From Actinopolymorpha cephalotaxi (GTDB lineage: Bacteria > Actinomycetota > Actinomycetes > Propionibacteriales > Actinopolymorphaceae), in the NCBI RefSeq assembly GCF_013408535.1, contig NZ_JACBZA010000001.1, positions 3,060,850 to 3,124,849 on the forward strand: 64,000 bases of DNA, written 5' to 3'. Below are positions 1 to 64,000 of the stretch, piece after piece (position 1 is the first letter of the stretch; every line of letters starts with the position of its first letter). The notes beneath the pieces are model-generated. The model had not been told where the DNA came from and did not search any database. It saw only the letters and a list, made by a program, of their open reading frames with translations. The position numbers and the translations under genes were made by a program.

Positions 1-1079
1 GCCTCGTCCTCGGTGATCAGGCCCTCGTCGACGAGCTGGGTGGCGATCCGGAACGCCGCGGCCGCGGTCCGCTTGCCCACCCGGGTCTGCAGCATCCACA
101 GCCGGCCGCGTTCGATGGTGAACTCGATGTCGCACAGGTCGCGGTAGTGGCCCTCGAGGGTGGCCATGATGTCCAGCAGTTCGTCGTAGGACACCTTGTC
201 CAGTTGGGCGAGCTCGGTCAGCGGGACGGTGTTGCGGATACCGGCGACCACGTCCTCGCCCTGCGCGTTGGCGAGGTAGTCGCCGTAGACGCCGCGCGCA
301 CCCGAGGCGGGGTCGCGGGTGAACGCCACACCGGTGCCGGAGTCGGAGCCGAGGTTGCCGAACACCATCGCCACCACGTTGACCGCGGTGCCGAGGTCGG
401 CGCTGATGCGTTCCTGGCGGCGGTAGGTGATCGCCCGCGGTGCGTTCCAGCTGTCGAACACCGCCCGGATCGCGGCGTCCAGCTGCTCGCGTGGATCCTG
501 CGGGAAGTCCCGGCCGCTCTCCGCGCGCACGATTCCCTTGTACGTAAGGACGAGTTCGCGCAGCGCCCCCGCGTCCAGGTCCACGTCGTGCGCCGCGCCG
601 CGGTCCCGCTTCAGCGCGTCCAGCGCGTCGTCGAAGTGCGGGCCGTCGATGCCGAGCACCGTCCTGCCGTACATCTGCAGCAGCCGGCGGTAGGAGTCCC
701 AGGCGAACCGCTCGTCACCGGCCTGCTCGGCGAGGCCACGCACGGAGCGGTCGGTCAGCCCGATGTTGAGCACCGTGTCCATCATGCCCGGCATGGAGAA
801 CTTCGCCCCCGAACGCACCGAGACCAGCAGCGGGTCGGCGGGATCACCCAGCCGCCTGCCGCGTACCGCCTCGACGTTCGCCAGGTGCCTGCCGACCTCC
901 TCGTGCAGCCCGGCCGGTTCCCGCCCGGTCTCGAGGTAGGTACGACACGCCTCGGTGGTGATGGTGAACCCGGGCGGGACCGGCAGGCCGAGGTTGGTCA
1001 TCTCGGCGAGGTTCGCGCCCTTCCCGCCGAGCAGGTCCCGCATGTCCTTGTTTCCCTGGGCAAATCCGTACACGAACAT
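1..1079 (-). CDS. ppdK: Pyruvate, phosphate dikinase, N-terminal part
   Basis: Pyruvate phosphate dikinase interconverts pyruvate, ATP and phosphate with phosphoenolpyruvate, AMP and diphosphate in central carbon metabolism. The frame stays open to the window edge, so about 359 N-terminal residues are present. They belong to the nucleotide-binding domain: LLGGKGANLAEM near residue 17, VPPGFTITTE near 34, and SGAKFSMPGMMDTVLNIGL near 95. The phosphohistidine domain and the PEP/pyruvate barrel lie outside. The ATG at 1079 is preceded by an AGGGGG ribosome-binding site about ten bases away; an in-frame GTG at 1085 is an alternative. GlyRS, Dus and PPDK on one strand is a familiar actinobacterial order. 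Confidence 0.93.
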   Translation of the reverse strand, partial: MFVYGFAQGNKDMRDLLGGKGANLAEMTNLGLPVPPGFTITTEACRTYLETGREPAGLHEEVGRHLANVEAVRGRRLGDPADPLLVSVRSGAKFSMPGMMDTVLNIGLTDRSVRGLAEQAGDERFAWDSYRRLLQMYGRTVLGIDGPHFDDALDALKRDRGAAHDVDLDAGALRELVLTYKGIVRAESGRDFPQDPREQLDAAIRAVFDSWNAPRAITYRRQERISADLGTAVNVVAMVFGNLGSDSGTGVAFTRDPASGARGVYGDYLANAQGEDVVAGIRNTVPLTELAQLDKVSYDELLDIMATLEGHYRDLCDIEFTIERGRLWMLQTRVGKRTAAAAFRIATQLVDEGLITEDE

Positions 1080-1208
1080 CCGCACATCACCCCCTGGCGA
1101 CGGCCGCTCCCCGTGCGGCGCCGCGCTTTCGAGCGTAGGGCGTGTCCTGTGAATCAGGCGGGTCAACAGCACCGCGGCTTCCGCCGGTGTGACCTCCGGC
1201 CCGCGGCT

Positions 1209-2009
1209 CTACGCCGCGCCGGCCACGGCCACGGGAAGCGGCGGGGGCGGCAGCAGCGAGGTGGCCTGGTGGACGGCCCGCAGACTGAGCGTGACGGACA
1301 GTTCGGTGGTCGGCAGCGTGGGTACGCCGAAGATGCGGCGGGCCCAGCGCGGCAGCGCCATGAAGGCGAGCGTGTTGAGCGAGGGCACCACCAGCCGCAG
1401 CGGCGCCAGCCGGAACGGAAACGGCGGGTTGAAGGAGTTCAGCATGCCCTGGCGGGCTTCGTCGCAGAGGTACAGCTTCGGCCGCATCATGGCGAAGTAG
1501 TCGGCGAGGTCGGCCCGGGAGGCGGGCGCGTCGGCGCGCTTGATGCCGACCACCTCGGCGGCCCGCCTGCTCTCCGAGACGTAGGCGTCGGCCTCCTCGT
1601 CGCTGCCCAGGATGCCTGCCCTGCGGGCGATGTCGACGTAGGAGTCGATCTCACCGCAGTGCACCCACAGCAGGCCCTCCGGCTCGTCCAGCCGGAACGT
1701 CTCGTCGGTGTCGGGGTCGTAGCCGGTGAGGTTCGCGTGGATGGCCCGCACCCGCCGGCCGGCCTCCTTCACCTGCGCCGTGCTGCCGTAGGTGCGCATC
1801 GCCACGAAGTCGGTCGTACGCAGGAACCGCGCCCAGGCCTTCTTCCGGTCGAACAGCGCGGAGTTCTGGAAGGTGCCGCGCATGACCCGCGGGTACAGCG
1901 CCTGGAGGTACAGCGCGCGGACGCCCGCCACCCACATGACGTGCTCACCGTGCACCTGCCAGGTGACCGAGCCGGGGCCGAACAGTCCGTGGTCCTTGCG
2001 CGCCGCCAT
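1209..2009 (-). CDS. MpaB-family oxygenase-like protein (DUF2236)
   Basis: The 266-residue protein resembles the DUF2236 / MpaB / rubber-oxygenase catalytic family, heme-dependent oxygenases with broad or unknown substrates. Family-typical stretches are an N-terminal FGPGSVTWQVHGE, the central LLWVHCGEIDSY (the candidate heme-region histidine), and a C-terminal FNPPFPFRLAPLRLVVPSLN. No signal peptide is evident. An ATG at 2039 would add ten residues. The ATG at 2009 is preferred because TACGGT stands seven bases upstream with no Shine-Dalgarno sequence, as for a leaderless transcript. The physiological substrate cannot be told from the sequence. Confidence 0.75.
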   Translation of the reverse strand: MAARKDHGLFGPGSVTWQVHGEHVMWVAGVRALYLQALYPRVMRGTFQNSALFDRKKAWARFLRTTDFVAMRTYGSTAQVKEAGRRVRAIHANLTGYDPDTDETFRLDEPEGLLWVHCGEIDSYVDIARRAGILGSDEEADAYVSESRRAAEVVGIKRADAPASRADLADYFAMMRPKLYLCDEARQGMLNSFNPPFPFRLAPLRLVVPSLNTLAFMALPRWARRIFGVPTLPTTELSVTLSLRAVHQATSLLPPPPLPVAVAGAA

Positions 2010-2106
2010 GATCCCGACCGTACCCCCGGGGCACAACACGCGCCCCGCGTTCGCGACCGGGGCGTCAGCCGCCGGACGCCTCAGCCGGACGCCTCAGCCG
2101 GATGCC

Positions 2107-3399
2107 TCAGCCGCCGGAGATGCCGAGCTCGGCGCCGGCCAGGTCCTCGCCCAGCCCGTCGCGGTCGTCCAGCCAGCCCTCGGGCATGGTCACCGACCGG
2201 GGGCTGCCCTGCCGGCCGCGGGCCAGTCCGAGCTCGGCGACCGGGAACGGCTGGTCGTGGTCGAGTTCGGCGAGCAGGGCGTCCAGCCCGGCCAGGTCCG
2301 ACACCAGGCCGAGGTCCCGGCGCACCTGCTGGCGGACCGGGAAACCCTTGAGGTACCACGAGACGTGCTTGCGGAACTCCCGGCAGCCGCGGTCCTCCCC
2401 GACGTACCCGGCGAGGAGTTCGGCGTGCCGGCGCATCATCGCGGCCACCTCGCCGAGGCCGGGCAGCGCCGGCGCCGGCAGGCCGCCGAACGCCGCCGCC
2501 AGGTCGCGGAACAGCCACGGCCGGCCCAGGCAGCCGCGGCCGACGACGACCCCTGAGCAGCCGGTCTCGGCGACCATGCGTACCGCGTCCTCGGCCTCCC
2601 AGATGTCGCCGTTGCCGAGCACCGGGATGTCCACGGCCGCGGCGAGCTCGGCGATCGAGGACCAGTCGGCCTGGCCGCTGTAGTGCTGGGCGGCGGTCCG
2701 GCCGTGCAGCGCGATCGCCGCGCAGCCGCTGTCCGCGGCGATCCGCCCGGCCTCCACGAAGGTCAGGTGGTCGTCGTCGATGCCCTTGCGGGTCTTCATC
2801 GTCACCGGAACGCCGTACGGCGCGGCCGCGGCGACCGCCGAGCGCAGGATCGTGCCGAGCAGGTTGCGCTTCCACGGCAGCACCGCTCCCCCGCCGCGCC
2901 GGGTGACCTTGGGCACCGGGCAGCCGAAGTTCAGGTCGACGTGGCCCACGCCGTAGTCGCCGCACAGGATCTCGGTCGCCCGGCCGATGTAGGTGGGGTC
3001 GACGCCGTACAGCTGGACCGACCGGACGGTCTCGCCCGGGTCGAACACCAGCATCCGCTTCGTCGTCTCGTCGCCCTCGGCGAGGCCGCGGGAGGTGATC
3101 ATCTCGCAGACGTACACCCCGGCGAGGGGTTCTTCCCCGCCCGAAGGCGAGCTCGGCACGTACGCCTGCCCCTGCTCGCGGCACAGCGTGCGGTAGGCCG
3201 CGTTGGTCACCCCTGCCATCGGCGCGAGGACCACCGGCGGGCTGACCGTCGACGCGCCGAGCCGGAACCCGCTCGGGGCGGCCTGCGGCACCGAACCCGG
3301 CCCGGGGGCCGCGGCGGTGTGAGCGGTGTCGGCGGTGTGAGCGGTGTCGGCGGTGTGAGCGGTGTCGGCGGTGTGAGCGGTGTCAGCGGTGGTGGTCAT
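2107..3399 (-). CDS. dusB: tRNA-dihydrouridine synthase, DusB type
   Basis: FMN-dependent reductase that turns uridine into 5,6-dihydrouridine in tRNA. The 430-residue protein has the TIM-barrel start VVLAPMAGVTNAAYR near residue 53, the NFGCP motif with the catalytic cysteine near 155, the MKTRKG phosphate-binding segment, and LHGRTAAQHYSG further on. Its ATG overlaps the stop of the upstream lipoprotein gene (ATGA), so the two are probably co-translated. The first ~30 residues are a low-complexity Thr-Ala-Asp/His run encoded by four 18-bp repeats, absent from standard Dus proteins. A GTG or ATG downstream of the repeat cannot be excluded as the start. Confidence 0.92.
   Translation of the reverse strand: MTTTADTAHTADTAHTADTAHTADTAHTAAAPGPGSVPQAAPSGFRLGASTVSPPVVLAPMAGVTNAAYRTLCREQGQAYVPSSPSGGEEPLAGVYVCEMITSRGLAEGDETTKRMLVFDPGETVRSVQLYGVDPTYIGRATEILCGDYGVGHVDLNFGCPVPKVTRRGGGAVLPWKRNLLGTILRSAVAAAAPYGVPVTMKTRKGIDDDHLTFVEAGRIAADSGCAAIALHGRTAAQHYSGQADWSSIAELAAAVDIPVLGNGDIWEAEDAVRMVAETGCSGVVVGRGCLGRPWLFRDLAAAFGGLPAPALPGLGEVAAMMRRHAELLAGYVGEDRGCREFRKHVSWYLKGFPVRQQVRRDLGLVSDLAGLDALLAELDHDQPFPVAELGLARGRQGSPRSVTMPEGWLDDRDGLGEDLAGAELGISGG
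3316..3387 (-). repeat. Four 18-bp tandem repeats in the dusB 5' end
   Basis: Four head-to-tail 18-bp units (on the plus strand GGTGTGAGCGGTGTCGGC; the last differs by one base) encode alternating TAD and TAH tripeptides right after the start codon. The unit is six codons, so gain or loss of copies keeps the frame. Confidence 0.95.
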
Positions 3400-4214
3400 G
3401 AGCCGTCCGGTTCGAACGCGAGGGCGCCGTTGGGCAGCAGCTTGCCGTGGTAGGTCACGCGTTCGTTGTAGACGTCGGTGACCCAGCAGGTCAGGCCGGT
3501 GCGGGTGCCGACCTCGACGGCTTCCAGGTCGGTGATGTCGCAGGTCACCCGGGCCGGCCGGAACGCCTGGCGGGTCGCCTCGTACACCGCCTTCTTCTCC
3601 GTCACCGGCAGCTTGGCCGCCGACCAGCCCCAGTTGACCTCGGACTCCTTCACCGTGGCGGTGATCGCGAACGTGGTCCGCACGTCGTCCAGCCGCACGT
3701 CGCAGGTGAACTTGTACGTGCCGAGCGCGATGATGTCGTCCTCGGACTTCGAGCAGCTGGACTTCGTGCCCTTCTCGTCCACCTCGCCGGCCGAGGCCCA
3801 CACGATCGTCTCCAGGCGGTACCTGATCCGCTCCAGCTCCGGCGCCGCGTCCTTCGGCGGCGAGGGCAGCTTCGGCGCCGGGTAGGTGCTGGTCGGCCTG
3901 GGCAGCGGGGTGAGCGTGACCGTCGGGCTCGGGGTCGGGGTGGCCGTCCTCGTCGGAGCCGGCCTGGGCGTGCCCGTCGCGTCGGTGAGCTTGCGCAGGG
4001 AGATGTCACCGCGCTGGGCGGTCGAGCTCGGCTCCGGTGTCCGCGATGCCGCCGAGTCGTTGGAGTCCGTCAGGGCGCCGAGCGGGCCGCAGCCGGCGGT
4101 GACGCCGAGAGCCAGGACGGCGAGCCCGGCGAGCCCGAACGACCGGCGCGGCCGGGACGACCGGCGCTGCCATGCCGACCGGCGCGTCCGGGAGAGGTGG
4201 GAGTGGAGTGTCAT
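3396..4214 (-). CDS. Putative lipoprotein with proline/threonine-rich linker
   Basis: Not recognised as a characterised family. The 272-residue protein has an Arg-rich N-terminus, a hydrophobic stretch and the lipobox LGVTAGC with the lipidated cysteine near residue 42, so it should be anchored outside the membrane. A Ser/Thr/Pro linker (about residues 55-120) leads to a C-terminal globular part. That part has two repeats of similar layout (SKSEDDIIALGTYKFTCDV near 155 and RVTCDITDLEAVEVGTRTGL near 220), reminiscent of DUF4333-like domains. Its stop overlaps the dusB start. Confidence 0.7.
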   Translation of the reverse strand: MTLHSHLSRTRRSAWQRRSSRPRRSFGLAGLAVLALGVTAGCGPLGALTDSNDSAASRTPEPSSTAQRGDISLRKLTDATGTPRPAPTRTATPTPSPTVTLTPLPRPTSTYPAPKLPSPPKDAAPELERIRYRLETIVWASAGEVDEKGTKSSCSKSEDDIIALGTYKFTCDVRLDDVRTTFAITATVKESEVNWGWSAAKLPVTEKKAVYEATRQAFRPARVTCDITDLEAVEVGTRTGLTCWVTDVYNERVTYHGKLLPNGALAFEPDGS

Positions 4215-4267
4215 GACACCTGGGAGAAGGGAACGGGGCAGGGGAACAGGCGAACCGGGCGGGACGG

Positions 4268-5647
4268 TCAGCAGCCGACCAGACGGGCGGCGAGGTAGGC
4301 CTCCACGCCGTCGAGGGAGACGCGTTCCTGCGTCATCGAGTCGCGCTCACGTACCGTCACGCGGTGGTCCTCCAACGTCTCGAAGTCGACCGTCACACAG
4401 TACGGCGTGCCGATTTCGTCCTGCCGACGGTACCTCCGCCCGATCGCGCCGGCGTCGTCGAACTCGACGTTCCACGACTGGCGCAGCTGGTCGGCGAGGG
4501 CGCGGGCCTGCGGTGACAGGTCGGAGTTGCGCGACAGCGGCAGCACGGCCGCCTTCACCGGGGCGAGCCGGCGGTCCAGCCGGAGCACGGTGCGGCGTTC
4601 GAGCTTCCCCTTGGAGTTCGGCGCCTCGTCCTCGGTGTAGGCGTCCAGCAGGAACGCCGCCATCGACCGGCCCACGCCGGCGGCCGGCTCGATGACGTAC
4701 GGCGTCCAGCGTTCGCCCTTGTCCTGGTCGAAGTAGGACAGGTCGGCGCCGGAGGCTCGCGCGTGCGTGCTGAGGTCGAAGTCGGTGCGGTTGGCCACGC
4801 CCTCGAGCTCGTCGAACTCCTTGCCGCCGAACCCGAAGCGGTACTCGATGTCGACGGTGCGCTTTGAGTAGTGGGAGAGCTTCTCCTTGGGGTGTTCGTA
4901 GAAGCGCAGGTTGTCCGCGGAGATGCCCAGGTCGGTGTACCACTCCCAGCGCTTGGCCAGCCAGTAGTCGTGCCACTCCTCGTCGGTGCCCGGCTGGACG
5001 AAGAACTCCATCTCCATCTGCTCGAACTCGCGGGTACGGAAGATGAAGTTGCCGGGGGTGATCTCGTTGCGGAAGCTCTTGCCGATCTGAGCGATGCCGA
5101 ACGGCGGCCGGCGTCGCGCGGAGGCCATCACCTGGGCGAAGTTGACGAAGATGCCCTGCGCGGTCTCCGGTCGCAGGAAGTGCATGCCCTCCGCGCTCTC
5201 CACCGGTCCGAGGTGCGTGCGCAGCAGGCCGTTGAACAACCGCGGTTCGGTGAGCGCGCCCTTGGTGCCGCACGCCGGGCAGCCGAGCTCGGTGATGTCG
5301 GCCGGCGGCCGGTCGTGCTTCGCGGCGAACGCCTCCTCCAGGTGGTCGGCCCGGAACCTGCGATGGCAGCTCTGGCACTCGGTCAGCGGGTCGACGAACG
5401 CCTCGACGTGACCGGAGGCCTCCCACACCGCCCGCGGCAGGATCACCGAGGAGTCCAGGCCCACCACGTCTCCGCGGGTGCGCACCATCGCCCGCCACCA
5501 CTGGCGCTTGAGGTTGTCCTTCAGCTCCACACCGAGCGGGCCGTAGTCCCAGGCCGAACGGGTGCCGCCGTAGATCTCCCCACAGGGGAAGACGAAACCA
5601 CGGCGCTTGCAGAGGCTGACGAGAGTGTCGAGGCGATCGGCTGGCAC
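4268..5647 (-). CDS. glyS: Glycine--tRNA ligase, class II dimeric type
   Basis: Charges tRNA-Gly. The 459-residue protein matches the usual length of the alpha2 actinobacterial/eukaryotic-type enzyme. Visible elements are [24 protein letters not shown] at the N-terminus, a zinc-ribbon-like insertion CQSCHRRF ... CPACGTKG (about residues 105-150), class II motif 2 around [19 protein letters not shown], motif 3 around [18 protein letters not shown], and an anticodon-binding domain at the C-terminus. A GTG start at 5647 with GGAG seven bases upstream gives the standard N-terminus; the longer frame to 5719 is not needed. Confidence 0.96.
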
Positions 5648-5809
5648 GTGTGCACTCCATCCGGCTGGGTGTCGGCGGGGACGCGGAAGGACACAGGCTA
5701 CCGGTGTGCCCCGATGCACGGTGTCCTACGCCCTGGCGCGGGTGAGAGGATCGGTGGGAACGCGTGGCGGCCGGCATCGGCGGCGGCCCTGTCGCAGTCG
5801 AGGAGTGTC

Positions 5810-6316
5810 GTGTCCGACCGACCGAAGTCGAGGCAGCCGAAGGCCGGCGGGCCGCGCAGCCGTCCGCCCGGCCCCAGGTCCGCGGCGGCGACGTCGCGGA
5901 CGGGCGGCAACCGTCGGCCGGGCACCTCCGCGGGTGCGGGCGGCACGAGTGGCACGAGTGGCACCGGCGCCCGGCATGGCTCGGGTTCGGCCGGCCCGTC
6001 ACGGTCGCCGAGTTCTTCCGGCTCGCCCGGCTCCACCGGATTTCGCCGTACGGCGGAACGCCTGAGCTACCCGGTCATCCTCCGGTTGCACCGCGCGCCG
6101 CGCTGGGTGGTGACGATCGTCCTGGTGGCGCTACTGGTCGCGGGCCTGCTGGCGCCCGCGCCGTACGGACCGGTCTGTCTCGGTGTCGTCGTGGCGACGA
6201 TGGCCTGGCTCACCTACCTCGCCTGGCACGAGGGAGACCGCTCCCGCCGGGTGATCCGCCTGGTCGCGCTGGCCCTCGGCGGCGCGGCGCTGGCGATGCG
6301 CATCGTCGCCGCCTGA
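5810..6316 (+). CDS. Small membrane protein, DUF6703-like
   Basis: A 168-residue protein. The first ~85 residues are Ser/Gly/Pro/Arg-rich low complexity. The C-terminal half begins ERLSYPVILRLHRAPRWVV and has two or three hydrophobic segments, a layout I associate with DUF6703, an actinobacterial family of unknown function often found next to glyS or other translation genes. The GTG at 5810 is chosen because AGGAG lies just upstream at 5801-5805. It is divergent from glyS. Confidence 0.65.
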   Translation: MSDRPKSRQPKAGGPRSRPPGPRSAAATSRTGGNRRPGTSAGAGGTSGTSGTGARHGSGSAGPSRSPSSSGSPGSTGFRRTAERLSYPVILRLHRAPRWVVTIVLVALLVAGLLAPAPYGPVCLGVVVATMAWLTYLAWHEGDRSRRVIRLVALALGGAALAMRIVAA

Positions 6317-6355
6317 GCGACACCTTCACCTCCATCACCTCCATTTCCGCACGGA

Positions 6356-6377
6356 GTCCGTACGGATCCGTACGGAC
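6356..6377. promoter_or_regulatory. 22-bp perfect palindrome before znuA
   Basis: Perfect inverted repeat with 11-bp arms GTCCGTACGGA / TCCGTACGGAC and no spacer, 40 bases after the stop of the DUF6703-like gene and just before the znuA -35 box. It could act as a hairpin terminator for the upstream gene or as a second operator. It lacks a T-tract. Confidence 0.55.
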
Positions 6378-6391
6378 CGGGCAACCCGGAG

Positions 6392-6420
6392 TTGACAGCG
6401 CACGGCCGCCAGTTGAAAAT
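6392..6420 (+). promoter_or_regulatory. znuA promoter (TTGACA-N17-GAAAAT)
   Basis: A consensus -35 TTGACA at 6392-6397 is followed after 17 bases by GAAAAT at 6415-6420. Transcription would begin about base 6427-6428, at the ATG of znuA, giving a leaderless mRNA. The Zur box covers the -10 element, so bound Zur should block RNA polymerase directly. Confidence 0.75.
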
Positions 6421-6428
6421 GGTTCTCA
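6414..6428 (+). promoter_or_regulatory. Zur box upstream of the zinc-uptake operon
   Basis: TGAAAATGGTTCTCA is an imperfect palindrome of the form TGAxAAx-N-xTTxTCA, close to known actinobacterial Zur sites. It overlaps the -10 box and start of an operon whose last gene is itself a Fur/Zur-type regulator, which makes zinc-dependent autorepression the simplest reading. Confidence 0.8.
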
Positions 6429-7441
6429 TGTTCTTCATGATCCGGCGGGCGGCCGTCGTACGGCGGTTCGCCGTCGTCGCCGTCGCCGGCCTGTGCGCCG
6501 GCAGCCTGCTCACGGCGTGCGGGTCGGAGTCCGGACCGGGCTCTGCGAGCGGAGACCAGCTGAGCGTGGTGGCGTCGTTCTACCCGCTGCAGTACGCCGC
6601 CCAGCGCGTCGCCGGCAACTCCGCGAACGTGGTCAACCTCACCAAGCCGGGCGCCGAACCGCACGACCTCGAGCTGTCGCCGCGGGCGGTGGGCACGGTG
6701 AGCGAGGCCGACCTCGTGGTCTACCTGCGCGGTCTGCAGCCGGCCGTCGACACCGCGGTGAAACAGGAGGCCGGCGACCACAGCCTGGACGTGGCCGGCG
6801 CCGCCAAGCTGACCTTGCCCGCACCGCGCGCCGGCGAGTCCGACCATGCCGGCCACGCAGACCATGCCGACCACGGCAACCACGTCGAGGGCGGCGGGGA
6901 GACCGACAGCGTCGCGTCGGGCAAGGATCCACACTTCTGGCTCGACCCCCTCCGCCTGGCCGCCGTGGGCGACGCCCTCGCCAACCGGCTGGCGGCGGTC
7001 GACCCCGGCCACGCCGCCGCGTTCCGGGCCAACGCCGCCCGGCTCCGCGCCGACCTCACCAAGCTGGACCGGGAGTTCCGTACCGGCCTGGCCACCTGCC
7101 GCACCCACGACCTGGTGACCAGCCACGCGGCGTTCGGGTACCTCGCCCATCGCTACGGGCTCACGCAGTTCGGCATCACCGGGCTGTCCCCGGAGCAGGA
7201 GCCCTCCCCCGCCGAGCTCAGCGCGGCCGCGACGTTCGCCCGCAGGCACGACGTTCGTACGATCTACCACGAGACGCTGGTGAGCCCGGCCGTGGCGAAG
7301 ACGGTGGCCGAGGAGACCGGAGCCCGGAGCGCGGTCCTCGACCCGCTGGAGGGGCTGACCTCGGAGTCGGCCGGCAAGGACTACCTCGCCGTCATGCGCG
7401 CCAACCTCGGCACGCTCCGGAAGGGACAGGACTGCTCATGA
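6428..7441 (+). CDS. znuA: Zinc ABC transporter substrate-binding lipoprotein
   Basis: Cluster A-I metal-binding protein that captures extracellular zinc for ZnuBC. It has a signal sequence with lipobox LLTAC, then ASFYPLQYAAQRVAG, the first metal-ligand motif GAEPHDLELSPR, a His/Asp-rich loop (HAGHADHADHGNH, about residues 138-150) followed by DPHFWLDPLR, SHAAFGYLAHRYGL, and a C-terminal YHETLVSPAVAKTVAEETG. Start candidates are ATG at 6419, 6428 and 6437. The promoter geometry favours 6428 on a leaderless transcript; 6437 also gives a good signal peptide. The stop overlaps znuC (ATGA). Confidence 0.93.
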   Translation: MFFMIRRAAVVRRFAVVAVAGLCAGSLLTACGSESGPGSASGDQLSVVASFYPLQYAAQRVAGNSANVVNLTKPGAEPHDLELSPRAVGTVSEADLVVYLRGLQPAVDTAVKQEAGDHSLDVAGAAKLTLPAPRAGESDHAGHADHADHGNHVEGGGETDSVASGKDPHFWLDPLRLAAVGDALANRLAAVDPGHAAAFRANAARLRADLTKLDREFRTGLATCRTHDLVTSHAAFGYLAHRYGLTQFGITGLSPEQEPSPAELSAAATFARRHDVRTIYHETLVSPAVAKTVAEETGARSAVLDPLEGLTSESAGKDYLAVMRANLGTLRKGQDCS

Positions 7442-8262
7442 GCACCAGCCCGCCCGGCCCCGGAACCGGCATCGAACGTTCCGCGGCCACCCCCGCCGTC
7501 AGCCTTCGTGGCGGCGCGGTCTCCTACGCCGGCCAGCGCGCGCTGTCGGGTGTCGACCTCGACGTCGCGCCCGGTGAGGTGGTCGCCCTGCTCGGGCCGA
7601 ACGGCTCGGGCAAGTCGACCCTGGTCCGGGCGATCCTCGGCCTGGTTCCCCTGTCGGCCGGCACGCTCGAACTCTTCGGCACACCCGCGCAGCGGTTCCA
7701 CGACCGCGCCCGGATCGGCTACGTACCCCAGCGGCACACCGTCGGCGGCGGCGTTCCCGCGACCGTGCAGGAGGTGGTGTCCTCCGGCCGGCTGGCCCGC
7801 CGCCGGCTGCTCACCCCCTGGCTCCGCCCGGCCGACCGGGCGGTGGTCGCCGACACGATCGCCACCGTCGGGCTGGAGGAGAAGGCCTGCGCCCAGGTGT
7901 CCACGCTGTCCGGCGGCCAGCAGCGCCGGGCGCTGATCGCCCGCGCGCTGGCCGGCGAGCCGGACATGCTGGTGATGGACGAGCCGCTGGCCGGGGTCGA
8001 CCTGGCCAACCAGGAGATCCTCACCCGGACGCTGACCGGTCTGGTGGAGGCCGGCACCACCCTGCTCATCGTGACGCACGAGATCGGCCCCCTGGCCGGC
8101 CTGATCGGCCGTACGGTCGTACTGCAGCACGGCCGGGTCGGCTACGACGGCCCGCCCACGGACAAGGTGCTGAACGGCTTCGGCGGCACCGACCCGCACT
8201 GCCTGCCGACCTCACCGGACCTGCCGAACTCACCCGGCGACCCCTTCGGATTCGTGGACTGA
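7438..8262 (+). CDS. znuC: Zinc ABC transporter ATP-binding protein
   Basis: The ATPase that drives zinc import. The 274-residue protein has Walker A GPNGSGKST near residue 57, a Q-loop around YVPQRH, the signature LSGGQQRR near 158, Walker B LVMDEPLAGVD near 177 and the H-loop VTHEIG. It starts inside the znuA stop (ATGA) and ends two bases before znuB, so the three proteins are made from one message. Confidence 0.94.
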   Translation: MSTSPPGPGTGIERSAATPAVSLRGGAVSYAGQRALSGVDLDVAPGEVVALLGPNGSGKSTLVRAILGLVPLSAGTLELFGTPAQRFHDRARIGYVPQRHTVGGGVPATVQEVVSSGRLARRRLLTPWLRPADRAVVADTIATVGLEEKACAQVSTLSGGQQRRALIARALAGEPDMLVMDEPLAGVDLANQEILTRTLTGLVEAGTTLLIVTHEIGPLAGLIGRTVVLQHGRVGYDGPPTDKVLNGFGGTDPHCLPTSPDLPNSPGDPFGFVD

Positions 8263-8264
8263 GC

Positions 8265-9284
8265 ATGGAGATCCTGCAGTTCGACTTCATGCAGCGGGCG
8301 TTGCTGGCCGCGCTGCTCATCGGCCTGTCCGCCCCGGCGGTCGGCATCTACCTCGTCCAGCGCCGGCTCGCCCTGATCGGCGACGGCATGGGCCACGTCG
8401 CGCTCACCGGCGTCGGCATCGGGCTGCTCACCCGTTCCGGCCCGGTGTGGACGGCGCTGGTGTGCACGGTGCTCGGCGCCGTACTCATCGAGCTCATGCG
8501 GGCCAAGGGTCGTACGAGCAGCGACGTCGCCCTGGCGGTGATGTTCTACGGCGGCATCGCCGGTGGCGTGGTGCTGCTGGCGAAGGCGCCCGGCAGTACG
8601 CCCGCCAACCTCAACGCCTACCTCTTCGGCTCGATCACCTCGACCACGCCGGGTGACCTGGTGGTGTTCGCCGTCCTCGCGGTGGTCGTGCTGGCGGTCG
8701 CGCTCGGGATGTCCCGGGTGTTCTTCACCGTCGGCGCGGACGAGGAGTACGCCACCGCGGCCGGGCTGCCGGTGCTCGCCCTCAACATCGTGCTCGCGGT
8801 GATGGTCGCGGTCACCGTCGTGGTGTCGATGCGGGTCGTCGGCCTGTTGCTGGTCAGCGCGCTGATGATCGTGCCGGTGGCGGTGGCGCAGCGGGTCGGG
8901 CGCAGCTTCGCCGGCACCGTCGCCACCGCCATGGTGGTCGGCGTGGTGGTGAGCGTGGGTGGTGTGTTCACCTCCTTCTACGCCGACACTCCTTCCGGTG
9001 CGACGATCGTGCTCGCGGCCATCGCGGTGTTCGTGCTCACCGCGGCGGGCACCGCGCTGCGGGCCAGGATGCGCGGACCGCACAACGAGGCCGAGGACCA
9101 CCTGCACGCCCACGGACCCACCTGCGGGCACCGCGCCGTACCCCACGAGGACCACGTGGACTACCTGCACGACGGGCACCGGCACGCGCCGCACGGCGCG
9201 CACTACGACGAGCACTTCACCGACGACCCGGCCGACCCGGTCGACCCGGTCGACCCGGCCACACAGGGGAGGCGATCCAGCTGA
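8265..9284 (+). CDS. znuB: Zinc ABC transporter permease with His-rich tail
   Basis: ABC-3 family membrane subunit forming the zinc channel. About eight hydrophobic segments fill residues 10-275, starting FMQRALLAALLIGLSAPAVG and including GDGMGHVALTGVGIGLL. The cytoplasmic tail after residue ~275 is rich in histidine (HLHAHGPTCGH, HVDYLHDGHRHAPHGAHYDEH) and ends in a DPx repeat. Such tails can bind zinc, perhaps buffering it as it enters; that role is inference. The stop overlaps the probable CTG start of zur. Confidence 0.93.
   Translation: MEILQFDFMQRALLAALLIGLSAPAVGIYLVQRRLALIGDGMGHVALTGVGIGLLTRSGPVWTALVCTVLGAVLIELMRAKGRTSSDVALAVMFYGGIAGGVVLLAKAPGSTPANLNAYLFGSITSTTPGDLVVFAVLAVVVLAVALGMSRVFFTVGADEEYATAAGLPVLALNIVLAVMVAVTVVVSMRVVGLLLVSALMIVPVAVAQRVGRSFAGTVATAMVVGVVVSVGGVFTSFYADTPSGATIVLAAIAVFVLTAAGTALRARMRGPHNEAEDHLHAHGPTCGHRAVPHEDHVDYLHDGHRHAPHGAHYDEHFTDDPADPVDPVDPATQGRRSS
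9225..9260 (+). repeat. Four 9-bp repeats at the 3' end of znuB
   Basis: GACCCGGYC units encode the Asp-Pro-Ala/Val repeats near the ZnuB C-terminus. Being three codons long, they preserve the frame. Confidence 0.9.
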
Positions 9285-9691
9285 CCGCGAACCCGAGGAT
9301 CCGCGCGACCCGGCAGCGGGCCGCGGTCGCGGAGGCGCTGGAGGGGGTCGAGGACTTCCGCAGCGCCCAGGACATCCACGCACTGCTGCGCGGCCGCGGC
9401 GACAACGTCGGGTTGACAACGGTCTACCGCACGCTCGCGTCCCTGGCCGACGCCGGGCAGGTGGACGCGATCCGTACCGACGACGGCGAGACGGTCTACC
9501 GCCGGTGCGCCACCGCGCGGCACCACCACCACCTGGTGTGCCGTAGCTGTGGGCACACCGTGGAGGTGGAGGGACCCGCGGTCGAGCGGTGGGCGGAAGG
9601 CGTGGCCGCGCAGGCCGGGTTCGTCGACGTCACCCACACCGTCGAGGTGTTCGGAACCTGCGCCACCTGCGCCCGTGAGGACGGGGCCTAG
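9281..9691 (+). CDS. zur: Zinc uptake regulator, Fur family, probable CTG start
   Basis: Zinc-sensing repressor of the upstream znuACB genes. The 136-residue protein has the N-terminal winged helix (RATRQRAAVAEALEG, SAQDIHALL, GLTTVYRTLASLADAG), the HHHHLVCRSCGHTVEV metal-binding segment near residue 75, and the second cysteine pair CATCAREDG at the end. No ATG, GTG or TTG occurs in frame before the TTG at 9413, which would cut the winged helix in half. CTG at 9281 gives the full family length, has GGGGAGG eight bases upstream, and overlaps the znuB stop (CTGA). A non-standard start is therefore well supported. Confidence 0.9.
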   Translation: MTANPRIRATRQRAAVAEALEGVEDFRSAQDIHALLRGRGDNVGLTTVYRTLASLADAGQVDAIRTDDGETVYRRCATARHHHHLVCRSCGHTVEVEGPAVERWAEGVAAQAGFVDVTHTVEVFGTCATCAREDGA

Positions 9692-9700
9692 CGACGGGTC

Positions 9701-10543
9701 CTACTCGCCCTCGGGGTCGCGCACCTCGTTGGGGATCGCGCCGCCGAACCTGCGGTCCCGCCCGACGTACAGCTCGATCGCCCGCCACAGGTCACGCCGG
9801 TCGAAGTCGGGGAACAACGTGTCCAGGAAGACGAACTCGGCGTACGCCGACTGCCACAGCATGAAGTTGGACGTGCGCTGCTCCCCCGACGACCGGACGA
9901 ACAGGTCGACGTCGGGCAGATCCGGCTGGTAGATGTACCGGCCGATCGTCCGCTCGTCGATCCGGTCCGGTCGCAGCTTTCCGGCCTCCACGTCGCGGGC
10001 GATCGCCTGCATCGCGTCGGCCAACTCGGCCCGTCCGCCGTAGTTGACGCAGAACTGCAGGTTGATCACGTCGTTGTCCTGGGTGCGTTCCTCGGCGTCC
10101 TGAAGCTCGCGGATGACGCTCTTCCACAGCCGGGGCCGGCGACCGGCCCAGCGCACCCGCACCCCCATGGCGTCCAGCTCGTCCCGCCGGCGGTGGATCA
10201 CCTCGCGGTTGAAGCCCATCAGGAAGCGCACCTCCTCCGGCGAACGCGACCAGTTCTCGGTGGAGAACGCGTACGCCGACAGGGTTTTCACGCCGATCTC
10301 GATCGCACCCTTGATGGTGTCGAAGAGCGCGCCCTCACCCTGTTCGTGACCACGGGTGCGCGGCAGCCCGCGCGCCTTGGCCCACCGGCCGTTGCCGTCC
10401 ATCACCAGGGCGACGTGGCGGGGAACGAGCTCCGGCGGGATGTCCGGTGGCCGGGCACCCGACGGGTGCGGGTCGGGCGGCTGCACCTGCCGGCGGACAG
10501 GTGCCGGCCTGCGCCGCAGGCCGGCGCGCAGGCTGGGACTCAT
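9701..10543 (-). CDS. uppS: Isoprenyl diphosphate synthase (UppS type)
   Basis: Cis-prenyltransferase that adds isopentenyl units to make the polyprenyl diphosphate used as lipid carrier in wall synthesis. The 280-residue protein has the substrate Asp in [15 protein letters not shown] near residue 48, [18 protein letters not shown], and the C-terminal [23 protein letters not shown]. The ~35-residue Arg/Pro-rich N-terminus is an extension common in actinobacteria. It begins in the stop of recO (ATGA overlap), a conserved pairing. Confidence 0.95.
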
Positions 10544-11427
10544 CGCGAGATCACACCCCGTCCGGTGTCGTGGGGGAAAGCGCCTTCGTGCTGCTCGTCC
10601 GTGCCGCTCGTGCGCCCGTGGTCATGCTGCTCGTGGTCGTCGTGCTCGCTGTGGTCGTGCGGGTCGTCCTCGGCCACCCGTACCCGGATCTCCGGTTCGA
10701 ACCGCTCGACGTGCGGCAGGGAGCGCAGGCCGCGTTCGAGATGCCACTGGAGGTACGCCGAGACCAGGCCGGTGGCCTCGCGCCGGTGCCGGTCCGCACT
10801 CGCGTCGGCCACCGGCCACTCGCCGGTCAGCAGCGCCGCCAGCAGCCCGACGGTCTCCGGCGCGGGCATCGCCACCCCGGCCGGCCGGCAGTCCGCGCAG
10901 ATCATCCCGCCGGCCGCGACCGCGAACGCGCGGTGCGGTCCGCCGGTGCCGCAGCGGGCGCAGGCGTCGAAGGACGGTGCGTAGCCCGCCACGGACATCG
11001 ACCGCAGCAGGTAGGAGTCCAGGATCAGGCTGGGCTCGTGGGCCCCGTCTGCCAGGGACCGAAGGGCGGCGACCAGGAGCAGGAAGTGCTGGGTGGCCGG
11101 CTCGCGTTCCTCGACGGTCAGCCGCTCCGCGGTCTCCAGCATGGCGGCGGCGGTGGTGTAGCGGCCGTAGTCGGCGTACATCGCCTCGGCGTAGGGCCGG
11201 CGGATCTCGGCCTGGGTGATGACGTCCAGCGAGCGGCCCACCGCGAGCTGCAGCTCGACGTAGGAGCAGGGCTCCAGCCGGGCGCCGAACCGCGAGGTCG
11301 TACGGCGGACACCCTTGGCGACCGCCCGCACCCGTCCGTGATGACGGGTCAGCAGGGTGATGATCCGGTCGGCCTCGCCCAGCTTGTGGGTGCGGAGCAC
11401 CACGGCCTCGTCGACGTACAGCGGCAC
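10540..11427 (-). CDS. recO: DNA repair protein RecO
   Basis: Recombination mediator of the RecFOR pathway that loads RecA on gapped DNA. The 295-residue protein has the OB-fold N-terminus ([26 protein letters not shown]), the zinc cysteines CARCGTGG ... CADCRP near residues 180-205, and a helical C-terminus. The last ~45 residues are His/Asp/Glu-rich and could bind metal; this is not typical of RecO. The GTG at 11427 matches the usual family start and has GAGAAT seven bases upstream (leaderless pattern); an ATG three codons earlier is possible. Confidence 0.93.
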
Positions 11428-11506
11428 GCCGACCATTCTCGCCTACCGCGCCGACGTGGCGGACCCCCGCCGCACATCGGCGCGCCCGTACGCCACTTCC
11501 CGTACG

Positions 11507-12271
11507 TCACAGCAGGCTCAGCAGGGACGCCGCGGCCAGCAGGTTGACCAGCAGGTGGGTGACGATCGCGGGACCGAGCCGGTCCGACCGCATCCGGACG
11601 TATCCGGCGGCCAGCCCCGCACCGAACAGCAGCAGTATCCGAGCGGGTTCGAGGTGGACCAGGGCGAACAGCACCGCGGTCACCAGCAGCGTCGGCCAGG
11701 CACCCAGGCCGCGCCGGCGCAGCGCACTCCACCACATGCCCCGAAAGTGAACTTCCTCCATGAACGCCGCACACAGCGCCATCACGGCCAGCGCCACGAC
11801 CTGCCAATGGGCGTTGGCGTGCCCGGCGACGTCACCCAGCGCGGACGTGGGCGTACTTCCGGTCACCGCGATCGTGGCCAGCAGGATGAGCGCGGCCACC
11901 AGAAGGACGGTCAGGCAGGCCACCAGCCCGATCACCACGTCGACGGGGCGAAACCACAGGGCGAGGTCCGAGCGCGGACCGTTACCGCGCCGCCGGGAGG
12001 CCAGCAGTGGCACGCCGGCCAGCGACAGCCAGCCCACGGGGGTGGCGATGATCGTCGCCGTGACCGGATCCACGCCCAGCGCGGACAGGCCGAGCGACAC
12101 CGCGAACGACAACACGACGAAACCGAGCAGCGACCCGATCGCGGTGGGAAGCCCCCATCGCGGCGGCGGCGCGACCTCGGTCCCGCCGGGCGTGTCGGGG
12201 CCGGCGGGTGGGACGTCTCCCGACGCGGGAACAGGGCCGGAAGACTCCGAAGGCGATGGCTGACTGGTCAC
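11507..12271 (-). CDS. CPBP-family intramembrane metalloprotease
   Basis: CAAX-protease/bacteriocin-processing (Abi/CPBP) membrane protein of 254 residues. A Pro/Ser-rich cytoplasmic N-terminus (about 40 residues) precedes some seven hydrophobic segments. The active-site motif EEVHFRG lies near residue 172, followed by FALVHL and a C-terminal HLLVNL carrying the later conserved histidines/asparagine. The substrate is unknown. The GTG start has CATGAT seven bases upstream, compatible with a leaderless mRNA. Confidence 0.85.
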   Translation of the reverse strand: MTSQPSPSESSGPVPASGDVPPAGPDTPGGTEVAPPPRWGLPTAIGSLLGFVVLSFAVSLGLSALGVDPVTATIIATPVGWLSLAGVPLLASRRRGNGPRSDLALWFRPVDVVIGLVACLTVLLVAALILLATIAVTGSTPTSALGDVAGHANAHWQVVALAVMALCAAFMEEVHFRGMWWSALRRRGLGAWPTLLVTAVLFALVHLEPARILLLFGAGLAAGYVRMRSDRLGPAIVTHLLVNLLAAASLLSLL

Positions 12272-12488
12272 CCCTCCATCATGTACGCCACCTCCACACC
12301 ACCCGCCGACACGCTTGGTTTGACTCAGCGCCGATCAGGGGCAAGGGTGGAATCACCGGCGTCCAGTGCATCGGGGAGTGATTCACACCTGCCAGCCGGT
12401 CGGGCCCAGTGGCGCCCTGACGTACGCCTTCGACGGCGCGCTCGGGCGCAGTTCCCCGTCACCCATGATCTCTAGTTGAGGAGCAATC

Positions 12489-12845
12489 TTGCTTGCACTC
12501 ACGAACAACGCTGCCCTCGTCATCCAGTCGCTGACGAACAGCCCCGAACTTCCCGGAAGTGCCGGTCTGCGCATCACGGCCCAGCCGGAGGACCAGCAGA
12601 GCCTGAGCCTCGCGGTCGCCGCCGAGCCCACCGCCGGTGACGCCGTCGTCGAGGAGCAGGGCGCACGCGTCTTCCTCGAGGAGAGCGCCTCCAGCATGCT
12701 CGACGAGATGGTGCTCGACGCCGAGGTCGACGCCCAGGGCAGCGTGCAGTTCTTCCTGGGCAGCCAGGCCGGCCAGGCGGGCGGGCAGCCCGGTGGCGCC
12801 GCTCCCTCGCAGAACAGCCAGGGCCCCGACGGTCCCACCGCCTGA
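12489..12845 (+). CDS. HesB/IscA-like protein lacking the cysteines
   Basis: The 118-residue protein aligns by eye with the HesB/IscA-type fold of iron-sulfur carriers: MLALTNNAALVIQSL at the start, GLRITAQ, then VFLEESASSMLDEMVLDAEV. True carriers keep three cysteines; this protein has none, so it cannot bind a cluster in the usual way. The C-terminal 25 residues are a Gly/Gln/Pro tail. The start is TTG at 12489 with GAGGAG five bases upstream. It is common in actinobacteria as a stand-alone gene and its function is unclear. Confidence 0.75.
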   Translation: MLALTNNAALVIQSLTNSPELPGSAGLRITAQPEDQQSLSLAVAAEPTAGDAVVEEQGARVFLEESASSMLDEMVLDAEVDAQGSVQFFLGSQAGQAGGQPGGAAPSQNSQGPDGPTA

Positions 12846-12869
12846 GCAGTCAGGACCGTTCGGGGGGCG

Positions 12870-12909
12870 GGCGCCGTTCCGTACCAGCAGGACCAACCGG
12901 AACGGCGCC
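12870..12909 (+). terminator. Hairpin after the HesB-like gene
   Basis: Perfect 12-bp stem GGCGCCGTTCCG / CGGAACGGCGCC with a 16-base loop, 24 bases after the stop codon. No T-run follows, as is common for high-GC actinobacterial hairpin terminators. Confidence 0.65.
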
Positions 12910-13143
12910 TCACACCCAGCTGCCCCGGCTCGCTCTCGCCCGCGGAACCACCCGCGGCGTGAGGTGAGACCTGGCGGTACGCGAGGGCAGGTGGCCCGCG
13001 GACGACGCGGCCACGTGCCTTGGCTGTACGAGCAGCTGTGTACCGAAAGCTTCGCGGCACACCCCAAGTGGCAGCCCCATCCGCCCGGCGCATCGCCGCC
13101 TGCACAGGCGTAGCTCGAACGCTCGGCGGTCCCGAACGCGACG
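12910..13143. other. Intergenic stretch without recognised gene
   Basis: Between two hairpins and two convergent genes. Open frames here are short and Arg/Pro-rich on both strands, without ribosome-binding sites or family likeness. I see no gene, tRNA or regulatory RNA. Beyond the second hairpin (13191-13296) a short element ACAAGGCGTGC occurs twice and a diverged form once. Confidence 0.5.
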
Positions 13144-13190
13144 ACGGTGGCCGCCGGTGGAGATGCACTCTCCACCGGCGGCCACCGTTT
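13144..13190. terminator. Very stable 20-bp hairpin between convergent genes
   Basis: A perfect 20-bp stem (13144-13163 with 13169-13188) around the loop TGCAC, followed by TTTG on the plus strand. It lies between the 3' ends of the HesB-like gene and the substrate-binding-protein gene and can serve as a terminator, best oriented for the plus strand. Confidence 0.7.
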
Positions 13191-13296
13191 GTGCGTTCAC
13201 CGTCCCGCATTCGCCACAAGGCGTGCCTGGCCTACAAGGCGTGCGTTCACCACAAGGTGGGCCGGATCCTTGCCGGCTCCTGGACCGTGGCGGCCC

Positions 13297-15408
13297 TCAG
13301 GTGTGCGCCTTCGGGTCGTCCCAGAACCACGCCTCCGGGTCGTAGGCCGCGGGGGTGGGGTGGTGCCAGTCGTTGACCAGCCCACCGAGCGCGGTCTGTT
13401 CCTTGGCGGGGACGTTGCGCAAGCCGTCCTTGACAAGGACGATCTGCGGGTAGTTGGCGACCACGCCCATGAAGAACGGGCCCTGCTCGATGTGGATCCT
13501 GATCATGTCCCAGACGAGCTTGTCCCGCTTGGTCTGGTCGACCTCGACCCGCACCTGGTCGGCGAGCTTCCACAGCCGGTCCACCGGACCGCCGGGCTCG
13601 GGTGCGGCCCGCGGTGGCGTGCGCTTGTACGGATCGACGTCGAGCTGCTTCTTCTCGTCGGGCGTACCCCGCAGCGCGTAGTACTGCCCCTGCAGTGAGG
13701 CCCACCGGGACGGCTCCATCGGCATCAGCCACAACATGTCGGCGGCGACGCTCATCGTGCTGGTCTCCCACGCGGTGGTGGTCATCAGCTTTCCCTGTGC
13801 CCACTGGTCACCGAAGGACGTGGGAGAGACCGGGCTGAGCCGGGTGTCGATGCCGATCGCGTCCCAGCTCTTCTTCAGCAGCTGGTTCTTCTTCATGTGC
13901 TCGCCGGTGGTGTCGATGTCGGCCGGGTAGTTCAGGCGGACGACCAGCTTGCTGCCGTCCGGCTTCTCCCGCTTGCCGTCACCGTCCTTGTCGACCACAC
14001 CCAGCTTGTCCAGCATCGACTTGGCGCGCTCGGGGTCGAACTTCACCCACGACTCACGCCACTGCTTGTACATCCCGGGGCCGTCGCCGCGGTGGAACTC
14101 CCGCGTCTTCGGCCCGTACCCGCCGGTCGTGGGTACACCGGTGTCGAAGTAGATGGACTTGCGGGCCTCGCCGCGGTCGTACGCCAGCGACAGCGCCTGG
14201 CGGAACTCCGGCTTGCGGATCAGCGCGCGCATGGCGGGCTCGTCGTAGTCCTGGTTGAAGAAGAAGATGGACCCGGTGCCGGATCCGCTGTCCCACAACA
14301 GCATCTTCATGCCGCTCTTGGCCTGCGAGCGCTTCAGCCCGGAGATGTCGCCGAGGGTCAGGCTGTTGAACGGGCCGTGCACCTGGTCGAACTGCCCGGA
14401 CTGGATCTGCAGCTTGCGGGTCTCGATGTTGTCGACCACCCGGAAGTTCAGCCCGTCGAGGTAGGGCAACTGGTTCCCGGCCTGGTCGACCACGTAGTAG
14501 TAGGGGTTGCGTTTCCACGTCGTCGCCCGGCCCTCGGAGTAGGTGGCCAGCTGCCAGCCGCCCATCGTCGGGGTCTGCGGGTTGAAGACGGTGTTGCGCT
14601 TCTCGTCGAACTTCGTCGTCCAGTCCTTGCCGACGGACTTGTTGTACTTCGGGTGGAACTGCTTCATGTAGTGCTTGGGTTCCATCCAGGTCGCCGCGAT
14701 CCCGCGGTTGACCCAGTTGGCGATCATGTCGGGCACCATCGGGCTGGGCGCGTCGTAGGTGATCACCAGAGTGTTGTCGTCGGGTGCCTCGAACTTCGCG
14801 ACCGTGCCCTTGCCGGACCGGGCCTCGTCGGGGATGCCCTCACCGAAGTCGGGGTCGAGCACCATGTCCTGCCACCAGAACATGATGTCCGCGGTCGTCC
14901 ACGGCTGTCCGTCGGACCACTTCAGCCCCTTGCGGAAGTGGAACGTCCACACCGAGGCGTCCGCGTTGGACTCCCAGCTCTCCGCCAGGCCGGGGCCGAG
15001 GGTGAGGCCGTCGTTGAGCCAGCGCAGCGGCGAATGGCCGTACATGTACTCCTTGATCGCGGCGTCGTTGCTCGAGCCGCTCGCCAGCCGCAGGGTCCCG
15101 CCGTACTTCCCCGTCTGCGCCCAGTAGTGCGGGATGACGTAGGGCTTGTCGGGCAGCCGGTCCTTCAACGCTGGCAGCTTTCCCGCCTTGACCTGCGCGG
15201 CCAGCTCCGGCGACTCCTTCAGCTGCCGCGGCGGCGACAACGGCTTCGCGGCCGATCCTCGCTTGGTGGGACCCTTGCTCGGCTTCGGTCCCTCACCGGT
15301 GGAGTTCCCTCCCCCGCCGCTGCTGCAGGCGCCCAGCGTGACGCCGCCGGCGACCACGGCGGCGCCGAAGAGCAGCCGGCGCCTGGTGAGTTCGTCAGAC
15401 CCCGACAT
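13297..15408 (-). CDS. ABC transporter substrate-binding lipoprotein, SBP_bac_5 family
   Basis: Extracellular solute receptor of the peptide/nickel/oligosaccharide family. The twin-arginine signal LTRRRLLFGAAVVAGGVTLGAC combines a Tat motif with a lipobox cysteine near residue 29. The mature part shows the family hallmarks LAESWESNADASVWTFHFRKGLKWSDG near residue 175, DPERAKSMLDKLG and a late VRVEVDQTKRDKLVWDMIRI. At 703 residues it is much longer than typical ~530-residue members, as in clades that bind larger oligosaccharides; the ligand is not known. No permease or ATPase gene is adjacent. A good GGGAGG site precedes the ATG. The promoter and operator at 15550-15614 suggest LacI control. 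Confidence 0.88.
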   Translation of the reverse strand: MSGSDELTRRRLLFGAAVVAGGVTLGACSSGGGGNSTGEGPKPSKGPTKRGSAAKPLSPPRQLKESPELAAQVKAGKLPALKDRLPDKPYVIPHYWAQTGKYGGTLRLASGSSNDAAIKEYMYGHSPLRWLNDGLTLGPGLAESWESNADASVWTFHFRKGLKWSDGQPWTTADIMFWWQDMVLDPDFGEGIPDEARSGKGTVAKFEAPDDNTLVITYDAPSPMVPDMIANWVNRGIAATWMEPKHYMKQFHPKYNKSVGKDWTTKFDEKRNTVFNPQTPTMGGWQLATYSEGRATTWKRNPYYYVVDQAGNQLPYLDGLNFRVVDNIETRKLQIQSGQFDQVHGPFNSLTLGDISGLKRSQAKSGMKMLLWDSGSGTGSIFFFNQDYDEPAMRALIRKPEFRQALSLAYDRGEARKSIYFDTGVPTTGGYGPKTREFHRGDGPGMYKQWRESWVKFDPERAKSMLDKLGVVDKDGDGKREKPDGSKLVVRLNYPADIDTTGEHMKKNQLLKKSWDAIGIDTRLSPVSPTSFGDQWAQGKLMTTTAWETSTMSVAADMLWLMPMEPSRWASLQGQYYALRGTPDEKKQLDVDPYKRTPPRAAPEPGGPVDRLWKLADQVRVEVDQTKRDKLVWDMIRIHIEQGPFFMGVVANYPQIVLVKDGLRNVPAKEQTALGGLVNDWHHPTPAAYDPEAWFWDDPKAHT

Positions 15409-15549
15409 CGCGACCTCCCACGTAGAGAACAGGAACAGACCGGTTCGCGGGTGTTTCGCGGTGCGCCGACCACACGGCCCACCCGGAGAACACGAACGGA
15501 ACAGGTGACACGTACGCCGCTCTGCGCGGCGCACGCCGATCGCTCGATC

Positions 15550-15567
15550 AGTCGATTCGATTCGACT
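15550..15567 (-). promoter_or_regulatory. Candidate LacI operator in the leader of the SBP gene
   Basis: AGTCGA-N6-TCGACT, an 18-bp palindrome about 12-29 bases downstream of the predicted transcription start. It shares the GTCGA half-site core with the sites in front of both neighbouring lacI-type genes. Confidence 0.6.
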
Positions 15568-15585
15568 GTGCAATCTGGCGGAAAC

Positions 15586-15614
15586 AGTAATCGCGGGAAC
15601 GGACGTCGTGTCAA
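15586..15614 (-). promoter_or_regulatory. Promoter of the SBP gene
   Basis: On the minus strand a perfect -35 TTGACA (15614-15609), a 17-base spacer and ATTACT (15591-15586). Transcription would start near 15579, leaving a leader of about 170 bases that contains the palindromic operator. Confidence 0.75.
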
Positions 15615-15669
15615 GACTCCAACCAGCACGAACATGACGAGCGTCCTCGAACGGACACGGGCCGGTTGC

Positions 15670-15699
15670 TTGACACCGTCACGACCCGCCTTCTAGCGT
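15670..15699 (+). promoter_or_regulatory. Promoter of the first lacI-type gene
   Basis: TTGACA at 15670-15675, 18 bases, then TAGCGT at 15694-15699. The predicted start near 15706 falls at the edge of the palindrome at 15707-15724. Confidence 0.65.
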
Positions 15700-15706
15700 C
15701 CATCCC

Positions 15707-15724
15707 TGTCGAAATGATTCGACA
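15707..15724 (+). promoter_or_regulatory. Operator TGTCGAA-N4-TTCGACA
   Basis: Perfect 7-bp arms around ATGA, positioned at the transcription start of the lacI-type gene that follows. The placement suggests autorepression by that regulator. Confidence 0.7.
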
Positions 15725-15762
15725 ACAGAGCAGTAACGAACACCCTGACGAGGAGACGGCCG

Positions 15763-16836
15763 GTGGCCACGATCGCCGATGTCGCCCGGCTGGCGGGCGT
15801 GGCGCCGAGCACGGTGTCGTACGTCCTGTCCAACCGGCGCAGCATCTCCCCGCAGGTCCGCGAGGCGGTGCGCCAGGCAATCCGCGACCTGGACTACCAA
15901 CCGCACGTCGGCGCCCGGGCGCTGCGGGGAGCCGCCACCCGCGTCCTCGCGGTCTCGGTCCCCTCCGAGGGTGCGTACAACCCGCTGCGCTGGCGGTTCG
16001 TGCACGACCTGAGCGCCGCCGCCCGTGAACACGAGTACGACCTGCTGCTGCTCACCGGCGAGGACAGCGTGGCCGACGTCCGCCGGGTGGCCCGCGGCCG
16101 GCTGGCCGACGGCGCCGTCCTGATGTCGGTGCTGACCGACGACCCGCGGATCCCGGTGGTCCGGGAACTGGGGTTCCCGACCGCGCTCCTCGGCTGCCCG
16201 GACGACCCGCGCGGCCTGCCCTGGTGCGACTTCGACTTCGAGGGCTCGGCGGCGCAGGCGGTGCGGATGCTCGCCGGGTACGGGCACCGCCGGATCGGGT
16301 TCGTCGCCTCCACCGACACCGAGTTCCGCGAGGGGGTGAGCTACGCCCGGCGCGGCCTGGCCGGTGCCCGGCTCGGCGCCCGGGACACCGGCGCCCAGCT
16401 CACGGTGATCCGCTCCTCGAACTCCCCGAGCACCCTCGCCGGCCGGGTGCGCCGCCTGCTCGACGTCGACGACCCGCCCACGGCCCTGGTCACCGTGCAC
16501 GACGTGCCGGGACTGGTGGGGATCCTGCGCGAGCAGGGCCACCACGTGCCGGCCGACCTCCCGGTGGTCGCGGTGGCGAGCACCCGCGAGCGACCCGGCG
16601 TGCCCGGGCTCCCCCGCTGGGAGCTTCCGGTGGCGGAGATGACCCGGACCGCGGTACGGCTCGCGATGTCGGCGATCGCCGGCGGCTCCGGCGGCTCCGG
16701 CAGCTCCGGCGGCTCTGGCGGCTCCGGCGGCTCTGGCGGCTCCGGCAACTCGGGTGGTTCCGGCGATTCGGGTGGCTCCGGCGACGTCGGCGACTTCGGT
16801 GGCGGCGGGCTGATCAGGACCGGCCCCACGGAATAG
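15763..16836 (+). CDS. LacI-family regulator with Gly/Ser-repeat tail
   Basis: Sugar-responsive repressor. The N-terminal helix-turn-helix (ATIADVARLAGVAPSTVSYVLSNRRSIS, hinge YQPHVGARALRG) is followed by a periplasmic-binding-protein-like sensor domain (about residues 60-300; GYGHRRIGF, PVVAVAS). From about residue 307 the protein ends in ~40 residues of GGS-type repeats encoded by 9-bp repeats, then GLIRTGPTE; normal LacI proteins end with the sensor domain. GTG start with AGGAG eight bases upstream. It lies divergent from the substrate-binding-protein gene and probably controls it through the TGTCGAA-type sites. Confidence 0.88.
   Translation: MATIADVARLAGVAPSTVSYVLSNRRSISPQVREAVRQAIRDLDYQPHVGARALRGAATRVLAVSVPSEGAYNPLRWRFVHDLSAAAREHEYDLLLLTGEDSVADVRRVARGRLADGAVLMSVLTDDPRIPVVRELGFPTALLGCPDDPRGLPWCDFDFEGSAAQAVRMLAGYGHRRIGFVASTDTEFREGVSYARRGLAGARLGARDTGAQLTVIRSSNSPSTLAGRVRRLLDVDDPPTALVTVHDVPGLVGILREQGHHVPADLPVVAVASTRERPGVPGLPRWELPVAEMTRTAVRLAMSAIAGGSGGSGSSGGSGGSGGSGGSGNSGGSGDSGGSGDVGDFGGGGLIRTGPTE
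16681..16788 (+). repeat. Degenerate 9-bp GGCGGCTCC repeats
   Basis: About twelve 9-bp units, each coding Gly-Gly-Ser or a variant (GSS, GNS, GDS), in the 3' part of the lacI-type gene. Copy loss or gain stays in frame. Confidence 0.9.
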
Positions 16837-16902
16837 TTGAAGCATCAATCTTGTTCCTCACGCTCGTACGCACATGGACACGCACTACGAGGTGAGGACT
16901 TG

Positions 16903-17517
16903 ATGACAGTCAGCGACCTGACGCGCGACGAGCTCCGGATCGACCCGCACTCGGCCGACCTGCTCTTCCGGGAGGCCCGTAGCGCCAACAGCTTCACCGA
17001 CGAACCGGTGAGCGAGGCGACGGTGCGCGAGATCTACGAGCTGGTCAAGTGGGCGCCGACCGCGTTCAACCAGCAGCCGCTCCGCGTCATCCTGTCGCGT
17101 ACGCCGGAGTCCCGTGAGCGGCTGGTGCCGCTGATGGCGGAGGGCAACCGGGCCAAGACGGCGGCGGCGCCGCTGGTCGCGATCCTCGCCGCGGACACCG
17201 AGTTCGCCGAGCACCTGCCCCGCCTCGTACCCCACGCTCCGAACGTCAAGGACCTGTTCGCCGACGACGAGCGGCGGCACACGTCCGCGCAGTTCAACGC
17301 CACCCTCCAGGTCGGCTACTTCCTCCTCGGCGTCCGCGCCGCCGGCCTGGCCGCCGGGCCGATGACCGGCTTCGACAAGGCCGGGGTGGACGCCGAGTTC
17401 TTCCCCGACGGCCGGCACCGCTCCCTCGCCGTGGTCAACATCGGCCGGCCCGACGAGAACGCCTACCGCGACCGGCTTCCCCGGCTCGGCTTCGACGAGG
17501 TCGTCACCTCGATCTGA
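16903..17517 (+). CDS. Nitroreductase-family protein, RutE/HadB-like
   Basis: FMN-dependent oxidoreductase of 204 residues in the nitroreductase superfamily, close in length and motifs to malonic-semialdehyde reductase RutE-type proteins: LLFREARSANSFTDEPV near residue 20, WAPTAFNQQPLRVIL near 48 (FMN binding), a central SAQFNATLQVGYFLLGVRAAGLAAGPMTGFD near 128, and the C-terminal VVNIGRPDEN. No rut operon is nearby, so the substrate is open. The ATG at 16903 has GAGG upstream. It lies 66 bases after the lacI-type gene and may be co-transcribed. Confidence 0.85.
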   Translation: MTVSDLTRDELRIDPHSADLLFREARSANSFTDEPVSEATVREIYELVKWAPTAFNQQPLRVILSRTPESRERLVPLMAEGNRAKTAAAPLVAILAADTEFAEHLPRLVPHAPNVKDLFADDERRHTSAQFNATLQVGYFLLGVRAAGLAAGPMTGFDKAGVDAEFFPDGRHRSLAVVNIGRPDENAYRDRLPRLGFDEVVTSI

Positions 17518-17682
17518 CCCGAGCAGCCTCCCGCTCCGCGACACCCGGGGGCAGCCCCTCCCGCCCCCGCGACACCGACCGGACGACTGCGCCCTCGGCC
17601 GGAGCCGGTCCCGCTCGCTGACCGGCTCCGGCCGTGGGCGTTCGCGGCGTAGACAGCCGGTGACCGCGCTGGTTAGTTTCGT

Positions 17683-17700
17683 TGTCGAACCGCTTCAACT
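17683..17700 (+). promoter_or_regulatory. Degenerate operator before the second lacI-type gene
   Basis: TGTCGAA-CCGC-TTCAACT: the left arm is identical to the operator at 15707 and the right arm matches at five of seven positions. It stands 70 bases before the GTG start. Confidence 0.5.
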
Positions 17701-17769
17701 CCTGGCCCCGAGCCCGCCGCCTCCGTGCCGGCCACTCGGTCGGGCATCCGCACATCGGGGGAGGTCACC

Positions 17770-18804
17770 GTGCCGACGATCAAGGACGTCGCCGAGCGTG
17801 CCGGGGTGTCGGTCAGCACGGTGTCGTACGCCCTGAGCGGCAAGCGCCGCATCTCCGCCGAGACCCGCGACCGGGTGCAGGCGGCCATCCAGGCGCTCGG
17901 CTACCGGCCGCACGCGGGCGCCCAGGCCCTGGCCAGCCGCCGCTCCCAGATCCTCGCCCTGGTGATGCCGGCCGCCGAGTACTTCTCCGTCTCGGTCGGA
18001 ATGGCGTTCGTCACCGCGATCACCACCGCCGCCCGCGGCTACGGCTACGACGTCCTGCTGATGACCGCCGACGAGGGCGACGAAGGGCTGCGCCGGATCG
18101 CCCACAGCGCGCTGGCCGACGGCGTACTCCCGATGGAGGTCGAGGTCGAGGACTCCCGGGTGGCGACGATCCGCGAGCTCGGCATCCCCGCCGCCCTGCT
18201 CGGTCAGCCGGCCGACTCGCAGGGCCTGCCCTGGGTAGACCTCGACTTCACCGCGGCCGGAGTCCTGTGCGTCGAGCACCTGGCCCACCTCGGGCACCGC
18301 CGGATCGGCCTGCTCGGCCCCAACGCCGGGGCCTACGAACGCGGACTCGGCTACGCCCTGCGCACCCTGCGGTCCACCAGGGACGCGGCGGCGCGGCACT
18401 CGGTGTCGCTCGTGACCGAGCAGACCGGTACGGTGCGCCGCGAGGTGGCCGGCAGCATCCGGCGGCTGCTGGCCGCGTCCCCGGCGATCACCGCGCTGGC
18501 GGTGTACGACCAGGAGACCCTCTCCACCGTCGAGGAGGTGCTGGCCACCGACGGCCTGCGCGTACCCGCCGACCTGTCCGTGCTGGCGGTCGCCGCGGAG
18601 TCCACCGCGCGGCACGCCTCACCCTCGCTGTCCTTCGTGGACCTGCCCGTTGCCGCCATGGCCGAGCACGCCGTCGCCCTCGTCGTCGGCGCCATCTCCG
18701 GCAACCCCGCCCAGCCGGTGCTGTTGCCACCGGTCCTGAACGAGCGCGGGAGCACCGCCGCTCCGCCAGCGCCTGCCCGCCTTCCGAGCCGAGGAGCTCC
18801 ATGA
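17770..18804 (+). CDS. LacI-family transcriptional regulator
   Basis: Second LacI repressor, 344 residues: [28 protein letters not shown] helix-turn-helix, hinge [14 protein letters not shown], sensor domain with [13 protein letters not shown] near residue 185 and a C-terminal [14 protein letters not shown]. It shares the STVSY recognition helix with the first regulator, consistent with similar operator half-sites. The GTG at 17770 has GGGGGAGG six bases upstream; the frame extends to 17725 without a site. The stop overlaps the thuA-like start (ATGA), forming a three-gene operon. Confidence 0.9.
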
Positions 18805-19574
18805 CCGACACCGCACGCACGATCCGCGTCACCGTCTGGAACGAGAACGTCCACGAGCAGCGGGAGGAAGCGGTCCGCGCCCGTTATCCCGAAGGCATCC
18901 ACGGCGCCGTCGCCGCGGGCATCGAGGAGAACCTGAAGGGTCAGGTCGACGTCCGTACGGCAACCCTGGAACAGCCCGAGCACGGGCTGACCGAGGAGGT
19001 GCTGGCCAGCACCGACGTCCTCACCTGGTGGGGGCACGCGGCGCACGACAAGGTGGCCGACGAGGTGGTGGAGCGGGTGCAGCGGCACGTGCTCGGCGGG
19101 ATGGGCCTGGTCGTCCTGCACTCCGGGCACTTCTCGAAGATCTTCCGCACCCTGATGGGCACCACCTGCTCGCTGCGGTGGCGCAGTGAGCACGACCGGG
19201 AGCTGGTCTGGACCCTCAAGCCGCACCACCCGGTGGCCGAGGGCGTGCCGAGCCCGATCGTCATTCCCGAGCAGGAGATGTACGGCGAGGTGTTCGACAT
19301 CCCCGACCCGGACGAGCTCGTGTTCGTCAGCTCGTTCAGCGGCGGAGAGGTGTTCCGCAGCGGATGCTCCTTCCACCGCGGCAACGGGCGGATCTTCTAC
19401 TTCTCCCCCGGTGACCAGGCCTACCCGGTCTACCACCACCCCGACGTCCGCAAGGTGATCGCGAACGCCGTGAGGTGGGTGGCGCCGGCCGAGTCCGCCC
19501 GGGACCTGCCGCGGCTGCAGAACTGCCCCACCGGCTGGTACGAGAACGCCGACGGCTCGGAGGCCCGCGCATGA
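18801..19574 (+). CDS. ThuA-like trehalose-utilisation domain protein
   Basis: A 257-residue protein of the ThuA family (class-I glutamine-amidotransferase-like fold), linked in rhizobia to trehalose/sucrose use. Recognisable parts are [13 protein letters not shown] near residue 10, [12 protein letters not shown] near 72, [20 protein letters not shown] near 98, the [14 protein letters not shown] loop near 155 and [22 protein letters not shown] near 200. It is translationally coupled to the LacI gene before and the oxidoreductase after (both ATGA overlaps), so the three act in one sugar pathway. The exact reaction is not known. Confidence 0.88.
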
Positions 19575-20680
19575 CGTCCGGAGATGTCAACCGCCCCTTG
19601 CGGGTGCTGCAGGTCGGCGCCGGCGGCATGGGCCGCGGGTGGCTGCGCACCCTGCTGGCGTACGAGGAGGTGGAACTCGTCGGCGTCGCCGACCTCGACG
19701 TCGCCCGGGCCAAGGAGGCACTGGAGGAGGCCGGCGCGGGTGACGTGGCGGCCGGCCCGACGGTCGAGGCGCTCGCCGACGACGTGCGGCCGGACTTCGT
19801 GGTGGACGTGACGATTCCGGAGGCTCACCACCCGGTGACGATGGCGGCGCTGCGGCGCGGCCTGCCGGTGCTGGGCGAGAAGCCGCTCGCGGCCAGCCTC
19901 GCCGAGTCGCTGGAGCTGACGGCGGCCGCGCAGGCGTACGACCGGTTGTTCATGGTCAGCCAGAGCAGGCGCTACGACGCCAACCTGTTCGCCTACCGCC
20001 GTCAGCTGCGGCAGCTCGGCCGGCTCGGCATCCTGACCGCGGAGTTCTTCAAGGCGCCGCACTTCGGCGGGTTCCGGGACGCGATGGACCACCCGCTGGT
20101 GCTCGACATGGCCATCCACGCCTTCGACAGCGCGAGGTTCCTGCTCGACGCGGACCCGGTGGCGGTCTACTGCGAGGAGTACAACCCGGGCTGGAGCTGG
20201 TACGCCGGGGACGCCGCCGCCACCGCGATCTTCGAGTTCGGCGGCGGCCTGCGCTACGTCTACAACGGAAGCTGGTGCAGCCCGGGCCAGGAGACGTCGT
20301 GGAACGCCGCGTGGCGGGCCAGCGGCGAACACGGCACCGCGCTGTGGGACGGCGACGGCCCCCCGACCCTCGAGATCGTCGAGGGCGGGGAGACCGCGCC
20401 GGAGGGCGACACCCCGGAGGCGGATCCGCATCCGGGTATCGCCGGTTCGTTGCGGGAGTTCGTCGCCGCCCTGCGGACGGGGACGACCCCGATGGGCACC
20501 GCCCGCGACAACGTCGCCAGCCTGGCTATGGTGTACGCCGCGATCGAGTCCGCGCGCGACGGCCGCCGCGTCCTGGTGTCCGACGTACTGGAGGAGGCGT
20601 ACGCCCAGGCCAAGGCGCGCGCGGAGGGCCCCGTCCTGGACGCCCTCACCGGCTGGACGTCCCTCACTCCCCCCGGCTGA
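19571..20680 (+). CDS. Gfo/Idh/MocA-family NAD(P)-dependent oxidoreductase
   Basis: The 369-residue protein has an N-terminal Rossmann fold ([13 protein letters not shown] near residue 14, VGVADLD), the family motif GEKPLA near 100 with the catalytic-site lysine, and a C-terminal beta-sheet substrate domain ([19 protein letters not shown] near 180). Relatives oxidise or reduce a hydroxyl of sugars or inositols. Coupling to ThuA and LacI suggests conversion of a disaccharide-derived product such as a 3-keto sugar; that is inference. Confidence 0.9.
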
Positions 20681-20697
20681 CCCGTTCGCCGGGTCGT

Positions 20698-22511
<1,814 letters not shown>

Positions 22512-22559
22512 CTAGAGGGCCCCGTCGCGGCAGCGAAGGAGGAGTCCTGCGTACCACAT
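22512..22559 (-). CDS. leuL: leuA leader peptide with three leucine codons
   Basis: A 15-residue reading frame, MWYAGLLLRCRDGAL, 85 bases upstream of leuA. It has three consecutive leucine codons (CTC CTC CTT) just before a hairpin-forming segment and a fourth leucine as the last codon. This is the layout of actinobacterial leucine leader peptides: ribosome stalling at the Leu codons when leucyl-tRNA is short would favour leuA expression. TAAGCT at 22574-22569 is a possible -10 box, putting the ATG almost at the 5' end of the transcript. Confidence 0.8.
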   Translation of the reverse strand: MWYAGLLLRCRDGAL

Positions 22560-22663
22560 AGGTTGGTCAGCTTAGCCCCGCACAACCGGGGCCCGGCAAG
22601 CCCCCTCCCCGACCGGGCGAAATCCGGTTGCCCGGTGCCGCTCCCGCCCGCACCCTGTGCGGT

Positions 22664-23650
22664 ATGAACCTTCAGCGCCTCGACCCCGACGACGCCGCCG
22701 CGGTCGCCGCCGCACTGTCCTTCCACCAGGCCACGCGCGCCGCCGACACTCCGTGGGACCCGCCGCACACCGAGCGCGGCCTCGTGTCCTCGCTGCGGTA
22801 CGGCTGGGACGGCGAACCGGGCGAGGCCTGGCTGGCGATCGAGGACGGGCAGGTCACCGGCACGCTGCACCTGCACTTCTCCGAGCGCGACAACACCCAC
22901 ATGGCGGGCATGGGCGTGTCGGTCCATCCGGACAAACGGCGCGAAGGGCGCGGGCGGGCGCTGTTCGAGGAGGGGCTGGCCCGGGTCCGCGCGAGCGGCC
23001 GCCGGCTGGTCACGACCGGCACGCTGGACGCGGAGGTGCCCGCGGCGTTCGCCACCGCGATGGGCTTCACCCGCGCCAGCATCGAGGTGCAGCGGCGCCA
23101 GGACCTCACCGAGGTCGACCCGGCCCGGGTGGCCGAGCTGCGGGCGCACTCCGCCGAGGCCGCCCGCGACTACACGCTGATCCGGATGGACGGCCCGGTC
23201 CCCGACGACCTGCTGGACGAGGTGGCGGAGATGTCCGCCGCGATCAACGACGCGCCCACCGACGACCTCGACATCGAGGACGAGGTGTTCGACGCCAAGC
23301 GGGTGCGGGGGTTCGAGGCCGCGCAGGAGGCCGCGGGCAACAAGCTCTACCGCGTGATCGCCCGGCTGGGCACCGACGGGCCGCTGGCCGGACACACCGT
23401 GGTGGGCCGCCCGGTCGACCTGCCCGAGTGGGCCTGGCAGTGGGACACCGCGGTGGTGGGTGCGCACCGCGGCCACCGGCTCGGGATGCTGCTGAAGGCG
23501 GACATGGTCACCTGGCTGCGGTCCGCCGAGCCCGCGATCCGCTGGCTGGACACCTGGAACGCCGAGTCCAACTCGTACATGATCGCCGTCAACGAGGCCC
23601 TCGGATACCGCATCGTCACCCGGCACCTGGGCTGGCAGCGGGCCGTGTGA
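22664..23650 (+). CDS. GNAT-family acetyltransferase, tandem domains
   Basis: A 328-residue protein made of two GNAT folds, as in several actinobacterial acetyltransferases. The first has GMGVSVHPDKRREGRGRALFEEGL near residue 82 (acetyl-CoA loop). The second has TAVVGAHRGHRLGMLLKADMVTWL near 265 and ends WLDTWNAESNSYMIAVNEALGYRIV. The substrate is not known. The ATG at 22664 gives the natural N-terminus. It is transcribed away from leuA. Confidence 0.88.
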   Translation: MNLQRLDPDDAAAVAAALSFHQATRAADTPWDPPHTERGLVSSLRYGWDGEPGEAWLAIEDGQVTGTLHLHFSERDNTHMAGMGVSVHPDKRREGRGRALFEEGLARVRASGRRLVTTGTLDAEVPAAFATAMGFTRASIEVQRRQDLTEVDPARVAELRAHSAEAARDYTLIRMDGPVPDDLLDEVAEMSAAINDAPTDDLDIEDEVFDAKRVRGFEAAQEAAGNKLYRVIARLGTDGPLAGHTVVGRPVDLPEWAWQWDTAVVGAHRGHRLGMLLKADMVTWLRSAEPAIRWLDTWNAESNSYMIAVNEALGYRIVTRHLGWQRAV

Positions 23651-23718
23651 GGGAGCCGGTCCGGGCGTACATCTTTCGAGGCGTACGCCCGGACCTGCCC
23701 GGCTTCCGCCGGGGTCGC

Positions 23719-23789
23719 GGGTCGCCGGCGCCGAGGCCGGTCAGCGGCCGACGTAGGCCGCGACCGGGGGTCGCCGGCGTTCGGCCCGG

Positions 23790-23813
<24 letters not shown>
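23719..23813. repeat. Imperfect 49-bp tandem duplication at the uvrA-like 3' end
   Basis: Two copies, 49 bp apart. The second (from about 23768) holds the last codons and stop of the UvrA-like gene; the first lies just outside. Shared blocks are GTCGCCGGCG, CGGTCAG and CCGACGTAGGCCGCGA. Because 49 is not a multiple of 3, the outer copy is out of frame with the gene. Confidence 0.8.
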
Positions 23814-26222
<2,409 letters not shown>

Positions 26223-26331
26223 CGGGTCTCCATCTGTGCGGCGTTCGGGTGCTCGGCTGCCACGCTAGCCGGGCCGCGGACGCGCCCGCTTCTCGATTCC
26301 TGACCGGCCGCGGTCGGGGGGCCGGCCGTCC

Positions 26332-28175
26332 TCAGGACCGGGGTGCGTCGAGCGTGGGGCCGGGCGGACGGACGGCACCGATGCGGGCCGGCAGGGCTGT
26401 GCAGGCGGCGATCACCAGGCCGGTGCCGAGCAGCACCGCGGCCAGCTGCCACAGCGGCGGCACGGTGAGCGGGTCGTCGTCCAGCACCTGGGCCAGTCCC
26501 AGCCCGCAGGCCACCCCGAGCAGCGCCCCGGCCAGGGCGGGCAGCACCTGAGCCGACGACAGTCCGCCGCTGATCTGGGCCGGGGTCGCGCCGAGTGCCC
26601 GGGCCAGCGCCGCCGACGGCCGGGTGTCCAGCGTGGTCGCCCAGACCAGGCAGATGGTGTTGACCACCGCCTGGACGGCCAGCATGACCGTGATCACCAG
26701 CAGCCCCTGGGTCATCGCGAGCCTCGGGTCCAGCCCGGGTGCCGCCTCCTCGAACCGGTGCGCCCGGGTGGCGAGCGCGCAGGTGACTCCCGTGATCGTC
26801 ACCGCCACCGCGAACACGCCCAGCCAGGTGCGGCGCGGCCGCCGGGCCGCGATCCGGAGGGCGAGCAGCAGCGGAACCGGCAACCGTGCGGAGAGCGCGA
26901 TCAGCCGGGGCCGGCGGCGCGGCGGGCGGACAGTGCCGGCCAGCGCCCGCATGGTGCTGGTCCGGGCGGCGCGTACCGCCGGGACGAAGGTCGCCGCCGC
27001 GGCGATCCCCAGCGCCGCCGTCATCACCGAGACGATCGTCGTCACGGTGAACGGGGCCGGGGCGGCCCGGCCGAGCAGCCCGGCGCTGGGGGTGGTGAGC
27101 ACCGGGGCGAGCAGCCGTCCGGCGGCCAGCCCGGTGACACTGGCCAGCAGAGCGATGACCAGGTGCTCGACGAGCAGCACCGCCGCGACCAGCTCGGGGG
27201 TGGCGCCGACGGCCTTGAGCAGGCCCACCCGGCGGGTCTGGTCGGCCATCCGGGTGCCGACCAGCACCACGATGCTGGCCAGCGCGATCAGGCCGAGCAG
27301 CCAGCTGCCGAGCAGCATCGAGAACTGGTTGGCCTCGGTCAGCCAGGCGTTCAGGACCTGCACGTCCTGCCAGGTCATCAGGGTGAAGTTGCCGTTGCCG
27401 GTGACGTGGGCGGCGGCGAACGCGGGTGCGGCCTCCTCGTCGGCGAGCTTCACGTTCAGCACGTAGCCGAGGGCGTCCCGGCCGGCGAGCGAACGAGTGT
27501 CGGCTTCGGTGAGCCAGATCAGGCCGGCCGGGCCGAGGGTGAACGGGCTCGGTCCGACGTCTGCCGTCGGCGGCCCGTTCGGCGGTCCGGTCGGCGGCAG
27601 CGGCTTGGCGGCGCCGCCCCAGCACGGGGCGAAGCACACCTTCGGGTACTGCCCGGACGCCGCGGTCACCGCGAGTCCGGCGACGTTGAAGGGGCGTCCT
27701 CCGATGTCGACCCTGTCACCGGTACGGATGCCGAGCGCCTTGGCGAACCCGGCTTCCAGCACCGCGCCGCCGGGGTGAGTCCACTCTCCGGCCGTCAGGG
27801 CCGGCCGGTCGACCGGGGCCGACTCGGTGTCGCGGCCCTGCAGCCAGGCGGTCACCGGCCGGCCGCCGACGGTCATCGTCTTCTGGGTGTACGGGTACGG
27901 TCCGCTGACCGCGACCACACCCGGCTCCCCCGCCAGTCGCCGCAGCTCGGCCAGGTCGGCCGGACGGCCGGGCGCGGGCGCTGTCCCGGCCACGACGTCC
28001 GGCCCGGCGGTCACCGCCCGGGTGCGCTGGTTGGGTTGGTCGGTCACCCCTTGCAGCACCAGCCCGACGGTCAACGTGGTGGTGGCCGCCGCGAGCGCGA
28101 GGAGCAGCAGCGCGGCCTGGCCCGGGCGGCGCCGAAGGTCCCGTACGGCCAGCCGGCCCACCAGCAGGATCCGGC

Positions 28176-28179
<4 letters not shown>
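26332..28179 (-). CDS. FtsX/MacB-like ABC transporter permease
   Basis: Membrane subunit of a MacB/LolCDE-like exporter or mechanotransmission system, 615 residues. One hydrophobic segment near the N-terminus (AALLLLALAAATTTLTVGLVL) and a large extracellular domain (about 45-270) precede a first FtsX block (LLGLIALASIVVLVGTRMADQTRRVGLLKAVGATPELVA near 300). A second block near the end (ARALGATPAQISGGLSSAQVLPALAGALLGVACGL) completes the duplicated layout. The ATG overlaps the ATPase stop (ATGA). Confidence 0.9.
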
Positions 28180-28909
<730 letters not shown>

Positions 28910-28913
<4 letters not shown>

Positions 28914-29509
28914 GGCTTCCCTCTCCCCGATATGCCCTTGGGTGGCGCGGCCCAGAACCGGGCACACGCCTCCAGCCACTGCAGATCCGCCTGCAGGCGG
29001 AGCACCACGCCTTCCAGCAGCAGCCCGGCCGGCGACTCGGCGGGCTCGGCCAGTGCCGCCCGCTGCACCACGGCGAGCTCGGCGAGTACGGCGTGCCGTT
29101 GGGCGTCCACGATCCGCGCCGGATCACCCAGCCCGGCCGCGGCCGCCGCCACCAACTTGAGATGGAACTCCGCCGGTGCCGGCTTCGGCCAGCTGGTGTC
29201 GGCCAGCCACTCGGCCACCCGGTCGCGCCCCGCCGGAGTCAGCGCATAGACCTTGCGATCCGGCCGATCCGCCTGCCCGACCCGTTTGACGTCGACCAGC
29301 CCGGCCCGCTCCAGCCGGTTCAGGGTCACATAGACCTGACCCTCCTTGAGAGCCTCGGCCAACGGCCCGAGGGCCAGCTGCAACCGGGCCCGCAACTGGT
29401 AGCCGTGCGAGCCCTCCTTCGCCAGCAGCGCGAGCAGCACTTCCTGCACCACACCCAGTTGAATCCCGCGCGACGGTTCCCGCTCCGACGCGGCCACAGC
29501 TTCAGGCAT
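28910..29509 (-). CDS. PadR-family transcriptional regulator
   Basis: The 199-residue PadR repressor has the winged helix VVQEVLLALLAKEGSHGYQLRARLQ ... GQVYVTLNRLERAGLVD near residues 20-75 and an alpha-helical C-terminal dimerisation domain. As first gene of an operon with an ABC exporter it probably senses a toxic or membrane-active compound and represses its own transcription through the palindrome at 29523-29550. Confidence 0.9.
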
Positions 29510-29522
29510 CGCTCACATCCCC

Positions 29523-29566
29523 AACGGTTAGGTATTCAAGCTAAACCGTTAGGTACGAGCGGTCAA
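29523..29566 (-). promoter_or_regulatory. padR promoter with overlapping operator
   Basis: On the minus strand TTGACC (29566-29561), 17 bases, TAGCTT (29543-29538). The inverted repeat AACGGTT (29523-29529) / AACCGTT (29544-29550) brackets the -10 box, and CSGTTAGGTA also occurs twice as a direct repeat. The position fits binding of the encoded PadR protein. Confidence 0.7.
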
Positions 29567-29719
29567 GGGTGCGCCGAGCGGGAAGGTCGATCGTGGTGCG
29601 CGCACGGCAGAACGTTCGTCTGGCGGGGAAGCGAACGTGCCGGAACGGGTCGACGGCGGTGCACGCCGGCCCGTACGCCGAAGTGGGGCCTCAGCCCTGG
29701 CGCCTGTCGGGCCCCGGCC

Positions 29720-29795
29720 TCCTGGCCGGCTCCTGGCCGGCTCCTGGCCGGCTCCTGGCCGGCTCCTGGCCGGCTCCCGGCCGGCTCCCGGCCAG
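29720..29795. repeat. Seven 11-bp tandem repeats
   Basis: TCCTGGCCGGC repeated seven times (last units TCCCGGCCGGC and a partial one) between the padR promoter and the 3' end of era. The unit length, not divisible by 3, fits non-coding DNA. GGCC-rich units can fold into slipped hairpins downstream of era. Confidence 0.95.
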
Positions 29796-29811
29796 TCTGA
29801 TCAGGTCTGCC

Positions 29812-30741
29812 CTAGAAACCGAGCCGGCGCAGCTGCTTGGGATCGCGCTGCCAGTCCTTGGCGACCTTGACCCGCAGGTCGAGGTAGACCGGCGTACCCA
29901 GCAGCGTCTCGATCTGCTTGCGCGCCGTGGTGCCCACCTCCACCAGCCGGCGACCCTTGGCGCCGATGACGATCGCCTTCTGGCTGGGGCGTTCGACGAA
30001 CAGGTGGGCGTAGATGTCGAGTAGCGGCCGGTCCTGCGGGCGGTCCTCCCGCAGCCCCATCTCCTCCACCAGTACGGCGATCGAGTGGGGCAGCTCCTCG
30101 CGGACACCCTCGAGGACGGCCTCGCGGATGAGTTCGGCGACAAGCACCTCCTCGGGCTCGTCGGTCAGCTCGCCCTCGGGGTAGAGCGGCGGCCCCGGCG
30201 GCAGCTTGCCGACGAGCAGGTCGGCGAGCAGGTCCACCCGGGTGCCGTCCTGAGCCGACACCGGGACGATGTCGTCCCACTCGACGCCGGTGTCCTTGGT
30301 CATCGCCGCGACCGCGGTGAGGTGCTCGACCATGCGGCTCGGGTCGACCAGGTCGGACTTGGTGACGATCGCGACCGTGGGACGCCTGCGTACCTTCGAG
30401 ATCTCGTTGACCAGGAAGCGGTCGCCGGGCCCGATGCGTTCGTCGGCCGGCAGGCACACCCCCACGGCGTCGACCTCGCCGAGGGTGCTGAGGACGAGCG
30501 CGTTCAGCCGCTCGCCGAGCAGGGTGCGCGGTTTGTGCAGACCTGGGGTGTCGACCAGGACCAGCTGGGCGTCGGGCCGGTTGACGATCCCCCGCACCGT
30601 GTGCCGGGTCGTCTGCGGCCGTGACGACGCGATGGCCACCTTGCGGCCGACCAGGGCGTTCGTCAACGTGGACTTGCCGGTGTTGGGTCGCCCGACCAGG
30701 CAGGCGAACCCGCTCCGGAACTGCGTCGTAGCCTCGCTCAC
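29812..30741 (-). CDS. era: GTPase Era
   Basis: Essential GTPase that binds the 3' end of 16S rRNA during small-subunit assembly. The 309-residue protein has G1 GRPNTGKST near residue 17, G3 DTPGL near 63, G4 TKSD near 126, and a C-terminal KH domain with AIVIGAKGRRLVEVGTTARKQIE near 254. The GTG start follows 15 bases after the deaminase-like gene; GACAAT stands seven bases before it without a ribosome-binding site, so a separate leaderless message is possible. Confidence 0.96.
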   Translation of the reverse strand: MSEATTQFRSGFACLVGRPNTGKSTLTNALVGRKVAIASSRPQTTRHTVRGIVNRPDAQLVLVDTPGLHKPRTLLGERLNALVLSTLGEVDAVGVCLPADERIGPGDRFLVNEISKVRRRPTVAIVTKSDLVDPSRMVEHLTAVAAMTKDTGVEWDDIVPVSAQDGTRVDLLADLLVGKLPPGPPLYPEGELTDEPEEVLVAELIREAVLEGVREELPHSIAVLVEEMGLREDRPQDRPLLDIYAHLFVERPSQKAIVIGAKGRRLVEVGTTARKQIETLLGTPVYLDLRVKVAKDWQRDPKQLRRLGF

Positions 30742-30756
30742 CCGGCCGATTGTCCC

Positions 30757-31107
30757 CTATCCGGTGTGGGCGACCGTCCGGACGGTCCCGTCCGGCCCGG
30801 CGACCATGACCGGGACGCCGGCGCCGGCCAGGTCGGCCACCGCGGCGACGTCCTCCGCCGGGGCCTCGACCGCCTCGGTGACCACGGCCGCCGCCTCCAG
30901 CCCGTCGGCGCCGCTGGACACGGCCATCGCCACCGCGAGCCGGAGAGCGGACAGCCGCAGCGACGGGAGATCCACCGTCGCGGCGGTGTAGGTGCGTCCG
31001 GTGGTGTCGCGGACGCCGGCGCCTTCGGCGGCCCCGGCGCGCGCTCTGGTCGAGCGGGCCAGGGTGATGATCTTGGCGTCTTCGGGATCGAGCTCGGCAC
31101 TGGTCAC
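30757..31107 (-). CDS. Cytidine-deaminase-like protein without zinc site
   Basis: The 116-residue protein keeps the fold outline of small cytidine deaminases (GVRDTTGRTYTAATVDLPSLRLSALRLAVAMAVSSGADGLEAAAVV) but lacks both the H/C-A-E motif and the P-C-x-x-C cysteine pair, so it cannot hold the catalytic zinc. Proteins of this kind sit next to era in many actinobacteria. A binding or regulatory role is possible. The GTG start has TAGGAT six bases upstream (leaderless pattern). Confidence 0.75.
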   Translation of the reverse strand: MTSAELDPEDAKIITLARSTRARAGAAEGAGVRDTTGRTYTAATVDLPSLRLSALRLAVAMAVSSGADGLEAAAVVTEAVEAPAEDVAAVADLAGAGVPVMVAGPDGTVRTVAHTG

Positions 31108-31255
31108 CCGGCGATCCTAGGCAAACCACTCGCCGCGCGTCGCCGCCGAGTCTGCCCTGTCACCCATTTCGGAGTACGACCTTCCCGGCGTGTCCGTAGC
31201 CAGGGAGTCACCACCTGCTCCGGCCTGTCCCTCAGCACCCGCTCCACCCGACTCC

Positions 31256-31277
31256 GGATTCTTCCGCGGAAGAATCC
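31256..31277. repeat. Copy 1 of a 22-bp perfect palindrome
   Basis: 11-bp arms GGATTCTTCCG / CGGAAGAATCC without spacer, containing CCGCGG at the centre. It lies in the 467-bp gap before the DUF222-HNH gene. Identical cores recur at 31401 and 32759. Confidence 0.95.
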
Positions 31278-31394
31278 ATGCCCGTTCCTCGACCCGGAAC
31301 AGTTGCCCGCCTGCCCGAACAGTTGCCCGCCCCGATCCGCTCCACAACCCCCTCGACGCCTGCTCAGCGACCAGACGGAGCGGCGAGCTCGACG

Positions 31395-31428
31395 GACGGC
31401 GGATTCTTCCGCGGAAGAATCCGCCGTC
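31395..31428. repeat. Copy 2 of the palindrome, extended to 34 bp
   Basis: The same 22-bp core (31401-31422) with six further paired bases on each side (GACGGC / GCCGTC), giving a perfect 34-bp palindrome about 150 bases before the DUF222-HNH gene. Apart from these two palindromes, I see nothing else gene-like between 31108 and 31574. Confidence 0.95.
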
Positions 31429-31574
31429 GTTGACGCTCATCGGATTCTGTCGTTCGGAGGGACCTCGACCCGGTGCGGCGCAGGTGGAGCTCTCGTCGGT
31501 CTTGATGAGCCTCATCGACCAGCCGGCCATCGGATCCCGGCTGCCTGTCGGTGGCCAGTTCTACCATCGAACGC

Positions 31575-33635
31575 ATGAGCGATTTCAATACCCCTGCGAC
31601 CGTATTCGCTGCCGCGCCGACAGACCCCTCTGGCCCCTCGCCCGCACCGCGGGCTCGGATTCCACGTCCGGCCATGCCCGACCAGGCAGACACCGGAGAT
31701 GGACCGCCACTGCCGACGTCCACCTCGGCGCCACCGGACACCGCACGTTCCTCAGGTTCGGCAGGAATCGCAGGAGCGACAGGTGGGCCGGACCTGGCCG
31801 GCACGCGTGGTGCACCCAGGTCGCTGGAGGGTCTGGAGGCCGAGATCTGCGACCTCGCTTCCAGGATCGCCATCGCCACGCACGAGTGGCTGCGGCTGAT
31901 CGTCGCCTTCGACCGCCGCGAGGGCTGGCGCACCTCCGGGTGCAGGTCCACGGCACAGTGGCTGTCCTGGCGTTGCGGGACGAGTCTGTCCGCCGCGTAC
32001 GAACACCTCCGGGTCGGACGCGCCCTGGAAGAACTCCCCAAGGTCGCCGCGGAGTTCGCCGCCGGCCGGTTGTCGTACTCGAAGGTGCGCGCGCTCACAA
32101 GGATCGCCGACGCCGACCAACGTTCGTCTCGCTCAGCCCGAAACCAGGCGCAGGAATCCGAACCTGTTCCGAACGGCGAACCCGCCGACTCGCAGAACCA
32201 CGCCGGCGAAGAGAATCGTCCAGACCACTCGGGCACATACGGGAGTGAGGACACTCAGCCGGAGGACGCGCATCCAGAGGACGCGCAGCCAACGGACGCG
32301 CAGCCAACAGGCGCGCAGCCAACAGGCGCCGAAGCGGAGGAAACGGAGGCCGAGGACGCCGAGGACGAGCTGCTCAACCTCGCGTTCAGTGCCACCGCTT
32401 CCCAACTCGACCGGATCGCTCGTGGCTGCGCCGCGGCTCGCTCGAAGGAGCAGAATCTCCGGCGAGCGATGCGGCGCGGGATCAGCTGGTTCTACGACGA
32501 GGACGGCTCACTGGTCATCCGCGGAAGGCTGGCCCCCGACGAAGGCGCGACGGTCGTCGCAGCACTCGAAGCGGCACTGGACACCTTGCTGGCACGGAAA
32601 CCCGAACCACCTGCGTCACCCGAACCAGCCGCGTCACCCGAACCAGCCGCGCCCTCCGCAGTACTGCCGGCCGGGGCCCGCCCCGATTCCGCGGGATCCG
32701 GCGGCGCCACCGGTCCTGCCGAGACGCGCGTGCACTCCGCGCCGGATGGCACCAGCCCGGATTCTTCCGCGGAAGAATCCGACCACCGACCACACCAGAC
32801 TCCGCCGGACCCCGCGCCCCCACGCCACACACCACGCGCTGTCCCCCACCGCCACCGCGCCGCACTGGCCGCAGACGCACTCGTCCTGATGGCCGAAACC
32901 CTGCTGTCCCACACCCCGGCATTCCTCAACTCCGCCGACAAATACCGCGTCATCATCCACCTACACCCCACCCAGCCCCCAAAGCTCACCCCGGCCACCG
33001 CCCCAACCACCGGCCAAGCGACTCCGCGCCCGGCGCCACGACAGCCCGCGTCCCTCGACGACGGCGTTCCACTCGCCCCCGACACCGCGGACCGCCTCGC
33101 CTGCGAATCGACCGGGACCGCCCTCCACCTCGACCCAGACGGCCAGATCCACAGCCTGAGCGACCCCACCAGATTCCCCCGCGCCGCAACCGCACGAGCA
33201 GTCAGAATCCGCGCACACCACACCTGCCAAGCACCCGGATGCACCACCAGACACGGACTCCAGATCCACCACGCACACCACTGGTCCCACGGCGGCCCCA
33301 CCACCCTGGCCAACCTCATCCTCATCTGCCGCTACCACCACTGGCTCGCCCACGAAGGCGGCCACACCTTCACCGCCCGCCCCGGCGGACACTTCAGCTT
33401 CCACCGGCCCGACGGCACCGAGATCCCCGCAACACCCCCACTGCCAGGCCTCACCGACACCACCCGCGAAGCCACCACCAACAACAACCTCGCCCGATCC
33501 GTACTCGACCACTGGGCCAACCTCCACCCCACACTCGGCGAAGACGTGCTCACCCCGCCCTGGTGGTCCGGCGACCCCCTCGACCTCCACTACGCCGTCA
33601 GCGTCATCCTCGACGCCCACGCCTCGCCGAACTGA
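31575..33635 (+). CDS. DUF222 / HNH endonuclease (13E12 repeat family)
   Basis: The 686-residue protein belongs to the multi-copy actinobacterial 13E12/REP13E12 family. After a Pro/Ala-rich N-terminus comes the DUF222 domain (LEAEICDLASRIAIATHEWLRL near residue 78, interrupted by low-complexity repeats, resuming ARGCAAARSKEQNLRRAMRRG near 280). The HNH domain follows near 545: CQAPGCTTRHGLQIHHAHHWSHGGPT, ANLILICRYHH. The nuclease cysteines and histidines are intact. Biological targets are unknown; these genes behave like selfish or phage-linked repeats. The third copy of the 22-bp palindrome is inside the coding region as DSSAEES. TACCAT seven bases before the ATG suggests a leaderless start. 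Confidence 0.9.
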   Translation: MSDFNTPATVFAAAPTDPSGPSPAPRARIPRPAMPDQADTGDGPPLPTSTSAPPDTARSSGSAGIAGATGGPDLAGTRGAPRSLEGLEAEICDLASRIAIATHEWLRLIVAFDRREGWRTSGCRSTAQWLSWRCGTSLSAAYEHLRVGRALEELPKVAAEFAAGRLSYSKVRALTRIADADQRSSRSARNQAQESEPVPNGEPADSQNHAGEENRPDHSGTYGSEDTQPEDAHPEDAQPTDAQPTGAQPTGAEAEETEAEDAEDELLNLAFSATASQLDRIARGCAAARSKEQNLRRAMRRGISWFYDEDGSLVIRGRLAPDEGATVVAALEAALDTLLARKPEPPASPEPAASPEPAAPSAVLPAGARPDSAGSGGATGPAETRVHSAPDGTSPDSSAEESDHRPHQTPPDPAPPRHTPRAVPHRHRAALAADALVLMAETLLSHTPAFLNSADKYRVIIHLHPTQPPKLTPATAPTTGQATPRPAPRQPASLDDGVPLAPDTADRLACESTGTALHLDPDGQIHSLSDPTRFPRAATARAVRIRAHHTCQAPGCTTRHGLQIHHAHHWSHGGPTTLANLILICRYHHWLAHEGGHTFTARPGGHFSFHRPDGTEIPATPPLPGLTDTTREATTNNNLARSVLDHWANLHPTLGEDVLTPPWWSGDPLDLHYAVSVILDAHASPN
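32259..32330 (+). repeat. 15-bp repeats inside the DUF222 gene
   Basis: Five degenerate units of the type CCAACAGGCGCGCAG encode PEDAH/PEDAQ/PTDAQ/PTGAQ pentapeptides within an acidic linker that splits the DUF222 domain. Confidence 0.85.
32759..32780. repeat. Copy 3 of the 22-bp palindrome, inside the HNH gene
   Basis: Identical 11-bp arms GGATTCTTCCG / CGGAAGAATCC, here read in frame (DSSAEES) in a variable Ser/Pro-rich linker between the DUF222 and HNH parts. Confidence 0.95.
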
Positions 33636-33680
33636 GGAGGCGGGCCGCCTCGTCGCACGACCCGGATACAGGTCACCTGT

Positions 33681-33740
33681 CGAACTCGAACTCGAACTCG
33701 AACTCGAACTCGAACTCGAACTCGAACTCGAACTCGAACT
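33681..33740. repeat. Hexanucleotide microsatellite (CGAACT)10
   Basis: Ten perfect copies of CGAACT, 45 bases after the DUF222-HNH stop codon. No gene clearly covers it; in the plus frame it reads Ser-Asn repeats. Perfect long microsatellites are rare in bacterial chromosomes and mutate by slippage. Confidence 0.97.
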
Positions 33741-33843
33741 CGAGGATGAGGGAAGTCGTCACGTCGCTCTCACCGATGACAGACACGCTTGATCGCACCT
33801 ACTCGAACGCGGAAGTTGTCATCGAGTCGGCGATCAGCGGACC

Positions 33844-33864
33844 GGGCCGGGCTTGCTCCGGCCC
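33844..33864 (-). terminator. Hairpin after the two-zinc-motif gene
   Basis: GGGCCGG / CCGGCCC with loop GCTTGCT, directly adjacent to the stop codon at 33865 of the minus-strand gene. Confidence 0.6.
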
Positions 33865-34161
33865 TCAGACGTGTCGCTTCGACTTGAACCAGCGGGGCCC
33901 GTGGAGGCGCGGCTGGCCGATGTCCGTCGCCCAGGCGAAGAAGCGGCGGGTTCTACCCGTACCGCCGCAGTTGTGGCACGGGCGGCGAGCCCGCTTGTAG
34001 ATGAAACTCCGGTGCTTGCCGGTGCCCTTGCACTTACGGCAGTCGACGTCCGGATGCAGGTGGCAGGAAACCATGTAGCCCACCGCCAGGACGAACAGCG
34101 CGTCGAGGCAGTAGGACACGAACTCAGGATTGGTCTCGTAAAGGCGAGCTAGCGCGTTCAT
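33865..34161 (-). CDS. Small membrane protein with two DnaJ-like CxxCxGTG motifs
   Basis: Not recognised. The 98-residue protein has one hydrophobic segment (FVSYCLDALFVLAVGYMVSC, residues 14-33), then CRKCKGTGKH near 41 and CHNCGGTGRT near 62. The two CxxCxGTG half-sites resemble one DnaJ zinc centre, so a single zinc ion is likely bound in a basic cytoplasmic domain (IYKRARRP between them, RFFAWATDIGQPRLHGPRWFKSKRH after). It follows the unrecognised three-gene cluster on the same strand, behind two hairpins. Similar small Cys-rich proteins occur on actinobacterial integrative elements; that link is tentative. Confidence 0.7.
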   Translation of the reverse strand: MNALARLYETNPEFVSYCLDALFVLAVGYMVSCHLHPDVDCRKCKGTGKHRSFIYKRARRPCHNCGGTGRTRRFFAWATDIGQPRLHGPRWFKSKRHV

Positions 34162-34183
34162 ATGTCGTCCCGGACACGAAGTT

Positions 34184-34245
34184 GCCCCTGGCCCTCCCCG
34201 TGCAGGGCCAGGGGCGGGCCCCCGGACGCCGTTGTCCGAGGGCCC
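34184..34245 (-). terminator. Two adjacent hairpins after the 40-codon gene
   Basis: Read on the minus strand: GGGCCC-CGGAC/GTCCG-GGGCCC (34245-34216) starts 12 bases after the stop of the 40-codon gene. GCCCCTGGCCCT / AGGGCCAGGGGC (34215-34184) follows at once. They probably end the three-gene transcript and separate it from the Cys-rich gene. Confidence 0.7.
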
Positions 34246-34257
34246 GTCCTTCGGGGC

Positions 34258-34380
34258 TCAGGCCCGGGGGTCGCCCAGCCGCTCACCAGTGAGCTGGTCA
34301 CGCTGGACACCGGTGCTGCCGAAGAGCGTCTCGTCGGCGGAGCTGGAGCCGTTGCCGGGGGTAGCGGTGAAAGCCTGCAT
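34258..34380 (-). CDS. 40-residue peptide of unknown function
   Basis: A small frame starting three bases after the stop of the preceding gene, with AGAGGA nine bases upstream of the ATG, ending just before two hairpins. The peptide begins MQAFTATPGNGSSSADETLF and ends LTGERLGDPRA: an N-terminal part rich in Ser/Gly/Thr, no cysteine, no signal peptide, net acidic. The position and ribosome-binding site argue that it is translated. It could be a precursor peptide, an antitoxin-like partner or a small regulator; nothing in it decides. It matches no family I know. Confidence 0.55.
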   Translation of the reverse strand: MQAFTATPGNGSSSADETLFGSTGVQRDQLTGERLGDPRA

Positions 34381-34383
34381 GGC

Positions 34384-34983
34384 TTAACGTCCTCTCATCA
34401 GGGGGTTTCCGGGCGTCGCTTCTGCCAAAGTCGTTCGCCCGGGGGGACTTACTCTTTCTTTCCGACCCCGCCCGTCCCTAATCAGGATTTTGTTAGTGGA
34501 CGGGGCGAGCGGGGTGTTCGTGGGGGCCGCAGGTGTCTCGGCCGCCTCGGCACCGGAGTCGTGGCGAGGCGTACGCCCGCCCGTGGTGGTGGCGGCCGTG
34601 GTGCGGCGTTCGGCCCAGCGCACGTGCGCGCAGGGCCACACTCCGGCGCAGTCGGCACACACCGGCCTGCGCAGGGTGGGTACGGGCAGGCCGCACCAGC
34701 GACGCAGCCCGAAGCCCGTTCGCTCGGGCGTGTGCCGGATGACCATGTCCCGGGCCAGCGCATCGACGGCCTCGGGTCCGAGGTCGCGGGCGATGGCGCG
34801 TTCGCGGAGCACGTCCCGGACGGTGGGGGCGTTGCTTGGCGTGCCCGTCAGGGTGGTGCGGCCGACCCGGGAACGCAGGGAATGGGCCGGGGACGCCCCC
34901 GGGCCGGCCAGTCTGGAAGCCCGCCGCGCCAAGGACTTCGGGGGTCGAGGCATTCGACGCGGCGGGAGCTCGAAGGTGGCCAT
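34384..34983 (-). CDS. Unrecognised protein with CxxC-x5-CxH motif
   Basis: A 199-residue basic protein. The N-terminal ~50 residues are Arg/Pro-rich (FELPPRRMPRPPKSLARRASRL). A middle helical part (TVRDVLRERAIARDLGPEAVDALARDMV) leads to GFGLRRWCGLPVPTLRRPVCADCAGVWPCAHVRWAER, whose Cys/His spacing could bind zinc. The C-terminal ~55 residues are disordered Thr/Pro-rich. Its start overlaps the stop of the gene before (TGATG) and the 40-codon gene follows three bases after its own stop, so these form one operon. It may bind DNA or RNA; this is inference from charge and metal motif. Confidence 0.65.
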   Translation of the reverse strand: MATFELPPRRMPRPPKSLARRASRLAGPGASPAHSLRSRVGRTTLTGTPSNAPTVRDVLRERAIARDLGPEAVDALARDMVIRHTPERTGFGLRRWCGLPVPTLRRPVCADCAGVWPCAHVRWAERRTTAATTTGGRTPRHDSGAEAAETPAAPTNTPLAPSTNKILIRDGRGRKERVSPPGRTTLAEATPGNPLMRGR

Positions 34984-35312
34984 CACACGACCACCCGGTG
35001 TTCGGTGACCCAGGTGAGCACGAAGCGGACCACGCGGTCGTGGTCGTCGGCGGCCGCTGACCACGCGCACCCGGGCACCCAGGTCCAGTGGTCGTCGTCC
35101 AGCCAGACGTGCATGTGGAGCAGGCCGTTCGCGGGTTCGACAACTCGTACGCCCCAACGACCCCGGCGCTCGTCCCACAACGGCGCGGCGTCGACTCCAA
35201 GGGGCTCGAACCGGTCGGCCAGTTCGGCGGCGATCCGACCCGCGGCCGCGGTACACGGCGCGAGGCGGGCACTGATGGCTCGATGTTGGTCGTGCCAGGT
35301 CGTTCCGATCAT
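34983..35312 (-). CDS. Unrecognised small protein, first gene of the cluster
   Basis: About 109 residues from the ATG at 35312 (GGGGAGG lies very close upstream; ATG 35315 and GTG 35381 are alternatives, so the start is unsure). MIGTTWHDQHRAISARL opens a helical region (RIAAELADRFEPLGV), followed by a beta-rich, Trp-rich part (WDERRGRWGVRVVEP, HMHVWLDDDHWTWVPGCAW) and VVRFVLTWVTEHRVVV at the end. No family recognised. It is divergent from the XRE regulator, which may control it. Confidence 0.6.
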   Translation of the reverse strand: MIGTTWHDQHRAISARLAPCTAAAGRIAAELADRFEPLGVDAAPLWDERRGRWGVRVVEPANGLLHMHVWLDDDHWTWVPGCAWSAAADDHDRVVRFVLTWVTEHRVVV

Positions 35313-35508
35313 CATGCCTCCCCACCGGAACTCGGGTTCTCGCCGAATCTGCATCATTCGGCAGGATTGATGATGCTCCACCGCCTATGATCCAAACCTC
35401 ATTTGGCGACGTTCTGTAAAAAGTGGTGACACTCCGTACAGGACGGGAAGGTACCCGACGGCCCGAAACCAGGGCGCCCGGGTACGCAACGGCGACAGGG
35501 GGCACGGG

Positions 35509-36384
35509 GTGAGAAGCAGTCCGATGGTGCGCCGGCAGCGGCTCGGCCGGGAGCTACGCGAACGACGCGAACGCGCGAAGTTGACCCACGCCAAGCTCGG
35601 CAACGAGATCGGCGTCTCGGCGGCGAAGATCAGCCGGCTGGAGAACGGCCAGGGCAGGCCGGACGAGATCGTCATCCGGCAGATCGCCGACGCACTCGAC
35701 GTCACCGGCGACGACCGTGCCGAGCTCGTGGAACTCGCGCGGACGGCGGCGGTGCACGGCTGGTGGACGTCCCAGCCGATGGACCGGCGGCAGGCCACCT
35801 ACGCCGACTTCGAGTCCGGCGCCGAGACGATCCGGGAGTACCAGAGCACGATCGTCCCTGGCCTGCTGCAGATCGAGGCCTACACCCAGTCGGTGTGCGA
35901 GACCGACGACCTGACGCTGGTGGGGTCGATTCCCACCACGTCCGAAGCGGTCCTGCGCGCGCGGTCGGGCCGGCAGACGATGCTGTGGGACCCCGACGGA
36001 CCACAAAGTTACGAAGTCATCATTCACGAGATGGTGGCCCGCGGCTATTCCGCGCCACCGGAGATCCTCGCCTCGCAGTTGCACTATCTCGCCTCGGTCG
36101 GTTCCCGACGGCGTGTCAATCTACGGGTGCTCCCGGTATCTGCGAAAGTGCAGGGCTACATGGTCCCGAGGGGCCCTTTCAGTCTTTACACATTCGAAGA
36201 CCGTAAGGACCCCGTTGTGGCGGCCGTGGACACATTGACGGCCGATGTCGTTCTCATGGAAGGGAACGAGGTCGGACAATATGAAACCCTGTGGGAGCGC
36301 CTCCAGAAGGCGGCACTGTCAACCGAGGACAGTGCCGATTTTCTCACCGAGGCGGCGGCAGAAATGGAAAGGATCTCATCGTGA
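35509..36384 (+). CDS. XRE-family regulator with DUF5753 domain
   Basis: The 291-residue protein has the N-terminal Cro/C1-type helix-turn-helix (LGRELRERRERAKLTHAKLGNEIGVSAAKISRLENGQ, residues 12-48) and a C-terminal DUF5753 domain (TIREYQSTIVPGLLQIEAYT near 105, SLYTFEDRKDPVVAAVDTLTADVVLMEGNEVGQYETLWERLQKAAL). This is the architecture of Streptomyces WhiJ-like and AbaA-like regulators of development and antibiotic production, normally paired with DUF397 proteins. The start overlaps nothing; GTG at 35509 has GGGGG upstream. The stop overlaps the DUF397 gene (GTGA). Codon use in its last third is less GC-rich than in the neighbours. Confidence 0.92.
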   Translation: MRSSPMVRRQRLGRELRERRERAKLTHAKLGNEIGVSAAKISRLENGQGRPDEIVIRQIADALDVTGDDRAELVELARTAAVHGWWTSQPMDRRQATYADFESGAETIREYQSTIVPGLLQIEAYTQSVCETDDLTLVGSIPTTSEAVLRARSGRQTMLWDPDGPQSYEVIIHEMVARGYSAPPEILASQLHYLASVGSRRRVNLRVLPVSAKVQGYMVPRGPFSLYTFEDRKDPVVAAVDTLTADVVLMEGNEVGQYETLWERLQKAALSTEDSADFLTEAAAEMERISS

Positions 36385-36581
36385 GTGAGCAGTTCAGCGG
36401 CTGGAAGAAGGCCAGTTACTCCAACAACGGTGGCAACTGCGTGGAGGTCGGCACCTCGGCCGCCCACGTGGGCGTTCGCGACACCAAGGACCGGAATCGC
36501 GGCGTGCTCGCCGTGTCCCCGGTGTCCTGGGCCGCGTTCGTCGGCGACGTCAAGGCCGGAAAGTACGACCTTCCCCGCTGA
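36381..36581 (+). CDS. DUF397 small protein
   Basis: A 66-residue partner of the XRE regulator: FSGWKKASYSNNGGNCVEVGTS near residue 5, VGVRDTKDRNRGVLAVSPVSWAAFVGDVKAGKYDL at the end, all family hallmarks. In Streptomyces such small acidic proteins are encoded beside WhiJ-like regulators and are thought to modulate them. GTG start within the preceding stop. Confidence 0.93.
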   Translation: MSEQFSGWKKASYSNNGGNCVEVGTSAAHVGVRDTKDRNRGVLAVSPVSWAAFVGDVKAGKYDLPR

Positions 36582-36605
36582 GACATTCGTCGTGACACCT
36601 CGGGT

Positions 36606-36695
36606 GTGACGGCGCCTCGGGTTCCACCCGTAGCGATAGGTGCCGTCACATCTTCGAACTCCCGATGGCCACCGGATGAATTCCGGTGGCCATCG
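36606..36695 (+). terminator. Two hairpins after the DUF397 gene
   Basis: GTGACGGCGCCT (36606-36617) pairs with AGGTGCCGTCAC (36638-36649), one mismatch. Then a 14-bp stem with loop TGAAT (36663-36676 with 36682-36695). Together they end the XRE-DUF397 transcript. Confidence 0.75.
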
Positions 36696-37091
36696 TCGTT
36701 CGTGAAGCCGCTCTCACATGAGAGATGGTGAGTTTTCTGTCATCGCGAATTCCGTTATCCGAGCGGCGAAACACGGCCTTAATGATCTTCGGGGACGATT
36801 TCTCGAGCGGCCCGCGAATCCGCGTTCCGTGCCCTTGCGCCGATCTTTCCGGTGGGTCTGGCGGTGCTGGCTACGACGACTCTTCGGTGCTGTTTTGCGG
36901 CCAGGTATCACTGGGCTAGACGACCCTTCAGCACCTTGTTGGTGGTGCACTGGGCTACGACGACCCTTCAGTGCAGCCGTGCAGCCTGGTGGCGGCGCCG
37001 CGAGTTGCGCGGCCGCGTTCCCGCGACGCGGACGGTTCTGGCCGGGCGTCGCGCTGGACCGGCCCGGATCGTGCGAGCAAGGATGATCATC
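36696..37091. other. Intergenic region with three diverged repeats
   Basis: No convincing gene; a 122-codon plus frame (36718-37086) is Arg/Trp-rich without a ribosome-binding site or family likeness. The first ~120 bases are clearly less GC-rich than the surroundings. Three related segments CTGG(G)CTACGACGAC(C/T)CTTC(A/G)GTGC occur at 36867, 36911 and 36950, about 40 bases apart. They may be relics of a duplicated regulatory element of the SDR gene or of a lost gene. Confidence 0.5.
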
Positions 37092-37874
37092 ATGAACACA
37101 GCCGGCCGGGTGGAAGGAAAGGTCGCTCTCGTGACCGGGGGCGGCGGCGGGATCGGCGCGGCGACCGCGCGGCTGTTCGCCGAACAGGGCGCCTCGGTCG
37201 CGCTGGTCGACGTCGACGACGAGGCGGTGAAGCAGGCGGCCGAGGGAATCGACCCGGACGGTCGCCGGGCGCTTGCCGTGGCGGCCCGGCTGGACGAGGA
37301 GGCGGAGGCGCGGCGCGCGGTCGAGGAGACCGTCCGCGCGTTCGGCGGCCTCGACATCCTCGCCAACGTCGCCGGGGTGCGGGTATGGGGCCCGGTGACC
37401 GAGGCCGACCCTGCCTCGTGGGACTACATCGTCCGCGGCAACCTGCTGCAGGCGGCGTACTGCGCGAAGTTCGCGGTGCCCGAGATGGTCCGCCGCGGCG
37501 GCGGCAGCATCGTCAACGTCTCCTCCGCGAATGCGCTGGCGGGCCGCCCGGGGATGGCACAGTACGACGCGACGAAGGCAGGCCTGCTGGCCATGACCCG
37601 CGCGATGGCGTACGACCACGCGGCGGACGGCATCCGGGTCAACGCCGTCTGCCCGGGCCCGACACTGACGGACTTCCACGTACGACGGCGAGCGGAAGCC
37701 ACCGGGGAAACCCCGGAGCAGGCCCGCGAGCAGCTGCGACGCCAGACTCCCACGCTGCTGCGGCGCCAGGCCGACCCACGCGAAATCGGGCAGGTGATCC
37801 TCTTTCTCGGCAGCGACGAGGCGTCCTACGTCACCGGCGCGACGTACGTCGTCGACGGTGGCCTGTCGGCGTAG
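37092..37874 (+). CDS. Short-chain dehydrogenase/reductase
   Basis: NAD(P)-dependent oxidoreductase of 260 residues, classical SDR type: VALVTGGGGGIGAATA near residue 10 (cofactor loop), an acidic LVDVDD after beta-2 that favours NAD(H), NVAGVR near 95, NVSSANALAGRPGMAQYDATKAG with catalytic Ser and YxxxK near 140-160, and the C-terminal SDEASYVTGATYVVDGG. Substrate unknown. The ATG at 37092 has AAGGA about nine bases upstream; an ATG at 37083 is possible. Confidence 0.92.
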   Translation: MNTAGRVEGKVALVTGGGGGIGAATARLFAEQGASVALVDVDDEAVKQAAEGIDPDGRRALAVAARLDEEAEARRAVEETVRAFGGLDILANVAGVRVWGPVTEADPASWDYIVRGNLLQAAYCAKFAVPEMVRRGGGSIVNVSSANALAGRPGMAQYDATKAGLLAMTRAMAYDHAADGIRVNAVCPGPTLTDFHVRRRAEATGETPEQAREQLRRQTPTLLRRQADPREIGQVILFLGSDEASYVTGATYVVDGGLSA

Positions 37875-37893
37875 GGCGCGCCCTCTCCAGGGT

Positions 37894-38007
37894 CTGTCCT
37901 GCGCACGCCTGGCGTCTGCCCTGCGCATGCCTGCCTGGCTGCTGTCCTGCGCATGCCTGGCCGCTGTCCTGCGCATGCCTGGCCGCTGTCCTGCGCCACG
38001 CCTAGCG
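37894..38007. repeat. About five 22-bp tandem repeats
   Basis: CTGTCCTGCGCATGCCTGGCCG, perfect in the third and fourth units (37942-37985) and diverged in the others, in the gap between the SDR and MarR genes and running into the last codons of the MarR gene. Confidence 0.9.
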
Positions 38008-38511
38008 TCGGTCCTGCTCACTGTCGCCGGCCGCGTCCCGTACGAGTTGGTGGCCGATCAGCCCGGCGGCACGGCGCAGCGTGGCGAGGTCCCGTTCGGA
38101 CAGGCCCGACAACAGGTCGGCGACGGCACGCACCCGCGCGGCCCGGCCGCGTTCCAGCAACCGCTGCCCCGCCGGCGTGGCCGCGACGAGCACCACCCGG
38201 CGATCAGCCGCGTCCGGCGTTCGGTCGACCAGTCCGAGGCCTTCCAGCGCGCTGACCGACTTGGTGATCGCGGGTGCCGACACCTGCTCGATCCGCGCCA
38301 GTGCACCGACCGACCGGGGTCCGGTGAACACCAGCACGGACAGCAGCGACGCCCGCGGGCCGTCGAGGTCCATCTCGGTGTCGGCGGTACGAGCGACCCG
38401 GAGCAGCCGCAACGCCGCGGAGTGCAGGAAGTTGGCGGTGGAGTGCAGGTCGTCGTCGGGAACACCGGCGGGCGGCTCCGGCAGGCCGCCTTGCCCTCGT
38501 TGCTTAACCAT
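38002..38511 (-). CDS. MarR-family transcriptional regulator
   Basis: The 169-residue winged-helix regulator has DLHSTANFLHSAALRLLRVAR at the first helix, the DNA-reading ARIEQVSAPAITKSVSALEGLGLVDRTPDAADRRVVLVAATPAG near residue 70-110, and a C-terminal dimerisation helix. It is divergent from the glyoxalase-like gene, with palindromes between them, so it probably represses both. Its stop lies at the edge of a 22-bp tandem repeat array. The ATG lies inside the TAACCATGGTTA palindrome. Confidence 0.9.
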   Translation of the reverse strand: MVKQRGQGGLPEPPAGVPDDDLHSTANFLHSAALRLLRVARTADTEMDLDGPRASLLSVLVFTGPRSVGALARIEQVSAPAITKSVSALEGLGLVDRTPDAADRRVVLVAATPAGQRLLERGRAARVRAVADLLSGLSERDLATLRRAAGLIGHQLVRDAAGDSEQDRR

Positions 38512-38535
38512 GGTTATCCTTTCACCCAGGTTAAG
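38503..38535. promoter_or_regulatory. MarR operator region
   Basis: CTTAACC (38503-38509) and GGTTAAG (38529-38535) form a wide inverted repeat. The inner 12-bp perfect palindrome TAACCATGGTTA (38505-38516) includes the MarR start codon. TTAAGTATAGG next to the second arm may hold the -10 box of the glyoxalase-like gene. Confidence 0.65.
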
Positions 38536-38548
38536 TATAGGAGAGGCC

Positions 38549-38932
38549 ATGTCAGTCGGACCACTTTCCCAGGTGCACATCAGCGTCGGTGACGTCGACC
38601 GGTCGGTGGAGTTCTACCGCGACGTACTCCAGATCCCGTTCCTGTTCCGGGTCCCCGGGCAGCCGATGGCGTTCTTCCAGTCGGGTGACGTGCGCCTCTA
38701 TCTCGGCGTACCGGAGACACCGGACTTCGCCGGCCGGGTGACGCTCTACTTCGGTGTCGACGACCTCGACGCCGAACACGCCCGGCTGCGTGAGCGCGGC
38801 GTGGAGTTCCTCGACGGACCGCACCTGGTGCACCGGGACGAGGTGACGGAGTTGTGGATGGCGTTCTTCCGCGACCCCGACGGCAACAACCTCGCGCTCA
38901 CCAGCGAACGCCCGCCGAATCAGGCTGTCTGA
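38549..38932 (+). CDS. VOC-fold (glyoxalase/bleomycin-resistance-like) protein
   Basis: The 127-residue vicinal-oxygen-chelate protein has VHISVGDVDRSVEFYRDVLQIPFLF at the start (metal His near residue 10), LYFGVDDLDAEHARLRERGVEF in the second half, and AFFRDPDGNNLALTSE at the end (metal Glu near 119). Members are lyases, dioxygenases or drug-binding proteins. Control by the divergent MarR regulator suggests detoxification. AGGAGAGG precedes the ATG. Confidence 0.9.
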   Translation: MSVGPLSQVHISVGDVDRSVEFYRDVLQIPFLFRVPGQPMAFFQSGDVRLYLGVPETPDFAGRVTLYFGVDDLDAEHARLRERGVEFLDGPHLVHRDEVTELWMAFFRDPDGNNLALTSERPPNQAV

Positions 38933-38988
38933 CCCGCGGACGGCTGCCCCTGGAAAGCACACGCCCTTCCGAGGAGGGGCATATCGGG

Positions 38989-40302
38989 TCAGGAGGAGGT
39001 GCGCTCCTCGGAGTTCTCCTCGGCCTCGTCCCAGGAGTGGTGGTCCACCCGGGTGACCAGGATGGTCGGGATCCGGTTACGGCGGCCGACCGGGCCCTCG
39101 GCCAGCAGCTGCAGGCCCTCCACGGCTACCCTCGCCCCCGGGATCGGCACCTTGTCCAGGTGCTTGGCCATCAGGCCGCCGACGCTGTCCACGTCCTCGT
39201 CGTCCAGCTCCAGGTCGAACAGCTCGCCGAGCTCGTGGATCGGCAACCTCGAGCTGACCCGCACCGCCCCGCTGCCGAGGCGTTCGACCGACTGCGGCGC
39301 CACGTCGTACTCGTCGGTGATCTCGCCGACGATCTCCTCCAGGATGTCCTCGATCGTGACCAGGCCGGCGGTGCCGCCGTACTCGTCCAGGACGATCGCG
39401 AGGTGCGTGCGCTGTTGCTGCATCTCCCGCAGCAGGCCGTCGACCGGCTTGGAGTCGGGCACGAACGCCGGCGGGCGCATCACCTGCTCGACGCGTTCGG
39501 TGGTCTCGGCCTGGCGGTTGTCGTACACCCGCTGGGTGACGTCCTTGAGGTAGGCCACGCCCACCACGTCGTCGAGGTTCTCCCCGATCACGGGGATCCG
39601 GGAGAAGCCGCTGCGCAGGGCGAGCGACATCAGCTGACGCAGGGTCTTGTTGCGTTCGAGGACCACGATGTCGGTACGGGGAACCATCACCTCGCGCACG
39701 ATGGTGTCGCCCAGCTCGAACACCGAGTGGATCATCTCGCGCTCGCCGGACTCGATCACCCGGCTCGCCTCGGCGATGTCGACCAGCTCGCGCAGCTCGG
39801 CCTCGGTGGCGAACGGGCCCTCGCGAAAGCCCTTGCCGGGGGTGAGGGCGTTACCGAGCAGGATCAGCAGCTTCGGCAGCGGGCCGAGTACCCGGGTCAG
39901 CGCGAGCACCGACGGCGCGGTCACCAGCGCCACCCGGTCGGGGTGCTGGCGGCCGATCGTGCGCGGCGCCACGCCGACGACGACGTACGACACCAGGATC
40001 ATCACCCCGGCGGTGACCAGGATCGCCGCCCAGGTCGCGTGGAAGACGCCGAACAGCACGTCGGCGACCAGCACGGTGGCTGTCAGCTCGCAGACCAGCC
40101 GCAGGAAGAGGGCGGTGTTGAGGTACGGCGCGCGGTCCTCGACCAGCATGCGTACCCGGTCCGCACCACGCCGGCCGGCCGCGACCAGACCGTCGGCACG
40201 CGACTTGGAGAACGCCGACAGGGCAGCCTCGGCGGAGGCGAGGAACCCGGCGACGAGGACCAGGAACGCAGCCAGGACGACCAGCCAGACGTCACCGGTC
40301 AT
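38989..40302 (-). CDS. CNNM/CorC-type membrane protein with CBS domains
   Basis: Member of the TlyC/CorC "hemolysin" family, now seen as magnesium-related transporters. The 437-residue protein has four hydrophobic segments (DUF21/CNNM, residues 5-150; [18 protein letters not shown]), two CBS domains from about 210 ([59 protein letters not shown]), and a C-terminal FAD-binding-like CorC_HlyC domain. It starts in the ybeY stop (ATGA). This pairing is widely conserved. Confidence 0.94.
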
Positions 40303-40769
40303 CCGTCGTCGCCCGCCCCACGATGCGGTTGCCACTCCGCCAGCAGGCGGGCTTGCAGGCCGAACATCTCCTGATGCTCCTCAGGCTCGCCGTGGTCGTA
40401 TCCCAGCAGGTGCAGGATCCCGTGCGTGGCGAGCAGCTGCAACTCGTCCTCGGTGGAGTGACCGGCATCCTTCGCCTGGCGTTCGGCGACCTGCGGGCAC
40501 AGCACCACGTCGCCCAGCAGCCCGCTCGGCGGCTCCTCGCCCTCCCGGCCGGGCCGCAGCTCGTCCATCGGGAACGCGAGGACGTCGGTCGGGCCGGGCT
40601 CGTCCATCCACCGCACGTGGTGCTCGGCCATCGTCTCCTCGTCGACGAGGACGACCGACAGCTCGGCCTGTGGGTGCAGCCGCATCCGGTCCAGGACGAA
40701 GCGGGCGAGCCGGGACAGCTCGCGTTCGTCGACCTCGGCGCCGGACTCGTTGGCGATGTCAATGCTCAT
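40299..40769 (-). CDS. ybeY: Endoribonuclease YbeY, rRNA maturation
   Basis: Zinc-dependent single-strand RNase for 16S rRNA 3'-end processing and ribosome quality control. The 156-residue protein has [10 protein letters not shown] near residue 60, [10 protein letters not shown] near 85 and the catalytic [11 protein letters not shown] near 115 with the three zinc histidines. Downstream of phoH and overlapping the CNNM gene, as in other actinobacteria. Confidence 0.96.
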
Positions 40770-40856
40770 GGGCGCTTCACAGATGCTTTCGCGATGGTGG
40801 CGGAATCTCGGTGGCGGCTCGACGGTACGCGGGCGCCGGACCGGTCGGCGAGCCGG

Positions 40857-41942
40857 TCAGGGACGCCGCGGCGCGGGCTGGCGCCGGCCGACCTCGACCG
40901 GACGGCCGGCGGCGTCCGTGGAGCGCTTGGCCTCGTAGGCGTCGTAGGCGGCGACGATCCGGCCCACCAGCTTGTGGCGTACGACGTCCTGGCTGCCCAG
41001 CGTGCTGAAGTGCACGTCGTCGAGCCCGTCGAGGATGTCGTGCACGACCTTCAGCCCCGACGACGTGCCGCCCGGCAGGTCGATCTGGGTGACGTCGCCG
41101 GTCACCACCATCTTGGAGCCGAAGCCCAGCCGGGTGAGGAACATCTTCATCTGCTCCGGCGAGGTGTTCTGAGCCTCGTCCAGGACGATGAACGCGTCGT
41201 TGAGGGTGCGGCCGCGCATGTAGGCGAGCGGCGCGACCTCGATCGTCCCGGCGGTCAGCAACCTCGGGATGGAGTCGGGGTCGATCATGTCGTGCAGCGC
41301 GTCGTACAGCGGCCGGAGGTAGGGGTCGATCTTCTCCGACAGCGTGCCGGGCAGGAAGCCCAGCCGCTCGCCGGCCTCGACCGCCGGCCGGGTGAGGATG
41401 ATCCGGTTGACCTGCTTGGCCTGCAGCGCCTGGACCGCCTTCGCCATCGCGAGGTAGGTCTTGCCGGTGCCGGCCGGGCCGACGGAGAAGATCACCGTGT
41501 GCTTGTCGATCGCGTCGACGTAGCGCTTCTGCCCGACCGTCTTGGGCCGGATCGTGCGGCCGCGGTTGGACAGGATGTTGAGGGTGAGGACGTCGGTGGG
41601 GCGTTCGGCGTCGCGGGTACGCAGCATCGCCACGCTGCGCTCCACCGCGTCGGAGGTCAGGCCGTGCCCGGAACGGACGATGGCGACCAGCTCGTCGAAG
41701 AGCTGCTCGACGAGGATGCGCTCCTCCGGCGGGGCGGTCACGGTGATCTCGTTGCCGCGCACGTGGATCTGGGCGTCGAACTCCTTCTCCGCCACCTGGA
41801 GGAACTCGTCGCCCGGCCCGAGCAGGCTCACCATCGAGATGCTGGAGGGTACGACGATCTTGGTCTGTGTGGGGCTGGTCTGCGCCATGGGCGGCCTGTT
41901 CGGCCCCTCCTTCGGTATCCCGACGCTCGAAACGTCGTTCAT
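40857..41942 (-). CDS. phoH: PhoH family ATPase
   Basis: Predicted RNA-linked ATPase, 361 residues. An N-terminal KH-like segment (about 20-110) precedes the P-loop domain: Walker [11 protein letters not shown] near 149, [24 protein letters not shown]-type Walker B in [24 protein letters not shown] near 250, and a sensor [14 protein letters not shown] 41942 has GGAG five bases upstream; ATG 41888 is an alternative. Part of the hrcA-dnaJ-HIT-phoH-ybeY block. Confidence 0.95.
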
Positions 41943-42085
41943 CGTAGCTCCGCCCGGCCGGAACCGGGACTGGTATTTCCGCTGTGGGCGAGATGCCCGG
42001 TCCGCCCTGGCGTGAAGATCACCCCGGGACGGGTCGACGCCGGCGGCACCGGCCGGGGGCCGGCGGCACCGGCGAGGGGCCGCGG

Positions 42086-42439
42086 CTAGCCGAGCGCGTC
42101 GGACATCTGCCGGCCGGCCAGCACGTGCAGGTGGCAGTGGAACACGCCCTGGCCACCCTCGGCGCCGATGTTGGTGACCACGCGGTAGCCGGACTCGCGT
42201 ACGCCCAGCTCGTCGGCCACCGCGGCGCACTCGCGCAACAGCTCACCGGCCAGCTCCGGATCGGCGGCGACCACCGCGTCGAGGTCGGCCCGGTGCTCCT
42301 TGGGGATCACCAGCACGTGCACCGGCGCCTGCGGGGTCACGTCGGGGAAGGCCAGCGTGCGCTCGGTCTCGCGGACCACCTCCGCCGGAATCTCCCCCGC
42401 CACGATGCGGCAGAACACGCAGTCGGCGTCGCTCGTCAC
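42086..42439 (-). CDS. HIT-family nucleotide-binding protein
   Basis: Histidine-triad protein of 117 residues, probably a purine nucleoside phosphoramidase. CVFCRIVAGEIPAEVV at the start, HVLVIPKEH in the middle, and the triad QGVFHCHLHVLAG near residue 99. GGAGGGGAG precedes its GTG. It is separated from dnaJ by only 62 bases; the rsmE gene often found here in actinobacteria is absent. Confidence 0.94.
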   Translation of the reverse strand: MTSDADCVFCRIVAGEIPAEVVRETERTLAFPDVTPQAPVHVLVIPKEHRADLDAVVAADPELAGELLRECAAVADELGVRESGYRVVTNIGAEGGQGVFHCHLHVLAGRQMSDALG

Positions 42440-42501
42440 GCCGGGCTCCCCTCCGTCGGTTCGGATCGTTCGGTTCGGATCGTTCGGTTCGGGTCTTCGG
42501 T

Positions 42502-43635
42502 TCAGCCGTTGAACGCGTCCCGGATGCGGGAGAAGACCCCGCCCCTGCGCTCGGAGGTGAACTGCCCGCTGGCCTTCTCCTCGCCGCGCAGCCTGGCCAA
42601 CTCGGTGAGCAGCTCCCGCTGGGTGTGGTCGAGCCGGGACGGGGTTTCCACCACCACGTGCACCACCAGGTCACCGCGCCGGGAACCACCGGACAGGTGG
42701 GGTACGCCGCGGCCGGGGATCACCAGCTCGTGGCCGGACTGGGTGCCCGCCTTGGCCTCCACCTCGACCGAGTCCTCGTCCAGGGTGTCCAGGGAGATCG
42801 TGGTGCCGAGCGCGGCGGCGGTCATCGGCAGCTTGACGGTGCAGTGCAGGTCGTTGCCGTGCCGGCTCCACACCTCGTGCGGCTCGACCTGGATCTCGAC
42901 GTACAGGTCGCCGGCGGGTCCGCCACCGGGCCCCACCTCGCCCTGGCCGGACAGCTGGATGCGGGTGCCGTCGTCGACGCCGGCCGGGATCTTGACCGCG
43001 AGCGTACGGCGGGACAGCACCCGTCCCTCCCCCGCGCACTCCGGGCAGGGGTTGGGGATGATCGTTCCGAACCCCTGGCAGCGGGGGCACGGCCGGGTGG
43101 TCATCACCTGGCCCAGGAACGAACGCTGGACGGAGTTGACCTCGCCGCGGCCCTCACACACCGTGCAGGTGCTCGGCGACGTGCCGGGAGCGGCGCCGCC
43201 GCCCTGGCAGCTCTGGCACACCACGGCGGTGTCGACCTGGATCTCCTTGACCGCGCCGAACACCGCCTCGGCGAGGTCGACCGGGAGGCGCAGCAGCGCG
43301 TCCTGGCCACGCCGGGTGCGCGGACGAGGCCCGCGGGTGCCGGACGAGCCGAAGAACGCGTCCATGATGTCGGTGAACGAGAAGCCCGGACCGAACCCCG
43401 CGCCCTGGCCGGCGCCGGACGCCATCGGGTCGCCGCCCAGGTCGTACACCTCGCGCTTCTTCGGGTCCGACAGGACCTCGTATGCGCGGGTGACCTCCTT
43501 GAACCGCTCCTGCGTCTCCGGGTCGGGGTTGACGTCTGGGTGCAGCGTGCGCGCCAGCCGACGGTAGGCCTTCTTGATCTCCTCCGCGGAGGCGTCGCGA
43601 CGGACGCCGAGGAGCTCGTAGTAGTCCTGGCTCAT
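42502..43635 (-). CDS. dnaJ: Chaperone DnaJ (actinobacterial DnaJ2 type)
   Basis: Hsp40 co-chaperone of DnaK, 377 residues. J domain at 1-65 with the HPD motif, a short Gly/Phe region, four CxxCxGxG zinc motifs (about 140-210: [32 protein letters not shown]), and two C-terminal substrate domains. It lies directly behind hrcA, the classic arrangement of the second dnaJ of actinobacteria. The ATG at 43635 removes a non-family extension. Confidence 0.96.
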
Positions 43636-43673
43636 GCTCTGGGATGCCTTCGGCACTGACTCATTCCCTCGGA

Positions 43674-44693
43674 TCATTCCCCTGCGAGGATCTGGCTGAC
43701 ATAGCGGGCTACGGCGCGAACCGCTCCCATGGTGCCCGGGTAGTCCATTCGGGTCGGCCCGACCACCCCGAGATTGGCGACGGCCTCGTCCCCAGGACCA
43801 TAGCCGGTGGTGACCACTGAAGCCGTGGAGAGTTCGACGACGGGGTTCTCGTGACCGATCCGGACGGTGAAGCCGGACGGGCCGGTGGCCTCACCGAGCA
43901 GGCGGAGCAGGACGACCTGCTCCTCCAGTGCCTCCAGGACCGGCCGGATGGAGGTGTGGAACTCCGCGCCGAACGGGATGAGGTTGGCCGTACCACTCAC
44001 CGCGATCCGGCCCTCGGTGCGCTCGGCGACGGTCTCCATGAACGTCGACACGATGGCGGTGACCTGCGGGCGTTCGGACACCTCGAACGCGTCCGGCAGG
44101 TCGGCGACCGCCGACGCCGCGTCGGTGAGCGACCGTCCGATGACCGCGGCGTTGAGCCGGGCCCGGACGTCGCGCAGGAACTCGTCGGCCACCGTGCCGC
44201 CGGCGTCGACCACCCGCTGCTCGACCCGGCCGGTGCTGGTGATCAGGACGATCAGCAGCCGGGTGGACGACAACGTGACGAGTTCCACATGCCGCACCGT
44301 GGAGCGGGTGAGCGTGGGGTACTGCACGACGGCGACCTGCCGGGTGATCTGGGCGAGCAGGCGCACCGTGCGGTGCACCACGTCGTCCAGGTCGATCGCA
44401 CCCTCCAGGAACGCCGAGATGGCGCGGCGTTCGGCGCTCGACATCGGCTTGATCGTGGTCAGCCGGTCGACGAACAGGCGGTAGCCCTTGTCGGTGGGGA
44501 TCCGGCCGGCGCTGGTGTGCGGCTGGGCGATGTAGCCCTCCTCCTCCAGCGCGGCCATGTCGTTGCGCACGGTCGCCGGGGACACCCCCAGGTTGTGCCG
44601 GTCGACCAGCGCCTTCGAGCCGACGGGCTCCTCGGTGTGGACGTAGTCCTCGACGATCGCGCGGAGGACGGCCAGCTTCCGGTCGTCGAGCAT
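43674..44693 (-). CDS. hrcA: Heat-inducible transcription repressor HrcA
   Basis: Represses class-I heat-shock genes by binding CIRCE; GroEL supports its activity. The 339-residue protein has the N-terminal winged helix ([64 protein letters not shown], spread over residues 8-72) and the GAF-like dimerisation domain ending [18 protein letters not shown] precedes the ATG. A CIRCE-type repeat lies 165-200 bases upstream. Confidence 0.96.
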
Positions 44694-44856
44694 TGGCTTC
44701 GGCCTCCCTCGTCCTGGTGCGTTCACGTCTACGTGCGGTGGTGCGGTTGGTTCGGACGGTACCGGCTCGCGCGAGCCGCCGGGCGTGGCAGTGGGCCCGC
44801 CACCTCGACGAGCCCACGCGCGAGTGCGCCGTCCGAACGGATCATGGACCGGCACC

Positions 44857-44889
44857 AGACTGGCACTCGCCGAACCTGAGTGCCAGTCT
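44857..44889. promoter_or_regulatory. CIRCE element upstream of hrcA
   Basis: AGACTGGCACTC-N9-GAGTGCCAGTCT: the conserved GCACTC-N9-GAGTGC core of CIRCE with 12-bp perfect arms. The outer bases (CTG instead of TTA) are GC-shifted, as in other actinobacteria. It lies between hrcA and the divergent metallo-hydrolase gene, 50 bases from the latter's start, and could repress both. Confidence 0.88.
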
Positions 44890-44939
44890 ACGGCGACACG
44901 GCCACCTTGTGCCGACCGCGCCGATGGGATGCTGTGGGC

Positions 44940-45851
44940 GTGAATGTCCCCGAAGCCGACCCGACCGGCAGCTGGACCGAGGTGGGGTCCGGCTGTTTCG
45001 CCCGTCGCTACCCGTCGTTCGACGTCACCGTGGGCGTGGTCGTCGGCGCCGGCGGACTGCTCGTCGTGGACACCCGGGGCGGTCCACGCGAAGCGGACGA
45101 ACTCCGCGCCGACCTCGCCACGCTGTCCGACCTGCCGGTCCGGTGGGTCGTCGACACCCACTGGCACTTCGACCACACGTTCGGTAACGGCAGGTTCGCC
45201 GACGCCACGATCTACGGCCACGAGACGGTGCCCGGGGTGCTGGCCGAGCGGGGTGAGGAGGTACGCGCCGACCTCGCCCGGCGCTCCACCGAGTGGGCAC
45301 AGGACATGGCCGAGCTCGTGCTGACCCCGCCCGACCGCACCTTCGCCTCGGTGGCCGTCGTCGACCTCGGTGACCGGGTGGTCGAACTCGTCCACCCCGG
45401 CCGCGGCCACACCGACGGCGACGTGGCCGTCCGGGTGCCGGACGCCGACGTCGTGTTCGCCGGCGACCTGGTGGAGGAGTCCGGGCCGCCGGCGTACGGC
45501 GACGACTCGTTCCCGCTGGAGTGGCCGCCGACGCTGGAGATCTTCACCGGCCTGCTCACACCGTCGTCGGTAGTCGTGCCCGGGCACGGCGCCGTGGTGG
45601 ACCAGGCGTTCGTGACCGCGCAGTTCGGCGACGTCACCGCGGTCGCGGAGACGATCCGCCGGCTGTTCCAGGAGGGTGTGCCGGAGGGCGAGGCACTGGC
45701 CGTGGCGGAGTGGCCCTACGCCACTGAGCGGCTGGCCGAGGCGGTCCGCCGGGGTTACCGGCACCTGCGCGAGTCCGGCGCCCCGACGGCCGGGCCCGCG
45801 GGACCGGAAGCGGGACCGGGCCGGCGTTCCCTCCCCCTGCTGGGCCAGTAG
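44940..45851 (+). CDS. Metallo-beta-lactamase-fold hydrolase
   Basis: The 303-residue protein has the zinc motif THWHFDH near residue 83, [12 protein letters not shown] near 160, the Asp ligand in [10 protein letters not shown] and a final PGHG. Members hydrolyse varied esters, thioesters and lactams; the substrate here is unknown. The GTG at 44940 has GATGCT six bases upstream and no ribosome-binding site. The gene faces away from hrcA across the CIRCE element, so heat control is possible. Confidence 0.88.
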
Positions 45852-46009
45852 CCGAAACGACCGCCGGCGTACGACGTACGACGCCGGGCGGTGCTGCGAC
45901 CGGTCGGTGCCGGCGCCGGGCACACGGCGTGGCGGACGGCACGCGGCGTGGCGGCGGGCGGCGTGGCGGTCCCCGCTCGCGGGCCGGTCCGCCGCTACGC
46001 TCACCGATC

Positions 46010-46861
46010 ATGGCCGGACCTGGTGATCGCTATACGCAGGACGTCCTGACCACCGACTGGCGGGCGCCGAAGCTCGGCCGGACGGTCGAGGTGGACGTCG
46101 AGCCCGACATGGTGCTCGAGGACGCCACCACCGGCTTCTGCGGCGCGGTGGTCGCGATCCAGCGCGACCTCGTGGTGCTGGAGGACCGGCGCGGGGTGCG
46201 GCGCAGCTATCCGTACGGTCCGGGGTTCTGGCTGGAGGGGAAGCCGGTCGCGATCCGGCGCCCGAAGGCAGCGCCCGCGGCCGGGCCCACCCGCACCGCG
46301 TCAGGTTCGATCGCGGTCCGCAACTCACGGGCCAGGGTCGCCCGGGCCAGCCGGATCTACGTCGAGGGCCGCCACGACGCGGAGCTGATCGAGAAGGTGT
46401 GGGGCGACGACCTGCGGATCGAGGGCGTCGCCGTGGAGTACCTCGAGGGTGTGGACGACCTCGCCGCGGTCGTGGCGGAGTTCCGGCCCGAACCCCGGCG
46501 CCGACTCGGCGTCCTGGTCGACCACCTGGTCCCCGGCAGCAAGGAGAGCCGGATCGCCGAGGAGGTCGCGCGCGGGCCCTACGGCGCTCACGTCCTGGTG
46601 GTCGGACACCCGTTCGTGGACATCTGGGCGGCCGTACGACCCGAACGGGTGGGTCTGGACCGCTGGCCCGACATCCCCCGGCAGACGGAGTGGAAGCACG
46701 GCATCTGCGCCGCCCTGGGCTGGCCGCACGACGAGCAGGCCGACATCGCCCGGGCGTGGAAGCAGATCCTGGGCACCGTCCGCGACTTCCGAGACCTCGA
46801 ACCCGCGCTGCTCGGCCGGGTCGAGCACCTCATCGACTTCGTCACCGTCGACGCCGACTGA
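46010..46861 (+). CDS. DUF3097 family protein
   Basis: Actinobacterial conserved protein of 283 residues, function unknown. Family features: YTQDVLTTDWRAPKLGRTVEVDVEPDMVLEDATTGFCGAVVAIQR at the N-terminus (interrupted by no gap), IYVEGRHDAELIEKVWGDDLRIEGVAVEYLEG near 118 (a Toprim-like acidic pattern), and VLVVGHPFVDIWAAVRPERVG. The ATG at 46010 follows TACGCT by nine bases, without a ribosome-binding site. The Toprim resemblance suggests nucleic-acid chemistry, but this is not shown. Confidence 0.88.
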   Translation: MAGPGDRYTQDVLTTDWRAPKLGRTVEVDVEPDMVLEDATTGFCGAVVAIQRDLVVLEDRRGVRRSYPYGPGFWLEGKPVAIRRPKAAPAAGPTRTASGSIAVRNSRARVARASRIYVEGRHDAELIEKVWGDDLRIEGVAVEYLEGVDDLAAVVAEFRPEPRRRLGVLVDHLVPGSKESRIAEEVARGPYGAHVLVVGHPFVDIWAAVRPERVGLDRWPDIPRQTEWKHGICAALGWPHDEQADIARAWKQILGTVRDFRDLEPALLGRVEHLIDFVTVDAD

Positions 46862-47085
46862 TTCTTTCCCGGCTGTCACCCGACCCGGTGTCTTTCGTTC
46901 GGCCGGACGGTTCGGCGCATTCGCCCGATGCGTCGGGTGCCGGCTTCGGCCCGGGCGTGACAGGCTGGACGGGAGGGCGCGGCGGGCCGGTCCCGTGGCG
47001 CACGCCGTGAGATCTCGCCTGACGCCCACCGGCGGTCCCCGGCGGCCCGGTGAGGGCCACCCGGGTATCGGGTAAGGAGGCCGAC

Positions 47086-47598
47086 ATGAGCCAGCAGCAC
47101 GAGGAACCCCGGCCGGGCAACGGAACGCCGCCACCCTCACCGGAGCCTGGCCGCTCGCCGTATCCCCCGCCGGAGAGCGGTACGACACGGCCGCCGACGC
47201 CGGAGCCGGGTGCGACCTCCTCGCCGTCACCGGAGCAGCCGACGGCGGGATCAGGTGTCATGACGGTGGAGGACGAGCGGAACTGGGCGTTCGGCGCGCA
47301 TCTGGGCAGTTTCGTCGCCGCCTACGTCGCCCTCGGCTTCCTCTGCCCGCTGATCGTGTTGCTGGCCAAGGGAAAGGACTCGGCATACGTCAGATACCAC
47401 GCGGTCGAGTCGCTGAACTTCCAGCTCACCACGCTGCTGGCGGCCGCGATCGCGGGCCTGCTGGTCTTCGTGGTGATCGGGCTGGTGCTGCTGCCGTTCA
47501 TCGGGATCGCCTACGTCGTGCTGGTGATTCTCGCCAGCGTCGCCGCCCGGCGGGGTGAGTGGTACCGCTACCCGGTGAACATCCGCTTCGTCAAGTGA
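47086..47598 (+). CDS. DUF4870 membrane protein
   Basis: A 170-residue protein: about 60 Pro/Ser/Glu-rich residues followed by the DUF4870 domain with three hydrophobic segments (NWAFGAHLGSFVAAYVALGF, LTTLLAAAIAGLLVFVVIGL, FIGIAYVVLVILASVAARRG) and the typical YHAVESLNFQL. Role unknown. AAGGAGG stands five bases before the ATG. Confidence 0.9.
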   Translation: MSQQHEEPRPGNGTPPPSPEPGRSPYPPPESGTTRPPTPEPGATSSPSPEQPTAGSGVMTVEDERNWAFGAHLGSFVAAYVALGFLCPLIVLLAKGKDSAYVRYHAVESLNFQLTTLLAAAIAGLLVFVVIGLVLLPFIGIAYVVLVILASVAARRGEWYRYPVNIRFVK

Positions 47599-47655
47599 CG
47601 CCTGACAGCTGTCAAGGAAGGCCTGACAGCGCAAGCAGGTGACGATTTCGGAATG

Positions 47656-48954
47656 TCAACCAGCGCTTGACAGTAGGTCGCTGCCCCAGCCGAGCAGGTC
47701 CCTGACCACCGCGTCGGCGAGCAGCCGGCCGCGCAGGGTGAGGACGACCCGGCCGGCGGCCAGCGCCTCGGGGACCACCATCCCGTCCGCCGCCGCCCGC
47801 CTCGCCGCCGCACGCCCGGTGTCGTCCAGAACGCTCACGGCCAGGCCGCCCGCGAGGCGTACCTCCAACATGACGCGTTCGACCGTGCGGGTCTGCGCGT
47901 CCAGCACCTCCCGCGCGTGCGCGGGGCTCACGCCCCGGGCCAGGCGTTCGGCGTAGGCGGCGGGGTGCTTGACGTTCCACCACCGGACGCCGCCGACGTG
48001 GCTGTGGGCACCGGGACCGATCCCCCACCAGTCGCCGCCGGTCCAGTACAGCAGGTTGTGCCGGCACCGCGCTGTCTCGTCACGCGCCCAGTTGGAGACC
48101 TCGTACCACGAGAAGCCCGCCGCGTGCAGCGTCTCCTCCGCCCGCAGGTAGCGGTCGGCGAGCACGTCGTCGTCCGGGGCGGCGAGCACACCGCGCCGGA
48201 TCTGGGCGGCCAGTCGGGTGCCGTCCTCGACGATCAGCGAGTACGCCGACACGTGGTCGGGTCCGGCGGCGACCGCCGCGTCCAGGCTGGCCTGCCAGTC
48301 GTCGTCGGACTCCCCCGGCGTGCCGTAGATCAGGTCCAGGTTGACGTGGTCGAACCCGGCCGCCCGCGCCTCCGCGACGCACGCCTGCGGCCGGCCCGGG
48401 GTGTGCCGCCGGTCGAGGGTGGCGAGCACGTGCGGACGGGCGCTCTGCATGCCGAAGGAGATCCGGTTGAAGCCCTGTGCGCGCAACTCGTCGAGGTAGC
48501 GCCGGTCGACCGACTCGGGGTTCGCCTCCGTCGTCACCTCGGCACCCGGGGCGAGACCGAACTCCGCCTCCACCGCGCGCAGCACGGCGCCGAGGTCGGC
48601 GGGCGGGAGCAGCGTGGGCGTACCACCGCCGACGAACACCGTCGAGACCGGCGCGGCGGGCGCTCCGGTGGGCGCCGACAGCACCCGGCCGGCCAGCCGG
48701 ACCTCGCTGATCGCCGCCTGCGCGTACGTCGCCCGGGACGCGCCCGGGGCCGGACCGAGTTCCTCCGCGGTGTAGGTGTTGAAGTCGCAGTAGCCGCAGC
48801 GGGTCACGCAGAACGGCACGTGGACGTAGACCCCGAAGGGCCGGTCGGCAGTATCAGCAGCGTCGCCCAGACCCGCCAGCGCGGACGGCGGCAGCGCGCC
48901 GTCGCTCGGCACGGGTTCACCGTCGGGCAGGGTCGAGGGCACGGTCGCAGGCAA
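47656..48954 (-). CDS. hemW: Radical SAM heme chaperone HemW
   Basis: HemN-like protein thought to insert heme into proteins rather than oxidise coproporphyrinogen. The 432-residue protein has FGVYVHVPFCVTRCGYCDFNTY near residue 40 (4Fe-4S cysteines CxxxCxxC followed by x-Phe, the HemW pattern), VFVGGGTPTLLP near 110, NRISFGMQSA near 170 and the C-terminal HemN domain. The frame opens with TTG at 48954 without a clear ribosome-binding site, so the first ~35 residues are uncertain. Confidence 0.93.
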   Translation of the reverse strand: MPATVPSTLPDGEPVPSDGALPPSALAGLGDAADTADRPFGVYVHVPFCVTRCGYCDFNTYTAEELGPAPGASRATYAQAAISEVRLAGRVLSAPTGAPAAPVSTVFVGGGTPTLLPPADLGAVLRAVEAEFGLAPGAEVTTEANPESVDRRYLDELRAQGFNRISFGMQSARPHVLATLDRRHTPGRPQACVAEARAAGFDHVNLDLIYGTPGESDDDWQASLDAAVAAGPDHVSAYSLIVEDGTRLAAQIRRGVLAAPDDDVLADRYLRAEETLHAAGFSWYEVSNWARDETARCRHNLLYWTGGDWWGIGPGAHSHVGGVRWWNVKHPAAYAERLARGVSPAHAREVLDAQTRTVERVMLEVRLAGGLAVSVLDDTGRAAARRAAADGMVVPEALAAGRVVLTLRGRLLADAVVRDLLGWGSDLLSSAG

Positions 48955-49016
48955 TCAGTCGTCGAGAGGCCGGCAGTCAGGCAGGAGTTCGGCCAGGAGT
49001 TCAGGCAGGAGTTCGG

Positions 49017-50894
49017 TCACGAGTAGAACCCGTCCAGGACGTCCGCGTAGCGCGTCTCCACCACGCGGCGCTTGAGTTTCAGGCTCGGGGTCATCTCGCC
49101 GTCGTCCACGGTGAGGTCGTGGTCGAGGACCGCGAACTTCTTGATCGTCTCCCAGCGGTTGAGCCGGCCGTTGAGCTGGTCGACGTACCCCTGCAGCATC
49201 GCCCGTGCCTGGTCGGAGGTCGCGATCTCCTCGTAGCTTCGCCCCTCCAGGCCGTTCTCGCGCGCCCAGCCGACGATGGAGTCCTCGTCCAGGGTCACCA
49301 GCGCCGAGCAGAACGTCCGGCCCTCGCCGTGCACCACGACCTGACTGGCGTACGGGCACAGCGCCTTGAACATCGTCTCGATCGCCTGCGGGGCGACGTA
49401 CTTGCCGTTGGACGTCTTGAACAGGTCCTTCTTGCGGTCGGTGATCCGCAGCATGCCCTGGTCGTCGAGCTGGCCGATGTCGCCGGTGTGGAACCAGCCG
49501 TCGGGGTCGAGCACCTCGTCGGACAGCTCGGGCATCCCCTGGTAGCCCCGCATCACGCCGGGCCCCTTGATCAGCACCTCGCCGTCGTGCGCGATCCGCA
49601 CCTGCGTGCCGGGCAGCGCCGGGCCGACGCTGCCGAAGCGGAACCGTCCGGGCAGGTTGACGCAGGATCCGGCGCTGGTCTCGGTCAGGCCGTACCCCTC
49701 GATGATCAGGATCCCGGCGGCGTGGAACCACTCCGACAGCTGTTGGCTGAGCGCGGCCGCACCGGAGACGAAGAACCGCAGCCGCCCACCGAACCGGTCC
49801 CGGATCTTGGCGAACACCAGCCGGTCGGCGACCTTGTACTGCAGGGCGAGCACACCGGAGGGCTCGGTGCCCTGCTGGCGCAGCTCCGAGACCCGGCGGC
49901 CGACGCCGATCGCCCAGTGGAACAGCGCCGCCTTCGGTCCGCCCTCGTGTTCGATCGTGGAGTTGATCCGGCCGTACGCCTTCTCGAAGATCCGCGGCGC
50001 GGCGCCCATGAAGGTCGGCCGGACGACGGCGACGTTCTCGATGATCTTGTCGACCCGCCCGTCGATCGCGGTGGCGAAGCCGATCTGCACCTGCGCCGAC
50101 AGCAGCACCTTGCCGAAGGAGTGCGCCAGCGGCAGCCAGAGGTACTGCAGGTCGTCCGGGTGCAGGATCCGCACCGCGTCGATGGCAGCGCCCTCGTAGG
50201 TCCAGCAGTCGTGGCTGAGGCGGACGCCCTTCGGCCGGCCGGTGGTGCCCGAGGTGTAGATGAGCGTGGCGAGGCTGTCCGGCCCGATCGTGGCGACGGC
50301 CTTCTCGATGGCGTCGGGGTGCTGGGCGAGGTACGCGGCGCCGCGTTCCTCCAGCTCGGCGAGGGTCAGCAGGTCGTCGGCGCCACCTTCGCGTCCGCCC
50401 CCGTCGCCCCCGGCGGTGCCGTCGGCGAACGTCACCAGCCAGGCGATGTCGGGCAGCTCCGCCCGGTGCTCGCGGATCTTCTTCAGCTGCTCGTCGTCCT
50501 CGACGAAGACCACCCGGCTGCCGGAGTCACCGAGGATGTAGCTCGCCTCGTCCGGCGTGGTGGTGGGGTAGACCGTCGTGGTGGCCGCACCCGCGCACAT
50601 GATCGCGAAGTCGGCCAGCACCCACTCGTAGCGCGTACTGGAGGCGATCGCCACCCGCTGCTCGGGCTCGATGCCGAGGGAGATCAGGCCGGCCGCCAGC
50701 CGGCGTACGCGCTCACCGGTCTGGCCCCAGGTGCACGACTCCCAGCCGCCGTCGACGGGGCGCCGGAACGCCTCCGCGTCCGGCGTCGACTCGAACCGTC
50801 GCAGGATCAGCTCGGCCACGGTGGACGCGCGGTTGTCGACCTTGGACTGGTCGACGTCGCCTGGGTTGCTCCCCCAGAGCAGGTCACTGGACAT
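49017..50894 (-). CDS. Long-chain acyl-CoA synthetase, FadD15-like
   Basis: AMP-forming ligase that activates fatty acids to acyl-CoA. The 625-residue protein has the P-loop TLIYTSGTTGRPKGV near residue 205, GYGLTETSAGSCVNLPG near 405, the hinge segment DGWFHTGDIGQLDDQGMLRITDRKKDLFKTSNGKYVAPQ around 470-510 and the catalytic-domain KLKRR near the end. GGAGG stands six bases before the ATG. It lies behind hemW and before lepA on the same strand. Confidence 0.92.
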   Translation of the reverse strand: MSSDLLWGSNPGDVDQSKVDNRASTVAELILRRFESTPDAEAFRRPVDGGWESCTWGQTGERVRRLAAGLISLGIEPEQRVAIASSTRYEWVLADFAIMCAGAATTTVYPTTTPDEASYILGDSGSRVVFVEDDEQLKKIREHRAELPDIAWLVTFADGTAGGDGGGREGGADDLLTLAELEERGAAYLAQHPDAIEKAVATIGPDSLATLIYTSGTTGRPKGVRLSHDCWTYEGAAIDAVRILHPDDLQYLWLPLAHSFGKVLLSAQVQIGFATAIDGRVDKIIENVAVVRPTFMGAAPRIFEKAYGRINSTIEHEGGPKAALFHWAIGVGRRVSELRQQGTEPSGVLALQYKVADRLVFAKIRDRFGGRLRFFVSGAAALSQQLSEWFHAAGILIIEGYGLTETSAGSCVNLPGRFRFGSVGPALPGTQVRIAHDGEVLIKGPGVMRGYQGMPELSDEVLDPDGWFHTGDIGQLDDQGMLRITDRKKDLFKTSNGKYVAPQAIETMFKALCPYASQVVVHGEGRTFCSALVTLDEDSIVGWARENGLEGRSYEEIATSDQARAMLQGYVDQLNGRLNRWETIKKFAVLDHDLTVDDGEMTPSLKLKRRVVETRYADVLDGFYS

Positions 50895-51096
50895 CGCGGG
50901 CCTCCACCTCGGTGAGGAGCAGCGTAGGGACGGGCCGGGCCGGTGGCACACCTGGCGAGTACGGAGTGGTCGCCTGGCCCGCCGTACCGGCCTGCCTCCA
51001 CCGTAGTGACTGAGCTGCCGCCGGCGTAGCCCACGTGGACGAACCGGGCAGTTCGCCGTGCGCGTGCCGGAGCGGCGTTCGGTGCCGCACCGCGGC

Positions 51097-52977
<1,881 letters not shown>

Positions 52978-53123
52978 GGACGATCCATTCCGGTCGGTGG
53001 GGGAACGACGTTCATCATCCCACGGACCACGATCCGGTCAGGGCTGCGTGGGTGAGCGCCCTCGGTCAGACCGGGGTGGGGGGGCGACGTACCGGCCATC
53101 TGCCGCACTTGGTAGTCATATGT

Positions 53124-53138
53124 GTACACAACGTGTAC
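53124..53138. promoter_or_regulatory. Palindrome GTACAC-AAC-GTGTAC
   Basis: A 15-bp inverted repeat between the divergent lepA and beta-propeller-like genes, in an AT-richer spot (CATATG precedes). A possible operator; no regulator gene is adjacent. Confidence 0.4.
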
Positions 53139-53191
53139 GCCCCGGTGGTCGGCCGGTCGACCGGGTGTCCAGGCCAGGAGTTCGCGCACAC

Positions 53192-54253
53192 ATGCTGACT
53201 CGCACCGCATTCCGCTTCTCTCCGCACGGTTCCTACGCCGCCTGCCTCGCCTCCGACGGCGGTGCCGGGTGGCACGTCGAACACTGGCCGCTGGACCCGG
53301 CCCGGCCGCCGAGTCCGGTTCCGGGGCTGGCCCCCACCGGCCCGCACTCGCGGATGCTGCCGCTCGACGACGGCGGTGTCCTGTTGCATCACGCCACCCC
53401 GGACCGGCACCGGATCATCCTCGGCCGGCCGGACCGGCCCGCCCGGCTCCTTGGCACGCTCGCCGCGCTCGGCCTGCAACTGCTGCCCCACCCGGCCCAC
53501 GACGCCCTCGCCCTGGCCATCACCACCCGCTCCGACCCGTCCGCGACCCTGTGGCTGCTGCGGCGCCGCGACGGCGAGCCGCGGCCGCTGCTCACGGTGT
53601 CCGGGCTGTTGATCGGCGGGACCTGGCTCGACCCGGCCGGGCGGCGGCTGGCGGTCAACCGGGCGTACCAGGGTGGCCTCACCTGTGTCGCGGTCGACCT
53701 GCACGACGGTTCGGTGGAGGAGATCTGGCCCGACCATCCCTCCGTGCGCCTGCTGTTCGCCGTACCCCACGCGGGGTTGTTCGTCGTCGCCGACGACAAC
53801 GGCCGGATCGGCTGGGCATGCACGCCCGGAGGCCGGCTGCAGTGGCCCGCCGACCTCAACCGCCCGCACAACCCGTGGCCGCTGGCCGCGGACGTGACCG
53901 GCGAGCAGGTCGCGGTCCGGCTGGACCAGGGCGGGCGCTCCCGGCTGCTGGTCTACGAACGCCACACCGACCGGGCGGTGGTGCTGCCGTTGCCGGCCGG
54001 CCATCTCGGCGACGCGGCCGCGTGGACGCCGACCGGGCTGCGGTTCGCGTTCACCGGTCCGGATCGGCGGACGGGGGTCGCGGAGATCGCGCCGTCGGCC
54101 GCGCAGGCCGCGGGGACGTTCCGCCTGCTCGCGGATCCCGACGCACCGCAGGCGTTCGGAGCGTTCGGAGCGTTCGGAGCGTCCGGGGTGTCCGGGGTGT
54201 CCGGGGTGTCCGGGGCGCCTGACGTAGCCGGCGTACCCGCCCAGGCCGGCTGA
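53192..54253 (+). CDS. Beta-propeller-like protein of unknown function
   Basis: The 353-residue protein starts MLTRTAFRFSPHGSYAACLASDGGAGW and consists of repeated blade-like units (SPHGSYAACLA, TWLDPAGRRLAVNR, LLFAVPHAGLFVVAD, TPTGLRFAFTGPD) as in WD40/TolB-like propellers. No signal peptide. The C-terminus is a Gly/Phe/Val/Ser repeat (AFGAFGAFGASGVSGVSGVS) encoded by 9-bp repeats. In some actinobacteria such proteins precede peptidases; none is here. CCAGGAG precedes the ATG. Confidence 0.65.
   Translation: MLTRTAFRFSPHGSYAACLASDGGAGWHVEHWPLDPARPPSPVPGLAPTGPHSRMLPLDDGGVLLHHATPDRHRIILGRPDRPARLLGTLAALGLQLLPHPAHDALALAITTRSDPSATLWLLRRRDGEPRPLLTVSGLLIGGTWLDPAGRRLAVNRAYQGGLTCVAVDLHDGSVEEIWPDHPSVRLLFAVPHAGLFVVADDNGRIGWACTPGGRLQWPADLNRPHNPWPLAADVTGEQVAVRLDQGGRSRLLVYERHTDRAVVLPLPAGHLGDAAAWTPTGLRFAFTGPDRRTGVAEIAPSAAQAAGTFRLLADPDAPQAFGAFGAFGASGVSGVSGVSGAPDVAGVPAQAG
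54152..54214 (+). repeat. Seven 9-bp repeats at the 3' end of the propeller gene
   Basis: Three GCGTTCGGA, one GCGTCCGGG and three GTGTCCGGG units, coding AFG/ASG/VSG. Frame-preserving. Confidence 0.92.
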
Positions 54254-54309
54254 GCCGGGGTACGGCCCCCACGACCGCGTACCTCCGCGGCGGCTGTCAG
54301 GATCGGCGG

Positions 54310-55314
54310 GTGACCGCCTCGCAAGCCGGCTCGGTGCCTCACGGCGCGACCGCCGTCCGCCCCCAGTGGGCCGACCTGCCCGAACCCCTCCGCGACCGGA
54401 TCGCCGAGCGGCTCGGCGGTGAGGTCGTGGCGACCGCCAGTCAGGGCTCCGGCTTCACACCGGGCTTCGCGTCCCGGCTGGTCTTCGGCGGCGACTCCGC
54501 CACCGGGGACGCCGATGAAACCCGTGGCACCGGGCACGCCTTCGTGAAGGCGGTCTCCGCCGACCGCTCCCCCGCGATCGCCGACTCCTACCGGGCCGAG
54601 GCGCGGATCGCGTCCCGCATCCCGCCGGCGGCGCCGGTGCCGGCGCTGCGCTGGACGCTGGAGGAGTTCGACTGGGTGGTGCTCTGCTTCGACGACGTTC
54701 CCGGACGGCCACCGGCGCGGCCGTGGAAGCCGGGCGAGCTCACCGACGTCCTCACCGCACTCACCGGCCTCGCACAGGTGCTCACTCCCGTACCGGACGG
54801 CCTGGTGGTGCCGCAGGCCCGCGACTGGCTGGCCCAGGACTTCGGCTACTGGGGACGGCTCGCGCGGGCGTCGGGCGCCGGCGGTTCACTCGTCGACCCC
54901 CAGGTCGCCGAACTCGCCGCGCTCGAGGGCGCGGCACCGGACGCCCTCGACGGCGACAGCGTGGTCCACTGCGACCTCCGCGACGACAACGTGATCCTGG
55001 GCGACGACGGCCGGGTGTGGTTCTGCGACTGGAACTGGCCGAGCCGCGGCCCCGCCTGGCTGGACCTCGTCACCGTGCTGATCTCGGCGTGCGGTGACGG
55101 GTACGACGCGACCGCGCTGCTGTCCGCGCACCCGCTCGGCGAGGGCGTGGACAGCGAGGCCGTGGACGCCGTACTCGCCGGCCTGGCCGGCTACTTCACC
55201 GACTCCTCGCTGCAGCCGGCGGTCAGCGGTTCGCCGTACCTCCGTGCTCACCAGGGGTGGTACGCCCAGGCCACGCTGTCCTGGCTCGCGCTGCGCCGCG
55301 GCTGGGTCGGCTGA
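54310..55314 (+). CDS. Aminoglycoside-phosphotransferase-fold kinase
   Basis: The 334-residue APH/choline-kinase-like protein has the catalytic loop VVHCDLRDDNVILGDDGRVWFCDWNWPSRGPAWLDL near residue 220 (HxDxxxxN and the metal Asp in CDWNW) and an N-terminal ATP lobe with FVKAVSADRSP near 78. The substrate cannot be inferred; genuine antibiotic resistance is not implied. GTG start with CAGGAT six bases upstream. Confidence 0.88.
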   Translation: MTASQAGSVPHGATAVRPQWADLPEPLRDRIAERLGGEVVATASQGSGFTPGFASRLVFGGDSATGDADETRGTGHAFVKAVSADRSPAIADSYRAEARIASRIPPAAPVPALRWTLEEFDWVVLCFDDVPGRPPARPWKPGELTDVLTALTGLAQVLTPVPDGLVVPQARDWLAQDFGYWGRLARASGAGGSLVDPQVAELAALEGAAPDALDGDSVVHCDLRDDNVILGDDGRVWFCDWNWPSRGPAWLDLVTVLISACGDGYDATALLSAHPLGEGVDSEAVDAVLAGLAGYFTDSSLQPAVSGSPYLRAHQGWYAQATLSWLALRRGWVG

Positions 55315-55384
55315 GGATCCCCGGCGCCCCTGACTCCTCCCCGGGTGGGTCCCTGGCGGCGGCCTCCGGTACTTCCGTAGGGGA

Positions 55385-55402
55385 ACGAACGGAAATGTTC
55401 GT
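55385..55402. promoter_or_regulatory. Palindrome ACGAAC-N6-GTTCGT before the ABC block
   Basis: 18-bp inverted repeat about 35 bases before the TAGTTT box of the first ATPase gene; position upstream of -35 suggests a regulator site, possibly activator or repressor. Confidence 0.45.
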
Positions 55403-55436
55403 CCGCGAGTCGGATTACCCACGGCCCCCGGAGCAC

Positions 55437-55442
55437 TAGTTT
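55437..55442 (+). promoter_or_regulatory. -10 box TAGTTT of the ABC operon
   Basis: TAGTTT lies seven bases before the GTG at 55450 with no ribosome-binding site between, so the transcript likely begins at the start codon. A -35 element is not clear. Confidence 0.55.
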
Positions 55443-55449
55443 TCGTCCC

Positions 55450-56475
55450 GTGCCCGTCATCTCGATCCACGACCTCACCAAGAGGTTTCCGAGCGTCACC
55501 GCGCTCGACCAGCTGACGGTCGACATCGGCCCCGGTGTGACCGGGTTCGTCGGCGCCAACGGCGCGGGCAAGTCGACTCTCATCAAGATCCTGCTCGGTC
55601 TGCAGCCGGCCACCTCGGGCGAGGCGACGGTCCTCGACCTCGACGTCGCCACGCAGGGCCCGGCGATCCGCGACCGGGTGGGCTACATGCCCGAGCACGA
55701 CTGCCTGCCACCCGACATGTCGGCGACCGAGTTCGTCGTCCACATGGCCCGGATGTCGGGGCTGCCGGCCGCGAGCGCGCGCGAACGCACCGCCGACACG
55801 CTGCGGCACGTCGGCCTGTACGAGGAGCGCTACCGGCCCATCGGCGGCTACTCCACCGGTATGCGGCAGCGGGTCAAGCTCGCCCAGGCGCTGGTCCACG
55901 ACCCTCGGCTGGTGTTCCTCGACGAGCCGACCAACGGGCTGGACCCCTCCGGCCGGGACGAGATGCTCGGGCTCGTCCGCCGGATCGGCACCGACTTCCA
56001 GATCTCGGTCCTGGTGACGTCGCACCTGCTCGGCGAATTGGAGCGGATCAGCGACCAGGTGGTGATCATCGACGGCGGGCGGCTGCTGCGCGCCTCGTCG
56101 ACGGCCGAGTTCACCCGCGCCACCCAGGTGCTGGCCGTGGAGGTCGCGGCGTTCGACTCCGGTCCCGACTGGACCGCGGCGCGCGACCGGCTCGGTCACG
56201 CGCTGGCCGGCCACGGGCTGCGGGTGGTTCCGGACGGGCGGCTGCTGATGATCGACATCGCCCGCGAGGAGACGTTCGACGTCGTACGCGACACCGCCGC
56301 CGAACTCGACCTCGGCCTGGTCCGGATGGAGCAGCGCCGGCACCGCATCGAGGAGATCTTCCGGGACGGCGCGCCGGGTCATCAGGCCGGTGCCGATGCG
56401 GGTGCCGGTGGTCCTGCCGGTGGTCCGGTCAGTGGCCCTGACCAGGGAGGAGCGCACCGTGTCCGTACCCCCTGA
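55450..56475 (+). CDS. ABC-2-type transporter ATPase, first of two
   Basis: The 341-residue ATPase has Walker A GANGAGKST near residue 38, Q-loop region RDRVGYMPEHD, the atypical signature YSTGMRQRVKLAQAL near 137 and Walker B LVFLDEPTNGLDPSG near 154, then a long C-terminal extension (about 220-341) with a Gly/Ala/Asp tail. Signature S-T-G-M-x-Q is typical of ABC-2/NatA-like exporters. Its last 17 bases overlap the permease gene. Confidence 0.92.
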   Translation: MPVISIHDLTKRFPSVTALDQLTVDIGPGVTGFVGANGAGKSTLIKILLGLQPATSGEATVLDLDVATQGPAIRDRVGYMPEHDCLPPDMSATEFVVHMARMSGLPAASARERTADTLRHVGLYEERYRPIGGYSTGMRQRVKLAQALVHDPRLVFLDEPTNGLDPSGRDEMLGLVRRIGTDFQISVLVTSHLLGELERISDQVVIIDGGRLLRASSTAEFTRATQVLAVEVAAFDSGPDWTAARDRLGHALAGHGLRVVPDGRLLMIDIAREETFDVVRDTAAELDLGLVRMEQRRHRIEEIFRDGAPGHQAGADAGAGGPAGGPVSGPDQGGAHRVRTP

Positions 56476-57406
56476 GAGCACGTCGCCCCCGCAGGGCACG
56501 TCGCCCCCACAGGGCATGTCGTACGCCGCTCCGGCCGGAGTGATCCACGACATCGGTTACCGCCGCTACGACGGTCCCCGGCTCGGCCGCGGCTACATCC
56601 TGCGCTCCCTGTTCGTCGCGAGCCTGCGCTCGACGTACGGCCTGGGCCGCACCGCGAGGTCGAAAATCCTGCCGTTCATGCTCGGCGCGGTCATGTTGCT
56701 GCCGGCCGCGATCCTCGTCGCCGTCACGGTCGCCATCAAGCCGCCGGAGCCGCCCGTCGCCTACACGAGGTACTTCGTCTACACCCAGGCGGTCATCGCC
56801 ATCTTCGCCGCCGCCCAGGCGCCGCAGCTGTTCTCCCGCGACCTGCGCTTCCGCACGATCACGCTGTACTTCTCCCGGCCGCTCGTCCGGATCGACTACG
56901 TGGTCGCGAAGTACGCCGCGCTGGTCGCCTCGCTGTTCATCCTGATGGCCCTGCCGCTGCTGGTGATGTACGCCGGCGCGCTGCTCGGGAAGTACCCCGT
57001 CGGCGCGCAGACGAAGGGCCTGCTGGCCGGGCTGGCCGGGGTCGCCGTCCTCGCCCTCGTCCTGGCCGGGATCTCGGGTGTGATCTCGGCGCTCACCACC
57101 CGGCGCGGGTTCGGGGTGGCGGCGATCATCACCGTGCTGACGGTCGCCTACGGAGGATCGAGCTTCATGTCGGCGATCCTCGGCGACCAGGGCCACCGAA
57201 CCGCCGCTGGGTACGCGGGGCTGTTCTCCCCCGTCACGCTGGTGGACGGCGTACAGGTGATCGCGCTCGGTGCCACCAGCGCCAGCCCGGTGCCACCGCC
57301 GGCAGGTGGGCTGGGCGCGCTGGCGTACGTACTCGTGACCCTGCTCGTCATCGGCGGGTCGTTCGGCCTGCTGATGCTTCGCTATCGGAAGGTGGCGGCC
57401 TCGTGA
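56459..57406 (+). CDS. ABC-2-type transporter permease, first of two
   Basis: The 315-residue protein has some six hydrophobic segments (FMLGAVMLLPAAILVAVTVAI, AVIAIFAAAQAPQLFS, ALVASLFILMALPLLVMYAGALL, LLAGLAGVAVLALVLAGISGVISAL, FGVAAIITVLTVAYG, ALAYVLVTLLVIGGSFGLLML). The GTG at 56459 has AGGGAGGAG seven bases upstream; residues 5-20 contain a duplicated SPPQG unit. It ends in the start of the second ATPase (GTGA). Confidence 0.88.
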   Translation: MSVPPESTSPPQGTSPPQGMSYAAPAGVIHDIGYRRYDGPRLGRGYILRSLFVASLRSTYGLGRTARSKILPFMLGAVMLLPAAILVAVTVAIKPPEPPVAYTRYFVYTQAVIAIFAAAQAPQLFSRDLRFRTITLYFSRPLVRIDYVVAKYAALVASLFILMALPLLVMYAGALLGKYPVGAQTKGLLAGLAGVAVLALVLAGISGVISALTTRRGFGVAAIITVLTVAYGGSSFMSAILGDQGHRTAAGYAGLFSPVTLVDGVQVIALGATSASPVPPPAGGLGALAYVLVTLLVIGGSFGLLMLRYRKVAAS

Positions 57407-58320
57407 GCGTCATCCGGCTCGACCACGTCTCCCGTTGGTACGGCAACGTCGTCGCGGTCAACGACGTCGACATGACCATCGGCCCCGGCGTCACCGGACT
57501 GCTCGGGCCCAACGGCGCGGGCAAGTCGACCCTGATCCACATGATGGGTGGCTTCCTCGCACCGTCCGCGGGCACCGTCACGCTGGACGGGGACAAGGTA
57601 TGGCGCCACCAGGCCGCCTACCGCCACATCGGGCTCGTGCCCGAACGCGAAGCCCTCTACGACAGCCTCACCGGCTGGGAGTTCGTCCTCGCGAACGCGA
57701 GGCTGCACCGGCTCGCCGACCCCGAGACCGCCGCAAGGGAGGCGATCGAGACGGTCGAGATGGGCCCGGCCGCCGATCGTGCGGTCGGCGGCTACTCGAA
57801 GGGGATGAAGCAGCGGATCAAGATGGCGACCGCGCTGGTACACCGGCCGTCGGTGCTGCTGCTGGACGAGCCGTTCAACGGCATGGACCCCCGCCAGCGG
57901 CTGCACCTGATGGATCTGCTGCGGTCGATGGGGCAGGCCGGCCGCACGGTGCTGTTCAGCTCGCACATCCTGGAGGAGGTCGAGCAGGTCGCCTCCCACA
58001 TCGAGGTCGTCGTGGCCGGGCGGCACGCCGCGTCCGGTGACTTCCGGGAGATCCGGCGGCTGATGATCGACCGGCCGCACCAGTACGTCATCCGCTCCAG
58101 TGACGACCGCCGGCTCGCGTCAGCCCTGATCGCGGACGGGTCGTCCGCCGGCGTCGAACTCGACGCCCGGGAGCGATGCCTGCGGGTGCAGGCGGTCGAC
58201 TTCGCCCGGTTCACCTGGCTCGTGCCGCAGGTGGCCCGCGCCGCGGATGTCCGGCTCTACGAGATCTCGCCGTCCGACGAGTCTCTCGAGAGCGTCTTCT
58301 CCTACCTCATCACCGCGTGA
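57403..58320 (+). CDS. ABC-2-type transporter ATPase, second
   Basis: The 305-residue paralogue of the first ATPase: Walker A GPNGAGKST near residue 37, GLVPEREALYDSLTG, signature YSKGMKQRIKMATAL near 128, Walker B LLLDEPFNGMDPRQ near 145, H-loop SSHILEEVEQ. Two ATPases and two permeases suggest a heteromeric exporter or two systems in one operon. Confidence 0.92.
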   Translation: MSVIRLDHVSRWYGNVVAVNDVDMTIGPGVTGLLGPNGAGKSTLIHMMGGFLAPSAGTVTLDGDKVWRHQAAYRHIGLVPEREALYDSLTGWEFVLANARLHRLADPETAAREAIETVEMGPAADRAVGGYSKGMKQRIKMATALVHRPSVLLLDEPFNGMDPRQRLHLMDLLRSMGQAGRTVLFSSHILEEVEQVASHIEVVVAGRHAASGDFREIRRLMIDRPHQYVIRSSDDRRLASALIADGSSAGVELDARERCLRVQAVDFARFTWLVPQVARAADVRLYEISPSDESLESVFSYLITA

Positions 58321-58330
58321 GGCCTGTCCC

Positions 58331-58414
58331 CGTGAGAGACCCCGTGAGAGACCCGGTGAGAGACGCCGTGAATGACCCGATGAGAGATCCGACGAGTGAC
58401 CGGATGAGTGACCG
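58331..58414 (+). repeat. Seven 12-bp repeats before the second permease
   Basis: Degenerate CGTGAGAGACCC units fill the gap exactly from 58331 to the base before the permease ATG. They stay open in one frame (VRDP-type repeats) that ends at TGA 58416-58418, overlapping the ATG as ATGA. That frame might be translated and couple permease translation, or the repeats may be neutral. Confidence 0.9.
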
Positions 58415-59131
58415 ATGAACGCCACGATCGCCAGGCTCACCGCCAGCACCCTGCTGGGGAAACGACGTGTACTCCTGCTGTTCGTCCTGCCGGCGGTACT
58501 CGTCCTCCTCGCGCTGATCCTTCGGCTCGTGACCGGCCCCAGCCTGCAGGTCGGCACCACCCTGCTGCAGACCCTCGCGCTCGGGACGATCGTGCCGTTG
58601 CTCGGCCTGATCGCGGGCACGGGCGTGATCGGGCCGGAGATCGACGACGGCTCGATCATCTACGTGCTCGCGAAACCACTGCCGCGCCCGACGATCGTGG
58701 TGACGAAGCTCGCCGTCGCGGTGGGGTGTCTGGTGGCCTTCGCGGCCGTACCCACGCTGGTCGCCGGGGTGATCATGTCCGGGTTCGACGACGGGATGGC
58801 GGTCGGGTTCGCCGTCGCGACGGTGGTCGCCGGGCTGGCCTACAGCGCGGTCTTCCTGATGCTGGCCGTGATCACCAGGCACGCCGTGGTCTTCGGCCTC
58901 GTCTACGCGCTGATCTGGGAGAGCCTGGTCGGCGGGTTCGTACCCGGAGCACAGGTGCTCAGCATCCAGCAGTGGGCCCTGGCGGTCGCCGACGAGCTGA
59001 TCGCCAGGGACGACATCAAGGCGGCGGTCGGGCTCGGCACCGGGACGATCCTGCTGCTGGTCACGATCCTGGCGGCGACCTGGTTCGCCGGGGAGCGGCT
59101 ACGCTCACTGACTCTCACCGAGACAGAATGA
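58415..59131 (+). CDS. ABC-2-type transporter permease, second
   Basis: The 238-residue protein has six hydrophobic segments (LLLFVLPAVLVLLALILRLV, LALGTIVPLLGLIAGTGVIG, VTKLAVAVGCLVAFAAVPTLVAG, VGFAVATVVAGLAYSAVFLML, HAVVFGLVYALIWESLVGG, LGTGTILLLVTILAATWFAG) and GPEIDDGSIIYVLAKPLPRP between segments 2 and 3, typical of ABC-2 permeases. It presumably pairs with the ATPase just upstream. Confidence 0.88.
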   Translation: MNATIARLTASTLLGKRRVLLLFVLPAVLVLLALILRLVTGPSLQVGTTLLQTLALGTIVPLLGLIAGTGVIGPEIDDGSIIYVLAKPLPRPTIVVTKLAVAVGCLVAFAAVPTLVAGVIMSGFDDGMAVGFAVATVVAGLAYSAVFLMLAVITRHAVVFGLVYALIWESLVGGFVPGAQVLSIQQWALAVADELIARDDIKAAVGLGTGTILLLVTILAATWFAGERLRSLTLTETE

Positions 59132-59224
59132 GCATCGAGTGAGCCGGGCGAGTCGGCCGAGTGGCCGAGCCGGGCGAATCCGCCGAGCCGCACCGGGGTG
59201 AGGTTCGGGCTGATCCGCCCACAG

Positions 59225-59254
59225 TTGGGGCCCGGTTCGCTCGGCTGGTAGGCT
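59225..59254 (+). promoter_or_regulatory. rpsT promoter
   Basis: TTGGGG (59225-59230), 18 bases, TAGGCT (59249-59254). Transcription from about 59261 leaves a 65-base leader before the rpsT GTG. Confidence 0.65.
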
Positions 59255-59325
59255 CATTCATCGCGCGCGGGCGGATCCCGCCGCGTGTCCATTCCCGTAC
59301 GACCTGCGATCGAGGCTTCAGCTCA

Positions 59326-59586
59326 GTGGCGAACATCAAGTCCCAGATCAAGCGGATCAAGCAGAACGAGACCCGTCGGCTCCGCAACAAGTCGACGCGC
59401 ACCTCGCTGCGGACGGCCATTCGCAACTTCAGCGAGGCTGCCGAGTCCGGCGACAAGGCCAAGGCCCAGGATCTGGCCCGTGCGGCCAGCCGCCTGCTGG
59501 ACCGGGCCGCCTCCAAGGGCGTTCTGCACAAGAACCAGGCCGCCAACAAGAAGTCGGCGATCTCCAAGCGGTCCGCCGCCCTCTAG
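59326..59586 (+). CDS. rpsT: 30S ribosomal protein S20
   Basis: Primary binder of the 5' domain of 16S rRNA. 86 residues from [24 protein letters not shown] at the start, a central [53 protein letters not shown]-type helical hairpin; very basic. GAGG lies upstream of the GTG. Located opposite holA, as in most actinobacteria. Confidence 0.97.
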
Positions 59587-59594
59587 CTCCACTT

Positions 59595-59659
59595 CGGAAG
59601 CTGCTCGCTTCCGGACGTGCCCGAAGAGCTGCTCGGCCCCGGTGGCCGGGCAGCTTTTT
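59595..59659 (+). terminator. rpsT terminator
   Basis: A small hairpin CGGAAG / CTTCCG (59595-59613) is followed by a 12-bp stem AGCTGCTCGGCC / GGCCGGGCAGCT with loop CCGGT and then TTTT (59627-59659): a classic intrinsic terminator, the clearest one in the window. Confidence 0.92.
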
Positions 59660-59720
59660 GTGCTGCCCTCGTCCGATTTGTCCAAGCCGCTCCGCCGGGT
59701 CGTCGGAGGCCGATGTGGCG

Positions 59721-60722
59721 TCAGCGACGATGGCTGGTGCGCGCTGACGCGACGGCCAGCACCGCGCGTTCGAGCGCGTACTCCGCGTCGTCCGCGCCAC
59801 CCTTGACGTCGGCGTCGGCGCGGGCGACGGCCAGCAGCGCGGAGGCCAGGCCCTCGTCGGTCCAGCCGCGCAGCTGACCGCGCAGAGTCCTGACCTTCCA
59901 CGGCGGCACACCGATCTCCCGGGCCAGGTCGGCCTCTCGCAGGCCGCGAGGTGCTCCCGACAACTTCGCCAGGCCGCGAACTCCCGCCGCCAGAGCCGAC
60001 GTCACCAGCACAGGTGCGACGCCGGACCGCAGCGCCCATCGCAACTGCTCGAGTGCGTGGGCGGTGCGGCCGGCGACCGCCGCGTCGGCCACCGCGAAGC
60101 TGGTCACCTCGGCCCGGCCGGCGAAGTAGCGCCGGACGACGCTCTCGGTGATCGGCTGTCCGTCGGTGTCGGAGACCAGCTGGGACGTCGCTGCGGCCAG
60201 CGAACGTAGGTCACGGCCGATGGACTCGACCAGGAACTGTGCCGCCTCCTCCTCGATCCGTCCTCCTGCGGTGCGCACTTCGCGGGCGATGAAGGCGGGC
60301 AGCTCCGAACTCCGTGGCGAGTCGCAGGCGACCACCCGGACACCGGCCTTGCGGAGCTTGTCGACCACCCCGCGACCCTTCTGCCCGCCGCGATGCACGA
60401 GCACCGCCGCGACATCCGGCTGTGGTGAGCGCGCATAGCCGACCAGGGCCTCCACCGAGTCGGCGGGGAGGCCGTCGAGGTTGCGCACCACGACGGCTCG
60501 CGCGGACGCGAACAACGACGGGCTGGTCAGCTCGGCCAGGCCGCCGGCAGTGAGAGCGGACGCTTCCAGGTCGGTGACGTCCGCGTCGGTGTCGGCAGCG
60601 CGGACGGCCCGCACGGTGCCGGCGACCGCGCGCTCGGCCAGCAACTCCTCCGGCCCCAGGACAAGCGTGACCGTCCCGAGGACTCCGTCGCCGGGGGGCG
60701 CCTGGGTGGACTTCTTGGGCAT
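59721..60722 (-). CDS. holA: DNA polymerase III delta subunit
   Basis: Clamp-loader subunit that opens the sliding clamp. The 333-residue protein has LVLGPEELLAERAV near residue 20, LFASARAVVVRNLDGLP near 70, RRYFAGRAEVTSFAVADAAVAGRTAHALEQLRWALRSG near 205-240, and GVPPWKVRTLRGQLRGW near 285. ATG 60722 is chosen; ATG 60734 would add four residues. Downstream of comEC on the same strand, the usual actinobacterial order. Confidence 0.94.
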   Translation of the reverse strand: MPKKSTQAPPGDGVLGTVTLVLGPEELLAERAVAGTVRAVRAADTDADVTDLEASALTAGGLAELTSPSLFASARAVVVRNLDGLPADSVEALVGYARSPQPDVAAVLVHRGGQKGRGVVDKLRKAGVRVVACDSPRSSELPAFIAREVRTAGGRIEEEAAQFLVESIGRDLRSLAAATSQLVSDTDGQPITESVVRRYFAGRAEVTSFAVADAAVAGRTAHALEQLRWALRSGVAPVLVTSALAAGVRGLAKLSGAPRGLREADLAREIGVPPWKVRTLRGQLRGWTDEGLASALLAVARADADVKGGADDAEYALERAVLAVASARTSHRR

Positions 60723-60772
60723 CCCGCTCAGCATCCCACGCCCCGCCGACAGCCAGCTCGCCCCGCTCCCAC

Positions 60773-63268
60773 TCACTTCGGCGGAGATCGGGCGACCAGC
60801 CCGAGTCCCGCGCCGTCCTTCACCACGGCCACCGCGCCGTTCTCGTCCGTGCGGGCGACTCTGGAGCCGGTGCTCGCCAGAGTCGCGATCGTCGACGGTG
60901 CCGGATGGCCGTAGTCGTTGTCCGCGCCGACGCTGATGATCGCGATCCGGGCACCGACCGCCCGGAGGAAGTCCGGATCCTGGTACCGGGATCCGTGATG
61001 GGGAACCTTCAGCACGGTCGCCTGCAGGTCGGCACCGGACGACAGCAACCGGCGCTGGCTCGTGGGCTCGATGTCACCGGTCATCAGGACGCTGATTCCC
61101 TGGACCCGCGCCAGGATCACCACGCTGGAGTCGTTCTCCGCCGCACCCTCCTCCGAGTCCCCCGAGCCCGCATCGATCTCGCGCCCCTCAGGGTCGGCCA
61201 GCCGCCCGGCCGGGCCCAGGACCTTCCAGGTCAGTGCACCCGCTCGGCGTTCCTCGCCGACAGCGACGGCGGCGGCCGGAATCCCCGCGGCTCCGGCCCA
61301 GTCGCGCACCCGCCGGGCGTCGGCGCCGGTGGCGGCGCCGGGCCGGAAGCCGATCTCACCGACCACCCGTCCGCGCGCCACACCGGGAAGCCCGGTCGTG
61401 TGGTCGGCGTGGAAGTGGGTGAGCAGGACGTACGGGACCTGCCGTACGCCGAGATCGGTGAGGCAGCGGTCGACCGCGACGGGATCGGGACCGGTGTCCA
61501 CCACGACAGCCGACCGTGCACCGGCGCGGAGCACCAGCGCGTCTCCCTGGCCCACGTCGCAGGCCACGACCACCCAGCCGGCCGGCGGCCAACCGGTCAG
61601 CGGACCCAGGGACACCGGCAGCTGGACCGGGTGAACGATCCAGGCGACCAGCCCGCCCGCGATCGCCAGCGTCACGCCACGTCGGCGCAGCACCCACGGG
61701 GTCAGGACCACCGCCGCCACACAGAGCAGGGTGAGTACCGCGACGCCCAGCGCCGACGACGGCCAGGTCAGGCTCGCGCCGGGCAGGCGAGCCGCCCGGG
61801 TGCCGATCTCCACGATCCACCGCGCGGCGTAGCCGGCCAGGTGGCCCGGCACGGCGGCGACACTCACGCTGACCGGCGACACCAGCGTCGCCGCGATGCC
61901 CAGAACCGTTGCCGGGGTGACGGCCGGGGCCACCAGCATGTTGGCGACCACGGCCACCACGCTGACGGATGCGGACAGCACCGCCACCACCGGCGTGCAC
62001 GCGACCTGGGCCGCCAGTGGGACTCCGACCGCAGTCGCCGCGAAGCGGGGCAGCCATCGGGCGAGGGCGTCGGAGAACGGCGGGCCGAGGACGACGATGC
62101 CGGCGGTGGCGAGGACCGACAGCGCGAAGCCGTACGTACGGCCAAGCCACGGGTCGACAAGGAGCAGGACCAGAACGGCACAGGCCACGGCCGGCACACC
62201 GTGGCGACGGGATCCTACGGCCAGTCCGGCGAGCCCGACCACACCCATCGCGGCGGCTCTCAGCACGCTGGGTTCGGGGCGGGCGAGCACCACGAAGCCC
62301 ATCGCGCAGCCGGCCCCGATCAGTGGGAGTCCCCACGACCGCACGCCGGCCCATCTGGCCGCTCCGAGCACGAACGCCAGCAAAATAGTGAGGTTCGTGC
62401 CCGAAACGGCGGTCAGGTGCGACAGCCCCGCCGTGCGGAAGTCCTCCTCCAGTTGCTCGGGCATCCGCGAGACGTCGCCCACCACGAGGGCAGGCACGAG
62501 TCCGCGTTCGTTCGCCGGAAGTCCGGCCACGGCGGCGCGGAGTCCTGCCCGCAGCCGCCCGGCCGCCCGGTCGAGCGGTCCGGCGTTCTCGAGCAGGGTC
62601 GGAGGCGAGCGAGCGGCGAGGACGGCGGCCACGCGCTCGCCCTGCTCGGTCGGCGCGAAGCGGGTGACGGCACGGATGCGCTGGCCGACCTCGACCCTCG
62701 ACCACGCCGCCGGGCCGGTGACCACGACCGGGGTCCGGACGGCGGTCGTCACGCCGTGGCGGGTGAGCCGGAGAACGTCGGCCTCGAGCACGACGTAGGT
62801 CGAGCGATGGCCCGGGGACGACCGCACCCGCGGATCGGTGCGCACCCGAAGCTCGGTCGTGGCGACCGAGGCGTCGGCGGCCAGCTCAGGGACCGGTCCG
62901 CCCCTGGCAGCCGACACGTGCAGCAGGGTGACCGAGGTCAGGACGGCAGCGCCCAGACATGCCACCGCCGCGGACAGTTCGAGCGCACGGTCACGTCGGC
63001 TCGGGCGGGCGAGCAGAACGACCCCCGCCGCAGCCGCGGCGACCGCGCCAACGGCGGCGGGTACCGGCGGCACGACCGGAACCACGAGCGTGCACAACCA
63101 ACCGGCCACCGCGACCGGAACCAACCGCGCGTCGACCGTGGCGCGAGCGCCCTGGTGCGTGGGCGGGCCGTCCTCACCGACGCGGATGGACGTGCGTACG
63201 GACTCGACGAGTCGGTCGAGGACGCCCGTCACCACACCGAGCAGCGGAGACGTCGCCGAGCTCGTCAC
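60773..63268 (-). CDS. comEC: ComEC/Rec2 DNA uptake channel protein
   Basis: Inner-membrane channel for single-stranded DNA import in natural transformation. The 831-residue protein has N-terminal hydrophobic segments and a DUF4131 region (40-190), the Competence domain with GLSHLTAVSGTNLTILL near 285 and many membrane segments to ~540, and a C-terminal metallo-beta-lactamase domain with LLTHFHADHTTGLPG near 620 and LKVPHHGSRY near 760. The start overlaps the comEA stop (ATGA). Confidence 0.95.
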   Translation of the reverse strand: MTSSATSPLLGVVTGVLDRLVESVRTSIRVGEDGPPTHQGARATVDARLVPVAVAGWLCTLVVPVVPPVPAAVGAVAAAAAGVVLLARPSRRDRALELSAAVACLGAAVLTSVTLLHVSAARGGPVPELAADASVATTELRVRTDPRVRSSPGHRSTYVVLEADVLRLTRHGVTTAVRTPVVVTGPAAWSRVEVGQRIRAVTRFAPTEQGERVAAVLAARSPPTLLENAGPLDRAAGRLRAGLRAAVAGLPANERGLVPALVVGDVSRMPEQLEEDFRTAGLSHLTAVSGTNLTILLAFVLGAARWAGVRSWGLPLIGAGCAMGFVVLARPEPSVLRAAAMGVVGLAGLAVGSRRHGVPAVACAVLVLLLVDPWLGRTYGFALSVLATAGIVVLGPPFSDALARWLPRFAATAVGVPLAAQVACTPVVAVLSASVSVVAVVANMLVAPAVTPATVLGIAATLVSPVSVSVAAVPGHLAGYAARWIVEIGTRAARLPGASLTWPSSALGVAVLTLLCVAAVVLTPWVLRRRGVTLAIAGGLVAWIVHPVQLPVSLGPLTGWPPAGWVVVACDVGQGDALVLRAGARSAVVVDTGPDPVAVDRCLTDLGVRQVPYVLLTHFHADHTTGLPGVARGRVVGEIGFRPGAATGADARRVRDWAGAAGIPAAAVAVGEERRAGALTWKVLGPAGRLADPEGREIDAGSGDSEEGAAENDSSVVILARVQGISVLMTGDIEPTSQRRLLSSGADLQATVLKVPHHGSRYQDPDFLRAVGARIAIISVGADNDYGHPAPSTIATLASTGSRVARTDENGAVAVVKDGAGLGLVARSPPK

Positions 63269-64000
63269 CGCGCTGCCACCTTGTCGCGCAGTTCGGCGAA
63301 GGTGCGCTCGCCGATCCCGGTGACCTCGCGCAGATCCTCGACGTCGGCGAACCGCCCGTGCTCGGTGCGGAAGTCCACGATTCGCTGCGCGAGCACCGGA
63401 CCCACTCCGGGCAACTCCTCAAGCTCAGCGGAGGTGGCGGAGTTGAGGTCGAGCGGCGCACCGGCCGACGGCGGGCCCGCACTCGGGCCGGCGCCACCTC
63501 CGGCGGGCGGAGCACCGGGCGGTGGCGTCACACCCACCAGAACCTGTTCACCGTCGAGCAGGGGGCGAGCGAGGTTGACCGTGTCGAGGTCGGTTCCGGG
63601 CAGCGCCCCGCCGGAGGCGGTGACCGCATCGAACACCCGGGAACCCCCGGGCAGATGAACCACCCCAGGCCTGCGTACCTTGCCCGCCACGTGCACCACC
63701 ACCGTCGACGACGGCCGCGGAGCCGGCGAGCCGGGGGCCGGTACCGAGGTCGCCACCGGCGTCGCCACCACCGTCGAATGAGCCGCCGGGTCGGTGACCG
63801 TCTCGCGTACGGGACGATCCCGGATCACCATCACCGCGGCACCGATCACCGCCAGCAGCAGGACGACGGCGACCACCACGACGTGGCCCCGGCGCAAGGC
63901 GAACGTCGGCGAGCGCTCACCGGCGTCCGCGGACAGCTCGTCGTCCTCGGAGAAGCCGTCGCCGGAGAAGTCGTCGCCGAGCGGTCGGTGGGGGCGTTCG
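63265..64000 (-). CDS. comEA: ComEA-type DNA-binding protein, 5' end outside window
   Basis: Membrane-anchored DNA receptor for ComEC. The frame is open through the window edge: an acidic cytoplasmic stretch (GDDFSGDGFSEDDELSAD) precedes the hydrophobic anchor VVVVAVVLLLAVIGAAVMVI, a SLBB domain (VVVHVAGKVRRPGVVHLPGGSRVFDAV) and two helix-hairpin-helix motifs at the C-terminus (LDLNSATSAELEELPGVGPVLAQRIVDFR; FADVEDLREVTGIGERTFAEL). A TTG at 63897 lies inside the anchor-flanking sequence and is probably not the true start. Confidence 0.92.
   Translation of the reverse strand, partial: ERPHRPLGDDFSGDGFSEDDELSADAGERSPTFALRRGHVVVVAVVLLLAVIGAAVMVIRDRPVRETVTDPAAHSTVVATPVATSVPAPGSPAPRPSSTVVVHVAGKVRRPGVVHLPGGSRVFDAVTASGGALPGTDLDTVNLARPLLDGEQVLVGVTPPPGAPPAGGGAGPSAGPPSAGAPLDLNSATSAELEELPGVGPVLAQRIVDFRTEHGRFADVEDLREVTGIGERTFAELRDKVAAR

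Follow-up and report, generated by a model that had tools for sequence, protein, structure and literature searches.

ParB docks on parS and Noc docks on NBS. Many actinobacterial genomes contain dozens of DUF222-HNH (13E12) genes, which also occur in mycobacteria (REP13E12) and are, to our knowledge, among the most repeated actinobacterial genes of unexplained role. In the parts of the literature consulted, with preprints and subscription papers outside its scope, no function, DNA target or fold was found for DUF222. The consensus sites are TGTTTCAC-GTGAAACA for parS and TATTTCCC-GGGAAATA for NBS (PMC7383237), and Noc has about 70 dispersed chromosomal sites (PMC4331003). REPs are short palindromes placed at gene ends (PMC3733652).

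The window, i.e., the whole 64-kb stretch of DNA analysed here, contains a 22-bp palindrome, A (GGATTCTTCCGCGGAAGAATCC), in exact copies at 31256-31277, 31401-31422 and 32759-32780. The preliminary description had noticed no other copy in the window; none is present even when 3 mismatches are tolerated, and the expectation from 100 shuffles is 0. Copies 1 (31256..31277) and 2 (31395..31428) are located upstream of a DUF222-HNH gene (31575..33635, + strand, Pfam), between it and a divergent neighbour gene (30757..31107, − strand). The extension of copy 2 around its core at 31401-31422 was also confirmed, giving a perfect palindrome of 34 bp with an arm of 17, which as RNA folds at −33.9 kcal/mol (z −8.0). 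Copy 3 (32758..32781, 24 bp, arm 12) does lie in frame inside the gene, in the linker from DUF222 to HNH; it encodes DSSAEES, with PDSSAEES as the reading of 32759-32780. The codons used there are rare in this genome (TCT makes up 1% of the codons for Ser, GAA 14% of those for Glu and GAT 4% of those for Asp); therefore, the constraint on the in-gene copy acts on the DNA. Just 3′ of the gene, at 33680-33743, there is a perfect tandem repeat of 10.7 copies of the 6-bp unit TCGAAC.

The encoded protein belongs to the DUF222-HNH (13E12) type, with both Pfam domains above their cut-offs (DUF222, 54.9 bits, E 1.1e-14, cut-off 24.4; HNH, 23.8 bits, E 4.9e-5, cut-off 21.4). The DUF222 region consists of a first part (residues ~82-195; 31821..32162, +), modelled as a ParB/Noc-like helix-turn-helix, and a remainder after a low-complexity insert (residues ~265-323; 32370..32546, +), which is the tblastn block common to distant homologues (alignment A1). 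The HNH motif (residues 556-586; 33243..33335, +; Pfam) keeps its residues intact and conserved in alignment A1, and its closest solved domains are those of IscB and McrA. The putative nuclease did not match any known defence protein in PADLOC, and such an identity was rejected.

The model of the DUF222 N-terminal domain had a pLDDT of 86. Its top 11 VIA matches were all ParB, Noc, Spo0J or KorB, at Z 6.0-9.2, followed by unrelated folds at Z 5.0, on a scale where helical folds may reach comparable values by chance; the top matches covered about 100 residues at 2.4-3.5 Å and included complexes with NBS and parS. With the full-length model, ParB ranked first in Foldseek, with a weak E of 0.077, and Noc ranked first in VIA; ParB was absent among the 50 best Foldseek matches of the domain-only model. 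Alignment by hhalign to a profile of six ParB/Noc proteins paired the same helices, with an E of 0.0014 and a probability of 17%. These six proteins were taken from plasmid records because a search of the contig ends of four genomes found no ParB genes. By its predicted fold, the N-terminal domain is of the ParB/Noc/KorB DNA-binding type. The N-terminal CTP-binding domain of ParB was not found: Pfam gives DUF222 and HNH only, and the alignment starts at the DNA-binding helices.

In the source genome (G000; 6.86 Mb, single contig, with the window at 3060850-3124849), A was counted as the 18-mer ATTCTTCCGCGGAAGAAT (58 exact copies) and as the 16-bp core TTCTTCCGCGGAAGAA, with halves TTCTTCCG-CGGAAGAA (62 exact copies). 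Among the roughly 24 DUF222 genes, A is present in just two, the one in the window and its paralogue located at 6.607 Mb, which taken alone would argue against a link. The other ~22 lack A and have no other common palindrome beyond paralogy, and a link to 13E12/DUF222 genes in general was consequently wrong and was rejected; the link is supported for one subfamily. Orthologues of the subfamily were collected at E ≤ 1e-20 as 6 genes in 5 species (two in G000 and one each in G001, G002, G003 and G004), a set that undersamples the range of the subfamily. Every one of them carries A, or a version with 1-2 mismatches, in frame in the DUF222-HNH linker, where it reads DSSAEES or nearly so, and at least one further site upstream. 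The G003 orthologue is 54% identical, and two of the ten A-like sites in that 10.6-Mb genome are at this gene. Exact 18-mers number 18 in G001, 5 in G002 and 15 in G004, and none of 394 other genomes of the class has the 16-mer core.

Outside the genus, an exact scan for the 18-mer in 84,980 species genomes, made without the use of gene information, placed A inside a DUF222-HNH gene in five genome bins: two Geodermatophilaceae MAGs, 'Actinobacteria bacterium isolate 24', YP3.bin99 and the 'Deltaproteobacteria' MAG SJ496. The bins are incomplete, and the organism names are as labelled in the records. Sixteen singletons in unrelated, mostly AT-richer genomes were treated as chance and excluded from the evidence. 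In SJ496, three of the four sites in 8 Mb are at the DUF222-HNH locus (P ~2e-6, even with 30 such genes allowed), at in-gene positions that differ from those of Actinopolymorpha. The YP3.bin99 gene, apparently split over two contigs at the array, has at least 8 in-frame tandem copies of a one-base variant, TTCTCCCGCGGAAGAA, with 48-bp spacing. The same variant is the commonest dispersed form in that bin (15 of 26 sites), and it is absent among the G000 sites.

Some further occurrences were recorded. Tandem arrays of the variant with a 47-48-bp period in YP3.bin99 (L217:26-233, L218:45-156, L219:1823-1979) are found both in the DUF222-HNH gene and in intergenic DNA, where the array adjoins a TTGAC...GTCAA inverted repeat. 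One Geodermatophilaceae MAG has the exact palindrome, in frame as DSSAEES, in a sarcosine-oxidase-alpha-like gene (soxA; L076:7174). The palindrome also adjoins groEL, on its downstream side in G005 (L182:4037) and on its upstream side in the unrelated YP3.bin99 (L066:5210). The 18-mer was not found in viral contigs, and the DUF222-HNH gene had no plasmid homologue and one weak phage match; a phage or plasmid origin was rejected.

A therefore probably serves as a docking site, because it lies in and upstream of a nuclease gene in several distant bacteria and the protein has a predicted ParB/Noc-like fold. The fuller proposal, that A is a specific, parS/NBS-like DNA-binding site of the subfamily protein acting in autoregulation and at gene ends, is judged the probable explanation from the sequence comparisons and the fold model. 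The preliminary description had suggested a recognition or landing site of the nuclease; the orthologue sites, the five outside bins and the ParB/Noc-type model give 'recognition site' good inferential support, as a prediction for this one subfamily.

Outside the DUF222 loci, nearly all A sites are intergenic, mostly shortly 3′ of a stop codon (median ~48 bp), as placed with a simple codon-usage gene caller whose calls are approximate. The sites form at least 37 clusters around the G000 chromosome. Most sites are not close to the palindrome-bearing DUF222-HNH gene, which counts against the binding-site reading. Between convergent genes there are 27 of 49 sites, and convergent intergenic regions made up 16 of 34 with A vs 20 of 185 without A (≥60 bp; P 3e-6). 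The clusters showed no significant unevenness over the chromosome, so that an uneven, Noc-like spread was not supported; sites are present near the GC-skew flip at 2.6 Mb, although skew locates the origin and terminus roughly.

Another repeat (B), an imperfect inverted repeat or stem-loop of 49 nt (GAAGYGTGAAGAC...GTCTTCACRCTT), is present once or twice beside A sites in about 20 loci (L095:5908-6030, L108:6066-6187, L118:5879-6000 and ~17 further loci). The members of B pairs are 74 bp apart and often flanked by two A, forming an A-B-B-A composite of 230-330 bp that is also found in A. rutila. One convergent intergenic region (L159:3678-4347, L101:5856-6249) has six palindromes in G001 and one in G002, whereas G000 has three exact copies and a near copy there, and A. 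rutila a single exact copy and a near copy; by sequence comparison, this is a local expansion at a conserved site.

The position shortly 3′ of stop codons and the convergent excess would also be expected if A were a REP-like or terminator-like hairpin that works at the RNA level, either terminating in both directions or stabilising, with the DUF222-HNH gene merely containing copies; REPs are placed likewise (PMC3733652). The arms of A extend past the core by compensated pairs, with at least 7 extra pairs in 16 of 108 distinct sites vs fewer than 1 expected with the flanks re-paired, and the RNA folds are stable. This arm extension suggests, at the sequence level, a hairpin or cruciform role beyond that of a duplex binding site. 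A plain terminator, however, needs no invariant 18-bp core with a varying outer stem, and the hairpin account explains neither the rare-codon in-gene copies nor the association with DUF222 across lineages. In addition, no Rfam family matched A, so that a known RNA family was rejected, and the hairpin explanation as a whole is considered unlikely. Since the upstream sites resemble operators, A could instead be bound by a different regulator, encoded elsewhere, which would use A as its operator to control the DUF222-HNH gene and would also work at gene ends. G005, an assembly in 130 contigs, has A-like sites without an orthologue at E ≤ 1e-20, which fits this proposal and counts against binding by the DUF222-HNH protein. 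On the other hand, the differing in-gene positions in unrelated genomes and the variant shared by gene and dispersed sites in YP3.bin99 point to the DUF222-HNH gene itself, and no other gene was seen consistently linked to A, leaving an unlinked regulator quite unlikely.

The preliminary description had also considered a palindromic repeat mobilised by the nuclease, i.e., a small mobile palindrome copied as an HNH counterpart of REP-RAYT. Such a process would be in keeping with a repeat carried by one gene subfamily, with copy numbers between 5 and 58 in those species of the genus that have A, with local clusters and A-B-B-A composites that vary between species, and with the in-frame soxA copy. 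Against it, 28 of the 34 palindrome loci fetched from relatives are orthologous to G000 palindrome loci, and no insertion footprint or target duplication was seen at A sites. In alignments of orthologous loci, the A core is identical while the remaining intergenic sequence has diverged, a pattern that reflects constraint and not recent hopping. One of the SJ496 in-gene copies replaces sequence rather than inserting, with zero length change vs homologues (alignment A1). In the search for empty sites in relatives, proposed at the outset, orthologous sites proved mostly kept, and no clean empty site was alignable because the flanks are too diverged. Mobility driven by the nuclease is disfavoured by the kept positions and is the least likely of these alternatives; as an account of A it was not supported.

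If the DUF222-HNH protein binds A, the pair would resemble Noc-NBS and ParB-parS in the modelled ParB/Noc/KorB-type fold, in a perfect palindrome of 16 bp and, as for Noc (PMC4331003), in about 60-70 dispersed chromosomal sites. The A half-site matches the NBS half TATTTCCC at 5 of 8 positions, a partial match at a chance level of ~5%, and that of parS at 4 of 8. The pair would differ from both in that the protein has an HNH nuclease domain and no ParB CTPase domain was found, and in that A sites are at gene ends, within the protein's own gene and near the apparent terminus. With REP/BIME-RAYT elements, A shares a short, extragenic palindromic form, a position at gene ends that is often between convergent genes, clustering and a tie to one gene family; however, the A core is invariant, and the linked gene encodes an HNH protein with copies in its coding sequence. 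The GTAG/CGTC tag expected at one end is not a feature of A, whose flanks are variable; such a tag lies somewhere within 14 bp at only 18 of 56 sites. Y1 transposases (PF01797) were not found in G000, G001, G002 or G004, and those of the IS200/RAYT type in the genus are confined to the palindrome-poor G003 and G005 (loci L171-L174). A RAYT-type REP was rejected, since the A-rich genomes have no Y1 transposase. The window gene is a member of the 13E12/REP13E12 family by its Pfam domains, although most G000 paralogues have no palindrome and the literature consulted in part names no DNA target for the family.

In the proposed mechanism, the DUF222-HNH protein, probably as a dimer, would dock on A through the ParB/Noc/KorB-type helix-turn-helix of DUF222, as ParB does on parS. 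Through the sites in and upstream of its gene, the protein may regulate its own production, either as a repressor or by blocking elongation. About 35 other loci have A shortly behind genes; there the protein would affect transcript ends, in the simplest case by forming a roadblock or boundary in both directions, and the HNH domain might add a nick. The harmless action of a nuclease at some 60 chromosomal sites, for which the binding-site reading gives no explanation, counts against it. A broader and more tentative possibility, somewhat doubtful at present, is that the DUF222-HNH proteins as a whole form a large group of site-specific nucleases related to ParB/Noc. Every clade would then have a parS-like palindrome of its own, and the A subfamily would mark gene ends across the genome and regulate itself through sites in its own coding sequence.

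Given a defined candidate target, a domain model of ParB/Noc type and a site within the gene itself, a single binding assay could put the DUF222-HNH family to a direct test. If the binding-site explanation is true, the ParB/Noc family of DNA-binding proteins would gain a nuclease-armed relative, and a dispersed palindrome at gene ends would be explained.
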